In this document: one piece after another, positions 1-49,756 of the stretch
Layout of the letters: the number at the start of each line of letters is the position of its first letter
How positions within the stretch are numbered: the stretch's first letter is position 1
From: a virus
DNA: 49,756 bases
Strand: one strand, 5' to 3'
IMG/VR virus record: IMGVR_UViG_3300044577_000130
Location: 1 to 49,756 of that record
Notes under the pieces: generated by a model
What the model saw: only the letters and a program-made list of their open reading frames with translations
The model's database searches: none
Told to the model about the DNA's origin: nothing
Made by a program: the position numbers and the translations under genes

Positions 1-141
1 ATCATCAACGCTTAACTTGACTGGAATAAAAAGTTTCCAAAGGAAATCCGTCAGAGGAGCAGTGCCCGTTGGATCAATGATGCGGCCATCTCGCCGTCCC
101 CATGGAGGTTCATGGCGAGGAATCAAACGACCCCACAGATC
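1..141. repeat. Terminal overlap, identical to 49616-49756
   Basis: Bases 1-141 are identical to the last 141 bases of the window, and one coding frame runs through both copies without interruption. The simplest reading is the k-mer overlap of a circular or circularly permuted assembly, so the unique genome is 49,615 bp. It is less likely to be a physical direct terminal repeat, because it lies inside a gene and its length equals a common assembler k value. Confidence 0.9.
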
Positions 142-3100
142 GTGCATCGGATAGGACTCTATAAGCGGAATCCCGGCTTTACGAAGGGACCTGTCCAAGA
201 CGATCGGATAGAACTGGTCCGCTGTATCGCCCCAGATCTTATTCTGCATGTAGACCTTCTCGCCAGCTCGTTTACCCTGGCGATAAAGGCTCGGAACAAA
301 GGTGGGAGCGAAGTTACTTGCCCATCTTACGCCTTTTTTCAGGTAACCAGGCGTCTCAAGTGCGCGAATCACATCGCTGTATTGCTGCAGGAATAGTTTC
401 GAATCTAACTGTCCAAGTACGCTTCTGCCAAGCGCATTAAATTTAGCTTCAAACCCTTCCTCCTTCGTTGCATTGATCATATCAACCATTATGGCCATCG
501 AAGTTGCAAAGGGTTCGATTCCTGCATAAGAGAAGCGCGTTCCGAAAAGCTTGACCGTTAGAGGATCAAATGTTCGAAACGTTTGTTCTCGAGTAGCTCG
601 GTCGAATCTAGGGGCTCCAGCCGCACCAGTAATCCAAGGGTCATCCGGGTCAAGACTGGCAACAATAGACCAAAAGACTCCTTGGGCAATGACCTGCTGA
701 GCCATGCGAGCTGTAACCCCGTCCCATCCAGTTTTGAGGGTATCCTCTAGCTCCTGTTCAGTTTTTACTATTGAACGATCATTTTTACGCAGTTCATCTT
801 GTTTGCGTTTCCCTTTGACTCCCTTCTTAATAGCATCCCTTTGCTTCTTTAAGAGAAGTAGCTTCTGTTCAAGCTTATCCGCCAAGTTGCCTGACCTGAA
901 TGCGTTGTACATCCGAAAAGCAGCAGAGAATCCGCCTATCTGGGATTTACTGATGCCTGTCTCTACCATGTTCACTGGACTCTCAACGAAAGCAATCAAA
1001 AAGCGCATAACCGGCGCCTTTCGATTAATGCCGTTAGCGATATCTTTCATCCTCTCCGAAGCTTTAGCACTCTGGGACGAAGGGCGAATACCTTCGCGCC
1101 TTGTCTGCCTAAAAGAAAGTAAAAGCCCTACCTCATATGCTCTTTTCCATGCTTCGGACTCATAGTTGGTTCCCTGACGAGCCATCTCCTGCGACAGCTC
1201 GGTTCCCGAAAGACCCTTTTGCTTCGCTATTTGATAAGCTTCAGCGCCTACTTGCATGTTAACAATAGCTGTAGTAGCAAGCTCATCGCCCAACAGCAAA
1301 GGACCATAACCCATCCTGCGGATTCGCCTGCCCCACTTTCCTCGAATCAATCGTCCTCGAGCATCAATCCTTGCTCCATGTTTTAAGCCAAGCTCAATTT
1401 GCAACTGTGAATTCTCCGAATGCCATGAAGCAATTGCATTTCGATAGCCCTTGCCAATACCAGGTATAAGGCCCTGATAAACATACCTCAGCTCTTGAAA
1501 ATCTGTGCTCTCTCTATCTCGTTTACTGAGTTGCGGGATTAGCTGACTAATCATAGCCTCGACAGGTCGCTCGAGACCAAAGTGCCAGCCACCATGGATG
1601 ATATTCCCTCCTAAGTTCTTAGCGTAAGTAAGCGGTCCAGAGAGGATCCCAGCACTCCGCCAGTACTCAAACAACCTGCTCATGAATGGAGTTTCTTGAG
1701 CCTTAATCTCAGCCAGCATGCTCATAGATAAACTGGTGTCTTCGGCAATGGTATCGATATTCTCAAGACCGAATCCCATATCCCTTAAACGCTCCACCGC
1801 AGCAAGAGGGTCATTAAGAGAAAGAATGGCTTCTGATAACTGCAGTTTTCTGAAGTCGCGCAACGGCCCCTTAGGTATGAGCCTCGTATCCATTGCACCG
1901 AAAGGATCACCACGGCGACGAAAGGCGCGGCTTTGTTCTGTGCCTGCCACTATATAAGCACTAACTATTGCCTGGCCTTCCTCAACTGCTGTTTGATCGC
2001 CTGTCTGTAAAGCTTCAATGGATTCGTCTGTCATTATAGTCTTCGCAGAAACAACATCGATTTCATTGTACGCTTCACCTGCAAGTGTTTTATTGAGGAG
2101 TCTTGCCCGAACTCCATTCCTGTCGGCAAGAATCTCCTGGCGGGAAGCTTCGTCAGCTACCGGTTCATGACGAACAGCAGGATAGCCATCCTCGATCAGT
2201 TCATCATTAACTTCATCAAAGACACCGCGAGCCAAGGCATCCAATAGAGGATTAGCGCGGAGACGAGGACCACGCTTGGTAGGGTCTTTCTCTTCCTTAA
2301 CTGATCGTGCAAGCGCTTCAAGAAGTGTTTGGTCAGGCGTCTTTTCTACGCCAGGTTCGACTGCACTCTCCGTCTGCTCTGCAGCCTCTATTACTTCAGC
2401 TGGTGCTTGCTCTACTTGCTGCTCTGTTTCCTGAAACTCTTCCTCTATCGCTTCTTCTTCCGTCTGTGGCTGCTCTTGTGCTTGCGCTTGCCCTTCTTCT
2501 TGTTCAGTGCGGCGTTGCACACTGCGAAGGCGTTTCTTTTCCGCCTTCCTCATAAATCTTATTCTTCTGGATCTTGCTCTCTCAATTTGTTCTTCTTCTG
2601 TTACTATTTTACCTTCCGGCCCCTCAAGAACCCTTTCCAACTCGACGGCCCTCTCTTCTATGATATCTTCTGCTAAATCTTCACGGCCCTCAATGTAGTT
2701 CTTGATGGCCAGTTTCTTTAGTTTCTTCATATCAAGCTGTGCGGTTGCATCCTCCGCCTGTCTTGTGGCCTCTCGCAACTCATCAATCTGTCTACGTTGT
2801 GATTCTTCAGGTCTTTCCCGGCTCTGCTGCTGTTCTTCAAATTGTTGGCTATCTAACTTTCTAGACAACTCTTGTTGAGTAATGGAACGACCTAAAAATT
2901 CCTCAATCTTACTTTCCGGAGATGGCTCTCTTTGGAACCCACCTCTTATTTCTTCCGCGACTGCTTCCGCTTCCGCTTCCTCTTCTTTAACGCGGCCTGA
3001 CAGATCGCGAAGGCGTTCCGTACCCCCTTCTTCCGCCGCACCTTCTTCACGCACCGGTCCAGCTTCGCGGGCATCTTGCAACTCCTGTTCAGTCTCTGCT

Positions 3101-5037
3101 ATTAAACGGTCATGCTTGCGTAGTGCTGCCTGCCTGCGCTTCACTCCGCCTTCCTTTAAAATAACACTCCTTCTTCTTTTTAGAAGCAATAGTCTTTGCT
3201 CAAGTTCTTCTTCTGAAGTGACCTCTATTGCTTGCTCTGCTTCTATTTGGTCCAGTGCTTCTTCCTCTGCACGGGCTTCCCTTTCCCTTTGAACAGGCGT
3301 CTTAGCTTCTTCAGTACGAAGGGCTTCTAGTCTTTCTCTTTTGAGTTGCTTTATTTCAGATGGAGTATTCTCACTGACGATTCCTTCAACCTCGAAGAGC
3401 ATCTCATCAAGTATCTCTTCGGCAAGGCCATCAAATCCTCGCAAATGATTCTTCTTAGCCAACTTCTTCAAACGATCAGCATCTAATGAAGCGGTTGCTT
3501 CTTCTGCTTCTCGCCCGTTCTTAGACAACTCTGTCCTTCTGCGTTCTTTTGCAACATCCGCTCCTTCACTCCTCTGTTGTCTTTGCTCAAACTCCCTTCT
3601 TTGCAATCGACTGGTTTCCTCTTTATCCGAAAGCGGTTTGCCTAAAGCTTCTTCAAGCTTTGCACCTACGGAAGGCTCTACTGGCTCCCCTATCGAATCT
3701 TGAAGTTCTTGTTCTGGAGTGGCAACTTCCTCCTGTTCTATCTGCTCAGCATCCGCCTTCAACTGCTCTGCGGCATTCTTGCGATCCTGCACTGTATCCG
3801 TCGGAGTGCTCTCAGGAATGATGGCCTGCTTCTTTGCTTCATTGGCAGCAGCTCGACTGGGATTAGGCTTATCAAGAAACGCTGCAGCAGCCCGAGCCCC
3901 GGGAATGATAGCAAATGCTGTCGCATTAACCGCCAGTCGACGGCCTGCTTCAGCTAGATCACCTTCGGTTAAAGCACTGATAGCAGCACTACCTTCAAGA
4001 CCTGGTGCAATATCCCGGGCTAGTGAAGCAGCTTCTTCTTCAAGAATTTCTCCCCAAAGGCTTCCCAGCTGCCCCTTCTTGAGAAGCTGATTCAAACGCT
4101 TGAGCTTGTCTCCCGTATCCCTTTCAAGGAACTCTGAGAGTATCGCAATCTTAGCCCCTTTAATCTTTGCTGGAATCAGTCTTCCAGCGCCCACAGCAAG
4201 ACGAACGCCAGCTCGTTCTGATGCAATTTCAATAAAGGCGTCGAGAACTCCTGTTGGCAATGCTTCGAGAAATGATTGGTCATTCTTCTTGATAACCAAA
4301 GCAAGCTTGCCTGCCTGATCTTCTGTCAGGTTCAACTCAGGCATCATCTGACGGACGGTTGATGCTACGATTAGCTGAGGATTGGCTAAGGTCTGAGCAA
4401 ATGCACCTACGCCTCGTGACGCTGTAAAGGTAGCCAATCGTCCTATCCGAGTCCCTGCATGTTTCCCTAAGGCATTGATTGTTGACTTCTCAATGCCTTT
4501 AGATGCAACACGAAACACCCCTCCGGTTGCACCAATTTCTATTGCAAAACCTGGAATGCCTGTGACAACATCGAAAACTTGCTTTGCAAATCCTGCGTCC
4601 TCTCGACGCTCTCGTTCAACAAGTACGCCTGCCAAAATACCAATATCAGCATCAGACGGACCGCCTTGCTCAAATCGATTGGCAGCTGATCGTGCACGGA
4701 TCATGAATGCAGCATCAGTAGCTTGTCCGACAAATGGAAGTTTACTTCGAACGAAATCCATAGCAGATGGACCTGCCGCACGAACCTCGTCCATGGCTTC
4801 CCGCAATTGCTCTTGCTGAATAAATGGTTGTGTCTGCTCCTGGATGAACTGAGCGCGTTGAAATCGTTGCTCGGATTGCTGCTCTACGAGATCCTGACTA
4901 GGATCTGGAACGAAAGAAACTGGCTCAGGAACAGTTAGAAGGGGATCCAGAGCAGGTTCGACAATGGGAGCGTCACCGAAATCCAAGGGAGCCGGTTGAA
5001 CAATTGGGGCATTACTGAAATCAAGCTTAGTACCCAT
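1..5037 (-). CDS. Giant internal virion protein, N-terminal 1,679 codons (gene continues across the circular join)
   Basis: The minus-strand frame is open from an ATG at 5037, which overlaps the stop of the upstream gene (TAATG), to base 1. It resumes in frame in the right-hand copy of the terminal overlap and stops at 49286, giving 1,788 residues. Residues about 430-900 are Glu/Gln/Arg-rich and predicted coiled coil. A coiled-coil module recurs: about 608-652 and 1385-1429 share the pattern EQ+LLLLK+/ETEQELQD, and about 515-532 and 764-779 share LKKLA-KN. After residue 1000 the sequence becomes more globular (for example SGPLTYAKNLGGN), a style seen in large internal or injected phage proteins. 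As last gene of the virion operon, an internal capsid or ejection protein is inferred. No catalytic motif was recognised. Confidence 0.8.
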   Translation of the reverse strand, partial: MGTKLDFSNAPIVQPAPLDFGDAPIVEPALDPLLTVPEPVSFVPDPSQDLVEQQSEQRFQRAQFIQEQTQPFIQQEQLREAMDEVRAAGPSAMDFVRSKLPFVGQATDAAFMIRARSAANRFEQGGPSDADIGILAGVLVERERREDAGFAKQVFDVVTGIPGFAIEIGATGGVFRVASKGIEKSTINALGKHAGTRIGRLATFTASRGVGAFAQTLANPQLIVASTVRQMMPELNLTEDQAGKLALVIKKNDQSFLEALPTGVLDAFIEIASERAGVRLAVGAGRLIPAKIKGAKIAILSEFLERDTGDKLKRLNQLLKKGQLGSLWGEILEEEAASLARDIAPGLEGSAAISALTEGDLAEAGRRLAVNATAFAIIPGARAAAAFLDKPNPSRAAANEAKKQAIIPESTPTDTVQDRKNAAEQLKADAEQIEQEEVATPEQELQDSIGEPVEPSVGAKLEEALGKPLSDKEETSRLQRREFEQRQQRSEGADVAKERRRTELSKNGREAEEATASLDADRLKKLAKKNHLRGFDGLAEEILDEMLFEVEGIVSENTPSEIKQLKRERLEALRTEEAKTPVQREREARAEEEALDQIEAEQAIEVTSEEELEQRLLLLKRRRSVILKEGGVKRRQAALRKHDRLIAETEQELQDAREAGPVREEGAAEEGGTERLRDLSGRVKEEEAEAEAVAEEIRGGFQREPSPESKIEEFLGRSITQQELSRKLDSQQFEEQQQSRERPEESQRRQIDELREATRQAEDATAQLDMKKLKKLAIKNYIEGREDLAEDIIEERAVELERVLEGPEGKIVTEEEQIERARSRRIRFMRKAEKKRLRSVQRRTEQEEGQAQAQEQPQTEEEAIEEEFQETEQQVEQAPAEVIEAAEQTESAVEPGVEKTPDQTLLEALARSVKEEKDPTKRGPRLRANPLLDALARGVFDEVNDELIEDGYPAVRHEPVADEASRQEILADRNGVRARLLNKTLAGEAYNEIDVVSAKTIMTDESIEALQTGDQTAVEEGQAIVSAYIVAGTEQSRAFRRRGDPFGAMDTRLIPKGPLRDFRKLQLSEAILSLNDPLAAVERLRDMGFGLENIDTIAEDTSLSMSMLAEIKAQETPFMSRLFEYWRSAGILSGPLTYAKNLGGNIIHGGWHFGLERPVEAMISQLIPQLSKRDRESTDFQELRYVYQGLIPGIGKGYRNAIASWHSENSQLQIELGLKHGARIDARGRLIRGKWGRRIRRMGYGPLLLGDELATTAIVNMQVGAEAYQIAKQKGLSGTELSQEMARQGTNYESEAWKRAYEVGLLLSFRQTRREGIRPSSQSAKASERMKDIANGINRKAPVMRFLIAFVESPVNMVETGISKSQIGGFSAAFRMYNAFRSGNLADKLEQKLLLLKKQRDAIKKGVKGKRKQDELRKNDRSIVKTEQELEDTLKTGWDGVTARMAQQVIAQGVFWSIVASLDPDDPWITGAAGAPRFDRATREQTFRTFDPLTVKLFGTRFSYAGIEPFATSMAIMVDMINATKEEGFEAKFNALGRSVLGQLDSKLFLQQYSDVIRALETPGYLKKGVRWASNFAPTFVPSLYRQGKRAGEKVYMQNKIWGDTADQFYPIVLDRSLRKAGIPLIESYPMHDLWGRLIPRHEPPWGRRDGRIIDPTGTAPLTDFLWKLFIPVKLSVDD

Positions 5038-6275
5038 TAATTCTTTTGCCGAATGTTTCCATCAGAATCCTTAAACCGAGCTCCTGATGGAAGATTATCG
5101 AGCTGCTTTTGAGTTGTTACAGTTGGCAGCTCTTCAGGAGCTGGGGTCGGCCGCGGTGCAGCCCTCCTCTGCGCAGGAGCAGGAAGATTAGCAATACGAC
5201 TAGCCTCCTCAGCCTCTTGTTCAAAAGTTCTCTCCTGTATGTTAAAGATAGGCTCAGCTTCATAATCAAAGAATTCAGGAACGAAACCTTCTCTTATGAG
5301 TCTTTGGTTAGCTATTGCATTGGCTCTCTTTGAAGCTATTCTTGGACCATCGTCATCCATATCTTTTAAGTAAGCTGCATCTCGATTATCGCGTATCTTC
5401 TTCCCGTTCTCTTGACGCTTAGCTTCCGCAACATCTTCAGCCTTCTGTGCAGCTACCTCAGCCACAAGCCTTTTGTCGTTTTCTTCCCATTGTCTCTTGG
5501 TCCTTGCATCAATGATTATTTCACCATCTACTCCGATGCGAATACCTTTGCCAAACTCATCTACTTCTATTTCTTCTGTCTCAGGGTTTCTCAGAAATGG
5601 AGTCGTCTGGTCTATCTGCTCCTGAGTCGTTGGCTTAGGTGTCATCTGACTCTTCATGCGCTGAAGCTTTGTTAGAATCCTCCTTCGCTGAACATTAATC
5701 GTTTCTGGTCTTGCCGTACCATCGATCAAGCCCTCTTGCAGCTTATCCAACTCAAGCTTAAATCCCTCCAGTTTTGCGTTTCGAGATTCAGCATTTGGTG
5801 AGTTCTGTGCAAACTCCAGTCCTTTAAGATCCTGGAATAGCTGTTCTTCTATTTTGTCCAGGGCTCGGGTGTCTGTGGCCTCAAGCTGAATATCCTGGCG
5901 CTCAAAATCACCAGCCTCTCCAAGGACAGTCCGACGGTTAATCTCGTTCTGAATATCAAGCCGGCCTTCCTGCCTCTGCCCTTCTAGCTGTTGAGCTAGA
6001 TCACCCCGCAAACCAATCTCTTGCTGCCTCTGAAAGCCTTGTTGGTTCTGAAGGAACCCCTGCATCTGCAGTTTCTGGATGGCAGCCTGACGATTGGCTA
6101 CGCCGGTTTGCTCGGCCAAATCAAACCGTCTAGCATCGGAACGGCGCTTCTGAGCGAGCTGTTCAAGCTTCAGAGCGAACTCATCTTGGAAGCGGCTAAG
6201 GTCTTCCCGACCGCCGACAAAAGATGCACGCGCAAGTACAGCAGCTGCCGGATTATGTACGACTCTTATGGCAAT
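5037..6275 (-). CDS. Coiled-coil internal virion protein with no canonical start codon
   Basis: The protein is rich in Gln, Glu and Arg and is probably largely helical (repeated QRQQE and KxQM patterns in the first third). Its stop overlaps the ATG of the giant protein downstream. The reading frame is open back to 6287 but has no ATG or GTG there. The first TTG is at 6119 and has no Shine-Dalgarno sequence. Clear coding-like helical sequence continues upstream of it, so I placed the start at an ATT codon at 6275, nine bases after AGAGG; ATT at 6284 is also possible. The missing start coincides with the HNH gene inserted immediately upstream on the other strand. Role inferred from position: inner virion component. 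The start is uncertain, the frame is firm. Confidence 0.7.
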   Translation of the reverse strand: MAIRVVHNPAAAVLARASFVGGREDLSRFQDEFALKLEQLAQKRRSDARRFDLAEQTGVANRQAAIQKLQMQGFLQNQQGFQRQQEIGLRGDLAQQLEGQRQEGRLDIQNEINRRTVLGEAGDFERQDIQLEATDTRALDKIEEQLFQDLKGLEFAQNSPNAESRNAKLEGFKLELDKLQEGLIDGTARPETINVQRRRILTKLQRMKSQMTPKPTTQEQIDQTTPFLRNPETEEIEVDEFGKGIRIGVDGEIIIDARTKRQWEENDKRLVAEVAAQKAEDVAEAKRQENGKKIRDNRDAAYLKDMDDDGPRIASKRANAIANQRLIREGFVPEFFDYEAEPIFNIQERTFEQEAEEASRIANLPAPAQRRAAPRPTPAPEELPTVTTQKQLDNLPSGARFKDSDGNIRQKN

Positions 6276-6292
6276 TAGATTAATCCTCTATA

Positions 6293-6547
6293 ATGCAAGA
6301 CGACAAAGGGAGAAAGAAACGTGTTAAATTGATAGCAAAATGGCGAGAGCGATATCCTGAGAAATCCATCGCTCATGCAAGAATTCAAAAGGCTGTGCAG
6401 TATGGAAAGCTTCCTCGTCCTGATGAGTTGAGCTGTCGACGCTGCGGTCAACCCGCTCAGCATTATCATCATCACTATGGTTACGACCCTATTCATTGGT
6501 TTGATGTGATGCCCGTTTGCATCCCATGCCATAGGATTCTTGGTTAG
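6293..6547 (+). CDS. HNH endonuclease, probable homing gene inside the virion operon
   Basis: The 84-residue product has a basic helical N-terminus, then C48xxC51, a His cluster at 59-61 (the HNH core), C76xxC79 and H80, the usual layout of small phage HNH nucleases with a structural zinc. It is the only plus-strand gene inside about 23 kb of minus-strand virion genes. Its stop lies one base from the stop of the convergent gene on its right, and its ATG lies a few bases from the 5' end of the gene on its left. No plus-strand Shine-Dalgarno is evident. Such nucleases commonly cut intron-less or gene-less alleles and spread by repair; that role is inferred here. Confidence 0.8.
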   Translation: MQDDKGRKKRVKLIAKWRERYPEKSIAHARIQKAVQYGKLPRPDELSCRRCGQPAQHYHHHYGYDPIHWFDVMPVCIPCHRILG

Positions 6548-6548
6548 G

Positions 6549-7622
6549 CTACCCTTCAAGCATTCGTCTTGCCTGAACCCTAGCAATACGCTGCTCAGCT
6601 TCAGTGCGGCGTCGCTGCCGTGGACTACCACTACGACGACGACGGGGCTGAACCCCACCCGGACTCTGGATACTCTGCAGGAACTGAAGAAGGTTATTTG
6701 GATTGAATTGGTCTTGGAGACCCTGGCCTATCTGCATTGCTCGGGCGCGGCTTACTGCCCCCCCGACCGACCCGAGACGGCTCCCTCCAAGGCGACCGTC
6801 CCGGGACCGGCCAAGCTCCCTACCCAGGGTAATTAGCTGTCCAAAATCAGGGCCTGTATCCTCGCGCCGTTCAATGAAGCCAAGCAGGTCGCCGGAGAGG
6901 TCAGCATCTAGGCTCAATCGCTGCTGACGAAGGCGGTCAAGCGTCGAACCCCGTGTACGGCCTCTCTCCCTGGCTATTCCCTGCTGAAGAACGGCAGGGA
7001 TGGTACTGCCAGATAAGCCTCTCTGCGTCAGATTAGCCAGCTGCTGGGCCTGTAGCTCCTCAAAGCTTTGGTCAATATCGGCCAGCTCCTGCTGCCCTAA
7101 CCCTTGAAGATTAGCCATCCCTCTGTTGAACCGATTCTCAAATCCGCCCTTCACTTGCTCAAATCTCTCCAGGTTGGCCCTGTTGGCCGCCTCCTGGGCC
7201 CGCTGGAACTCACCGGCTAGATTACCTAGCAAGCCGCCAGAGCCGTCAAATCGCCCCCTGGAGCCCCTGCGGCCACCACCGCCTCTACCTCCGCCTCGAC
7301 CGCCGCCAGCGAATATGCCTCCTGTCTGATTGAATTCAGCCAGACGCCTCGCTGCACCCGGTGAGTCAGGGCCAAGAATGGACCCTAATGGCCTTCGAGG
7401 CAGATTGCTGCCAGGAAGGAACCGATTGCCCGGATCGGCAGTAAGACCGGTGCCTCCGCCGCCACGGAGCCCGGGGGGGGGTAGGCCCCCGCGACGACGA
7501 CGGCGTCCTCGAGCACGACCTCCGAGAATATTCCCTAATCTGAGCGTTGTTCCTGATAGATCAACATCCTCGATATCAGGCAACAGCTGAAACTGTTCAA
7601 GAAGACTGGGCAAGGAACTCAT
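6549..7622 (-). CDS. Gly/Arg-rich internal or tail-associated virion protein
   Basis: This 357-residue protein has a low-complexity N-terminal half (long runs of Gly and Arg, RGRRRRRGG and GGGRGGGGRR) followed by a helical Gln/Glu-rich segment at about 135-250 and a basic C-terminal tail. Its ATG overlaps the last base of the next upstream gene, as expected for a translationally coupled operon. A run of nine G on the plus strand near 7473 sits in the Gly-rich part and is a possible indel hot spot. No family was recognised; a virion role is inferred from position between fibre and internal-protein genes. Confidence 0.7.
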   Translation of the reverse strand: MSSLPSLLEQFQLLPDIEDVDLSGTTLRLGNILGGRARGRRRRRGGLPPPGLRGGGGTGLTADPGNRFLPGSNLPRRPLGSILGPDSPGAARRLAEFNQTGGIFAGGGRGGGRGGGGRRGSRGRFDGSGGLLGNLAGEFQRAQEAANRANLERFEQVKGGFENRFNRGMANLQGLGQQELADIDQSFEELQAQQLANLTQRGLSGSTIPAVLQQGIARERGRTRGSTLDRLRQQRLSLDADLSGDLLGFIERREDTGPDFGQLITLGRELGRSRDGRLGGSRLGSVGGAVSRARAMQIGQGLQDQFNPNNLLQFLQSIQSPGGVQPRRRRSGSPRQRRRTEAEQRIARVQARRMLEG

Positions 7623-8323
7623 CAGAAAAACCCTCCTCCGCCAGAACCAAGGCCACCGAGGAGTGCTTCGCTCCCGAAACTACCTCCTCCAAAGCCACCA
7701 CCACCACCACCGAAATTAACTACCGGACCGCGACGCTGCTGTTGTCTAAGCCTCCTTAAGGGAAGCAATCGCTTATTGAGCTCTCTAACCCTGGGGTCCA
7801 AATGACTGACCGGGAGGCCCGTGTTAATATCAAAGAAGCGACCCGCTTCACCTCTAACACCTAAATCATTTGATATATCTTCAGCAGTTTCCATTCCCTG
7901 AGGGGTAGGAAATTGTCCAAAGCCTCCGCCAACGATTCCGCTGCCTCCACCGCCAAAGCCTCCTGTTTGCAAACCTTGCGAGGAGAGCTGCGCTTCTTGC
8001 CTCTTCCTGAACATCTCCGCAACGTTTCTCTGGGCATTGATCTCACGCTCACGGTCCTGCTGCTGAAACAATTGATTTTGCTGCTGGAACCGCTGGCTTT
8101 GAAATTGATCATCGCCAAATTGCGGAAGGCCTTGGCCGCGCCGCCCACCACCGAAAACATCAAAGCTGCCAAGACTGCTACTACCCAAGCCTCCGCCAAT
8201 CCCTCCTCCTTGACGAAGCGGAGCACTCCTCGCACGATTGAAAGGCAAGCTGCTAAACGGAACCTTCCGGCGACCCAGACCAACGCCGCCTGATACACCA
8301 AATAGTCCTGGCAGTTGACTCAT
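7622..8323 (-). CDS. Glycine-rich virion protein
   Basis: This 233-residue protein has glycine-rich flanks (GGGGGGFGGG near the C-terminus, ending GGGGFF) around a Gln-rich helical centre at about 75-115 (FQQQNQLFQQQDRERE). It resembles the downstream Gly/Arg-rich protein in composition, and the two are coupled by a one-base overlap. Glycine-rich segments of this kind can be flexible linkers or assembly tails; no specific function can be assigned. Confidence 0.65.
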   Translation of the reverse strand: MSQLPGLFGVSGGVGLGRRKVPFSSLPFNRARSAPLRQGGGIGGGLGSSSLGSFDVFGGGRRGQGLPQFGDDQFQSQRFQQQNQLFQQQDREREINAQRNVAEMFRKRQEAQLSSQGLQTGGFGGGGSGIVGGGFGQFPTPQGMETAEDISNDLGVRGEAGRFFDINTGLPVSHLDPRVRELNKRLLPLRRLRQQQRRGPVVNFGGGGGGFGGGSFGSEALLGGLGSGGGGFF

Positions 8324-8637
8324 TCTCGTGACTCCTTAATGGTCTCGAGTAATTTCTTAGGGTCGGGCTCCGCCTCAGCTGCCCAATAGCCAGCCGGACA
8401 CTTCTCAGTTGACCATCGTAACTTGTTTAGCCATTTGTTCGTAGCTCCGCAGTTGCAACCGCATAGCTTGCATTTACCCAGCTTCTTAGCTTCATTGGTC
8501 ACTTTAAAGTGGTCGCAGGGGACGCAATGGTTCGTGTAGATAGCCTCTACCCGAGCCTCATCCCGAACCGGCATGCCCGCGGCAAGCCACCTGGCATGAG
8601 CCATCGTGAACCGTTTTGCCTTGGCTACTGCTCCCAT
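8320..8637 (-). CDS. Small zinc-binding protein, virion operon
   Basis: The 105-residue product contains CVPCDHF, then CKLCGCNC and a later CPAGYW, so six or more cysteines in a zinc-ribbon-like arrangement with a conserved-looking CPAG-W end. Small proteins of this pattern often occur beside phage fibre genes, where an assembly or chaperone role has been suspected; here it lies directly downstream of two fibre genes. Its last four bases overlap the next gene. About 110 bases separate it from the upstream fibre gene and hold no ORF. Confidence 0.65.
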   Translation of the reverse strand: MGAVAKAKRFTMAHARWLAAGMPVRDEARVEAIYTNHCVPCDHFKVTNEAKKLGKCKLCGCNCGATNKWLNKLRWSTEKCPAGYWAAEAEPDPKKLLETIKESRE

Positions 8638-8748
8638 TAGTTTCCTTGAGGTGCAGCTGCTCGGGTTACCGAGGCATCTCTATTTACAGCTACCCGGCCC
8701 TGTGTACAGAGTCCGGACCGTTCTCGAGGCAGCACACACAGCTGCATA

Positions 8749-10929
8749 TTAGGTCACCGTTGTCCACGTAAGACCAAAGTTATAGGCGTAAGCATCGCCT
8801 AAACTGTTTAACTTAGCAAGGTTATCAAGGTAAAGGTTGCCAGCAACCACAGACAACTCAGCCACCTTCCCGTCAAAGAAGTTGCTCCCAGCACCGCCAA
8901 TCGCCATGGAATCCAGGTCACCATCGCTAGAATCCACATTTGTCAGCAATGCAGCTCCGCCATTCACATAAAGCCTGGATTTGTTCTCCGTCGTCGGGTC
9001 ATCATCAAATATCACCAACCACACCTCAGCCGTGGAGGTAGCCGCAGTATCGGCCTGAGCGGTCCCAGCATTGATCACACGGTCATCCGAGGCATCCTTC
9101 TGGATAATCATGCCAGAACCCAGATTGTCGCTCATCAGGTCCTGACGCGTCCCTGAGGCAGGCGTGTCAAATACCACCACAGCGAATATCGTCACCGGCT
9201 GGCTGACCGCAGAACCCCAGCTCCCCAATGGCAAATCCAGGAAATCGCTGTTAGCCGCAGTAAACTGGGTCACCGTCCGGGCATTGACCGAATCAAACTG
9301 AAACTGCGGCGAGTTGCCTACAACCATCTGCCTAAGATGCCGACGATTGCCAGACAGGTCCTTTGCCTTCTGAACATCCTCACCGACCAGAGTCGCCTGA
9401 TTGACCCATCCCGTCCCGAGAGCTACGCCAGGAGCATCCAGAGCAGGCAAGGTAGCTGTATCTACTGCGTTGAGCCGGTCCTGTGAGGTGGCCTCGTCCA
9501 GCTTATAAAAGGCAGTCAGGTTCGTTATCCCTGGATTGCCTGCCCCTGAACCAGCCACCAACTCTTCATGGGTGCGACCATCCCCCAAGTTGTATAGATA
9601 GTCATGAGCAGCCGTAGTGAGAATCTCGTCGTAGATGTAAGGGGAATCGATATGGCCCGGGAAGAAATCACTGGGAGAGCTATCGCCAATGGCCCCTATG
9701 AGAACATCCGATGTACTTTGGAAAAGAGCAAGTAAACCCGTCTTGAAGTTTCGTGTTATAGCGCCAGCCACTTCGCTTCCTATGCCAACCTCGAGTAGAG
9801 CAGCAAAATTATCATACTTACCATAAATGAAAAACCACTGATCTGTGTTCGTAATGCCCGGAGTAACCGTAACGATATCAGTGAGCGTTCCATTATTCGA
9901 AGCAGTAAACGAAACATCACCGCCAGCCTCAACCTTTAGCGCCCACTCACGCTGGTTTCCAACAGTCTCCCACTTGGCAATCGGATAAGCATCAGAAGCA
10001 GTTGAATCCATCTTGACCCAACAACCAACAGAAATAAACCCGCCATGGTTCAGAAGAACATGATCTTCAATCCGCAGGAACTGAGTTGAGCCATTCAGCT
10101 CAACTCCCAATGCTTTGCCAACACTCGTCGTCTTATTGAAAGCATATCTGGCATTGAGCGTTACCCCCGTAAAGTTCAGGGTCTTTTCAAGAGGATCCGT
10201 GCAACAGCATGGCCCGCCAATACCTTCTACGAGTACCTCAGCAGGAAGCGTGCCTTCAGCTTCTCCAGCTTTTCCGGCACAAGTACACTCGCCTGTGTCT
10301 AGCGATGCAGAAGACGCATAAGGAAGAACCTCATGCCAGCAACAATCCGTAGGTGTAGGAGCACCCGGGGGTGTAATGAACTTGCGATACCATCGAGAAC
10401 AGTGCCTATTACATACTTCCGGCGATATAGGAGCACTGTATTCCTCATAAGTAGCTTCAAGAAAATAGTTATCTGGACCAGATGCAAAAGTAGTTACCCT
10501 CCAAAAGAAGAACGACGAGCCTATATTGACTCTAACACGCGGAACATCTAATGGCTCGATATCGACACGACCATCATCGCAATTCTTAAAAGCAGCAATA
10601 CCGCAAGTTATATCAGCTTCCTTGACTCCTCCAACCAGAATACTGCGACTAGCAAAAGTACATTTGTCAGTTTCAGGAACAACCGGCTCAAGTTTAAATA
10701 CACCCGAAGCTACCCCACACGATGCCCCAGATCTGCAACCGCCCGTAGTAGGGCCGACGGGCCCCTGAGCTACGAAGCCGTCAGGCACGGTCAACCTTAC
10801 AAACCGCGGTGTAAGACAGTTGCCACATACATCGCACTCACGCTGCACACAGCACTCGTCTTGAGTGACAAGCTTATTGTCCGCTAAATAAAGCTTGCCG
10901 CCCTTATCAACTTTGAGCTTAGTGCCCAT
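8749..10929 (-). CDS. Tail fibre/adhesin with LamG (concanavalin-like) domains
   Basis: The 726-residue protein has a Cys-rich N-terminal region (DECCVQRECDVCGNC near 25-40, more Cys pairs to about 240). A LamG-like domain follows at about 245-440, with FLRIEDHVLLN, SVGCWVKMD, a jelly-roll pattern and a GHIDSPYIYDEIL strand. A second lectin-like domain covers about 520-726, with a FDDDPTTENKSRLYVNGG strand. The second domain resembles the C-terminus of the 1,212-residue plus-strand adhesin at 44907-48545, which has FDDDP and NNSRLYVDG at the matching place. Probable surface glycan binding. The start overlaps the stop of the neighbouring fibre gene by one base. Confidence 0.8.
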   Translation of the reverse strand: MGTKLKVDKGGKLYLADNKLVTQDECCVQRECDVCGNCLTPRFVRLTVPDGFVAQGPVGPTTGGCRSGASCGVASGVFKLEPVVPETDKCTFASRSILVGGVKEADITCGIAAFKNCDDGRVDIEPLDVPRVRVNIGSSFFFWRVTTFASGPDNYFLEATYEEYSAPISPEVCNRHCSRWYRKFITPPGAPTPTDCCWHEVLPYASSASLDTGECTCAGKAGEAEGTLPAEVLVEGIGGPCCCTDPLEKTLNFTGVTLNARYAFNKTTSVGKALGVELNGSTQFLRIEDHVLLNHGGFISVGCWVKMDSTASDAYPIAKWETVGNQREWALKVEAGGDVSFTASNNGTLTDIVTVTPGITNTDQWFFIYGKYDNFAALLEVGIGSEVAGAITRNFKTGLLALFQSTSDVLIGAIGDSSPSDFFPGHIDSPYIYDEILTTAAHDYLYNLGDGRTHEELVAGSGAGNPGITNLTAFYKLDEATSQDRLNAVDTATLPALDAPGVALGTGWVNQATLVGEDVQKAKDLSGNRRHLRQMVVGNSPQFQFDSVNARTVTQFTAANSDFLDLPLGSWGSAVSQPVTIFAVVVFDTPASGTRQDLMSDNLGSGMIIQKDASDDRVINAGTAQADTAATSTAEVWLVIFDDDPTTENKSRLYVNGGAALLTNVDSSDGDLDSMAIGGAGSNFFDGKVAELSVVAGNLYLDNLAKLNSLGDAYAYNFGLTWTTVT

Positions 10930-12137
10930 CAGCAGGTCAAATCCTCACACACGGCTAATGGGATTAAACACGTAACATCAGATAACGCTACATCTGAGGC
11001 GTCAATTACATCTCCAGCTGCATTCCTAATCAAGGTTAACGTATGCTGAGTAAACCTAAGCTCAAGATCCGATGGCGGAGTTCCTCCAATAAAACCACAA
11101 GATGATATAGTTCCTAGATAAGTTGCAGTAATCTTAAGAGCAGGGTCTTCCTTAAAATCAACACTAATGGCACAAGGAGTTACGGGTGGGAGAACATTTT
11201 CATCGCAATCAGCCGATTTAAATGTGTCAATCTGCACCTCAAGCTCTTCGCAGCAAATCAGTCCAGTACAAGCTCGATGATCGTCCCAAACCAGATCCCT
11301 TGGATTAATCTGAACAGGATTAGGAAAATCGTCACCAAATTCCAGACCACATCCAATCTTCACATTTATGAAGCAATCGCCAACAGCCTCCAGTCCTAAG
11401 TTTGCAATCTGCATCGCATCAACTTTAACGCCGTCCGGACTCACATCAATCCCGCAGGCCTGTTTTACCTTCAACTCGCACTTCGGGAAACCGCTTACCG
11501 GATCAATCGATGTGTCCGTCTCCAAACCCTCGCCATCAACCTGCGCCGGATCGAAAAAGATATCCGTGCCATCCGTCGTCCCCAAACCGCAACCAACATC
11601 AAAATCATTCATATCCAAAGCTAATGTACAGGTATCGGTAACCTGCAGTCCATCTCCTGCAAGCAGAGCTGCATCGACTACTAAATCATTTGAAGAAAAC
11701 GTAAGACCGCAGCCAGCGTCCACTCTCATGGAACAGGCAGTGGGGGTGCCCACGGACTCTAGACCAAGCCCGGCAACATCCCCAGGGTCAAATATGATAA
11801 GACCACCAGTGATATCAATCCCGCAGCCTTCACCAAGAACACCACCCCCTGTCGCATCTAATAGACAGTTGTCTACATCTGGATCAGTGCTCTGAGCCGT
11901 GATATTCACGCCTTGTAGATCTTCAGTTTTAACCTTCAATTCGCCTGCGGTATTTATCACAAGCCCGCAGCCAAGCACCGGGAGAGCATCAACTGTAAGA
12001 TCCTCGCAGACCACCTTGAGCGTATCGATGATCTCGGAGATCGCGCGAGTGATCTCCTTCCAATTACGCTCCTCAGCCGGCTGCGTGCAGGGATGAGGGA
12101 CTATCTGAGGCTTAAGAGGTACGGTGCATGAAGCCAT
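10929..12137 (-). CDS. Tail fibre shaft protein with GCGL repeats
   Basis: After an N-terminal helical segment (about 20-45) the 402-residue protein is built of at least six repeats of 40-45 residues with the pattern GCGL/GCGI, a short turn, a V/F-D-P/A strand, then L-G-GL, as in ALPVLGCGLVINTAG and AGCGLTFSSND. Short beta repeats with a conserved glycine-leucine turn are typical of trimeric fibre shafts. The repeats end near residue 290; the C-terminal about 110 residues form a separate domain. It is coupled with the LamG adhesin downstream, so the pair may form one receptor-binding apparatus. Confidence 0.75.
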   Translation of the reverse strand: MASCTVPLKPQIVPHPCTQPAEERNWKEITRAISEIIDTLKVVCEDLTVDALPVLGCGLVINTAGELKVKTEDLQGVNITAQSTDPDVDNCLLDATGGGVLGEGCGIDITGGLIIFDPGDVAGLGLESVGTPTACSMRVDAGCGLTFSSNDLVVDAALLAGDGLQVTDTCTLALDMNDFDVGCGLGTTDGTDIFFDPAQVDGEGLETDTSIDPVSGFPKCELKVKQACGIDVSPDGVKVDAMQIANLGLEAVGDCFINVKIGCGLEFGDDFPNPVQINPRDLVWDDHRACTGLICCEELEVQIDTFKSADCDENVLPPVTPCAISVDFKEDPALKITATYLGTISSCGFIGGTPPSDLELRFTQHTLTLIRNAAGDVIDASDVALSDVTCLIPLAVCEDLTC

Positions 12138-14873
12138 TTAACCGAGCCGCTGGGTTCCTGAGCTAACAATCCGGGCGGTCACCTTCTCAATAGACCAAGC
12201 CCGGTTCTCACCGTTACTTAAACGTACGAGAGCTGCTCCGCCCCGCGCCCTAGGTCGATGAGTTAAGTTCAGTCCAATCGTATTCCAATTGCCACTCGCA
12301 AAAGTAGATGCCTGGAATGCATTCTCCGCGTTCTCGCCAACTCGAACCGCCCAATCCACATCTGCACCCGTAGCCCCGTTTCCAGTCACACCCACGAGCT
12401 CCGTTAAAACCGACTCACGGTCATTCTCGTCGTGGATATCAAACGGGCCATAATCCACGAAGCTTGTGATGATGTTGTTGTCGTCATCCCGATCATGACT
12501 CTCATGGAAACGACGGAGAAATCCGTCTCGACCACCTAAGATGACTGCTTGATCCTCCGGGTCCAGACCCTGAGACTCTAACAGTGCTGTGGGCTCTAGG
12601 TCCCTGTCTGCAAACTCCATGAGCCAAAAGGAGTCTGTCTCCCAATCAAACCACCAATGCTCTGTAGGGGCCTTCTGGTCCCTAGTAACGTATATGTGGA
12701 CCCCTCGACGAGCAACATCATAGGCAAGTTGAACATCTGCGTTCTCACGGTCAATGTTCAGAAGCTCGATCGGAAGCTTCTCTCGCGATACGCTGGTAGG
12801 AGTATCGCCACAACCAGGCGGCATGCGATACAGACCATCTAAGGAAAGGAAGAGCAACCCCCCGCCAGGCACATGACACCAAGCACGCTTGTCTACAACT
12901 CCAATCTTGTAAGACAGAGCATCGATACGACCTCCAAGACTGGGGTCTCCCCGCATCGTCCAAAGGGTCTCAGCTCCTCCGAAAATAATGCAGTCGTCAT
13001 TGTGTGGTATCACGGCACGGATTGGCTCACCCAGTCGACCAGCATCTGCTACGTTACCAGCAACTGCACGAGCAACATCCGTTGCACTGTAATCCCAGTC
13101 ATAAGGATTCCCTATCCGACTCATGTACCATACTTGAGGATTAAGGTGCGAGCCGGCTAAGACCATCCGGTCATTCCAAAGTGCGATGATGGGACAGCCT
13201 AGAGGAACGAATCCCTTGGTTGCATGCGCCTGCCAGATCAACAACGTATCGGACTCTGCATCGTAAACTTTCGGCGCTCTTTCAATCGTAAACGGAATAA
13301 GTGTCTCATCGGTTGGAGTAGTCAAAAGGTTGACTGTCGTTGTGACAATCGTATCAATCTGATAGCTCCGTGGGTCCACCTCTCCTTCATGACCGCCTTT
13401 AATTGTTTCGGTAACCGTAACAACCGTTGAAGAACCGCCTGTCATATCAAAGTTTGTACCAACTATCAATGGAATATCTTGATTGTCTAGCAACCCAGTG
13501 AAAGTAACGACCCAGTCATTCGTAGGACCCATACCAATGCCAATCATTGTAATATCACCAACGGCAATACTATTAAGCGCTTCAAGGCTTGTCTTAATAT
13601 CTGACGGTGCAGCACTGAATAAAATATTAGCTGTCGTTTCCCCGAAGATAGTCAAAGTAAAGTTGCCACCGCTGGTTGCATCATCAATATTAATCGTCTG
13701 CCTCTCTGTGCCTTTATCAAACAAGAAGCCAACTACATGGTCATTCACATTAGCATTCGTATTGTCGACGAAATTACCAGTAGCAGCTGAAGTAAAAGCA
13801 GAAGACGCAAGAGCACCATCAGTATCAATGGCCTCGCCCTCGCCATAGTCTGCAATGAATAGCTGCTGAAGCCGTGGCTGGGCCATCAAGAGCCGATCTG
13901 AGGCCAGGGTCAGACTACTGGAGATCTGGACCATATCCCCCATGAACTCGTCTTCCTTGTAGAGAAGACCATTAGAAGATGCAAAGATCTTCCTGCGGAA
14001 GGTAATTTCCTTTTCTGCTGTCTCGCTAGGCGTTCTGAAATATTGGATCCGGAAGCGCTCAATTTGGATTCGCTCTGGAGGAGCCGTGTTCGGCTTAAGC
14101 TCAAAACCAATCCTCTGACCCGCAGCGGCACCAATAGTCGTTGGGCTTAAAATCGTATGCTCTTTCCAAAAGCAAGAAATGCTATTGTCGGTAACCAATA
14201 CCGAAAACCAACCAGCATCCGCATAGCCATCATCTGCGCTCGTAAAAGCATCAGTGCTTGCCGTAGCCGAAGCAGCTGTAACGATGAGTGAACCCGAGTA
14301 GGCTCCATCCGAAAGCGTTAAACGTGCCCTAGCCCCATCCGCATCATTGTCAGGAGTCGTATCATCCATGCGGAAAAAGACACTGAAGGCACCTTCAATG
14401 CTACCAAGGTAGGGCTTGATATATACCTGAACTAAGTAACTGATAGACGGCGGTGTACCAACTGTATGAATCAAAGGAACGAACGCATCACGGACCAGAC
14501 CGTCACCCGTGCCACCAGCAGCAAACGCCGTCCCATCGCCAATGCTTGCCGCAGTGTTTGTCCCATGGATCGGCGTACTCCAAAGACTGCCAACCGTAGT
14601 GCCTCGGAAAGTATCCGCCCAGAAGGTATAGGCCGTCTCTTCAATACGCTCCATATGCGAGAGCATACGAACGGGATTGCCAGAGCCAAGAAGAGTGCGA
14701 TTGGCTAGACCAAGACCAGGCCGAGAACCACCGCGCTCTCGACCACTTGTGGTATGGTCTGGACGGCAGTTAAGAGAGTCCGGAGTGGTGAAGGGCGGCT
14801 GCTGTTGGAAGCCAAACTTCCGATGCAAGCCGCCGGAAGGGAACCGAAGATCCAGAATGGATTTCTGAGGCAC
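12138..14873 (-). CDS. Tail-nozzle-like protein
   Basis: The 911-residue protein has an insertion rich in beta strands (about 75-290, lectin-like, WADTFRGTTVGSLW) and a long central beta-rich region. From about 550 it contains segments typical of podoviral nozzle or tail tubular B proteins: LIWQAHATKGFVPLG, then VWYMSRIGNPYDWD, then IRAVIPHNDDCIIFG and LWTMRGDPS. These are the propeller-like strands usually found in that family. Position between head-fibre and fibre genes fits. Family assignment is by pattern only. Confidence 0.7.
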   Translation of the reverse strand: MPQKSILDLRFPSGGLHRKFGFQQQPPFTTPDSLNCRPDHTTSGRERGGSRPGLGLANRTLLGSGNPVRMLSHMERIEETAYTFWADTFRGTTVGSLWSTPIHGTNTAASIGDGTAFAAGGTGDGLVRDAFVPLIHTVGTPPSISYLVQVYIKPYLGSIEGAFSVFFRMDDTTPDNDADGARARLTLSDGAYSGSLIVTAASATASTDAFTSADDGYADAGWFSVLVTDNSISCFWKEHTILSPTTIGAAAGQRIGFELKPNTAPPERIQIERFRIQYFRTPSETAEKEITFRRKIFASSNGLLYKEDEFMGDMVQISSSLTLASDRLLMAQPRLQQLFIADYGEGEAIDTDGALASSAFTSAATGNFVDNTNANVNDHVVGFLFDKGTERQTINIDDATSGGNFTLTIFGETTANILFSAAPSDIKTSLEALNSIAVGDITMIGIGMGPTNDWVVTFTGLLDNQDIPLIVGTNFDMTGGSSTVVTVTETIKGGHEGEVDPRSYQIDTIVTTTVNLLTTPTDETLIPFTIERAPKVYDAESDTLLIWQAHATKGFVPLGCPIIALWNDRMVLAGSHLNPQVWYMSRIGNPYDWDYSATDVARAVAGNVADAGRLGEPIRAVIPHNDDCIIFGGAETLWTMRGDPSLGGRIDALSYKIGVVDKRAWCHVPGGGLLFLSLDGLYRMPPGCGDTPTSVSREKLPIELLNIDRENADVQLAYDVARRGVHIYVTRDQKAPTEHWWFDWETDSFWLMEFADRDLEPTALLESQGLDPEDQAVILGGRDGFLRRFHESHDRDDDNNIITSFVDYGPFDIHDENDRESVLTELVGVTGNGATGADVDWAVRVGENAENAFQASTFASGNWNTIGLNLTHRPRARGGAALVRLSNGENRAWSIEKVTARIVSSGTQRLG

Positions 14874-14874
14874 A

Positions 14875-15246
14875 TCAAGAGCCCTTAATTATTCCAATAT
14901 TCACAAGAGCAGTACGAACCTCCGTTAACAACAGGTCCAAAGAGTTAACATCGTCACGTAAGGCCACAAGATCATTCATAAGAGCCGCAGACTGATCGAT
15001 AGTAGATGTGTTCCCAATCAGACTCAGGCCAGCGCCACCCGTACCCGTATTGGCTCCGACCGTAGTCATGACGCCCTGATCCGCTTGATTCGCAGCGGTT
15101 GGCTGAATGACTGGCGTAACATTAAAAAAACCGACCTTCTCCGAAACGGAAGTTCCGATTTTCAGACCCGTTCCAGTCCCTGCGTTAATCGTGAAAGTAT
15201 CCCAATCCGCCAAAGCAGCGTCACTGGGAAGCCTATGTGCAGTCAT
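14875..15246 (-). CDS. Head-fibre-like protein
   Basis: The 123-residue product has a DWDTFTINAGTGTGLKIGT segment followed by EKVGFFNVTPVIQPTA, then a Gly/Thr-rich turn and a C-terminal amphipathic helix (about 85-118, ALMNDLVALRDDVNSLDLLL). The GLKIGT-GFF-PVVQP pattern followed by a trimerising helix is common in small phage head-fibre or decoration proteins. It starts five bases after the stop of the upstream gene. Good pattern match, no direct proof. Confidence 0.6.
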   Translation of the reverse strand: MTAHRLPSDAALADWDTFTINAGTGTGLKIGTSVSEKVGFFNVTPVIQPTAANQADQGVMTTVGANTGTGGAGLSLIGNTSTIDQSAALMNDLVALRDDVNSLDLLLTEVRTALVNIGIIKGS

Positions 15247-15251
15247 GATCG

Positions 15252-15584
15252 TTATCCTTTAAAAGAAACCAGAACACTGTCCGCGGCATCACCTATCATC
15301 TTCACCCACGGAGCACCAAACGCCTCGTCAGGAAACTCATAATTAAATCCAGCAGATACTACCTGCGTTATATTGGCATTTAAGATATCCCGCATGATGG
15401 TGTAGGTCCCGCCTTCTATAGGGGCAGCATAGAAGGTGACCAACGTAATCGACGATCCTGCCGGAATGAAATACTTTCCCTGAGCAAATGCGAAAGGTAT
15501 TTCATCTGAAGTAGCCACAGTTATCCCGACCGCAATAGTCGTCTGGGCTTCAGCCGCTTCTCTTGAAATTAAAGTAAAGCTCAT
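15252..15584 (-). CDS. Small beta-rich virion protein, unknown
   Basis: This 110-residue beta-rich protein has no Cys and no membrane segment; it includes FAFAQGKYFIPAGSSITLV and ends in SVLVSFKG. It lies in the head/neck gene block, between the neck protein and the head-fibre-like protein. The fold resembles small virion surface proteins, but I did not recognise a family. Confidence 0.6.
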   Translation of the reverse strand: MSFTLISREAAEAQTTIAVGITVATSDEIPFAFAQGKYFIPAGSSITLVTFYAAPIEGGTYTIMRDILNANITQVVSAGFNYEFPDEAFGAPWVKMIGDAADSVLVSFKG

Positions 15585-15587
15585 GGG

Positions 15588-17075
15588 TTAGCTCCCAGTA
15601 TAGAGCGTATCAATTCGTGACCGGAACAAAGGCTCCGGAAACTCTCCGTCACTACGGTCCAAATTAAAACCAATCAGATCAGGCTGACTCATCTTTCGGT
15701 CATGCGTAACACTCGCAGACAGCTGCTGCATGAACCTTCCGTGATAATCCGCCGAGCGGTCTGAAGACTCCTTTTCTGCTGCGGCCAAGCAAGACAGGAG
15801 AATGGTTTGAGAATGCGACTGACCGCCCAGCGGTAAAGGATTCATATCGCTAAGCTTCCGACTCAGTACGAAATACCTGAACAGAAGTTCATATACCTGA
15901 TTCGGTGTAGGCCACAGGAGCATCCAGAAGGTCTGCTGGCCAATGCTATCCACGCGCGGCTCAATCGCAGCAAACTGAGGGAAGTCGCTTAAGTTGCTGA
16001 CCCCCTGACGCCAGCGATAAATCTGCGTAGGTCCAGTAATCTTAATGGGTCGGTAAAGAACCGTGCTCGAGGTATAGGAGATCTGGCCGTCAAGGCCTCC
16101 GAAATCCTTGGGCATCTGATATTCAAACTGGTTGCCACTAGTATCAACCCGTGAGAATGGCCGAATAAAGGTCCATATGTGGGTTGTCTGCTCGCCTGGT
16201 ATCGGAGGTGGCATATAGAAGGTCCGTAGGCCCTCCTGGACCATGAAATCCGCATGACTCTGCTGGGGATGGGTCCAAGTGCTATGGTCCCAGCCATAGC
16301 CCAGAACACGGCCCACTTGCCTCAGGAGGCCCTTGTAGGTGACCTGCATCGAATCGTCTTCATCCTCAATCGGCCACGATCCAGAGACGCTAGGGCTAGC
16401 TGAGGAGCGATCTGAGAGGATGGAGACGCTTAGAAGCTGCATGAACTTCTGGAAGTGAAGGCCGCCTGCCTCATCGTTGATTCTGGCTTCTGCTATGGCC
16501 AGGCAACTTTCCAAGATGGTCTCGCTATGGACCATACCCCCAAGAGGATTAGGACTGTCGGTAGTCAGTTTGGGAGGATTGACAGCAAACTGATATTCCA
16601 GCGTCCTGTCAGTATCCGGAGACGGATAGAAGAGGACCTCGAACCGTTGGGGCATGGCTCCAGCGCGAGCAACGACTCGAATTGCCGCATAGAGCGGATC
16701 TCCCGACCGGTTATTTTTGCTTCGAAGGCTCCGAATGCGCTCTTCGGTGATAATTGCTACCGACCGCTTCTTCAAAGAAACATCGTAGCTGAACTCGCCA
16801 ATGATCGAACCGAAGTCGTCTGGAAGAAGATACGTGTAATTGTTCGCATTGATCTCCAGACGAGCAATAGGTTTCAGAAAAGACCACTCGTAACGAGAAG
16901 GCGGGTCACCTATAGGAGGTGGAATGTAGAACTGCCTAAGACCACTCGCCAAGGCGTCTTCAATATCGTCGCTCTGGTCTGTCGTCCAAGCCGTAGTATC
17001 TCTCTTAAAGCCAAGGTAATGACCAATGGCTTTACGGAAATCATCGTAGGCTAGCGACAGGGTACTCTCAGCCAT
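15588..17075 (-). CDS. Neck/adaptor protein with a tandem internal duplication
   Basis: The 495-residue protein consists of two homologous domains of about 230 residues. Domain 1 (about 8-235) carries GLRQFYIPPPI, a W-S-FLKP strand, LLPDDFG, LFYPSPD, NPLGGMVHSETILESCLA and FMQLLSVSI. Domain 2 (about 245-475) carries the same landmarks in the same order: GLRTFYMPPPI, WTFIRP, QMPKDFG, LWPTPN, PLGGQSHSQTILLSCLA and FMQQLSASV. The helix-sheet layout and place after the capsid gene suit a head-tail adaptor or tail tubular A-like protein. The two-domain form implies each copy occupies two positions in the neck ring; that is inference. Confidence 0.7.
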   Translation of the reverse strand: MAESTLSLAYDDFRKAIGHYLGFKRDTTAWTTDQSDDIEDALASGLRQFYIPPPIGDPPSRYEWSFLKPIARLEINANNYTYLLPDDFGSIIGEFSYDVSLKKRSVAIITEERIRSLRSKNNRSGDPLYAAIRVVARAGAMPQRFEVLFYPSPDTDRTLEYQFAVNPPKLTTDSPNPLGGMVHSETILESCLAIAEARINDEAGGLHFQKFMQLLSVSILSDRSSASPSVSGSWPIEDEDDSMQVTYKGLLRQVGRVLGYGWDHSTWTHPQQSHADFMVQEGLRTFYMPPPIPGEQTTHIWTFIRPFSRVDTSGNQFEYQMPKDFGGLDGQISYTSSTVLYRPIKITGPTQIYRWRQGVSNLSDFPQFAAIEPRVDSIGQQTFWMLLWPTPNQVYELLFRYFVLSRKLSDMNPLPLGGQSHSQTILLSCLAAAEKESSDRSADYHGRFMQQLSASVTHDRKMSQPDLIGFNLDRSDGEFPEPLFRSRIDTLYTGS

Positions 17076-17454
17076 CTTCCTTTACGCTTTCGTCCGAGAC
17101 CAGAACAGCGTCTCCCTTTTTCAGCTCTTCTGGAGACTGATCATCTAGAAATATCAGTCGGCCTTTTTGATAGCTCTTCACATCACCGTTATCTTTTTGG
17201 ACTACGTACTTGTCTTTGTCATGACCAATGACGATCCCGTCTAGCTGAAACTTCCCTGCCTTGATCTTCACTGGTCCGAAATACTCTCGCATCTCATCTG
17301 GCTTGTCTCTCTCAGGAGCCTTCATCTTGATCATTTCATTGGGAAAGATATCCCATGGACCCTCCCTTTTGAATCGGACGCGGTAATGGAGCGGGCTCCA
17401 CTTGTGGCATTCAACTGCCTGCTTCCACTCGTCATTGTCCATGAGAACGTACAT
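17068..17454 (-). CDS. Small basic protein after the capsid genes, unknown
   Basis: This 128-residue, Lys/Asp-rich protein contains a beta-barrel-like stretch (FQLDGIVIGHDKDKYVVQK), then LKKGDAVLVSDE at the C-terminus. No family was recognised. It is the first gene after a transcription terminator and its last eight bases overlap the neck-protein gene, so it is probably read at lower level than the capsid genes. Confidence 0.6.
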   Translation of the reverse strand: MYVLMDNDEWKQAVECHKWSPLHYRVRFKREGPWDIFPNEMIKMKAPERDKPDEMREYFGPVKIKAGKFQLDGIVIGHDKDKYVVQKDNGDVKSYQKGRLIFLDDQSPEELKKGDAVLVSDESVKEDG

Positions 17455-17468
17455 CCATTTCCTCCTTT

Positions 17469-17509
17469 AAAAAGAGCCTGCCGGCGCGCCAAACAGCGAC
17501 GACAGGCTC
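17469..17509 (-). terminator. Rho-independent terminator after the capsid genes
   Basis: Read on the minus strand, a GC-rich stem with arms GAGCCTG and CAGGCTC, extended internally by GC pairs, is followed at once by five T. It lies just after the lectin-fold capsid protein gene, which would let the capsid genes be transcribed more than the downstream tail genes. Confidence 0.8.
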
Positions 17510-17527
17510 AACCCCAAGCCACTACAC

Positions 17528-18328
17528 TTAGTTCAATTGTGCTACTCTCCACCAATCGATGTGGACAATCGAATCGGTGGTCGCATCCGTCTGACAAACC
17601 AAAGATGGCTTTAAGCCAAGGACTGGAACATTTAGATTTGTCACGGTTGTCGCTTGCTTCACGTTATCCACGTAGTGCTCAACCAATAGGTCTGCCGTAC
17701 CAGTTGCATCTAGATCTGTCACGACAAATCCAAGCTTGACCCACTCGGTTCCATCCGTTGTCACATCTCCATCGACAAGGGTGTGCGGTGAAGATAACGC
17801 TGCATTACGAGTCCCCGCCTTCTCGCCAAAGAACAGCAGAATGGCATCGTCCGTTGTCGACTCCCAGCCGATATGATTGGCACTTGTATTAGCCGGAGTA
17901 GCGCCACCATCGATGAGAGTAATATCATTTTCTGAAAGCCCAAGGAAGAACTGAGGGCCGGTTGCTATATCCAATGCCCTGACTCTTGCCTCAAACCAAA
18001 TCTTCGTGTTATTTGCCGGCGTAAAGCTTGAACCGCCAGCAGCGTCTAATTGGACAGTTACACCATCACCGGCTGTTGCAACACCAGCAGCGTCGGCAAT
18101 GCCATTTCCATTTGCAACATCACCCAAAAGAAACGTTCCAGTAGTTTCTGCAGTAATCGTATATCTACCCGTAGGCAAATCAACGAAGGTATCCTCGAAC
18201 ATGAAACCGTCAACCAGACCCAATCGGATTTGATCAATAGGAGCGCTTGCCCAAATAGCAGGCGAGAAGGTTGCAAACCTTTCTGCGGCACTCAAATTCC
18301 GCTCATGCTCCGTTACTAGCATAGTCAT
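17528..18328 (-). CDS. Lectin-fold capsid decoration/minor capsid protein
   Basis: The 266-residue protein has an N-terminal helix (about 8-30), then an all-beta domain with IWFEARVRALDI, FFLGLSEND, NHIGWESTTDDAILLFFGE and WVKLGFVV. This is the concanavalin/jelly-roll pattern common in proteins encoded just after the major capsid gene. It lies twelve bases from the capsid gene and is followed by a terminator, so strong co-expression with the capsid protein is likely. A decoration or minor capsid role is inferred. Confidence 0.65.
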   Translation of the reverse strand: MTMLVTEHERNLSAAERFATFSPAIWASAPIDQIRLGLVDGFMFEDTFVDLPTGRYTITAETTGTFLLGDVANGNGIADAAGVATAGDGVTVQLDAAGGSSFTPANNTKIWFEARVRALDIATGPQFFLGLSENDITLIDGGATPANTSANHIGWESTTDDAILLFFGEKAGTRNAALSSPHTLVDGDVTTDGTEWVKLGFVVTDLDATGTADLLVEHYVDNVKQATTVTNLNVPVLGLKPSLVCQTDATTDSIVHIDWWRVAQLN

Positions 18329-18339
18329 ATTAGGTCTCC

Positions 18340-19398
18340 TTAATTGCTAGCGCCGGTTGTGCCAACGAATAATCTCCGTCGGTCCAAGCAGCGGAAGTTG
18401 CAGCTGTTATCAATGAACACATTCCGAACCCTATGCTGAGACGGACTCGGCACTGGAGGATTCACAACAAAGAACTCGCCCGTTCGGAAGAACGGATGGA
18501 ATACCGACCAGTTGATTCCGTAGATCGGATCGTTCGTCGTGTTGTTATCCAAGTAAGGAGCCCAGATGACAGGATTACTTCTAAAGGTCGTCATCCCATC
18601 CTTGGAAGCAACATCGTTGCCCAAGTTGTCGTTCTGCTGCTCCAGGAGCTCCTCTAAGGTCCCTAGCACGTTATAGGTCGTGTAGTAACCAAACGTTTCT
18701 GAACCCTGTCTCGTCTCTGGAAACGCATTCGGAGCCATGAACATGGTCTTCGTCGCAGCTTCTCGCCACTTACGGACAAGGTCCTGCTTCGAGATCGTGG
18801 TGAACTTAAACGTATAGTTCGACCAGTTCGGAAAAGTAACGCTAGAAATACCTCCAGCTCCTCCGGTGGTATCCGTGCTAGGATTACCTCCGTTGAAGCC
18901 CGTGGTATCGCTCTGGACTACCCAGTAGCGAATCCCGAAAGGCTTTAAGAGCTCCGCCTGATCAGTGATGTTCGCTGGCTTCTCCCAGAAGTTCGTCTCT
19001 AGAAGTACAGCGAGGTCGTTCATGGCGGTATGCCGCCTGACCTCGATCAGGTTGAGGATCTGTTCCACACCCGAATTAAGGAAGTCCTCACGTTCGTCGT
19101 AAGAGAAGTTTGCCATCTGGAACGCCCAAGGCACTTTGGCGTTCTTCAGAACATCCACGACCTTTGGGTCGTCGGTGTCATACAGTCCGGTATTTTTAGC
19201 GGTTCCGGCGTTCTGGACCTGAACTTGCCATTGAAGCTGCTCGCCACTAGAAAAGCCAACCTTTTTGCCGGTGAGCAGTTGGCTCATGGCAATGTGGTTT
19301 TGTAGGTCTAGACTGATATCCGTCCAAGAATCCCGCTGAAACTTCTTCAGCGTGGTCTCGACGAAATCAGCGATTTGATCTGGTCGCCATGCAGGCAT
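18340..19398 (-). CDS. Major capsid protein
   Basis: The 352-residue product sits between the scaffold gene and the decoration gene. The N-terminal arm is helical (DFVETTLKKFQRDSW); an extended-loop-like region at about 55-90 is followed by the long spine-like helix with VEQILNLIEVRRHTAMNDLAV and a later beta-rich domain with GYYTTYNVLG and NPVIWAPYLD. Length and layout fit a HK97-fold capsid protein. No protease gene was seen nearby. Confidence 0.75.
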   Translation of the reverse strand: MPAWRPDQIADFVETTLKKFQRDSWTDISLDLQNHIAMSQLLTGKKVGFSSGEQLQWQVQVQNAGTAKNTGLYDTDDPKVVDVLKNAKVPWAFQMANFSYDEREDFLNSGVEQILNLIEVRRHTAMNDLAVLLETNFWEKPANITDQAELLKPFGIRYWVVQSDTTGFNGGNPSTDTTGGAGGISSVTFPNWSNYTFKFTTISKQDLVRKWREAATKTMFMAPNAFPETRQGSETFGYYTTYNVLGTLEELLEQQNDNLGNDVASKDGMTTFRSNPVIWAPYLDNNTTNDPIYGINWSVFHPFFRTGEFFVVNPPVPSPSQHRVRNVFIDNSCNFRCLDRRRLFVGTTGASN

Positions 19399-19417
19399 TG
19401 GTATTTCTCCCTAGGGG

Positions 19418-20359
19418 TCAACGAATGCCCGCTTCCTCATTGAATTGCCGAGCCATATCGAACAGTTCTGAACGGTCGGATTCCGACAGTGCTCCTGCTC
19501 CACGATCCGGCGAACCAGAAAACGAACTAGCCGGGGTCTTTCCAGTCGGCTGGCCAGTTACCTGACCTACCGTCTTTTTGACCCTGGTGCTTTTCCGCTG
19601 GGTTTCCCTTTTAGAATCGAATTGGTGTAGGACAGCTCTACGAGTTGCCTCAAACAATTCATCGCCTGGCAGATTAGGGTTCGCCTGGTAAATACCCGAC
19701 AGAGTGTTCCACATCTGTTGCCTCACCTGAAACTGAGATGAGGCCGGGTTTAAAGCGTCAGTTGATCCCTTGCCTATGACGGAATGATATTCCTCTCCTA
19801 AACTATCCAGTTTATCATCGAACCAGTCAAGTAGATCTCCGCTACGAGCATTCGTGTACTGGGACTGGATATCCTGATTTTGCTTGTTTAGATCAGTAAT
19901 ATGCTTGTGGTAATGCTCATTCATGCTCTCCAGACGCTTCATGACCTCATCGTCTAGGTCCTCTGAGGGCTCCAGAACGAACTTATCCGGACCCTTCGGC
20001 TCTGGCGCCTCCTGAGCCTGCTGGTCAGCTGGAGGGCCATATTGGGGCATCTGGTACGCTGAGCGGGCCACCAGGTCTAAAACGCGGTCTAGACCATCCT
20101 TGGTGTTAAATGCCCTGGCCTCGTCAATCGACAGACCTGCCTGAACCGCGCGGGTCAGCTGATCGTCGGTTATCGAGGTATCTTCCTCAGAGGAAGCTTC
20201 CGCCGATTGATCGGTTGTGGAAGGGACAGTCCCACCCATTTCCGATGGTTCTCTTGGAAGTCCTAACGGACGCTCCGGTGCTATAGGCTTCAATTCTTCA
20301 GGAGAGGGCTGATCCAAAGAGGGCTGCGCTTCTCCATTTTGTTGTTCTTCTTCAGGCAT
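19418..20359 (-). CDS. Scaffolding protein
   Basis: This acidic, Gln/Glu/Pro-rich 313-residue protein has a disordered N-terminus, a central helix (about 125-185, MKRLESMNEHYHKHITDLNK) and a short basic-to-helical C-terminal tail. Composition and position immediately before the capsid gene are typical of capsid scaffolds. Its ATG overlaps the upstream small gene by eight bases. Confidence 0.75.
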   Translation of the reverse strand: MPEEEQQNGEAQPSLDQPSPEELKPIAPERPLGLPREPSEMGGTVPSTTDQSAEASSEEDTSITDDQLTRAVQAGLSIDEARAFNTKDGLDRVLDLVARSAYQMPQYGPPADQQAQEAPEPKGPDKFVLEPSEDLDDEVMKRLESMNEHYHKHITDLNKQNQDIQSQYTNARSGDLLDWFDDKLDSLGEEYHSVIGKGSTDALNPASSQFQVRQQMWNTLSGIYQANPNLPGDELFEATRRAVLHQFDSKRETQRKSTRVKKTVGQVTGQPTGKTPASSFSGSPDRGAGALSESDRSELFDMARQFNEEAGIR

Positions 20360-20603
20360 CGTATTGTTCCTTAGCTTCCATTCCCCTGTAAGTTAACACA
20401 ATATCCTTGATTCCTGGAAGCCATACTTCCTCCACTTCGTATAGGTAATAAACATCATCATCATCGCGAGTGAACGCATGCATCCTTAAAATGGAGGGAA
20501 TAGGTAGGTCCAAGACGCTACCGTCAAGCGGTCCCCCATCTAGAAAACACTCGATTTCCTGAGAGGGCTGCGCCCTAGCATTAGCTGTAACCGGCTCGGT
20601 CAA
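20352..20603 (-). CDS. Small GGPLDG-motif protein
   Basis: This 83-residue protein has CFLDGGPLDGSVLDLP followed by beta strands (VYYLYEVEEVWL). Short phage proteins opening with a GGPLDG motif are widespread and mostly of unknown function. It overlaps both neighbours and is clearly part of the portal-scaffold segment. Confidence 0.6.
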   Translation of the reverse strand: MTEPVTANARAQPSQEIECFLDGGPLDGSVLDLPIPSILRMHAFTRDDDDVYYLYEVEEVWLPGIKDIVLTYRGMEAKEQYDA

Positions 20604-20850
20604 AGAAGCCTCGAATCTTCAGATACTTGCGACGATGAGCGTGACTATCCAACTTCGGCCGACCATCCTTAGAAAATTCTACGGGTACCCCCATGGCTTT
20701 GGCAAACTGGGAATGCTCGTCAATCTGGGAAGGATGGACGGCAGCACCGTCGCTGTACATAGGCCATTTAGGTTTGGTCGCCTGAGTAGGGCCTCGCTCT
20801 TTGCTCCACTCGTAGCCGTCTTCAGTCTTTCTAAGGAACGTTGACGCCAT
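20581..20850 (-). CDS. Small protein between portal and scaffold, unknown
   Basis: I chose the ATG at 20850 (89 residues), with AGGA a few bases upstream, rather than an earlier in-frame start deeper inside the portal gene. It overlaps the portal C-terminus by 20 bases. The sequence is polar, with KPKWPMYSDGAAVHPSQIDEH and a basic SHAHRRKYLKIRGF stretch. No family recognised; a head-assembly helper role is possible from position. Confidence 0.55.
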   Translation of the reverse strand: MASTFLRKTEDGYEWSKERGPTQATKPKWPMYSDGAAVHPSQIDEHSQFAKAMGVPVEFSKDGRPKLDSHAHRRKYLKIRGFFDRAGYS

Positions 20851-22579
20851 TATTCCTGTCCCCACTTGCCAATGAACTCATCAGCTGCTGGTCAAAGTTC
20901 TTCTGAGAAGAACCTCCGCGGTTGACCCGCTCGTTAATACGAGTGGTAACCGGAGCCTGCCTGGCGCGATCATTTGACTCAACCTGGGGTGTTGGAGACC
21001 CTAGCTCAACCACTTCTGTCAGTTCCGGCAGGTTGGCATATTCACTCCAAATCTCTACCAATCGCTTCATATTCAGCTGGATTCCCTGCTCTTGGAAGAA
21101 CGGGAAGAGTGGCGGGACGAACTGAGTAACGAACTGCTGCAGCTGAGACAATCTTTGCGAAGGCGACTGATAGGTCATCGAATAGGGCTCGACAGTGAAC
21201 TCATAGTTCAAGAAATCGCCCTCACGGTCTTCCGGGCGCATGATGACCCGCTCCTCGATATCCAGGTCCTTCACTTGATGCTTACCGGTGAAGGTTCGTA
21301 CGGGGTCGTCCCAGATGCGCCAGCCTAGATCACGGATAATCTGCTCGGTGAACATGACTGTCCGCTCCTGCATCTTGGCTACTCGCTGCGATGCTTGACC
21401 TGAAAGGATCTGTTCTTGACCTAGGGTTTCAGCACCACTAGACAGTCCGCCTAGAGTGCTTAGATTGCCGGCTTGAATATCAAATCGATTTTCAACCCAC
21501 ATGGCAAACTGCTGGGTTCCTTGATCCACACCACCGAGTCGGAACTCCTGGACCGCGGAAGGGTCATTAACGCGAATGACCTGGCCGTCGTCTGCATTCT
21601 CAATACTCCTTGGATCCTGATCGTCTCCAGCGTAGGCCAAGACAGTCTTTTGCCTCTGTCCCTGCCGTCTCATCTTGCGGACAAGGTTATTCTCGAGGTC
21701 ATGCAGGGCTTTAAGCTGCTGTGCTGGGCTAGAGGGCATGATCCGATTGGGAACATCCCAGAAAGACAGCTTGTAATAGGGTCCTTGGGACGGTCCGTCC
21801 CATTCCACTACCCGGACAGGCTCCTCTCCCTGGTCGATAGGAAGCGTAACGACGAGCTTCTCGTCAGCGATCCAGATATCCCAAAGCTCGATGAAGGGCC
21901 TGAAATCGTCTCTCCGGCCGTCTGCGCCTATTCCTAGGGTCTCGATCCTCCTGTCCCCGGTTTCATTGAAGGCTGTCTCATCGGTGGGTTTGAGATCTTT
22001 AATGGCCTTCCGGTCGTAGAGGCCGGATTCTTTAAAGAAATCAAATGGAACTCGATAGCGGTCACCGGCGAACTCCAGGTCATGCCAGCGGTTGACTGTC
22101 ATATCGTGGACCCAGTCATCCAGGTCGACGACGCCTACGTTGGGGATAGCTGTGCTTTGGGGCACTCCATCGATGATCTCCACATCGTCGGAGAGTTTCA
22201 TCGAGACCTTTGCCAGGCCGATCATGAAGAAGGCGTCCATGACGATTGCACGGAGCACTTCTCCCACACGCATGATGCGTAGTTCTTTATTGAGAACCGT
22301 CTGGAAATCACGGGCGAACTGCTTCTGGGCATCGTCTTCAGTTAGGATGAGCACCTGAGGGCGAGATCCGGCCAGGAGCATGGTGTAGATCACCACAGCC
22401 CGCTCGAGCAAGTTTAGAGGAACATCCCTAACTGCTCCATCTTGCCCATACTCACTACCGACGAACTCTCGAATCAGCTTCTCTCGAGTACGGCGAAATG
22501 GCTGCAGCTTGCGACGGGACCATTCGATGGCACGGCGAAGGCGCGACACATCGGTCTTGGAGCTTGGATTGAAGGTCAT
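20831..22579 (-). CDS. Portal protein
   Basis: The 582-residue protein has the order of a podoviral portal: N-terminal helices (WSRRKLQPFRRTREKLIREFVGSEYGQ), a wing domain with PFIELWDIWIADEKLVV and YYKLSFWDVPNRIMPSSPAQQLKALHDLENNLVRK, then the clip/stem region with NADDGQVIRVNDPSAVQ and a helical crown with LSQLQQFVTQFVPPL. The AQQL-ALHDLEN motif preceding a basic helix is characteristic of portal stems. It overlaps both neighbours by a few bases. Confidence 0.85.
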   Translation of the reverse strand: MTFNPSSKTDVSRLRRAIEWSRRKLQPFRRTREKLIREFVGSEYGQDGAVRDVPLNLLERAVVIYTMLLAGSRPQVLILTEDDAQKQFARDFQTVLNKELRIMRVGEVLRAIVMDAFFMIGLAKVSMKLSDDVEIIDGVPQSTAIPNVGVVDLDDWVHDMTVNRWHDLEFAGDRYRVPFDFFKESGLYDRKAIKDLKPTDETAFNETGDRRIETLGIGADGRRDDFRPFIELWDIWIADEKLVVTLPIDQGEEPVRVVEWDGPSQGPYYKLSFWDVPNRIMPSSPAQQLKALHDLENNLVRKMRRQGQRQKTVLAYAGDDQDPRSIENADDGQVIRVNDPSAVQEFRLGGVDQGTQQFAMWVENRFDIQAGNLSTLGGLSSGAETLGQEQILSGQASQRVAKMQERTVMFTEQIIRDLGWRIWDDPVRTFTGKHQVKDLDIEERVIMRPEDREGDFLNYEFTVEPYSMTYQSPSQRLSQLQQFVTQFVPPLFPFFQEQGIQLNMKRLVEIWSEYANLPELTEVVELGSPTPQVESNDRARQAPVTTRINERVNRGGSSQKNFDQQLMSSLASGDRNNGVNVP

Positions 22580-22950
22580 TAGAGGTCAAGCAGCAGATAG
22601 TCGAGGTCCATTGCCCCATCGACAGCGATTGCAACAGGCGCGGTAACTCCCACATCGTATCGGAATAAAGCAACATCCCCTGCGAATAGCTGAGCAAACG
22701 GATTTTGCCCCACTAATGTGCGAAGTTCGATGTAATCCGAGGCATCTGTTCCGCGATTGATGAACAGTACGTAACCACCTGGAGCGACCTCACCAATCTT
22801 TAAAGCTTCTGAACTAGTACCGACAGTCTGACGATGCCGAACGAAATTCGTGCCACCTACATCAAACTGGAAGCTACCTTTCTCAATGGATGTATCTGTT
22901 CCGCTTTTTACGAAACGCATAGCTGCTGAGATGGTTCCTTCGTTAGCCAT
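22579..22950 (-). CDS. Small beta-rich virion protein, unknown
   Basis: This 123-residue protein is mostly beta, with SFQFDVGGTNFVRHRQTVG, then GGYVLFINRGTDASDYIEL, and an acidic C-terminus. The pattern resembles phage surface or stopper proteins that sit next to portal genes. Its stop overlaps the portal start. No specific family recognised. Confidence 0.6.
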   Translation of the reverse strand: MANEGTISAAMRFVKSGTDTSIEKGSFQFDVGGTNFVRHRQTVGTSSEALKIGEVAPGGYVLFINRGTDASDYIELRTLVGQNPFAQLFAGDVALFRYDVGVTAPVAIAVDGAMDLDYLLLDL

Positions 22951-22961
22951 AGGGAGTCCTC

Positions 22962-23423
22962 CTAGGAGTTGATGCGCGGCCGCGCTTGGACGACCGCGTT
23001 CGCGTCCGTCCCGTCCGTGTCGAGGCCCGTTTTGACCGCCGCGAGGAGTGTTGTCGTTTCTTGTGCAAAGACTGCAATGGGGACCGTGTACTGGAATGTT
23101 CCATCATCTTGGTCCGTCGTTAATGCGATGGTGAGTGTTATGGTGAGATTGCCATTCCGGTCCTTCAGGTTTCGCCAGGTTCCTACCGCTCCTTTACCCC
23201 AAGGAACCAAGACGCAATCCACAGCTACAGAGGTAGTAGCATTGTCGTATTTCAGGCGGTACTCGACCGATTGGATGGCCGGGTCAATATTCAGCTGATG
23301 CTGCGTAGATCGAATAATGGAGCTAGGATCTTGCGGTGCAGCATCGACTCCGGCTCCGCCATGCTCAACCAAATCGATCATGACCTGCCAGTCATGCGGG
23401 CTTCGATCAGCGCCCAGAGCCAT
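22962..23423 (-). CDS. First protein of the leftward virion operon, unknown
   Basis: This 153-residue beta-rich protein contains VEYRLKYDNATTSVAVDCVLVPWG and DGTFQYTVPIAVFAQET. It is the promoter-proximal gene of the leftward operon, preceded by a GAGGTAAAAGG Shine-Dalgarno region and the minus-strand promoter at 23470-23497. Possibly a virion accessory protein; no family recognised. Confidence 0.6.
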   Translation of the reverse strand: MALGADRSPHDWQVMIDLVEHGGAGVDAAPQDPSSIIRSTQHQLNIDPAIQSVEYRLKYDNATTSVAVDCVLVPWGKGAVGTWRNLKDRNGNLTITLTIALTTDQDDGTFQYTVPIAVFAQETTTLLAAVKTGLDTDGTDANAVVQARPRINS

Positions 23424-23469
23424 CCTTTTACCTCACTTAAGCAGACTACTGTATTACCCTGATGCGCGC

Positions 23470-23497
23470 ATTATCCCTCTATTATCCACCTTGTCTA
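23470..23497 (-). promoter_or_regulatory. Sigma70-like promoter for the leftward virion operon
   Basis: On the minus strand TAGACA is followed after 16 bases by GATAAT, about 45 bases before the first virion gene. It lies back to back with the rightward promoter, so the 23424-23582 interval is a bidirectional control region. Confidence 0.6.
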
Positions 23498-23510
23498 GGG
23501 ATGCTACGGC

Positions 23511-23539
23511 TTGACAGTCGCCTCTCGCCTAGCTATTCT
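23511..23539 (+). promoter_or_regulatory. Sigma70-like promoter for the rightward operon
   Basis: TTGACA, 17 bases, TATTCT, followed by a CAGGAGCG Shine-Dalgarno region and the ATG at 23583. This is one of the two best consensus promoters in the window. Confidence 0.75.
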
Positions 23540-23582
23540 GTCGTGGGCGTGACAGAAACTAGATTGAACCAGGAGCGTAGCT

Positions 23583-23993
23583 ATGGAAACAAAATGGGAT
23601 AAGCCAGGAAAAGACGCGGCCGACAAGGGCAAAGGGAAGAGTAAGGGCAAGAACAAGAATAAGGGTGCGCCTTTGGAACAAGACTGGGAATGCTCAATCA
23701 CTTTTCATCGAGAAGATTTCGACGGAGATGGTTCGATTGACTATCGGCTCATACATGAAACCAAGGTCAATGGTGATTTATTCCATGGCGTAGAACTGAC
23801 CTACTACGGAGTTAATGACGAGACAGCCAAAGAAATCGAAGCCGCTTTTACTCACAGCGGTCTGGCCAATGCATCCAGTGAGAAATACGACAAGTTCCGT
23901 GATGTTCTTAAGCTTTGGAAGAAAGGCATCCAAGGGCTTAAGCATTTGAACGACCGTGGGTTTGAGCTCGCCGACCAAAACAAACTTCCCTAA
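23583..23993 (+). CDS. Lys-rich protein with an EF-hand-like loop
   Basis: The 136-residue protein has a Lys/Gly-rich basic N-terminus (about 5-27), then DFDGDGSIDYRL, which matches the D-x-D-G-D-G-x-I-D calcium-loop consensus of EF-hand or dockerin motifs, inside a beta-rich segment. A helical C-terminus (YDKFRDVLKLWKKGIQGLKHL) follows. It is the first gene of the rightward operon and so probably early or strongly expressed. No family recognised; calcium binding is inferred from one motif. Confidence 0.6.
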   Translation: METKWDKPGKDAADKGKGKSKGKNKNKGAPLEQDWECSITFHREDFDGDGSIDYRLIHETKVNGDLFHGVELTYYGVNDETAKEIEAAFTHSGLANASSEKYDKFRDVLKLWKKGIQGLKHLNDRGFELADQNKLP

Positions 23994-24006
23994 CTGCAGG
24001 GCTGCT

Positions 24007-24147
24007 AGATGCTGCTTGGCCAATTCTTCTGGCCATTCTGGCCTTGAAAGGTTTGCCAATGGCTGGGCAGCATCTGGCCTTATTCTAAGGAAGCCCGCTG
24101 ATAGGCAACACGGAGGCTGATATGAGCCAGGGAAGGCCGTCAGCGGG
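24007..24147 (+). other. Two long hairpins in the gap after the first rightward gene
   Basis: A 16-base arm at 24007-24022 pairs with 24060-24075 (three G-U pairs), and an 8-base arm CCCGCTGA at 24094-24101 pairs with TCAGCGGG at 24140-24147. There is no ORF here. The pair could end or attenuate transcription, or be a small RNA. Neither stem is followed by a T run. Confidence 0.45.
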
Positions 24148-24171
24148 ATTAATGCGTGGAACGCATATAGC

Positions 24172-24450
24172 ATGCAGCTTGAAGTAACCCAAGACGATAT
24201 CGATCAATCAAAGCTAGCGATTGCCCAATATCACTCTCGTGTCACTGATTGCCCGTTAGCGTGCGCAATTAAACGAGCACTTAACGCCAAAAGAGCATGC
24301 GTCACGATGTATCACATCATGGTTGAGGACTCTCGCTACCGCAAACGCTATTACCCCATGACAGATGCTATGGGATTATTCGCAAATTCATTCGATGCTA
24401 ACGGCTTTGCCCATCCTGCAACCTTCCAATTCCCTGAAGAAGAAGCATAA
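24172..24450 (+). CDS. Small phage protein with DI-CPLA motif, unknown
   Basis: This 92-residue protein has the form V-T-Q-DDI followed by a TDCPLACAIKRAL helix and a beta-rich remainder ending in acidic residues. Small proteins with a DI--G/--CP-A-A start are frequent in phages of many hosts but have no assigned function. No clear Shine-Dalgarno precedes the ATG. Confidence 0.55.
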   Translation: MQLEVTQDDIDQSKLAIAQYHSRVTDCPLACAIKRALNAKRACVTMYHIMVEDSRYRKRYYPMTDAMGLFANSFDANGFAHPATFQFPEEEA

Positions 24451-24461
24451 AACTCCAAGCC

Positions 24462-25175
24462 ATGGAAATAGACACTATAAAACGAATCATACCTGATCCC
24501 GGATGGGACTATGACCCAAGCCCTTGGGCCAGATACTTTACGATATATGGAAAAACATGGCGCGGCACAGGAAACCCCAAAGAAGTTGCTGACGATCTAT
24601 TCTTTGAATTAAACGTTTCTGTTTTAGCAAGAAGATACATTGGTCCTCGCCTTGAGAAAATTCTTTGGATACCCGCATACAAGATAGAAGACGAGATACT
24701 TCCAAAAGTTCCAATGGCCTATCAGAACCACCTGTCAGAATACGATTACTTCTGTTGGGAAGAAATACTTGAATCTAAAATCATTCAATCCCTATGGAAA
24801 TCATGCCCGCTCTGTAAAAACAAACTCCCTGAAGAGCCAATCCAATATACGCGACGCGGCGCACAAAATGGAGTCATGAGACAACATCGACTTCACACAG
24901 CTTTTGATGTTTTGTCACAAAATCCATTCACTGATTCTAACACAGGAGGACCAACTTATTGTTCGTGGCCTTGTGCGAGAGCTTCGTTGCACTTGGCTAT
25001 TTACCGCACCTCAAGAACATGGTGGGAGGAAATGAAATGCGCAGAAGAGAAGGAAACGATAAAGAAGCTGAAGCCACTAATGACGAAAGTAAGAAAGGAG
25101 TTCCGCAAGAGCAACCCAGATGCCTTAGCATTGCTACAAAAGGAATTCAAACTGCTGGAGAATTCGCCAGTATGA
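24462..25175 (+). CDS. Hypothetical protein with CxxC pair
   Basis: The 237-residue protein is Trp/Tyr-rich in its N-terminal half, has CPLCKNKLPEE at about 115-125 and two further cysteines (YCSWPCARAS) about 50 residues later, which together could bind one zinc. The C-terminal 50 residues are charged and helical. The stop overlaps the next start (ATGA). No family recognised; it lies upstream of the terminase genes. Confidence 0.6.
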   Translation: MEIDTIKRIIPDPGWDYDPSPWARYFTIYGKTWRGTGNPKEVADDLFFELNVSVLARRYIGPRLEKILWIPAYKIEDEILPKVPMAYQNHLSEYDYFCWEEILESKIIQSLWKSCPLCKNKLPEEPIQYTRRGAQNGVMRQHRLHTAFDVLSQNPFTDSNTGGPTYCSWPCARASLHLAIYRTSRTWWEEMKCAEEKETIKKLKPLMTKVRKEFRKSNPDALALLQKEFKLLENSPV

Positions 25176-25345
25176 TGAGCGCCTTAATGAGCGATGTAAT
25201 CGAAGGGAATGTTACTCCCCAAGTATCCAATGCCGCAGTTAACGCAGGCGGAAAGCTTTTAAAGGTTGTTGAAATGCAACTCAAATACGGGACGACGATT
25301 GATGGATCACCTAGACGACTGGACCTAGTTAGCGAAGCTGAATAA
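25172..25345 (+). CDS. 57-residue coupled protein, unknown
   Basis: The ATG at 25172 overlaps the upstream TGA, the usual coupling signal in this operon, so I took this start although the frame is open further upstream. The product is helical with a VEMQLKYGTTIDGSPRRLDL tail. Small size and position are compatible with a terminase or packaging accessory, but nothing specific can be said. Confidence 0.5.
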   Translation: MMSALMSDVIEGNVTPQVSNAAVNAGGKLLKVVEMQLKYGTTIDGSPRRLDLVSEAE

Positions 25346-25368
25346 AGAGCTAGTATCTAACTTGAAAG

Positions 25369-25926
25369 ATGAAAGTTTCAACCCAGGGCACTTCCCTTAT
25401 CGTTGAGTTAACCGAACAGGAAAAGTGTTTCGCCAGTGCCGTTGCCACTGCTCGTTCCGATAATGCTCAAAGGAAAGGACTCAAAGATCCTTTACGACAC
25501 GACCCTCTAGTTCCGGAGGTTCGTAATAACTTAGGCACTCGTAGCGAGCTGGCAGTGGCATGTTTAACGGGACAAGTATGGTTTGCTTTCGATGCAAACT
25601 TCATTGATACGCCCAAAGAGCAGCGTCCTCTTGATGTAGGACCGATAGAAGTGAAATGCGGGTCGCAACCGGATCACAATTTGATTATCAAGTGGAACGA
25701 CGATCCAAACAATCCGTTTGTTTTAGCCCTTCCAGAAGAGGATGGCCGTCTGAGGCTCGTAGGATGGTCTATGGGAACCGATTGCGAGAGGGCCGACTGG
25801 TTACCCGATCCAGGCTGGTGGCGTTCTAGCGAGAGTCTGGAGCCTCTGGAGAGCCTTCGGGACTGGTGTTCGACTCAAGGATGGCCCTGGCAACCGGGCC
25901 GCATATTCTACATATGGTGGAATTAA
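25369..25926 (+). CDS. PD-(D/E)XK nuclease-like protein
   Basis: The 185-residue protein has GTRSELAVACLTGQVW near residue 55 (helix with a conserved Glu), then DVGPIEVKCGS at about 90-100, the D-x(n)-E-x-K signature, followed by LIIKWNDD and FVLALPE strands and LVGWSMG. Small stand-alone nucleases of this kind are common in phages, often in DNA processing; the substrate here is unknown. Its stop overlaps the next ATG. Confidence 0.6.
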   Translation: MKVSTQGTSLIVELTEQEKCFASAVATARSDNAQRKGLKDPLRHDPLVPEVRNNLGTRSELAVACLTGQVWFAFDANFIDTPKEQRPLDVGPIEVKCGSQPDHNLIIKWNDDPNNPFVLALPEEDGRLRLVGWSMGTDCERADWLPDPGWWRSSESLEPLESLRDWCSTQGWPWQPGRIFYIWWN

Positions 25927-26138
25927 TGAATACAAGCATCCTCAAGCTAAAAGATTTAAGCGATAACGACCTCGAGAATCAAATGATGCAAGATGCCAAT
26001 CACATCTTTTCAAAAACTCCCCTAGATGAAGACACATGGGAAGATTCCACTGTTGAATATTACGGGGTCCGTCTTGCTCATGCAGTTGTAGAATTCTCGA
26101 AACGAATTGAATCCATTAAACTTGAACATAGTTTTTGA
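25926..26138 (+). CDS. 70-residue acidic protein, unknown
   Basis: The ATG at 25926 overlaps the previous TAA (TAATG), so the shorter start is preferred. The product is acidic and helical (LKLKDLSDNDLENQMMQD). No family recognised. Confidence 0.55.
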   Translation: MNTSILKLKDLSDNDLENQMMQDANHIFSKTPLDEDTWEDSTVEYYGVRLAHAVVEFSKRIESIKLEHSF

Positions 26139-26160
26139 TGCCACGGAATGGGACTAACAA

Positions 26161-26472
26161 ATGTTCTCTTATGAAGAAATTGGGAAGGCAATAGAACGCG
26201 CCATAAAACTAGCAGAGGAAAAACCGCAGTCACCAGTTAGCGACAGCATCGCAAGATGCATAATCGATGACACCTTGATTAGCACGGTATATTTAAAAAT
26301 GTTTGTCATAGAAGGAGAGGCTTACGAAACCATGATACTTGGCGGAGAACACGACCAATATCAAGAGCGATATACCACAAGAGATATGGCGCTTAAAGGA
26401 CACGAACGTGCGGTTGCATTAGTCAAGGATTCTAAATCAGATGACAAAGAAGAAACCCAAAGCAGTAATTGA
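26161..26472 (+). CDS. 103-residue helical protein, unknown
   Basis: The protein begins MFSYEEIGKAIERAIKLAEE and ends in a charged tail; one CII segment lies in the middle. It has no recognisable domain. It overlaps the next gene by 32 bases in another frame. Confidence 0.55.
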   Translation: MFSYEEIGKAIERAIKLAEEKPQSPVSDSIARCIIDDTLISTVYLKMFVIEGEAYETMILGGEHDQYQERYTTRDMALKGHERAVALVKDSKSDDKEETQSSN

Positions 26473-26671
26473 CGAACCTGCTGCGAAGCAGGTGAAAGAG
26501 CTATGCGCCGAGGTCGCGGCTATAATCAATTCTCTGGTGTACAATACGGCGAAGAACGACGAGAAGGTCAACAAAAACGCTTCCCTTGTCTTAATAGAAA
26601 AAGAGCATGTAGCTACGGCCAGTAAACTTCTAATGGAGGCGATTGAGTCTCTTGATAACCATGACGAATAA
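26441..26671 (+). CDS. 76-residue helical protein upstream of terminase, unknown
   Basis: This basic N-terminus is followed by two amphipathic helices (VKELCAEVAAIINSLVYN and ATASKLLMEAIESLD). It overlaps both neighbours by coupling-type overlaps. A role in packaging is possible only from position. Confidence 0.55.
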   Translation: MTKKKPKAVIDEPAAKQVKELCAEVAAIINSLVYNTAKNDEKVNKNASLVLIEKEHVATASKLLMEAIESLDNHDE

Positions 26672-27311
26672 AGAAATAGGACCGAAGCCTCCCAAGCGCG
26701 AAAGCGCAATGGAATGGCTTAAGAACGTTAGGGCTATGGGCCATGGCGGACAATTCGATAAGGACTACAAGCGTCGCATTCATCATGGCTGGTTTCGCCG
26801 TGCTGCCTTCTTCGAGACAGCTATGGAGATGGGTCTTGAGTTAACTGATGCAGAGAAAGACTATCTCAATAACAACCGCGGCGGAGGCAAAGAAGAGTTT
26901 GGTGCAGAGGAGAAAAAAGAGAAGCCCAAAGAATCAACCTATGAGAAGCGTCATAACAAGGTCACATCACGGCGGTTCGCTAACAAGAGGAAGACGACCA
27001 TTGCCGAAGACGGCCTTTGGGTTTATCAGAACATGATGAATATGAAGGTCTTGGCCACGGATGCTCCGAGCATGGGAGCGTATGCCATGCTGCTATGGGC
27101 AAGAAAGAATCCAGATGATTTCTATCGGTCAGCTGTTATGAAACAAATGGCCGAAGGAGCCATCGAATCAGCAAAGTATAAAGACGATGGTGAAGATCTC
27201 GAAAAGCTCAACAAACTCCTTGGGAAGCTGGAGAATGCCGAAGGAGCACGAGGCAAACCTGAAGCTAAGAAGGCAGCTGACTCTCCAAGGGCAAAAAGAC
27301 GAAGGGCTTAG
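26661..27311 (+). CDS. Putative terminase small subunit
   Basis: The ATG at 26661 lies inside the end of the preceding gene. The 216-residue protein has a basic N-terminal part (about 1-60, helix-turn-helix-like, RRIHHGWFRRAAFFETAME), a Glu/Lys-rich linker (about 75-105) and a helical C-terminal part. It directly precedes and overlaps the large terminase gene, the normal place of the DNA-recognition subunit. Sequence similarity to known small subunits was not evident, so assignment rests on position and basic character. Confidence 0.55.
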   Translation: MTNKEIGPKPPKRESAMEWLKNVRAMGHGGQFDKDYKRRIHHGWFRRAAFFETAMEMGLELTDAEKDYLNNNRGGGKEEFGAEEKKEKPKESTYEKRHNKVTSRRFANKRKTTIAEDGLWVYQNMMNMKVLATDAPSMGAYAMLLWARKNPDDFYRSAVMKQMAEGAIESAKYKDDGEDLEKLNKLLGKLENAEGARGKPEAKKAADSPRAKRRRA

Positions 27312-29049
27312 GGCTCAGCTCTGGATGGCCTGCGCGAGGGACCTCCTCTTCTACATCAATTGTTTTGGCTGGACCTATAACCCTAAGGATCATCCTGATG
27401 CCCCCGAAAGACCGTTCATCACCTGGCCCTATCAAGATGAGGTTCTTTCGCACATGGCCAGTTCCATTGGCGCTAACGACCTGCTTATCGAGAAAAGCCG
27501 TGATATGGGAGGGACCTGGCTCTGTCTATTGGTTATGGAATGGCGATGGCACTTCTACCCCGGACAAACATTCTTGCTCGTCTCTCGAATCGAAGACCTG
27601 GTCGATAAACGAAACGAACCTGATTGTCTCATGTGGAAAATCGACTTCTTCCACAAGCAACTACCAAACTGGCTCATGCCAGGTGTTGTGCGTCAGAAGC
27701 TAAGCCTCTTCAACAAGGACAACGACTCGACAATTACAGGCGCATCAACGACCAGAGAAACTTCCCGCGGTGGTCGTAAAACCGCCATCCTCTTCGATGA
27801 GTTCGCTATGGTAGAAGATGGCCATAGCATGCTCAGCGCGTCACGAGATGCTACCAACTGCCGATTCCTCAATTCCACTCCTAAGGGAACAGGGAACGCA
27901 TTCCATGACCGTCGTGAGAAGATGGCTACGGATGATCCCGACAATCTCCTCACTCTCCATTGGGAACGGCACCCATCTAAATCAGCAGGTCTCTACACAT
28001 CAGAAGGCGGTCTCTTACGGATCATTGATACAGAATACCGATTCCCTCAGGATTACTTCTTCATCCTCGACGACAAGCTTCGGAGCCCCTGGTACGACCT
28101 GCAGTGCAAGCGAGCTGCCAGCATGCAGGAAATCGCTCAGGAGCTGGATATCGACTATGCCAAGAGCGGCTGGCAATTCTTTGATGCAGGTATCTTGCAG
28201 AAGCTCATGAAGGCCCCGCCTGAAGGTACAGTGGTCGCTCCATACCTGACGGGTGAGCTGGATTTCACTGAGGAGAACCACAAGCCAGACTGGTGCGACC
28301 GTGAGGAAGGCCAGCTACTCCTCTGGTGCCATCTCTCAGCCACAGGAATGCCGCCTACGGACCGCCAATACGTTCTGGGCGTGGATATAGCCACTGGTAT
28401 CGGAGGCCCACAGAGCAGCAACAGTGCGATCTCAGTGGTGGATAAGCTAACAGGCGAGAAAGTAGCCGAGTACACCAATAATGAGATCAAGCCGGAAGAG
28501 CTGGCAAGCTACTCAGTCGCCCTCTGCAATTTCTTCCAGGACAACAAAGGACAAGGGGCTTATTTGGTCTGGGAGGCTAATGGTGCCGGCGGCCAGTTTG
28601 GAAAGACCATTATCGAGATCGGCTACCACAACTTCTTCTGCCGACAGAACGAACGCCAGCTAGTGAACCGTCGCACGAATATCCCTGGCTGGTGGACCCA
28701 AGGAAAGAACAAGCGACTGTTGCTAGGCGAATACGGCCGAGCCCTCAAGCAAGGCTACTTCATCAACCGAAGCAAACAGGCCCTTGAGGAATGCGGGCAA
28801 TACGTTCACCAGCCATCAGGCGATATCGTCCACATGCGAGGCTCTACGGCCGCTCAAGCACCTGAACATGGCGAGAACCACGGTGATATCGTCATAGCCG
28901 ATGCCCTTGCCTGGCGTGGCGTCCAGGATAGGCCTTCTAAGAAACAAGATACGAAAGAACCCACCATCATCCCCATGGGTTCCTACGGCCACCGACAGCA
29001 AGTGCGAGGTGAACGGGAGCTCGAAGCCAAGAAGGAGTATTCATGGTAG
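27235..29049 (+). CDS. terL: Terminase large subunit (DNA-packaging ATPase/nuclease)
   Basis: With start at 27235 the protein has 604 residues; an in-frame ATG at 27187 is possible but lies deeper in the small-subunit gene. The ATPase has a Walker A-like SRDMGGTW at 88-95, Walker B AILFDEFAM at 184-192 and coupling motif NSTPKGTGN at 213-221. The RNase H-like nuclease begins at VLGVDIATGIGG (acidic D384) and carries HGDIVIADALAW near 560 with the distal Asp. The Walker A motif is the deviant form usual in phage terminases. It packages DNA into the portal at the vertex. Confidence 0.92.
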   Translation: MPKEHEANLKLRRQLTLQGQKDEGLRAQLWMACARDLLFYINCFGWTYNPKDHPDAPERPFITWPYQDEVLSHMASSIGANDLLIEKSRDMGGTWLCLLVMEWRWHFYPGQTFLLVSRIEDLVDKRNEPDCLMWKIDFFHKQLPNWLMPGVVRQKLSLFNKDNDSTITGASTTRETSRGGRKTAILFDEFAMVEDGHSMLSASRDATNCRFLNSTPKGTGNAFHDRREKMATDDPDNLLTLHWERHPSKSAGLYTSEGGLLRIIDTEYRFPQDYFFILDDKLRSPWYDLQCKRAASMQEIAQELDIDYAKSGWQFFDAGILQKLMKAPPEGTVVAPYLTGELDFTEENHKPDWCDREEGQLLLWCHLSATGMPPTDRQYVLGVDIATGIGGPQSSNSAISVVDKLTGEKVAEYTNNEIKPEELASYSVALCNFFQDNKGQGAYLVWEANGAGGQFGKTIIEIGYHNFFCRQNERQLVNRRTNIPGWWTQGKNKRLLLGEYGRALKQGYFINRSKQALEECGQYVHQPSGDIVHMRGSTAAQAPEHGENHGDIVIADALAWRGVQDRPSKKQDTKEPTIIPMGSYGHRQQVRGERELEAKKEYSW

Positions 29050-29267
29050 TCCGATGGCTTCAAAAGCTAATAGCAGCCAAAAGGCTTTGGTTAGGATTCT
29101 GCCCCCACTGTAACAGCGATGCTCCAGAACTCTATACCTGCCCCGTTTGTTATTACTATCAAGGGGCTTATCCGCCATCAGAAGAAACAAAACAACTGTG
29201 GATAACGAAGCACAAGGCTATCTGCAAAAAGGAATAACCCCCAGGCTAAGAAGGAGTATTCATGGTA
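29029..29267 (+). repeat. 20-base direct repeat of a translation-start region
   Basis: The 20 bases at 29029-29048 (AAGAAGGAG, spacer, ATGGTA) recur exactly at 29248-29267, and the three bases before each copy are GCC and GCT. Each copy provides the Shine-Dalgarno and ATG of a separate gene. The segment between the copies holds one small zinc-ribbon gene, so the repeat probably records an insertion or partial duplication. Confidence 0.85.
29043..29237 (+). CDS. Zinc-ribbon microprotein (64 aa)
   Basis: The ATG overlaps the terminase stop and has AAGGAG eight bases upstream. The product has CPHCNSD and CPVCYYY pairs spaced by about 12 residues, a compact zinc ribbon, after a basic helix WLQKLIAAKRLW. 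Such microproteins often bind nucleic acids or proteins. It lies between two copies of a 20-base start-region repeat. Confidence 0.6.
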   Translation: MVVRWLQKLIAAKRLWLGFCPHCNSDAPELYTCPVCYYYQGAYPPSEETKQLWITKHKAICKKE

Positions 29268-29537
29268 AGTGACAAGAAGCCTAAGCTATGGAAAGTTATT
29301 TGCAGCCACAATCGATGGTCATTAGAAAAACCTACTTCAGACTGGCATTCATTTATTCTCGCCCATACGCCAATCGAAGCCATAGAACTATCGCGATATA
29401 ACGAACTTATGGAAAGATATGACGATGTAAACGAGATGCAAATTACCGCAACTATGCTCGTTCCGCTTGAACGCCTAATTGGATGGACGAAACTAGACTC
29501 CTTCTTCAAGCAATCAATAGTAGAGGAAGACCAATGA
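29262..29537 (+). CDS. 91-residue protein, unknown
   Basis: The product has Trp-rich N-terminal strands (LWKVICSHNRWSLEKP) and a central helix. It begins at the second copy of the start-region repeat (AAGGAG before ATG). Its stop is coupled (ATGA) to the next gene. No family recognised. Confidence 0.55.
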   Translation: MVSDKKPKLWKVICSHNRWSLEKPTSDWHSFILAHTPIEAIELSRYNELMERYDDVNEMQITATMLVPLERLIGWTKLDSFFKQSIVEEDQ

Positions 29538-29809
29538 AGGACTACCTAGAGAAGATGACCGTCACCCTCGAGCAAATACCAGAGGAATACTATCCCGATA
29601 TCGTCAGATGCATCCACTACGCATCCAAAGCCGGGCCCTACCTAGATAATAAAAAGGCCGTAGAAGCCGCATGGCGAATAGAAGAATACGCCTTCGGAAG
29701 CCCCCGTAACCAACACACCGCCGCCTGCGAAAGAACCAACCTCACGAAAGCAAATAATCCCGCACTCCCTGATGACCACGTAACTTTCCTCGAGCATGAG
29801 CCAAAGTAG
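29534..29809 (+). CDS. 91-residue protein at the end of the terminase operon, unknown
   Basis: I chose the ATG at 29534 that overlaps the previous TGA rather than the upstream in-frame ATG at 29483. The helical product contains EEYYPDIVRCIHYASKAG. Its last 68 bases overlap the 3' end of the convergent sigma-like gene, so both genes share DNA on opposite strands. Confidence 0.5.
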   Translation: MKDYLEKMTVTLEQIPEEYYPDIVRCIHYASKAGPYLDNKKAVEAAWRIEEYAFGSPRNQHTAACERTNLTKANNPALPDDHVTFLEHEPK

Positions 29810-30323
29810 ACCACATCGTCCCAGATGCCATCCTAAGACGATCGCATATCTCACCGCCATCAAACCCCGCTACCCGCAGCCGCATCACCTCCCGCTCCCT
29901 GGCCCCCAACACACCAAACCACTCCTCACCTAACTCCTCAGCCTCCCGGTCCAACACCCGCTCCAGCGGCCACCGCTCCCTACCAGCCGCCCGCATATCA
30001 GCAGTCGGCATCCTCACACCATCCAGCTCATCCAGCGATACGCAAACCCGACCCTCCGCCGGCATCCGCCTCCTGGCAAACACTCGCCGGAACACCTTGA
30101 AATTCGACTGTGCCACCACCCGACTCACCGCCATACGACCCGTATGCCGACCACCCCTGCTCCGCCATAAACCCCACAGCTCCCACCATGCCTCCCCCAG
30201 CATCTCTCCCTCATCCCACAACACCCACGGATATCCCCTCCGGAACTTCCCGCACCCGCGGTCCACAAGCCGCTGTACCAGCCGCTCATGCTCCTCCCAG
30301 AACTCCTCAAATGAAACAGCCAT
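29742..30323 (-). CDS. Sigma-70-like (ECF-type) factor or related regulator
   Basis: The 193-residue basic protein ends with a sigma region 4-like segment at about 132-180: LGAREREVMRLRVAGFDGGEICDRL, then a second helix ending HARGKLR. The N-terminal helices (about 5-70) would hold region 2. It is preceded by an AAGGGTGAG Shine-Dalgarno. Codon use is markedly C-rich on the plus strand compared with its neighbours, which suggests separate origin. It may direct RNA polymerase to phage promoters; target promoters are unknown. A helix-turn-helix regulator without sigma activity is the alternative. Confidence 0.6.
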   Translation of the reverse strand: MAVSFEEFWEEHERLVQRLVDRGCGKFRRGYPWVLWDEGEMLGEAWWELWGLWRSRGGRHTGRMAVSRVVAQSNFKVFRRVFARRRMPAEGRVCVSLDELDGVRMPTADMRAAGRERWPLERVLDREAEELGEEWFGVLGAREREVMRLRVAGFDGGEICDRLRMASGTMWSTLAHARGKLRGHQGVRDYLLS

Positions 30324-30330
30324 CTCACCC

Positions 30331-30359
30331 TTGAATCCAAATCACACCCCAGATAGAAT
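30331..30359 (+). promoter_or_regulatory. Promoter for the first structured RNA
   Basis: TTGAAT, 17 bases, TAGAAT; transcription would begin near 30366, about twelve bases before the first stem of the structured RNA. It lies in the 5' region of the divergent sigma-like gene. Confidence 0.55.
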
Positions 30360-30365
30360 AGCAAG

Positions 30366-30770
30366 CCGACAATGTGTGGTGCTTGGCCCTCATACTCGTC
30401 GTTAGCTGCTTTCCGACGGGCCTCCAATGGAACAATTCACGCCAGAGGGCTAAGCACCGTGAATTGTTCCAATCAACATGGACGCCCAATGGAAGCACTG
30501 GAATCTACTCCAGCCGGAAGGCCTAAAGCAAACAAGGCACCTCGCCTTGGTGAGCAGAACGCGCGGTCGTCAGATGAAAAGGGGATTGGGCACCGCCTAG
30601 CCCCGTCAGCACAACGAACGAAGAGCCAGCCCGTGAACGTGAGTAGCTCAATGAGCAAAAGCGGTGTAGGGAGCTCCGATGGTCAAATAAACCGTCCCCC
30701 GCGGATGAACCCGCCCCGCTAACCCGGATAAGCGGCATCGCTGCAACGCTTTAGACAATCTACTGTTGGC
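30366..30770 (+). ncRNA. Structured RNA, copy 1, with pseudoknot
   Basis: A run of about 400 bases without a convincing gene resembles a second segment at 40114-40546 from end to end. Stem A, GGTGCTTGGCCCT (30378-30390) with 30446-30458, 13 pairs, crosses stem B, 30429-30440 with 30459-30470, 12 pairs; the order A-B-A'-B' is a pseudoknot. A CGTCG/CGACG hairpin lies inside (30397-30418). Further shared elements are a GGAA-loop hairpin (GCCGGAAGGC near 30513), a CAAGGC/GCCTTG hairpin, GGGG/CCCC around 30580-30605 and a CAA/TTG hairpin at the end. The GGAA loop reads correctly on the plus strand. No tmRNA, RNase P or group I core signature was seen. Confidence 0.8.
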
Positions 30771-31217
30771 CATCCTGCGCAACCAGCTCTCCCCGTAATA
30801 CATCCATTCGTAATTCTTTACCCATAGGGTGGTAAACCCTACAAATCCTCGGGATATACGCAATTATTCTCATTGTGAGACTCCCAAAATACCCCATATA
30901 TCTCTCATATGGGGCCCATATCCCATGTTTCGCATCCCAAATACCAGAATAGGACCATCGATATCCCAGAATCCGTCCTTAGAGGGTAACTAACGTACGG
31001 TACAGGCGAAGCCCCGGGGGGCGGTTAGGATCTGGGGTGAACATGCATGCAGGTGTCCGTATGTTCATTCATAGTGGACAGTTACGCAGTGCACAGGCGT
31101 TCAGAGATGCATGCACAGCTGTCCAGTTGAACAAGCGTTCAGGGTCAGCTAGTGAACAGCTGTGCACTGGTGAACATCTGCTCTAAAAAAACTTGCGTGT
31201 ACACTGGTCTGTACAGG
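30771..31217. other. Gene-free region with competing hairpins and short repeats
   Basis: No convincing gene. At 30892-30899 and 30907-30914 the arms CCCCATAT and ATATGGGG form an 8-pair hairpin with a 7-base loop; a following CCCATAT (30915-30921) can pair with the same ATATGGG, so the two structures exclude each other. Several ATATCCCA-like repeats follow to 30990. From 31038 a cluster of short symmetric motifs begins. Confidence 0.5.
31038..31175. promoter_or_regulatory. Cluster of TGAAC/GTTCA half-sites
   Basis: Seven TGAAC or GTTCA motifs occur in 138 bases, together with two GTGCAC, two ATGCATGC and three TGTCC/GGACA motifs, in both orientations. It lies directly upstream of a promoter and two microprotein genes. 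It looks like a multi-site operator or a replication origin with iterons. There is no repeat of fixed period. Confidence 0.5.
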
Positions 31218-31245
31218 TTGACGAGTTCCGATTGAAGGCTAGAAT
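31218..31245 (+). promoter_or_regulatory. Promoter for the zinc microprotein genes
   Basis: TTGACG, 16 bases, TAGAAT, followed about 45 bases later by AAAGGAG and the ATG at 31293. It adjoins the half-site cluster, which may control it. Confidence 0.6.
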
Positions 31246-31292
31246 GCGAGGCAGTTGGTTGGCAAACCTTCAATCCCAAAGGAGTTACGACG

Positions 31293-31457
31293 ATGCATGA
31301 TCTAGCATCCACCCCGGCTATTGATGAGTGTACCCTGACCTGTGACTACTGCGAGACACGGCCCTTGAGCCGTTATGTGCTAGAGCACGAGGACTTCATG
31401 TGCGAGGAGTGCTACGAAGAACACTACGGTCTCAGTGCCTTAACAGTCTGGCTGTAA
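31293..31457 (+). CDS. Zinc-ribbon microprotein (54 aa)
   Basis: A strong AAAGGAG lies ten bases before the ATG and a promoter stands upstream. The 54-residue product carries CDYC at 17-20 and CEEC at 37-40, a CxxC-16-CxxC zinc ribbon, with acidic residues around it. Short acidic zinc ribbons made from strong early promoters are often host-takeover or transcription-modifying proteins; that is inference. Confidence 0.65.
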   Translation: MHDLASTPAIDECTLTCDYCETRPLSRYVLEHEDFMCEECYEEHYGLSALTVWL

Positions 31458-31494
31458 GGGTTTACGACTATCTTGGGGAAATGATGGGAATAAA

Positions 31495-31508
31495 TGAACA
31501 TCTGTTCA
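31495..31508. promoter_or_regulatory. Palindromic operator candidate
   Basis: TGAACATCTGTTCA is a perfect inverted repeat (TGAACA, two bases, TGTTCA) built from the same half-site as the 31038-31175 cluster, lying between the two microprotein genes. Confidence 0.5.
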
Positions 31509-31592
31509 TCTCATGGCACTCACAAGTGAGCAGGCCCATCGTCTACCCAGTGGAGTCTTCTTAACCCTTTGCACTACGAGGAGTTATACGCC

Positions 31593-31781
31593 ATGCCTAG
31601 TCGTGACCCAGAGGCTGACCGTCAACGAGCCCGTGAACGCATCGCTGCATGCAAAGGTCGTCACTGCGAGCTGTGCAGTCGTCCTGCAGTCTGCTATTCG
31701 CAGTACCACAGAGTCTACGTATGCAGCCAATGCTTGGGAAAGCCAGCCTCTGTGTACCCCGTATACGAGCGCCCGTGGTAA
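31593..31781 (+). CDS. Zinc-ribbon microprotein (62 aa)
   Basis: I chose the ATG at 31593, which has GAGGAG ten bases upstream; the earlier ATG at 31569 lies before that site. The basic N-terminus (RDPEADRQRARERIAACKG) is followed by CELC and CSQC pairs about 20 residues apart. It has the same finger spacing type as the 54-residue protein upstream but is otherwise dissimilar. Function unknown; nucleic-acid binding is plausible. Confidence 0.6.
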   Translation: MPSRDPEADRQRARERIAACKGRHCELCSRPAVCYSQYHRVYVCSQCLGKPASVYPVYERPW

Positions 31782-31882
31782 TGACTAGGGTTCAGACGCT
31801 AGAGGGCGTGAAACGCGTGTATGGGGCTGCTAGAGGCCTTCAGAGCAGTCTAGAGAGTACGCTATGGACGCCTGAGTGGTGA
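31781..31882 (+). CDS. Possible 33-residue coupled peptide
   Basis: An ATG overlapping the preceding TAA (TAATG) opens a 33-codon frame (MTRVQTLEGVKRVYGAARG start). The coupling geometry is the same as elsewhere in this genome, but the peptide is too short to judge. From its end to 32095 no gene is seen apart from the hairpin below. Confidence 0.3.
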   Translation: MTRVQTLEGVKRVYGAARGLQSSLESTLWTPEW

Positions 31883-31988
31883 TTAAGGGCTAAATAGTGG
31901 TAGTCTGGGGGGTTTAGGCTAATAGCGATACTCTTCTGCGCTTCTATGTACGTACAAGTGTAGTACATGGTCTTCTTTAGGCGCGTAC

Positions 31989-32012
31989 GTGTTATCACTT
32001 CGGTGATAACAC
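31989..32012 (+). terminator. UUCG-loop hairpin, likely terminator or processing signal
   Basis: Perfect 10-base arms GTGTTATCAC and GTGATAACAC enclose a TTCG tetraloop, a very stable RNA hairpin in the plus-strand sense. It follows the microprotein genes but lacks a downstream T run, so termination may be weak or the hairpin may protect the RNA end. The right arm begins GTGATAAC, as does one array repeat. Confidence 0.5.
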
Positions 32013-32095
32013 TAGCTTAGTTACGTTGATCTTCATGTTCATTGCTTAGTGTACGTTCTTATTAGTTCTTTGAGACGACTCAAGGCGCGCGGGGA

Positions 32096-32191
32096 TTAGA
32101 ACCGATACTTATCAGCGAGGTAGAGACCGACTGATATTCCGACGAGCAGTCCGAGAATTGCAGCCAGGATGATCATGGGGACAGCAGGCAA
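32096..32191 (-). CDS. Tiny single-span membrane peptide
   Basis: Start choice is TTG at 32191 (31 residues) or ATG at 32176 (26 residues). The product is essentially one transmembrane helix (MIILAAILGLLVGISVGLYL) with a short charged tail. It lies just after the 64-residue gene of the same strand. Tiny membrane peptides in phages can be holins, antiholins or exclusion proteins; none can be preferred here. Confidence 0.4.
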   Translation of the reverse strand: MPAVPMIILAAILGLLVGISVGLYLADKYRF

Positions 32192-32201
32192 TATTGGTCG
32201 G

Positions 32202-32396
32202 TCATTGGGTTGGCCCGGAGGTTATTCGATAGATACTTAGGCGTTGGTATGCTGGTCCTCTTGGGTCATTAACGGCTTCAGTGACGAGTTCGACGCTGAT
32301 ATTCTCACCATTGATGGTCCAGGACACTTCTCCGGGTATATCGTAGTGGAACGCTCTGCCTTCCTCTTCGCGTTCTACCCTGACGAAGCCTTTCAT
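32202..32396 (-). CDS. 64-residue protein coupled to the HTH regulator
   Basis: The start ATG at 32396 overlaps the regulator's TGA (ATGA), so I preferred it to the in-frame start at 32480. The beta-rich product includes MKGFVRVEREEEGRAFHYD. No family recognised; it may modulate the regulator with which it is translated. Confidence 0.55.
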   Translation of the reverse strand: MKGFVRVEREEEGRAFHYDIPGEVSWTINGENISVELVTEAVNDPRGPAYQRLSIYRITSGPTQ

Positions 32397-32590
32397 TCGC
32401 TTGCCTCTAGTTTGGCTGGTCTGCCGGGTCCGCGGACGAATGGCCTGGCGTCGGCTATGGAGCGGGCTTCTACGACCCAAGAGCCGCCAACACGCTGCCC
32501 TTTGAGGATGCCACGTTCTAGGAAGCGTTGGGCTGTCCGGACTGATATACCTAGGGCTCGGGCTGCTTGGATGGGGCTGAGTAGATGCAT
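32393..32590 (-). CDS. Excisionase/MerR-like HTH regulator (65 aa)
   Basis: The product is a compact HTH_17-type winged helix: LSPIQAARALGISVRTAQRFL, then RGILKGQRVGGSWVV, with a wing and a basic tail. Such proteins act as excisionases or small repressors. There is no integrase in the genome, so a transcription role is more likely. It is transcribed away from the strong promoter at 32648, which it may control. Confidence 0.7.
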   Translation of the reverse strand: MHLLSPIQAARALGISVRTAQRFLERGILKGQRVGGSWVVEARSIADARPFVRGPGRPAKLEASE

Positions 32591-32647
32591 GATCAGCCTA
32601 TTGTCGCATGGACGAAAGAATATTTCAAGATTCTCGCATTTGGACTA

Positions 32648-32676
32648 TTGACACATGCCCGACAGTAGTGTAGTAT
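32648..32676 (+). promoter_or_regulatory. Consensus sigma70 promoter
   Basis: TTGACA, 17 bases, TAGTAT, in the divergent gap between the HTH regulator and the 71-residue gene. Among the closest to consensus in the window. On the other strand TTGAAA (32623-32628), 17 bases, GACAAT is a weaker candidate for the regulator. Confidence 0.75.
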
Positions 32677-32718
32677 ACGGTCGTATGGTAAACCTTTCAC
32701 TTCAATAGGGAGACAAGA

Positions 32719-32934
32719 ATGCAAGCGAAGCTCAGATTCGACCGATCCCAAAACGTGGTGCTGACCGAGTGTGACGATCCAAGCCTGAACGGCAGGATCA
32801 TGGCCCATCATTCGACACACGACAGCCCTTGGGGATGGCAAGTTGCCACCACCTTGAAGGAAATGAACATCCGCCGCGCAACGATCAACAAGCCCGCCAT
32901 CGAAATCCCCCCGCATACCCCAACACTTTCATAG
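32719..32934 (+). CDS. 71-residue protein, unknown
   Basis: This first gene after the strong promoter has a GGGAGA Shine-Dalgarno. The product begins MQAKLRFDRSQNVVLTECDD and is polar with a proline-rich end. Early expression is likely; function unknown. Confidence 0.55.
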   Translation: MQAKLRFDRSQNVVLTECDDPSLNGRIMAHHSTHDSPWGWQVATTLKEMNIRRATINKPAIEIPPHTPTLS

Positions 32935-32946
32935 GGGACTGAAAAC

Positions 32947-33231
32947 ATGACACAGGTGTGTACACGAAGAGAACTGCTTGAATCAGCCGCCAAATCGCAT
33001 GGACTATCCGTCCATGCCTGGTCGCCTGGCGATGGTTTGACACGCTATAGATTTGGCGAGACGCCTAACACCATCGATTACTTCCAACACGGAGGGTTAT
33101 TTACAGCCCTAGGCATCAGGGAGGCGGAGATATATCTAGCCGGATACGCTAGACGAGTAAAAAGACCGTCCTTGGTAACTGACCCCCAAGAAACCATCAC
33201 ACTCTGCCACAAAGGGGGATTTGATGACTGA
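32947..33231 (+). CDS. 94-residue protein, unknown
   Basis: The polar product includes RYRFGETPNTIDYFQ. It lies thirteen bases after the previous gene, in the same early operon, and overlaps the next by eight bases. No family recognised. Confidence 0.55.
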   Translation: MTQVCTRRELLESAAKSHGLSVHAWSPGDGLTRYRFGETPNTIDYFQHGGLFTALGIREAEIYLAGYARRVKRPSLVTDPQETITLCHKGGFDD

Positions 33232-33448
33232 CCTACCCGCTAAACAGCTCCTTGAAGCCGGAGACGAAGCCCTCATGCTGTTCCGCGGATACGCAGAGGT
33301 GTTCTTCAAATTCACCTGTGCGAGGTGCGGAAGCCGCCAAACCTTTGACGAACCTAATATCTTGTACAAGAGCGGCATATGCGAGGAATGCGGCAATGAG
33401 CAAGAGATAACAGAAGGCGGCTTTTCCGTCCTCGTGACCAAGAAATGA
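33224..33448 (+). CDS. Zinc-ribbon protein (74 aa)
   Basis: I chose the ATG at 33224, preceded by AAAGGGGG, rather than the TTG just before it. CARCGSR and CEECGNE are 20 residues apart, a typical zinc ribbon inside beta strands (VFFKFTCARCG). The stretch to 33512 holds no gene. It is the fourth zinc-ribbon microprotein in the accessory region. Confidence 0.6.
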   Translation: MTDLPAKQLLEAGDEALMLFRGYAEVFFKFTCARCGSRQTFDEPNILYKSGICEECGNEQEITEGGFSVLVTKK

Positions 33449-33512
33449 TTGGTGACCACTAGCGGTCTGCGGCCAGGTTTCATGTTTTTCCTGCGCCGCG
33501 GCCGCCGGTGGA

Positions 33513-33983
33513 TCAAACAACCGACGACTCAAAATGATTAACCACAACATAATCCATGAGCCAAAGCGCGTCCGCCTCGTCGTCCGTCTTAATGATAAGG
33601 TTGCCCCACCGCTCCCTAGCCGCATTAAGCATCACGTGCTTGTTAGCCCGGCCACTACCAGTCGCATGTTTCTTCACCGTCGAGGGCGAAACTGCCGTCC
33701 ATGGAATATTCCACTCATACGCCCAGCATTGAGCGATAGCAGTCATCCCATGCAGGGTAGCATTAGCAGCCCGCGATCGGAGCATAGGCGCCAGCTCCAA
33801 CGCCAGAAGCCCCAGCTGCCCCATAGGGACCATCTCCTCGATGTGCGCCTTGAGACGCACGAACCTACCGGGATCGCCAGGAGCGTCCTGGTAGAGCCTC
33901 CAAGAGCCGAATTCCAGGAACCCCTCGTCGGAGCGGCTGGCCCAACCCGTCCTATTGCCCAAATCTAATGCGAGAATCTTCAT
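33513..33983 (-). CDS. ruvC: RuvC-family Holliday junction resolvase-like nuclease
   Basis: The 156-residue protein has KILALDLGNRTGWA (D7), LLALELAP (E63), PSTVKKHATGSGRANK (about 100-115) and KTDDEADALWL (D134/D135/D138), the four-acid RuvC set with the expected spacing and the basic K-loop. I chose the ATG at 33983, with AGGA seven bases upstream, over the one two codons earlier. Phages use such resolvases to debranch DNA before packaging. The start lies 26 bases from the first repeat array, transcribed away from it. Confidence 0.85.
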   Translation of the reverse strand: MKILALDLGNRTGWASRSDEGFLEFGSWRLYQDAPGDPGRFVRLKAHIEEMVPMGQLGLLALELAPMLRSRAANATLHGMTAIAQCWAYEWNIPWTAVSPSTVKKHATGSGRANKHVMLNAARERWGNLIIKTDDEADALWLMDYVVVNHFESSVV

Positions 33984-34009
33984 ATGCATATCCTAAGACA
34001 AAAAACGCA

Positions 34010-34824
34010 TGATACCCATGACTATGGTTCAGCCATTCCGCAGATGATACCCACAAGATCAGTGAAGCCAGCGATATGGTTATACCCAAAAACCGAGTGA
34101 AACCAGTCGACACATGATACCCAAGTAGACAGTAAATCCAGTCTCCGCGTGATACCCACGCAAATCGTGAAGCCAGAAACAGTGTGATGCCCACGATCAC
34201 AGTGCAACCACACGATCGGTGATATCCAGGTCTGTCCGTGCAGCCATGTGGAATGTGCTATCCATGCACCGGGTGCAGCCATTATCAGCGTGATAACCAA
34301 GCTGGTTGTGCAGCCGAGTCATGAGTCATATCCAAGGAAGAAGTGCAGCCAACTTAGGCGTGATAACCATTCGAGGTATGCAGCCAGCGAGTTCGTGATA
34401 ACCATTACGATCGTGCAGCCCATTAGACCGTGATAACCAGCTCAAGTGTGCAACCAACGCAAACGTAATAACCAGAGAACACGTGTAGCCAAGCAGCCCG
34501 TGATACCCACGGTAACGGTGCAGCCACGAATTACGCGGTACCCACCCGTCACGTGCAGCCATGCAATGCGTGATAACCACTGCCGCCGTGCAGCCAGGAA
34601 ACTAGTGACGCCCAATGCTCCAGTGCATCCAGCCATCCCGTGCTAACCATATCTCACGTGAAGCCAATTTCCAGGTTGTAAACAGCTGATGAGTGAGAAC
34701 CACACTCGCCCAAGTGTTACCCAGACTATGTAGCCAAATAATCCATGATGACCAAATTGCCCGTGCAGCCAAGCCGCTTGTGATACCCACGGTTAGAGTG
34801 CAACCAAAACAAAAGCGAGAACCA
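34010..34824 (+). repeat. TIGR-like dual-spacer array 1
   Basis: About 24 copies of repeat R1 (consensus GTGATAACCA or GTGATACCCA) alternate with about 22 copies of repeat R2 (GTGCAGCCA). Both kinds of spacer are 8 bases in nearly all units, so R1 starts fall every 35 bases: 34010, 34045, 34080, 34115, 34150 and so on to 34816. Spacers are all different. The leftmost R2 copies are degenerate (GTTCAGCCA, GTGAAGCCA, GTAAATCCA), and spacing breaks down between 34676 and 34746. The array precedes the Nop-like protein gene. Repeats are shown in plus-strand sense; the transcribed strand is not proven. Confidence 0.9.
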
Positions 34825-34940
34825 AAATGACCGAAGCGAAGCACTCCTTATAACTAAACCAATTTCCAACCCTTCGCAGGTCAATCCTTCGTCAGTTGTG
34901 AAAAGAAATCTCCGCTTCCTCTAACTTAAGGATAATACTG

Positions 34941-35885
34941 ATGGGAACCGCAGTAAAAGAAGCAAAAGACCTGACCGATATAGAGCGATGGCTCGCTCAT
35001 GCACGACTAGAAAAGGATATGCGCGAAGCAGCCGCCGACCTGGCTTATCATGAGATCCAAACACTAGTCCGATTTTATTACACCTACCAAGAATTGAGAA
35101 AGGGCTCGGATAACGTAGTCCGCTCAAAAGATAAAGAATCCAATATCGTCATCGATTGGCTCAGCGAGACCAATCGGCTTATGGAGCTGAACGCTCAAGC
35201 TTCATTCCTCCCATTCACGCAGAAATACCGGGTAGGACGATGGCTCACAAGCATCACCGGAATAGAAAAGGTTAACTCCGCTTGCCTTATGGCATGGATC
35301 GATATCCGAAAGTTCGAGACCGTTTCCCACCTCTGGTCCTACGCTGGACTAAACCCAAACCAAGAATGGAAGAAAGGCGAGCAGCGACCATTCAACATGA
35401 AGCTAAAAACGCTGCTCACCTTCAAAATAGGCGAATGCTTCATCCGAGCCATGAACTCCAAAGGTGCGTACTACGGCCCCCAATATGCAATCCGTAAGAA
35501 GTTTGAGTGGGAACGAAACCTGCGAGGATACAACGATCAATACATTAAAGAACACATTGATAAACTAGGGAAAAGCACCGATGCCTATAAATATTACGCA
35601 GGATTCTACGGCGTCGACGGGGACGAACCCAAGCTATTAGGCAAAGACAAAGGGCAGCCCATGCTACCACCAGGCCAAATCCATAACCGAGCCCGACGGT
35701 GGGCCGTTAAACTGTTCGTATCACACCTGTATGAAGTATTCCATGAGGATTTCTACGGGCGCAAGCCTGTGGACCCCTGGATCATCAACAAGGAACTTGA
35801 TGGCCATCAACACACCCATATCATCCGACCCCCAGGATGGCCTGTTGAAGACGGCCTTGGCCTGGACAAACTATATGAGAAATAG
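34941..35885 (+). CDS. Tas-like protein with Nop/Transposase_20 domain, no visible nuclease
   Basis: An AAGGATA Shine-Dalgarno precedes the ATG. The 314-residue protein begins with helices (about 10-95), followed by a helix-hairpin-helix core ITGIEKVNSACLMAWI and FETVSHLWSYAGLNP (105-139), then RPFNMKLKTLLTFKIGECF (149-167) and a basic helix RARRWAVKLFVSHLYEVF (250-267). The GI-KV-A...W-YAGLNP arrangement and the late basic helix match the C-terminal Transposase_20 part of IS110 transposases and the related Nop domain of TIGR-associated (Tas) proteins. The IS110 DEDD domain is absent and no RuvC or HNH motif is seen. Flanked on both sides by TIGR-like arrays, it is probably the guide-RNA-binding effector, of the nuclease-free type. 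The 34825-34940 gap holds no gene. Confidence 0.75.
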   Translation: MGTAVKEAKDLTDIERWLAHARLEKDMREAAADLAYHEIQTLVRFYYTYQELRKGSDNVVRSKDKESNIVIDWLSETNRLMELNAQASFLPFTQKYRVGRWLTSITGIEKVNSACLMAWIDIRKFETVSHLWSYAGLNPNQEWKKGEQRPFNMKLKTLLTFKIGECFIRAMNSKGAYYGPQYAIRKKFEWERNLRGYNDQYIKEHIDKLGKSTDAYKYYAGFYGVDGDEPKLLGKDKGQPMLPPGQIHNRARRWAVKLFVSHLYEVFHEDFYGRKPVDPWIINKELDGHQHTHIIRPPGWPVEDGLGLDKLYEK

Positions 35886-35897
35886 CCAAACCTGAAG

Positions 35898-36572
35898 TGA
35901 GGCCCATAATCGTCGTGCAGCCACGGCAGAGGTGATAACCATGCTCAAGATGCAGCCACATATACGATGTTTTCCAGTGGTCCAGTGCAGCCATTGATAT
36001 TGTTTTAAACAGTACCCGCGTGCAGCCACGCCTACAGTGTTTTCCAATGAGCCCGTGCAGCCAGAATTGTCGTGATAACCAGTTTCAGCGTGCAGCCAGC
36101 CTAACGGTTTTAAACATGTTCGATGTGCAGCCACATTGCTCGTTCTTACCATCAGAGTCGTGCAGCCAACCCATCGGTTTTAAACATCGTTCAGGTGCAG
36201 CCACATCTTTTGTTCTAAACATAACAGCAATGCAGCCAGAAAAGGTGTTCTTCCACAGATTGCACGTGCAGCCAAATCCAGTGTGATAACCAGCTTGATT
36301 GTGCAGCCACCATCTTTGTTCTAAATACAACGGTAATGCAGCCACCACTGAGGTGAGACCCATAACCGCCATGCAGCCAATCAAATAGTTTTAAACAGGC
36401 CTAGGATGCGGCCCTGTCTGCGGTTTTAAACAAGCAGTTTGTGCAGCCACGAAGGCAGTTTTAAACAGTCATTGCGTGCAGCCAATTGCGTACTTTTAAA
36501 CACGACCGTCGTGCAGCCAGCGAACGAGTTCTTACCAGCTAGCGTGTGCAGCCATATAGAGCGTGGCAACCA
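35898..36572 (+). repeat. TIGR-like dual-spacer array 2
   Basis: Twenty R1 and nineteen R2 copies in strict alternation, R1 starts at 35898, 35933, 35968, 36003, 36038 and onward every 35 bases to 36564, with only a 34/37-base irregularity at 36247-36284. R2 is almost invariant (GTGCAGCCA, four copies ATGCAGCCA). R1 is of several classes here: GTTTTAAACA most often, also GTGATAACCA, TGTTTTCCA, GTTCTTACCA and GTTCTAAACA. Spacers are 8 bases and distinct. It begins twelve bases after the Tas-like gene in the same orientation as array 1, so it could share that gene's transcript. Confidence 0.92.
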
Positions 36573-36610
36573 AAGCCCTCGTGCCTTTAACCGTAAAAGG
36601 AACCCCAAGC

Positions 36611-36862
36611 ATGCAAATTAAACTTACCCTCAATACCGGCGAAGAAATCATCTGCGACGAGCACGAAAAGCTGACAGTACTCGACCGTGCGATACTTGGG
36701 TGCTACTCCACGGCTTCACGAGCAACAGTAGGGCAATATATACTTCTGGTTAAACCTGAAGAATGGCCCGAAAACGATAAATCCGCAATGGCACCGCTCT
36801 GCAAGATCACAGGGATTGAGATCCATGAAGAGATACATGAAAAACCGCGTATCCCCTTCTAG
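36611..36862 (+). CDS. 83-residue protein after array 2, unknown
   Basis: The ATG at 36611, with AAAAGGA upstream, is preferred to one at 36563 lying within the array. The product is beta-rich at the start (MQIKLTLNTGEEIICDEHEK) and acidic; it may bind nucleic acid or protein but no family was recognised. Confidence 0.55.
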   Translation: MQIKLTLNTGEEIICDEHEKLTVLDRAILGCYSTASRATVGQYILLVKPEEWPENDKSAMAPLCKITGIEIHEEIHEKPRIPF

Positions 36863-37034
36863 CCGATACCCACATGATACCGCCGTCGCTAGGCAAATGG
36901 CTCGGACCAATATCTCATTCGCCTTGACAATCAGCAGCATCATGTATGAAGCCCCTATCCGAAACCCAGTCCTTCTGCCCGAACTCGTTCCCCTGGCCAA
37001 AGCCGCTAGAAATATCTTGGAGACCACCAAATGA
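36837..37034 (+). CDS. 65-residue protein, unknown
   Basis: The start is uncertain: ATG at 36837 (65 residues) or 36897 (45 residues). The product contains NISFALTISSIMYEAPIRNP, part of it hydrophobic. It is coupled (ATGA) to the annealing-protein gene. Confidence 0.45.
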   Translation: MKNRVSPSSRYPHDTAVARQMARTNISFALTISSIMYEAPIRNPVLLPELVPLAKAARNILETTK

Positions 37035-37753
37035 CCGAAAAGCTAGCTCAATTTGAATTGGACGGAAACCTGGATCTATGGACCCAAGTATCTGTCACCG
37101 ACCCCAAAATCACCAAGAAGATCGTAAAGGGAAAGGGGTTCACCCTCACTGCAATTGATGCCCAAAGCCAAATCAAAAAGGCAACCGAGATGTTCGGGCC
37201 CTATGGCACTGGCTGGGGACTCAAGGACCTTCGATGGGAAACGATAGCAGACTGCCCCGACCTCTCTCGTGTGCTCCATGCGACCTTCTGGTATCCCGGT
37301 GGCAAATTCGAGATCTCTTCAGATATGCCCTACGTGAGCAAGGGTGAGTGCCACAAGAAACTGCAGACAGACGCCACCACCAAAGCCCTGTCAAAGCTAG
37401 GCTTCAATAGCGATGTATTCGAAGGCAAATTCGATGACAATCGCTACATAGCCGAGCTGGAGCGCGCGAATGCAACCCATAAGGAAATACCTAAGCCACC
37501 AACTATGAAACCTAGCTCAGCGAGCTACATGCGAGCCCATCATGCCATCTTGAACCCCTCGCCAAAGGACGGTCAAACAGAACTCCACTTCATTGACAAA
37601 TGCATTGCAAGGGCCGAGGAGGTCACAGCTAAAGGCGATATCAGCGGTGCCGAATTGCTCAACCTCAAAGAGCTAGCCGGCAAACAGCGTGATAAGCACC
37701 TTAAAGCCAAGGCCAGAAGACCCGAAACCCAAGAAATGGAGGCCCACTTTTGA
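37031..37753 (+). CDS. Rad52-like single-strand annealing protein
   Basis: The 240-residue protein carries IDAQSQIKKATEMFGPYGTGWG near residue 40, a beta-rich segment with VLHATFWYPGG, and then KLQTDATTKALSKLGFNSDVF and FDDNRY (about 115-140), the DA-TKALS-LGF-SDVF-G-FDDN signature of phage Rad52/22-type recombinases. The C-terminal third is charged and disordered, as usual for such proteins. It anneals complementary strands in phage recombination. Position beside RuvC, the PD-(D/E)XK and SNase-like genes suits a recombination block. Confidence 0.75.
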   Translation: MTEKLAQFELDGNLDLWTQVSVTDPKITKKIVKGKGFTLTAIDAQSQIKKATEMFGPYGTGWGLKDLRWETIADCPDLSRVLHATFWYPGGKFEISSDMPYVSKGECHKKLQTDATTKALSKLGFNSDVFEGKFDDNRYIAELERANATHKEIPKPPTMKPSSASYMRAHHAILNPSPKDGQTELHFIDKCIARAEEVTAKGDISGAELLNLKELAGKQRDKHLKAKARRPETQEMEAHF

Positions 37754-37938
37754 GCCAAGCACCAAGAGTGACAATTAAAATCCAATACGATGATGACCAA
37801 TTTATTGTCAGCTATGGCAGCCAGTTCACGGAAACCTATCCGGGAATCGACGAGGCCCTAGAAGGCTTTCGTAAACACTTGCTTCTGTTCCGAGCTGCCT
37901 CCAAAATTACCGGCCATAGAGAGGCAAACAATGAGTAA
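37750..37938 (+). CDS. 62-residue protein with TTG start, unknown
   Basis: TTG at 37750 overlaps the upstream stop (TTTTGA), with GGAGG eight bases before; no ATG lies near. Beta-rich start VTIKIQYDDDQFIVSYG. No family recognised. Confidence 0.5.
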   Translation: MSQAPRVTIKIQYDDDQFIVSYGSQFTETYPGIDEALEGFRKHLLLFRAASKITGHREANNE

Positions 37939-38260
37939 CTTCACCTACTGGCCCCCTGAGGAGGCCCACATCATCGACGAATGGTTCGAAAGGCAGCCCG
38001 AGCTAGGGCCAGTTAGTGACGACAGCACCCAGGAATCGTATCTGGAACGATGGCATCGCCGGCGTATCTGGTTTGGTAAGCATAAAGGCAAGCGACTGGA
38101 CCAGCTCCCCTACGATTACCTCGAGTGGATGTGCACGGCCAAGCTCCACCCAAAGCACAATCAGATGGCTGTAACCTACCTCATCATGATAGATCGTCCA
38201 GAAAAACAGCTCACTCCCACTGGCAAAGCCAACCAAGCATTCAATGAAGCAACCAGCTAA
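37931..38260 (+). CDS. DUF3820-like protein
   Basis: The 109-residue protein contains WFGKHKGKRLDQLPYDYLEWMC, the G-K-x-K-G-x-x-L-x-x-L-P-x-x-Y-L-x-W motif of the small DUF3820/QSregVF-like family found in phages next to recombination proteins. The flanks are polar. Function unknown; an auxiliary DNA-recombination role is suggested by position after the annealing protein. Confidence 0.6.
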   Translation: MSNFTYWPPEEAHIIDEWFERQPELGPVSDDSTQESYLERWHRRRIWFGKHKGKRLDQLPYDYLEWMCTAKLHPKHNQMAVTYLIMIDRPEKQLTPTGKANQAFNEATS

Positions 38261-38335
38261 TGCGGATCCCCGCAATAGCCAATCAGTCGTAACCCGTTTC
38301 TTTCCATGGAATTAAGTAATCAAGGAGACCGAAGC

Positions 38336-38605
38336 ATGAGCAAGATGCCTAGTACCCCAATCCTCCAAATCCTCCGCTACACAAACGGACAAGCCGAAAT
38401 CAGGGTCCGAGCCGCAGGTCGTCGTCGCCTCAAATGGGCCACAGAGGTGCTCCACAGCCTCGGCACGGAGACTGATCAGCCAGACCTGACTCATGCAGCC
38501 AATCTTGCACAAGGCGCCATTACGAAGATCCTGATGCGTCTGGATGACCAAGGACGACTAGGACCGCCAGCACAGAACGACGAGCCCAAGCCTGATGACA
38601 ACTAA
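38336..38605 (+). CDS. 89-residue protein, unknown
   Basis: I chose the ATG at 38336, preceded by AAGGAG. The product is mixed alpha/beta (ILQILRYTNGQAEIRVRAAG then helices). The 38261-38335 gap holds no clear promoter. No family recognised. Confidence 0.55.
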   Translation: MSKMPSTPILQILRYTNGQAEIRVRAAGRRRLKWATEVLHSLGTETDQPDLTHAANLAQGAITKILMRLDDQGRLGPPAQNDEPKPDDN

Positions 38606-38861
38606 GGTAAACTACGCAAAGAATGACGACTGGTACAGAAGACACCACATTCGATACGAGAAACGTGTCGAACTGGAGGGTCTGCTGTGCCAGTCATGCT
38701 CAGGTGCCGGAGGTGAAGTAGATGTGATTCTGGAAGACGGCACGGGCCCTTGGGAGCCATGTGGATGGTGCGAAGGCACCGGATATGTAACTCGATGGCT
38801 GCGAGGTAAATGGCTGAGATACAAGAAAAATCTTAAAGAAACAGGCTCTGGCTATGAGTAA
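38595..38861 (+). CDS. DnaJ-type zinc-finger protein
   Basis: The 88-residue protein carries two DnaJ central-domain motifs, CQSCSGAGG and CGWCEGTG, about 25 residues apart. A basic tail follows. Phages often carry such small CxxCxGxG proteins of unknown role; chaperone or zinc-binding function is inferred from the motif only. Confidence 0.65.
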   Translation: MTTKVNYAKNDDWYRRHHIRYEKRVELEGLLCQSCSGAGGEVDVILEDGTGPWEPCGWCEGTGYVTRWLRGKWLRYKKNLKETGSGYE

Positions 38862-39087
38862 TACCACTCAGAAGCTAACCAACCGGCAACGTGAGATCCT
38901 CGCCATCATCCGGAGCCTCACCAAACGGCGACGCGGTATCCCGCCCACTATCCGTGAGATCGCCGATGTTGCCGATGTGAATATCGCTGCAATCCAAGGG
39001 CATCTCGTTGCCCTGAAAAGAAAGGGGCAAATCAGCCACACCCCCCATATCGCACGGGGAATCCTGGTCACCGGCTCAAAGCCATAA
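38854..39087 (+). CDS. Stand-alone LexA-type DNA-binding domain
   Basis: The 77-residue protein closely follows the LexA N-terminal domain pattern: LTNRQREILAIIRS, then G-PPT-REIADVADV, a HLVALKRKGQI helix and a HIARGI end. The LexA protease half is missing, so it would not self-cleave. It may act as a phage repressor or compete at host SOS boxes. It overlaps the zinc-finger gene and sits next to the CsrA homologue. Confidence 0.8.
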   Translation: MSNTTQKLTNRQREILAIIRSLTKRRRGIPPTIREIADVADVNIAAIQGHLVALKRKGQISHTPHIARGILVTGSKP

Positions 39088-39128
39088 ACCTTCCCATTGC
39101 CCCAGCTTCCCCTATAGTGATGAGAATC

Positions 39129-39323
39129 ATGCCTCTGATCCTATGGAGAAAACCCGGAGAGCAAATCGTTATCGGAGATGATATCTGGATCACCGTCGTT
39201 AAGATCGAAGGAATCCTCGTCCATCTCGCCATCGAAGCCCCAAAACATATTGAAATCGAAAGAGAAGAGCGATATACAGCCAAGAAACTGGGCCTGCCAC
39301 CACCCGAAGACGATGACGAATGA
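39129..39323 (+). CDS. csrA: CsrA/RsmA-family RNA-binding regulator
   Basis: With start at 39129 the 64-residue protein reads LILWRKPGEQIVIGDDIWITVVKI...APKHIEIEREE, matching the CsrA strand order (LIL-R--GE-I-IGDDI, APK-I-I-REE). The LTR of LILTRK is replaced by LWRK. An earlier ATG at 39117 is possible. CsrA dimers bind GGA-loop hairpins and block translation; both structured RNAs in this genome carry a GGAA-loop hairpin. Post-transcriptional control of host or phage RNA is inferred. Confidence 0.8.
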   Translation: MPLILWRKPGEQIVIGDDIWITVVKIEGILVHLAIEAPKHIEIEREERYTAKKLGLPPPEDDDE

Positions 39324-39739
39324 TCTACACCTACAGCCTATTCCCACCCAAAGAGCAGATCAGAGTCATCGACGGCGACTCCATCGCCCTCATGCTCGAC
39401 TATGGCAATAACGTAGCCAGCTACATGACCCTGAGAATCCTAGGTGTTGACTGCCCAGAAATAGGTACAAATGCCGGGAAAGCCGTCAAGAAGGTCGTAG
39501 AGCGATGGATCAGCCAAATTCAACCCGACGATATCCGCATAGAATCGCATGGCCTCGATAAATACAAGGCCAGGTTCGATGGTCATATCCGCCATAAGGA
39601 CGAGATCGACGCCACATTAGCGTCTTTCCTTCTCGAATACCGCCTGGCACGACGCTACGACGGAGGAAAAAGAGATCCATGGTCAGAAGACGAGCTGAAG
39701 GCGGTCGAAAAGGCCGCACTCAAAATGCTAGAAAAATAG
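39320..39739 (+). CDS. SNase-like (thermonuclease family) nuclease
   Basis: The 139-residue protein has VIDGDSIALMLDYG, then LRILGVDCPEIG (catalytic Arg and Glu region) and a C-terminal RRYDGGKRDPWSE, the staphylococcal-nuclease pattern. It cleaves DNA or RNA with calcium in the family. No signal peptide, so it acts inside the cell. Its start overlaps the CsrA stop (ATGA). Confidence 0.75.
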   Translation: MIYTYSLFPPKEQIRVIDGDSIALMLDYGNNVASYMTLRILGVDCPEIGTNAGKAVKKVVERWISQIQPDDIRIESHGLDKYKARFDGHIRHKDEIDATLASFLLEYRLARRYDGGKRDPWSEDELKAVEKAALKMLEK

Positions 39740-39756
39740 ACCGTGGAGTCTCTCAA

Positions 39757-40071
39757 ATGGATCCAACCGCTATCGGCGTGGCCCTCGTAGCCGTCGTCGT
39801 TGTCGTAGATAAGGTCATTTCCATGTTGAAATCACGTGGAATTGACCTGAACAAGCTTTCCAGACAGATAGAAGATCTGCATCAATGGCACAACGTAAAC
39901 GACGATGAGGGGGTGAAAATCTGGTATTTTCGCCGGTCCTTCGAAGATGCAATCCAGAAATTAGCGGATAATATCGAGCTGGAATGCAAGCTACTGGACC
40001 GAATCGACCGCCGGCTAGAAAGGGTGGAAGAGAAGGTGGACAGAGCTGCAGGTGGAAGCCAAATCCATTGA
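39757..40071 (+). CDS. Inner-membrane coiled-coil protein, i-spanin candidate
   Basis: I chose the ATG at 39757, with GTGGAG upstream. The 104-residue protein has one transmembrane helix (about 5-23, AIGVALVAVVVVVDKVI) followed by a charged periplasmic part with a coiled coil at about 70-100. That is i-spanin architecture (Rz-like). The lipoprotein gene at 40599 could be its outer-membrane partner. A holin accessory is the alternative. Confidence 0.55.
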   Translation: MDPTAIGVALVAVVVVVDKVISMLKSRGIDLNKLSRQIEDLHQWHNVNDDEGVKIWYFRRSFEDAIQKLADNIELECKLLDRIDRRLERVEEKVDRAAGGSQIH

Positions 40072-40078
40072 AGTTGAG

Positions 40079-40107
40079 TTGAAATCAAATTGGATACTTG
40101 GTAACAA
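40079..40107 (+). promoter_or_regulatory. Promoter for the second structured RNA
   Basis: TTGAAA, 17 bases, TAACAA, placing the start near 40114, about twelve bases before stem A of the structured RNA, the same geometry as the copy at 30331-30359. Confidence 0.45.
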
Positions 40108-40113
40108 TACAGA

Positions 40114-40546
40114 TTGACAATTCGTGGTGCTTGGCCTTCAAACTCATCGTCGTCGTGCTGTCGACGAATGGGAATTGACAACATACATCAAGTGTTCTTC
40201 ATCGCACACTTGAGAGGGCCAAGCACCGTATGTTGTTAATTTTCTTAGAAAAAGCCTAAAGGACGCATCGGATGCATGGAATGCTATTCCGACCGGAAGG
40301 CATGAAGCCATCAAGACGCTGTGTCTTGGAGAGCAGAACACCCAGCTGTGCGATGAAGAGGGGAACTGGCATTGCCTGGCCCCGTCCGTACAACGAGCAG
40401 GTAGTAGCCGTAAACGTTAGTAGCTCGATGAGTGAAAGCGGTGTTGGCGCTCCGGCGGTGATGAGCCGTCCTCGGTGGATGACCCGTCCCGAATAATCGG
40501 ACAAGCGGCATCAGCTGCAAGCTTCAGCGACAACCTACGTTGGTCA
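40114..40546 (+). ncRNA. Structured RNA, copy 2, with pseudoknot
   Basis: This copy matches copy 1 (30366-30770) throughout, with many substitutions. Stem A is 40126-40138 with 40215-40227 (13 pairs); stem B is 40173-40186 with 40228-40241 (14 pairs, one G-U); the two cross, forming a pseudoknot. Stem B has a wholly different sequence from copy 1 yet remains fully paired, which is strong support. An extra hairpin CAAGTG/CACTTG replaces a short loop. Later CAAGAC/GTCTTG stands where copy 1 has CAAGGC/GCCTTG. A GGAA-loop hairpin and a GGGG/CCCC arm are kept. No ORF of note; the interval to 40598 holds nothing else. Confidence 0.8.
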
Positions 40547-40598
40547 GAGTATGTAACGACCTGGTTGAATTCACAGCAAAAACACTAGGGGAGGAACC

Positions 40599-40814
40599 AT
40601 GAAAGACCGTTCTGAACGAATACTTGAACACGGCGCATTACTGACAATCTGCACTCTCTTCATCAGCGTGACTCTTATAACCAGTTGCAAGCCAGTTGAG
40701 GACACGCTGCCGCAGCCAGTAATCGTCATCGAGGAAGACGAGTCCGAGTCTGTTGATACCAATCGGACAGACCCGCCACAGCCGCCAATGGCACCGCAAC
40801 AAGGGGAATCGTGA
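40599..40814 (+). CDS. Proline-rich lipoprotein, o-spanin candidate
   Basis: The 71-residue precursor has an N-terminal hydrophobic helix and a lipobox ending I-T-S-C30. The mature part is acidic and proline-rich (PQPVIVIEEDE, PPQPPMAPQQ), about 40 residues, like small o-spanins (Rz1). The ATG is preceded by GGGGAGGA. It forms a plausible pair with the membrane coiled-coil protein at 39757, from which it is separated by the second structured RNA. Confidence 0.6.
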   Translation: MKDRSERILEHGALLTICTLFISVTLITSCKPVEDTLPQPVIVIEEDESESVDTNRTDPPQPPMAPQQGES

Positions 40815-41197
40815 TGAAGGGGAAATATCTAAAGAAGCAGAACCTACCTGTCGCTGCTGTTCAGATGAATTTGGAAATCAATAGGTTTACGTATCACAAA
40901 TGGGGCAGTCTACAGCAAGCCAAAGAAGGAGATTGGCTTGTCAACAACAATGGTAATGTGTATACCATTAACGAGAAGGTATTTGCTAGCACCTATGAAG
41001 AATCTGGTCTAGGGAGCTACATTAAAACAACACCTATCTGGGCTGAAATAGCATTGAAGCAAGGTGTAGTCAACACAAAGGAAGGAAAATCGCATTACGA
41101 AGCAGGAGATTATCTCGTCTCGAATAACGAAGACGGATCCGATACCTACTGCATTCCAGCTAGGAAATTCAGTGAGATGTACGAACTATGCCTATGA
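40814..41197 (+). CDS. Phage protein with two GDWLV-type repeats
   Basis: I chose the ATG at 40814 (overlapping the lipoprotein TGA); a GTG precedes it. Two units, KEGDWLVNNNGNVYTINEKVFASTY and a later AGDYLVSNNEDGSDTYCIPARKF, share the pattern GD-LV-NN---Y---(R/K)-F--(T/M)Y. Small proteins with this motif are scattered in phages and have unknown function. Confidence 0.55.
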   Translation: MKGKYLKKQNLPVAAVQMNLEINRFTYHKWGSLQQAKEGDWLVNNNGNVYTINEKVFASTYEESGLGSYIKTTPIWAEIALKQGVVNTKEGKSHYEAGDYLVSNNEDGSDTYCIPARKFSEMYELCL

Positions 41198-41222
41198 TGG
41201 CACCGCAGACAGGAGATTCTTG

Positions 41223-41492
41223 ATGGACGACGAATCTTACGATGACCTGGTTACGAAGCTTTCGGAGCTATCCATGGTGACCACGAAGCTGATGATGCGA
41301 ACGGTTAAGTTAGAGAGCCTAGCGCACAGGCCCATCAAACAAACGGAAATCAAAGCGCTCATCAATCGGATGGCTGCGCTTGAAAGAGTTATGCATGAGC
41401 AAATCAAAGACGGCAAACCGGAAGTTCGACGAGATAGCGTGGAATCTTCGATTCCAACGCCAGCAGGACCCGGACCTACTCTCAAAAAGTGA
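41223..41492 (+). CDS. 89-residue helical protein, unknown
   Basis: The ATG at 41223 has AGGAG eight bases upstream. Helical, with a coiled-coil-like segment (VTKLSELSMVTTKLM...INRMAALERVMHEQI) and a Pro-rich tail. No family recognised. Confidence 0.5.
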   Translation: MDDESYDDLVTKLSELSMVTTKLMMRTVKLESLAHRPIKQTEIKALINRMAALERVMHEQIKDGKPEVRRDSVESSIPTPAGPGPTLKK

Positions 41493-41793
41493 GGTTCCCG
41501 CTGCGCCACCGTGCGTGGCGGTTATAGTCCATCCAGATGGCTATCTACAAGCCTTCTCTGATGAAGTATGGCAGGTGAAGTTCTTTACTATGCGGGCTAT
41601 GCCAGATGACCCAGATTACCTAGAAGAAGAGCAGGAACTAGAGGATTCTATGGAACCAGCATACAGACGGCTTTACTGGCCAGGCATGGTCAAGGCGACT
41701 GGAAATACCCCATGGACGACTACAAGCCGCAGCCAGGAGATGTGTGGTTTTTCGCAGGACGACACTGGAAAAGCCGCCTCATTGCCTTCTTAA
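41395..41793 (+). CDS. Probable phage protein with uncertain start
   Basis: The frame contains CVAVIVHPDGYLQAFSDEVWQVKFF, of a form common in short phage proteins, but its first ATG lies 98 bases inside the previous gene and it overlaps the next gene by 82 bases. A later start is possible (ATG at 41590). Function unknown. Confidence 0.4.
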   Translation: MSKSKTANRKFDEIAWNLRFQRQQDPDLLSKSEVPAAPPCVAVIVHPDGYLQAFSDEVWQVKFFTMRAMPDDPDYLEEEQELEDSMEPAYRRLYWPGMVKATGNTPWTTTSRSQEMCGFSQDDTGKAASLPS

Positions 41794-42416
41794 CCGTCCC
41801 TGCTTGGATTCCGTCAGTATCTGCCCTTCTTGTCCTTTTCGCCCATCTTACCATTGGCGCTGCATACGTTGCTTTTGATGGCTGTCTGATTGTTTTCGGA
41901 CTCTGGTTTTGTATTGTGCATTACAAAATCAGTCATGTTGGTATCGTCGCGCCGCATCCATCTGCTGACAAGCTGATTCTGTATGAGTCGACCACTCTCA
42001 ATGCTCACCCTTGTCTCTTAATGGGCAAGACCATCAAAGGGATTCAGGCCCATAAGCTAGGCCAGCGCCGGGAAAGCTACCGTGGTCGTATCCTCGTTGC
42101 TCGAGTACGGAATGGATTCCAGCTCGATGAGGGCCACAGGATGGCCCTGAGCGACTGGTTGGTAGGTCAAGTGGGTCGTGAGTACAACACGCTAGGTGCT
42201 GTTGTATCAGGCAGTAGGGTCCTTAAGAGGCTCCTGGTGCCCATACAGCTGACTCACGGCTGGTTGCATGGATTCTGCTCAGAGCTCGTCCTGCTCGGTC
42301 TGAAGCGGGTCAGCTTGGTCAATCCTGGGGTGCGAGCCAGCTGGGTGACACCGGCCCGGCTCTATCGGATCTGCTGGCAGTCGGATAGATTTGATTTTCA
42401 ATGGCTGAAGCAATGA
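41712..42416 (+). CDS. Membrane-associated NlpC/P60-like (YiiX-type) protein
   Basis: The 234-residue protein opens PGDVWFFAG, has hydrophobic helices at about 32-70, then ISHVGIVAP (H75), LILYESTTL (E92) and HGFCSELVLLG (Cys189), the order of a circularly permuted papain-like NlpC/P60 (YiiX-type) domain. It could cleave peptide or amide bonds of the cell wall, or lipid substrates, at the membrane. It lies in the lysis/envelope block. Confidence 0.6.
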   Translation: MDDYKPQPGDVWFFAGRHWKSRLIAFLTVPAWIPSVSALLVLFAHLTIGAAYVAFDGCLIVFGLWFCIVHYKISHVGIVAPHPSADKLILYESTTLNAHPCLLMGKTIKGIQAHKLGQRRESYRGRILVARVRNGFQLDEGHRMALSDWLVGQVGREYNTLGAVVSGSRVLKRLLVPIQLTHGWLHGFCSELVLLGLKRVSLVNPGVRASWVTPARLYRICWQSDRFDFQWLKQ

Positions 42417-43504
42417 CCATACTCCGCTTAAAGCATAACTTCGTTTCTCTCCTCTTAGTGTTCTGTCTTGCTGGTGAGGAGGGCTGCGCTACTGCCCTAG
42501 GCTTAGAGCCGGCTGTCTGTGTCGTTTCCACAGATCTAGGAAATGGCCATTCTGGTCGTGGTTCTGGTGTGTTTGTCCATGAATACGATGGCAAGGCCTT
42601 GATTCTGACCAACTCTCATGTGATTCGCGGTGCTATAAGCCAGACCAGCTTCACTGTCCAATTCCACGACAAGGGCTGTTCTGAAGCACGTGGGCTCTGG
42701 CATGACCCGCAGTGGGACCTAGCTTTATTGCTCGCTTGGGCCCCGCCGGGGATCGAGCCAATCAAGATAGCGGACTATACGCCCAGGATTGGTGAGAGTG
42801 TCACGGTCCACGGCTGGGGTCCTTCCAAGCATTATCGGGAGGTCAAGGCAGCTGTTACTGGCAATGCTAGGCCAAGGAGGCATGCCAGCGATGATATGAT
42901 TGAGGTCTCAGCAGTCGTCCGCCAAGGCGATTCTGGCGGTGCTATCCTCAATGAGGATGGTGAATTGCTGGCTGTCCTCTTCGGGACGAACCCTAGTACA
43001 GGGACTATCGGCTCCAATTGCATGCGGATCCGAAAGATATGGGAGGCCCAGTTTCTAGCCGGGCGCTGCCGGCCTTATGGTCGCAGAAGGGCTCCTATCC
43101 TTGTTCCTGTCCGGCCTAGACAGCCGCCGCAGCCTCCTGCCTATGAGCCGCCTGCTCCGATAGAGGATCCAGAGGAGGACCCGCCGCCGCCAGCTCCTCC
43201 CATAGAAGGTCCGGAGGGACCAGTCGGCCAAAAAGGAGAAAAGGGCGAACGTGGGGAACCTGGAGAAGATGGACTTCCTGGTGCACCCGCTTCTTTTGGA
43301 GATTTGCCATTGGTCATGCTCCAGGTCATAAACGAGCAGGGCGAGACGATTATCATCTCAGGTAGGCTGGGCGAGCCTATCGTGTTGCCTCCTATGACCT
43401 TCCAAATCCTGGACGAGAAGAATAATATTCTCCAGTCGACTACCCGGCACCTCGGCGGCGTGGTAAAGTTCCGTTTGGTGCCCGTAGACGCATCTAACAA
43501 CTAG
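42413..43504 (+). CDS. Secreted trypsin-like serine protease with collagen-like repeat
   Basis: I chose the ATG at 42413 (ATGA overlap). The 363-residue protein has a signal-peptide-like start (about 1-28), then the S1 protease core with LTNSHVI (H69), WDLALLL (D102) and GDSGGAI (S174). The HtrA-like domain ends near 220. A Pro-rich linker follows, then nine collagen-like Gly-X-Y triplets (residues about 266-292, GPEGPVGQKGEKGERG) and a beta-rich C-terminus. Collagen-like stretches often make trimeric phage fibres. It may process proteins at the cell surface or be an exported virion component; the substrate is unknown. Confidence 0.75.
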   Translation: MTILRLKHNFVSLLLVFCLAGEEGCATALGLEPAVCVVSTDLGNGHSGRGSGVFVHEYDGKALILTNSHVIRGAISQTSFTVQFHDKGCSEARGLWHDPQWDLALLLAWAPPGIEPIKIADYTPRIGESVTVHGWGPSKHYREVKAAVTGNARPRRHASDDMIEVSAVVRQGDSGGAILNEDGELLAVLFGTNPSTGTIGSNCMRIRKIWEAQFLAGRCRPYGRRRAPILVPVRPRQPPQPPAYEPPAPIEDPEEDPPPPAPPIEGPEGPVGQKGEKGERGEPGEDGLPGAPASFGDLPLVMLQVINEQGETIIISGRLGEPIVLPPMTFQILDEKNNILQSTTRHLGGVVKFRLVPVDASNN

Positions 43505-43540
43505 GAAAGCGGAGAGAGCTCCGCATCGGATCTAGGATCT

Positions 43541-43831
43541 ATGGCAAAGCTAGGAGAAGATGGGACGCTGGATATCCCGGTCCCAGGTCAACCAGGTAAA
43601 GGAGAAGAAGAGATGCCTATCGATGGCTCAGAACAGTATCTGTCATTTGAAATGAGCGCGCTCGCGCAGACAGGCAGGATTGCCCAGAACAACTTTGTGA
43701 CGGTGACCAAGATCGTCGACTACGATTATCTTGAGGGCAAGCACATGGTTAGTCTGACCGAGGCACTTGGGGTCCGGGAAGTGGCCAGTAAGATGGTTCC
43801 CGCTGGTCCTAACACTATTCCTCCCACCTAG
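43541..43831 (+). CDS. 96-residue protein, unknown
   Basis: A small hairpin (GCGGAG and CTCCGC at 43509-43524) lies before this gene. Acidic Gly/Pro-rich N-terminus, then mixed alpha/beta with ALAQTGRIAQNNFVTVTKI. No family recognised. Confidence 0.5.
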   Translation: MAKLGEDGTLDIPVPGQPGKGEEEMPIDGSEQYLSFEMSALAQTGRIAQNNFVTVTKIVDYDYLEGKHMVSLTEALGVREVASKMVPAGPNTIPPT

Positions 43832-43841
43832 CTCTTAATCT

Positions 43842-44123
43842 ATGGAAGATCCATGGTTAGAGCTTCGGCAGCAGATATCAGAGCGGCAAGCGAACTTCGT
43901 CCAGGAGAATAAGGACCTAGAGATCGCTTACTTAAAGGGTAATGTTCGTAAGTTTGTCAAACGCCAGCTCAAGCGGTTTCGCCAGGAGATAGGGGCTGAA
44001 GAAAAGGAAGCGGAAGATGCCGGAGGCGAAACCGTCCTCGGAGACGACCACGAAGCCTTCATCCAGCAGCTCCTCGACGGAGGATGGCCCAAGCGGCCCT
44101 CTGAACGAGAAGCTCCTCCATGA
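43842..44123 (+). CDS. 93-residue charged helical protein, unknown
   Basis: Strongly helical and charged (LRQQISERQANFVQENK, then KFVKRQLKRFRQEIG). It ends in a different frame within the next gene, with which it overlaps by about 107 bases if that gene starts at its first ATG. No family recognised. Confidence 0.5.
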   Translation: MEDPWLELRQQISERQANFVQENKDLEIAYLKGNVRKFVKRQLKRFRQEIGAEEKEAEDAGGETVLGDDHEAFIQQLLDGGWPKRPSEREAPP

Positions 44124-44598
44124 TTCACCAAAAGAATCTTGGAAGGAAGAGACCAAGGAGAACTGGATTGGCCTGAAAATGGCCTATGACGGCATGGTCT
44201 TGGACGGCATTAACCGTCGCGGGCGCCTGGTGGAAAGACTGGTCAAGAAGACGCAGGATGGGACAATAGGCCAGCCGGGGCCGGACAAGCCCCAGGAGGC
44301 CGATATGGGCGTCCGAGTAGGATCCGACGATGTAACCCATAATCATTATGAAGTGGCCGCTCCTGCCGCTCCTGATAGTCGGAGAGCTCCTCCTGAGGGG
44401 ACGGAACCGATTGAAGGATTCAAATGGGAGTCTGCAGTTAAGCCTTTGATCGCTCTTGCTACTGCCGCCGGGCTAGGCTTTGGAGCTGCAAATCTGATAA
44501 ACTCTCTATCTTCTAAGGATAGCCCAGAATTCGTAGATACGGATACGAACACTATCCAGCAGCTTGAACTTGTAGAAGATGGAGACCCAGAGTCATGA
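44017..44598 (+). CDS. Membrane-anchored protein, start uncertain
   Basis: The 193-residue frame begins with a Ser/Thr/Glu-rich stretch overlapping the previous gene, which could be chance; the ATG at 44179 would give a shorter protein. It has a C-terminal hydrophobic helix (about residues 146-166, PLIALATAAGLGFGAANLI). Its stop is coupled (ATGA) to the next gene. Function unknown. Confidence 0.45.
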   Translation: MPEAKPSSETTTKPSSSSSSTEDGPSGPLNEKLLHDSPKESWKEETKENWIGLKMAYDGMVLDGINRRGRLVERLVKKTQDGTIGQPGPDKPQEADMGVRVGSDDVTHNHYEVAAPAAPDSRRAPPEGTEPIEGFKWESAVKPLIALATAAGLGFGAANLINSLSSKDSPEFVDTDTNTIQQLELVEDGDPES

Positions 44599-44891
44599 AG
44601 ATTGCCTTCCTTTCTGCCCTATTTATGCTGATGCCTGCCAGCGAGGCCTTGGGCTATTGGCGAGGACCTGCATGGGGCTGCCGTCATCGGTGTTCCCCGC
44701 CTCCTGTCGCAGCCGTTCCCATGGTTCCTGTGATCCAGACGATACCTGTCCAGTATCAATGGGTCCTGGTCAGTAATCGAAACGGTCGTCGGTTCCGCTG
44801 GCGGCTGATTGGCGTTCCTCAAGCAGGGAATGCTCCGCTTCAGGCCGCTCCTGTTGTCCCGTTGGCAGCTCCACCTGCCCCATCTCTTTAA
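44595..44891 (+). CDS. Secreted proline-rich protein, unknown
   Basis: The 98-residue protein has a signal peptide (MKIAFLSALFMLMPASEALG), a few Cys (GCRHRCSP), then a VPVQYQWVLVSNRNGRRFRW segment and a Pro/Ala-rich tail. It is probably exported. It lies just before the giant adhesin. Confidence 0.55.
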   Translation: MKIAFLSALFMLMPASEALGYWRGPAWGCRHRCSPPPVAAVPMVPVIQTIPVQYQWVLVSNRNGRRFRWRLIGVPQAGNAPLQAAPVVPLAAPPAPSL

Positions 44892-44906
44892 GACAGGGGC
44901 ATAATC

Positions 44907-47900
44907 TTGTCTGCAACTGCCCGAGCGGCTAAGCGTCGTCGTTACCTCCGTCCCTTCACGGATGTGGATACGATGACGATGTTGATGTTCAACAACCTGC
45001 AGGTCTGCTGGGATTTCACGGACACCACGGAGCTAAACGTTACCGGCGCCCGACACTTTGTGGCAGCTAGTTCCGAGCTGCTTGATCATGCTGACGATGT
45101 GAAGCTAGACCATAGCCAGAATATTACGGTCATGGCTTGGTTTAAGCGGGACACGGTTGGCGCTCTGTTTGTTGATATAGCCAGCAAATCAGATACGGGA
45201 ACGAAAACAGAATGGGCAATTCGCATCGATGATGATGATTTGGAATTCCACACCGGCGATGGTGCGGGGACTAATATTGCTGGTTTAGTTTCTGCTGTTG
45301 ATACTACAGATTTATGGTACTTCGCGGTTGGTGTGCATGATGACCCTACGACAACAACTCGTATCTACGGAGGTGATGAGAATGGCGTTGCACTTGCCAC
45401 TGCTGCTGATACGGATGCATCAAATGTAAATCAAGACACAGAATCATTGCGAGTTGGTGCTTCTTTTAATGGTACTATCCTTACGGATTTCTTTAACGGC
45501 GATATAGACGAGCTTGCTATCTGGCATAAATCGATGACTACGGATCAGGTTACTTGGCTCTACAACGGAGGAGCTGGCCGCAGTCTTACCGATGTGACGA
45601 CTAGCATTGAAGCAGATAACCCAGGTCTTGGCAGTCTCGTTGCCTGGTATGAGATGAACGAGGACGGCGGCATTGCTATGAACAGTGCCCCTGCTGGTGG
45701 TTTGCATCTAACTGAAACTGGGTCCATTGAACTTGTTCCCGGTCATGTGTTGCAGACAGTTGGTGCTGAAAATCGATCAGGTGATTTTGCTGCGGCAAAT
45801 GCCAACCTATTTGATCCGCATATCCCTGTCACTGCTTATCCGTTCTCCTTTGCTATTTGGGTTAACACATCGCAAGTTGCCCTTGGAACAGCAATTGGAA
45901 TGGGCAGTACCACATCAGCAACTAACTATGTAATACTAACAGTATCTGCAGCAGGAAATGCTCAGTTTCAAGTAAGAGATGGCGGTACTGACAATGTAAT
46001 TATTGGGTCTTCTATTAATGACAGCAATTGGCATCTCCTTGTTGGAACTGCTCTCAATGCTACAACTCGGAAGTTGTATGTTGACGATATTGCAGCAGTA
46101 ACCGGAGCTGTTTCTGCAACTTTCCCGACTCTAGATGACTTCCGCATCGGTGCTCTAAATAATGGCGGGACAGTTGGTACGGACTGGGATGGTTTCTTAG
46201 ATGAAGGCATGCTGTTCGATGCTGAACTTACAGATGCTGAGGTCCTGACTCTTTACAACGACGGAGGGGGTGTACTTGCCGAGAACCTATCTACCGTCGA
46301 CGCCACGCTCGCTGCCAAGATGACAAACGCTTGGCCGCTTGATTTCAATGCCCAGCCGCAGCCGCTGGATGGAGCTGCCGATTTTAGCCCATTTGCTAAC
46401 CGTCATCTTATAGCAGATCTTCCAGTAGCAACTGCATATCCTTTTTCAGTAGCAGTTTGGATTAAAGGCAGCAGCGTGGGAGATAGAGCCCCTTTTACTA
46501 GTTCTCAATTCGCTGTTGGTAATCAGTATTTCATTTTATTAGGAGACGCAAGTGGTACCTTGCGATATAAGATTGTAAATGGAGGATCTCAAGCTCAAGT
46601 TTTTACGGTTGGTTTAATTAATGATGGTGATTGGCATCTAATAACTACAGTATCTGCAGCGTCAAACGATCACCGAGTTTATTTTGACGATCTTGCCGCA
46701 GTTACAACTACTAGCACAGTTACGTTTCCTACTGGACTAGATAATACAATTATTGGAGGTTGGATCAAATCTGGTGACCCAGCTCTTAAAAATCAGTGGA
46801 TTGGTCAAGTAGATGATGCGATGGTATTCAATGCAGCTCTTACCTCAGGAGAACGGCTCACTCTCTATAATAGTGGTGCTGGTTTAAATGAGTCTGAGTT
46901 AAAAGTTGAAGATGCAACTCTTCATGCAAAGATAACAAACTACTGGCAGCTTGATAACGCTGCAGGTCTTGGCGATGGTGCTTCTAGCTTTGATGGAGTC
47001 GATCAATACTTCGACAATTCCGGAGTCATAGCTCCTCCCTTTGCGACGAATGAAACTGGAATTGCTATAGCCTTATGGATTAAGACAACTGCTACAGGAT
47101 TGGATACTTGCTTCTCTCAGTCTCGTTTTGCAGATACCGATGTTTATCTTCATCTGCAGCTGCAAGCAGACGGGACGATGAGCTACATCATCAAAGACAG
47201 TGTAGCCACACTGACGCTCAATCACTCGACGGTTATTAATGATGGAGATTGGCATTTAGTTTCTGCAACTTCAAAACAAACTGTCCTGTTTTCAGATAAT
47301 TGGGATGATCATAAGCTTTGGATTGATGATATTGCTGCAGTAACTAGCTCAACAAGCGTTACCCCGTTTGAATCTCCTGCTGGTGCTCATACTGACCTGG
47401 CTATCGGAGCATTGAAAGCTAACAGCACCGTCACTGAGTATTGGAATGGTGATTTGGATACGGTCATGGCCTTTCCTAGGCACTTCCTAACCGACGCTAA
47501 CGTAACCACGCTTTGGAATAAGGGAGCTGGATATCTTCCATCCCAGTTGGAGAACGTAGATGCAACGCTTCACGAAGAGATTGGTAGCTTCTGGAACTTG
47601 AACGAAGCTTCGGGCGCTGACCTTAACAGTAGTTTTCCAGCTAGGATACACCTAACCAATAACAACACGGTTACGGCAGCCTCGGCTCCGGCTCCTCATG
47701 GAATTGACGGTCTTGGTAAAGATATCATTGGTCGTTTGGGACTAGTTAATATCAACACCGTCACTGCGGCTACAGATCAGATTCCTACTGGACGCGGCGG
47801 AGAAGAACGCGACGCTATTGGCGAGTTAGGCGTAGATAACACAGGTGTTGTAGATGGCCAGGGCATCTTTGCAGGCCGGCTCCTCAACCCGCTTATCTCT

Positions 47901-48545
47901 ATAGCTACAGATACGACAGGCGGCGGCAGGGACCTCACTCAAGGTACTGTGGCTCTCAGGCCTGAGTTCTTTGAGAACGTGGTCAATGGCCAGCCAGGCG
48001 CCTTCTTTGAGAGAAGCCGCGGTACTTACCTGGATATCACGGCAGCGAACTGGGGATCAACGATTGCCCAGCCTTACACTTTCGTCATAGTTTTAAGAAC
48101 TGATGCGCCAACTGACAACCTTCAGCATACTTATGTTGATAGCCAAACGGCAGCCAATCGCAATGTAATTTACAAGGCACTAACGACAAACAATAACACG
48201 ATCTTCCAAAACACTGCTCTCACCGGTAATGCGGCCAGCGCAAACGCGGAGATATGGGTTGTAGTTTTTGATGATGATCCTGCAGCAACTAATAACAGTC
48301 GCCTCTATGTAGACGGTATTTTAAGGGCGGGACCGGGAAACACTTCTACTGTTAGCAGTTTTGTTATTGAAAGCATGACAGTTGGTGATGACTACCTTCA
48401 TACATCTCAGGAATTAGAAGGATTCATCTTTGAGTTATGCCTGATGACGGGTGATGCGGTTGTCGATCAACTGAAGAATCTAAATCAAATCAATGAGGCC
48501 CTGGCTTCTACTTACGGAATTTCTTACACGCCGATAACAAGCTAA
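44907..48545 (+). CDS. Giant multi-LamG adhesin / tail fibre
   Basis: A TTG start at 44907, preceded by AGGGG, is used (1,212 residues); an ATG at 44973 is the alternative. Five lectin-like (LamG/concanavalin-fold) domains are visible in tandem. Four share the core NITVMAWFK- or FAIWVNTS-like strand and a (D/E)xLWY/LTLYN-G-G closing strand. The fifth is a C-terminal domain with IAQPYTFVIVLRT and VVFDDDPAATNNSRLYVDG. That last domain resembles the end of the minus-strand adhesin at 8749-10929. Probably binds surface glycans of the host or of a particle. It ends in TAATG overlap with the next gene. Confidence 0.8.
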   Translation: MSATARAAKRRRYLRPFTDVDTMTMLMFNNLQVCWDFTDTTELNVTGARHFVAASSELLDHADDVKLDHSQNITVMAWFKRDTVGALFVDIASKSDTGTKTEWAIRIDDDDLEFHTGDGAGTNIAGLVSAVDTTDLWYFAVGVHDDPTTTTRIYGGDENGVALATAADTDASNVNQDTESLRVGASFNGTILTDFFNGDIDELAIWHKSMTTDQVTWLYNGGAGRSLTDVTTSIEADNPGLGSLVAWYEMNEDGGIAMNSAPAGGLHLTETGSIELVPGHVLQTVGAENRSGDFAAANANLFDPHIPVTAYPFSFAIWVNTSQVALGTAIGMGSTTSATNYVILTVSAAGNAQFQVRDGGTDNVIIGSSINDSNWHLLVGTALNATTRKLYVDDIAAVTGAVSATFPTLDDFRIGALNNGGTVGTDWDGFLDEGMLFDAELTDAEVLTLYNDGGGVLAENLSTVDATLAAKMTNAWPLDFNAQPQPLDGAADFSPFANRHLIADLPVATAYPFSVAVWIKGSSVGDRAPFTSSQFAVGNQYFILLGDASGTLRYKIVNGGSQAQVFTVGLINDGDWHLITTVSAASNDHRVYFDDLAAVTTTSTVTFPTGLDNTIIGGWIKSGDPALKNQWIGQVDDAMVFNAALTSGERLTLYNSGAGLNESELKVEDATLHAKITNYWQLDNAAGLGDGASSFDGVDQYFDNSGVIAPPFATNETGIAIALWIKTTATGLDTCFSQSRFADTDVYLHLQLQADGTMSYIIKDSVATLTLNHSTVINDGDWHLVSATSKQTVLFSDNWDDHKLWIDDIAAVTSSTSVTPFESPAGAHTDLAIGALKANSTVTEYWNGDLDTVMAFPRHFLTDANVTTLWNKGAGYLPSQLENVDATLHEEIGSFWNLNEASGADLNSSFPARIHLTNNNTVTAASAPAPHGIDGLGKDIIGRLGLVNINTVTAATDQIPTGRGGEERDAIGELGVDNTGVVDGQGIFAGRLLNPLISIATDTTGGGRDLTQGTVALRPEFFENVVNGQPGAFFERSRGTYLDITAANWGSTIAQPYTFVIVLRTDAPTDNLQHTYVDSQTAANRNVIYKALTTNNNTIFQNTALTGNAASANAEIWVVVFDDDPAATNNSRLYVDGILRAGPGNTSTVSSFVIESMTVGDDYLHTSQELEGFIFELCLMTGDAVVDQLKNLNQINEALASTYGISYTPITS

Positions 48546-49276
48546 TGCCACTGCCGCAATTCAATTACACGGTCGTTGTCTCGGACGCTGAGAAAGCTGC
48601 AGCCAATACCGCCCTTGCTGCCGTCAGCGGCGAGCTAGCCAACTGGTTCTCCCAGCCTGTCATCAATGCCGCTGACCCGGATGGCACCGCGGTTAAGGCC
48701 TGGTATGGACGAGGCCGTCTCACGCTTGCCCAGTTCAGGGTAGGCAAGGCTGCCATTGATGGCGCAGGGCTCGCATCTGTCCAGGTCCTCGAGAAGCACG
48801 CTAGCATCCCCGCCAGGGGCGAGATAAGCCTAGACGGCTTCCTATCCGACAAAGGCTTCCGACGCGATGGTGAGCTCGTCAGGGCCTATGCGACTGCCAT
48901 AGCCGACGGTACAGATCCCGAGCAGGCGACCACGGCGACGGGGATTGCCATTAATCAGTTCACTCGCCTCAAGGAGCTCATTAACTTTGGGACGGTTGCC
49001 AATGGCGTCCAGGTCCAAGTTGCAGGCACCTATGAAATCAAACTAGAAGGGCACGCCGAGGCCCGTACTGGAGTGGAGTTCACCATTGCGGTTGTCCGAG
49101 GAGCAGTTCCAACTCCTGTCAGCGGCGTCTTGAGGGCAAGTAATAATTTCAAGGGAACGCTCAGGGGAAGAGGTACGCTGTCCGTCGGCAATAACATAAG
49201 AGTTGCCGTCTCTTCTGTCCCCAACAGCACCTTCAAGCTGATCAAGAGCCGAGTCCATCTCGAAAGAGTCTCATGA
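48545..49276 (+). CDS. Adhesin partner protein, unknown
   Basis: The 243-residue protein starts in the TAATG overlap with the adhesin gene. The N-terminal half is helical (DAEKAAANTALAAVSGELANWF), the C-terminal half beta-rich (VQVAGTYEIKLEGHAEA, GTLRGRGTLSVGNNIRV). Coupling to the adhesin suggests an assembly or tip protein. It ends nine bases from the end of the convergent giant gene. Confidence 0.55.
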   Translation: MPLPQFNYTVVVSDAEKAAANTALAAVSGELANWFSQPVINAADPDGTAVKAWYGRGRLTLAQFRVGKAAIDGAGLASVQVLEKHASIPARGEISLDGFLSDKGFRRDGELVRAYATAIADGTDPEQATTATGIAINQFTRLKELINFGTVANGVQVQVAGTYEIKLEGHAEARTGVEFTIAVVRGAVPTPVSGVLRASNNFKGTLRGRGTLSVGNNIRVAVSSVPNSTFKLIKSRVHLERVS

Positions 49277-49285
49277 TCCTTAGGG

Positions 49286-49756
49286 CTATTTAGCTTTCTT
49301 ACGGCGTCGAGCTTCCTCTTTAAGACTATGATTTCGGATTAGGTTGTTCCTGGCGATCTTTCTAGTATCCGAAATGATATCTTGGATTCGCTTGTAATCT
49401 GAGTCCGTTGGCTTCTCTAGATTGAAAGTGCTCAATCGTCCTTTGACACGATCGCTCGCCCTTTCGCCAGCATCTTTGACGAATTCCTCATACTGCTCCG
49501 TCGTCAGATCTATGGGCTCTCCGAGGACCGTGATCTGCCTCTGAGGCATGCTTGGCTTAGTAGCTTTAGGATGGTCACGCTGATAAGCCATCATGATCCG
49601 GTCACCAGGATGAACATCATCAACGCTTAACTTGACTGGAATAAAAAGTTTCCAAAGGAAATCCGTCAGAGGAGCAGTGCCCGTTGGATCAATGATGCGG
49701 CCATCTCGCCGTCCCCATGGAGGTTCATGGCGAGGAATCAAACGACCCCACAGATC
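49286..49756 (-). CDS. Giant internal virion protein, C-terminal part
   Basis: In frame with the gene at 1-5037 across the circular join; the 141 bases 49616-49756 repeat bases 1-141. The unique part encodes the last 109 residues. The C-terminus is highly basic (KEEARRRKKAK end). In a linearised genome this would be a 3' fragment, but the circle gives one intact gene. Confidence 0.85.
   Translation of the reverse strand, partial: DLWGRLIPRHEPPWGRRDGRIIDPTGTAPLTDFLWKLFIPVKLSVDDVHPGDRIMMAYQRDHPKATKPSMPQRQITVLGEPIDLTTEQYEEFVKDAGERASDRVKGRLSTFNLEKPTDSDYKRIQDIISDTRKIARNNLIRNHSLKEEARRRKKAK

Follow-up and report, generated by a model that had tools for sequence, protein, structure and literature searches.

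A putative exported S1 protease joined to a collagen-like stretch in a phage of probable planctomycete host, with relatives in a viral contig and a planctomycete genome

Introduction

Three-fold symmetry is common to HtrA-type proteases and collagen. Among phages, collagen-like proteins trimerise with the aid of adjacent domains, and EPclA of E. coli O157 prophages is a collagen-like tail fibre whose Gly-X-Y repeats stand beside other folded domains (PMC3368898). Phage exit from planctomycetes, which have an unusual envelope, is not addressed in the little literature that we found, and a recurrent exported protease would provide a concrete gene with which to approach it. Here we describe a predicted S1 protease gene with a collagen-like stretch, found in an IMG/VR virus record of 49,756 nt (the window, analysed over its whole length). 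Its domains are individually known; the newness lies in their conserved combination, rather than in a new enzyme or system. Moreover, a compact natural protease-collagen fusion may be of use for multivalent enzymes.

Results

The window begins and ends with an identical direct repeat of 141 bp (1-141 and 49616-49756), so the genome is probably complete at about 49.6 kb, and it looks like that of an independently replicating phage. Matches to terminase and major head protein indicate a tailed phage, and IMGVR_UViG_3300021440_000041 contains a related head-tail block in which most matched proteins share roughly 30-38% identity. On the minus strand, an ORF running from 5037 to 1 probably continues across the terminal repeat to 49286 (>1679 aa) and is a candidate internal or ejection protein. 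The genome also encodes CsrA (39117-39323; 5.7e-18), a stand-alone LexA DNA-binding domain (38854-39087; 2e-16) and two LamG/ConA-like proteins, one at 8749-10929 and the other, at 44907-48545, described below. Units of 35 nt, GTGCAGCCA-N8-GTGATAACCA-N8 with variable spacers, form a long array at 34028-34830 and recur at 35916-36161, and their length, not being a multiple of three, rules out a simple coding repeat. These arrays flank on both sides a plus-strand ORF (34941-35885) whose Pfam match is to the C-terminal IS110-type Transposase_20 domain only (E 1.3e-5), and an IS110-like gene in this position looks unusual.

The gene of interest (42413-43504, plus strand) is a 363-aa ORF that starts at the ATG at 42413, with a stop codon ending at 43504. 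An alternative in-frame ATG lies at 42401; the start at 42413 overlaps the stop codon of the upstream gene as ATGA. The product is laid out as S1 protease, Pro-rich linker, collagen-like repeat and beta-rich tail. Residues 1-29 (42413-42499), a basic n-region followed by a hydrophobic stretch, resemble a signal peptide by hydropathy, and the protein looks exported on this basis. The S1 domain (Trypsin_2, HtrA-like fold; about residues 35-215, 42515-43057) was identified by Pfam (E 5e-16, 60.2 bits against a cut-off of 27.6) and by structural modelling, AlphaFold2 being confident over most of the double beta-barrel (roughly residues 31-215) and the model matching DegP, DegQ and DegS in Foldseek. 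The catalytic residues, H69 in NSHV, D102 in WDLALL and S174 in GDSGG, stand in canonical order and are invariant in all 10 aligned sequences. By profile, triad and predicted fold, the product is a putative S1 endopeptidase.

The Pro-rich linker (about residues 221-265, 43073-43207), with a PVRP..PP motif common to a relative described below, leads into nine Gly-X-Y triplets containing KGE/KGE/RGE pairs (residues 266-292, 43208-43288). The C-terminal tail (43289-43501) is beta-rich in the AlphaFold2 model at low confidence (pLDDT about 33-51), and internal duplication within it was not significant. Pfam found neither a PDZ domain nor a fibre or fibre-attachment domain in the protein. The first-pass annotation had described an exported S1 protease with a complete His-Asp-Ser set and nine Gly-X-Y triplets before a beta-rich end; this description agrees with our results, the coordinates of the gene being exact and the signal-like start a matter of hydropathy.

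The run of nine triplets exceeds chance, the longest in 20,000 same-composition shuffles being six, and across all frames of the genome no other run reaches five triplets (X and Y not Gly). Its match to the Pfam Collagen profile (1.5e-4, 21.9 bits) falls under the cut-off of 27.2, which is passed by both collagen-bearing relatives, L207 and L106 (30.3 and 33.9 bits). Matches to PHROG tail families are limited to this stretch. KGE and RGE pairs are typical of stabilised bacterial collagens. Since HtrA-type proteases and collagen have the same symmetry, a trimer is plausible, and by analogy oligomerisation of the protease is the most plausible task of the collagen-like part.

The same fusion was found in two further sequences. 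Scanning with the window protein aligned to that of L106 detected L207, a 66-kb viral contig that encodes at 1148-2209 a 353-aa homologue, similar along the entire length at 35% identity (local score 301, whereas 300 shuffles reached 64 at most). This protein has the motifs NYHV, WDLA and SGDSGS, the PVRP..PP linker and 12 triplets, and its gene is close to a large fibre-like gene. L106, a Planctomycetota MAG, was detected by a pattern scan for GDSGG and collagen spacing, the other matches to which were mostly Gly-rich chance ones; its protein runs from signal through S1 domain and linker to 15 triplets and ends in a short beta-like tail. Both relatives start signal-like by hydropathy. The L106 tail and that of the window protein show no significant similarity. 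The L106 gene lies directly downstream of a tRNA-Phe gene, with no whole prophage or phage structural module there, so the gene can exist outside a lytic programme. The first-pass annotation had counted a lack of the triplet region in relatives as evidence against its reading; both relatives carry the S1-collagen order. Recurrence in a distant virus and in a planctomycete genome therefore points to a genuine recurring design.

Among described phages the combination is scarce. Against 50,697 INPHARED phage records, tblastn with the window protein returned five weak, protease-only matches and with the L207 homologue none, in keeping with the earlier remark that such a fusion is uncommon in a phage. 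Exact-peptide scans found no relatives, either of the window protein in collections of viruses and genomes or of the terminase and upstream gene in viral contigs, and the capsid relatives (L002-L004) have no detectable homologue of the S1-collagen protein. One further candidate, L208, was rejected, being a collagen-repeat protein that lacks an S1 domain. Collagen is present in 85/294 planctomycete genomes, with an S1 fusion at none of the 30 best collagen loci.

We then compared S1 domains across phyla using a profile of three proteins (the window protein, L207 and L106), scoring about five candidates per genome in 392 Planctomycetota genomes and in the phyla of a Verrucomicrobiales MAG (388 genomes) and an Acidobacteria MAG (396 genomes). 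Besides L106, four planctomycete S1 matches scored 107-121 bits, compared with 61 and 64 bits for the top matches in the two remaining phyla; the profile includes one planctomycete sequence and may favour Planctomycetota. The S1 domain of the window protein shares 40% identity over 179 aa with L214, and in pairwise comparison L214 and L212 both outscore L207. In a tree with several long branches, in which L106 is unplaced, it clusters with L212, L214, L232 and the prophage protein of L231 (82/88), separate from HtrA-like rows. An exclusive S1 sister relationship between the window protein and L207 is thus unsupported, the former being nearer to collagen-less planctomycete proteins, and the collagen part may have been gained or lost repeatedly. 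Profile, pairwise score and tree all point to planctomycetes; the virus therefore likely infects a planctomycete host, and its S1 domain looks host-derived.

The overlapping upstream gene (41712-42416, plus strand) encodes a membrane protein that has two hydrophobic segments and shows, by eye, a papain-like order of motifs (GDV.F, SHVGIV, GREY, FCSE). It had no Pfam match at E up to 10 and no match to phrog_1128, and its model has a pLDDT of 32. SH.GI and CSE are common to this protein and a G003 gene in alignment, the pairwise score being not significant. Neither profiles nor pairwise comparison supported a place among the permuted papain-like amidases (C92) or in another family. A planctomycete chromosome, L231, carries at 9373-11307 a 644-aa protein composed of a papain-like domain (phrog_1128, 8.5e-9; C92 E 0.056, below the cut-off), a TM segment, an S1 domain, a Pro-rich linker and a coiled-coil-like tail. 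Terminase small and large subunits and portal are encoded just downstream of this gene, which places it in a prophage. Between it and terminase, 11868-13523 encodes an ABC-ATPase and GNAT acetyltransferase protein (phrog_11143, 3.8e-90). By analogy, fusion of the two in L231 suggests that phages of this kind pair a papain-like enzyme functionally with an S1 protease.

The five ORFs described next are on the plus strand. Two small ORFs (43541-43831 and 43842-44123), the first lying between the S1-collagen gene and a gene for a hydrophobic segment, precede or overlap the latter (44017-44598), which encodes a protein with one such segment by hydropathy. In both L106 and L207 a protein laid out in a similar way comes after the S1-collagen gene; in sequence the window protein of 44017-44598 is weakly similar to that of L106 (z 4.7), with no similarity to that of L207. 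Next come a small ORF with a Cys pair that looks exported by eye (44595-44891) and a 1212-aa protein with four Laminin_G_3 domains in Pfam (44907-48545), a candidate receptor-binding fibre. After the S1-collagen gene, the window and L207 both have two small ORFs, of which one bears a hydrophobic segment and the other looks exported, and then fibre-like genes. Homology of these small genes is unsupported, the layout being alike and the sequences not. A small membrane protein (39751) and a lipoprotein-like ORF (40599) lie nearby, as in lysis regions; a Pfam scan of about 30 of the genome's proteins found no peptidoglycan hydrolase.

Discussion

Our preferred reading, to which we give a probability of roughly 45%, is that the phage encodes an S1 endopeptidase with the HtrA/trypsin fold, which the host exports and whose collagen-like stretch keeps it in oligomeric form, most likely as a trimer. 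In a planctomycete host, the protease would act beyond the cytoplasm, cutting envelope or surface proteins late in infection and so letting the virus breach the envelope, and the overlapping upstream membrane protein may work with it. The order of the domains, the catalytic residues, the fold as predicted, the overlap with the upstream gene and the presence of the fusion in relatives are observed; export, trimer, host, timing, substrate and the part played by the upstream gene are inferred from them. The intact triad, the confident barrel matching DegP, DegS and DegQ, the recurrence of the fusion, the closeness of the S1 domain to planctomycete proteins, the papain-S1 fusion of L231, the ATGA overlap, the lysis-region-like neighbours at 39751 and 40599 and the lack of a peptidoglycan hydrolase among the roughly 30 proteins scanned all support this reading. 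Counting against it, the next large downstream gene is the LamG fibre candidate, which fits a role in adsorption too, the L106 copy stands beside a tRNA gene away from a whole prophage, and the papain-like nature of the 41712-42416 protein is drawn from motifs. A wider proposal, in which planctomycete phage release is protease-based and not purely muralytic, combining a collagen-trimerised exported S1 protease with a membrane-bound papain-like enzyme, is improbable as it stands.

The main rival to late breach is remodelling of the host surface, the exported protease trimming or occluding surface proteins to block superinfection or alter the host, as a moron-type gene and not an agent of lysis. 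Such a role would suit the L106 copy beside tRNA-Phe, away from any phage structural module, the L231 prophage homologue, which together with its ABC-ATPase/GNAT neighbour precedes terminase, and the host-derived look of the S1 domain. However, with its 141-bp terminal repeat the genome looks like that of a phage that is complete and replicates independently, and the gene lies in a run of plus-strand genes, where it overlaps a membrane gene; we regard this role as unlikely, if a serious contender. The surface itself, where the first-pass annotation had placed a trimeric protease, is plausible as one of several places of action.

Alternatively, the protein could be part of the virion, a trimeric, fibre-like tail accessory whose protease domain cleaves the receptor at adsorption. 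Collagen-like side-tail proteins are known (PMC3368898), the stretch resembles phage tail fibres through its PHROG tail families, the LamG fibre candidate adjoins and the L207 homologue is close to a large fibre-like gene. Yet the signal-like start of all three proteins points to action outside the cytoplasm and would remove them from the site of virion assembly, and Pfam gives no fibre-attachment domain; owing to the export signal above all, a virion fibre is improbable. A further question is about the stalk and is compatible with either of these roles: the collagen-like stretch may be a flexible low-complexity spacer that forms no triple helix, on an ordinary monomeric or HtrA-like exported protease. 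With nine triplets only, a score below the Pfam Collagen cut-off and nearest planctomycete S1 relatives that have no collagen, a spacer is conceivable, but strict Gly periodicity is preserved in two divergent relatives with longer runs, and the KGE/RGE pairs are those of stabilised collagens, making it quite unlikely.

Among known systems, the HtrA/Deg serine proteases (DegP, DegQ and DegS) give the best PDB matches by sequence and fold and share the S1 fold, the triad and export with the phage protein. The phage protein differs from these in having no PDZ domain, GDSGG in place of GNSGG and a collagen-like C-terminus. EPclA-type fibres are likely trimeric side-tail proteins of the virion that lack a protease domain, whereas the window protein has one. 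A collagen-repeat protein, so named, of Mimivirus LCMiAC02 (A0A4D5XEW7) has a model that matches the S1 fold; it belongs to a giant virus of eukaryotes and has about 20% identity, the likeness being one of name and model match, and it hints that the fusion was perhaps invented independently. The closest S1 sequences found are those of planctomycete proteins with a signal and an S1 domain; these have no collagen stretch, L212 and L214 ending in a C-terminal TM segment as membrane anchor and L232 being longer. Lastly, the L231 prophage protein resembles the phage protein in its S1 domain, Pro-rich linker, oligomerisation-type tail and papain-like partner, but is one fused protein and has, by eye, a coiled-coil-like tail where the 42413-43504 protein has collagen.
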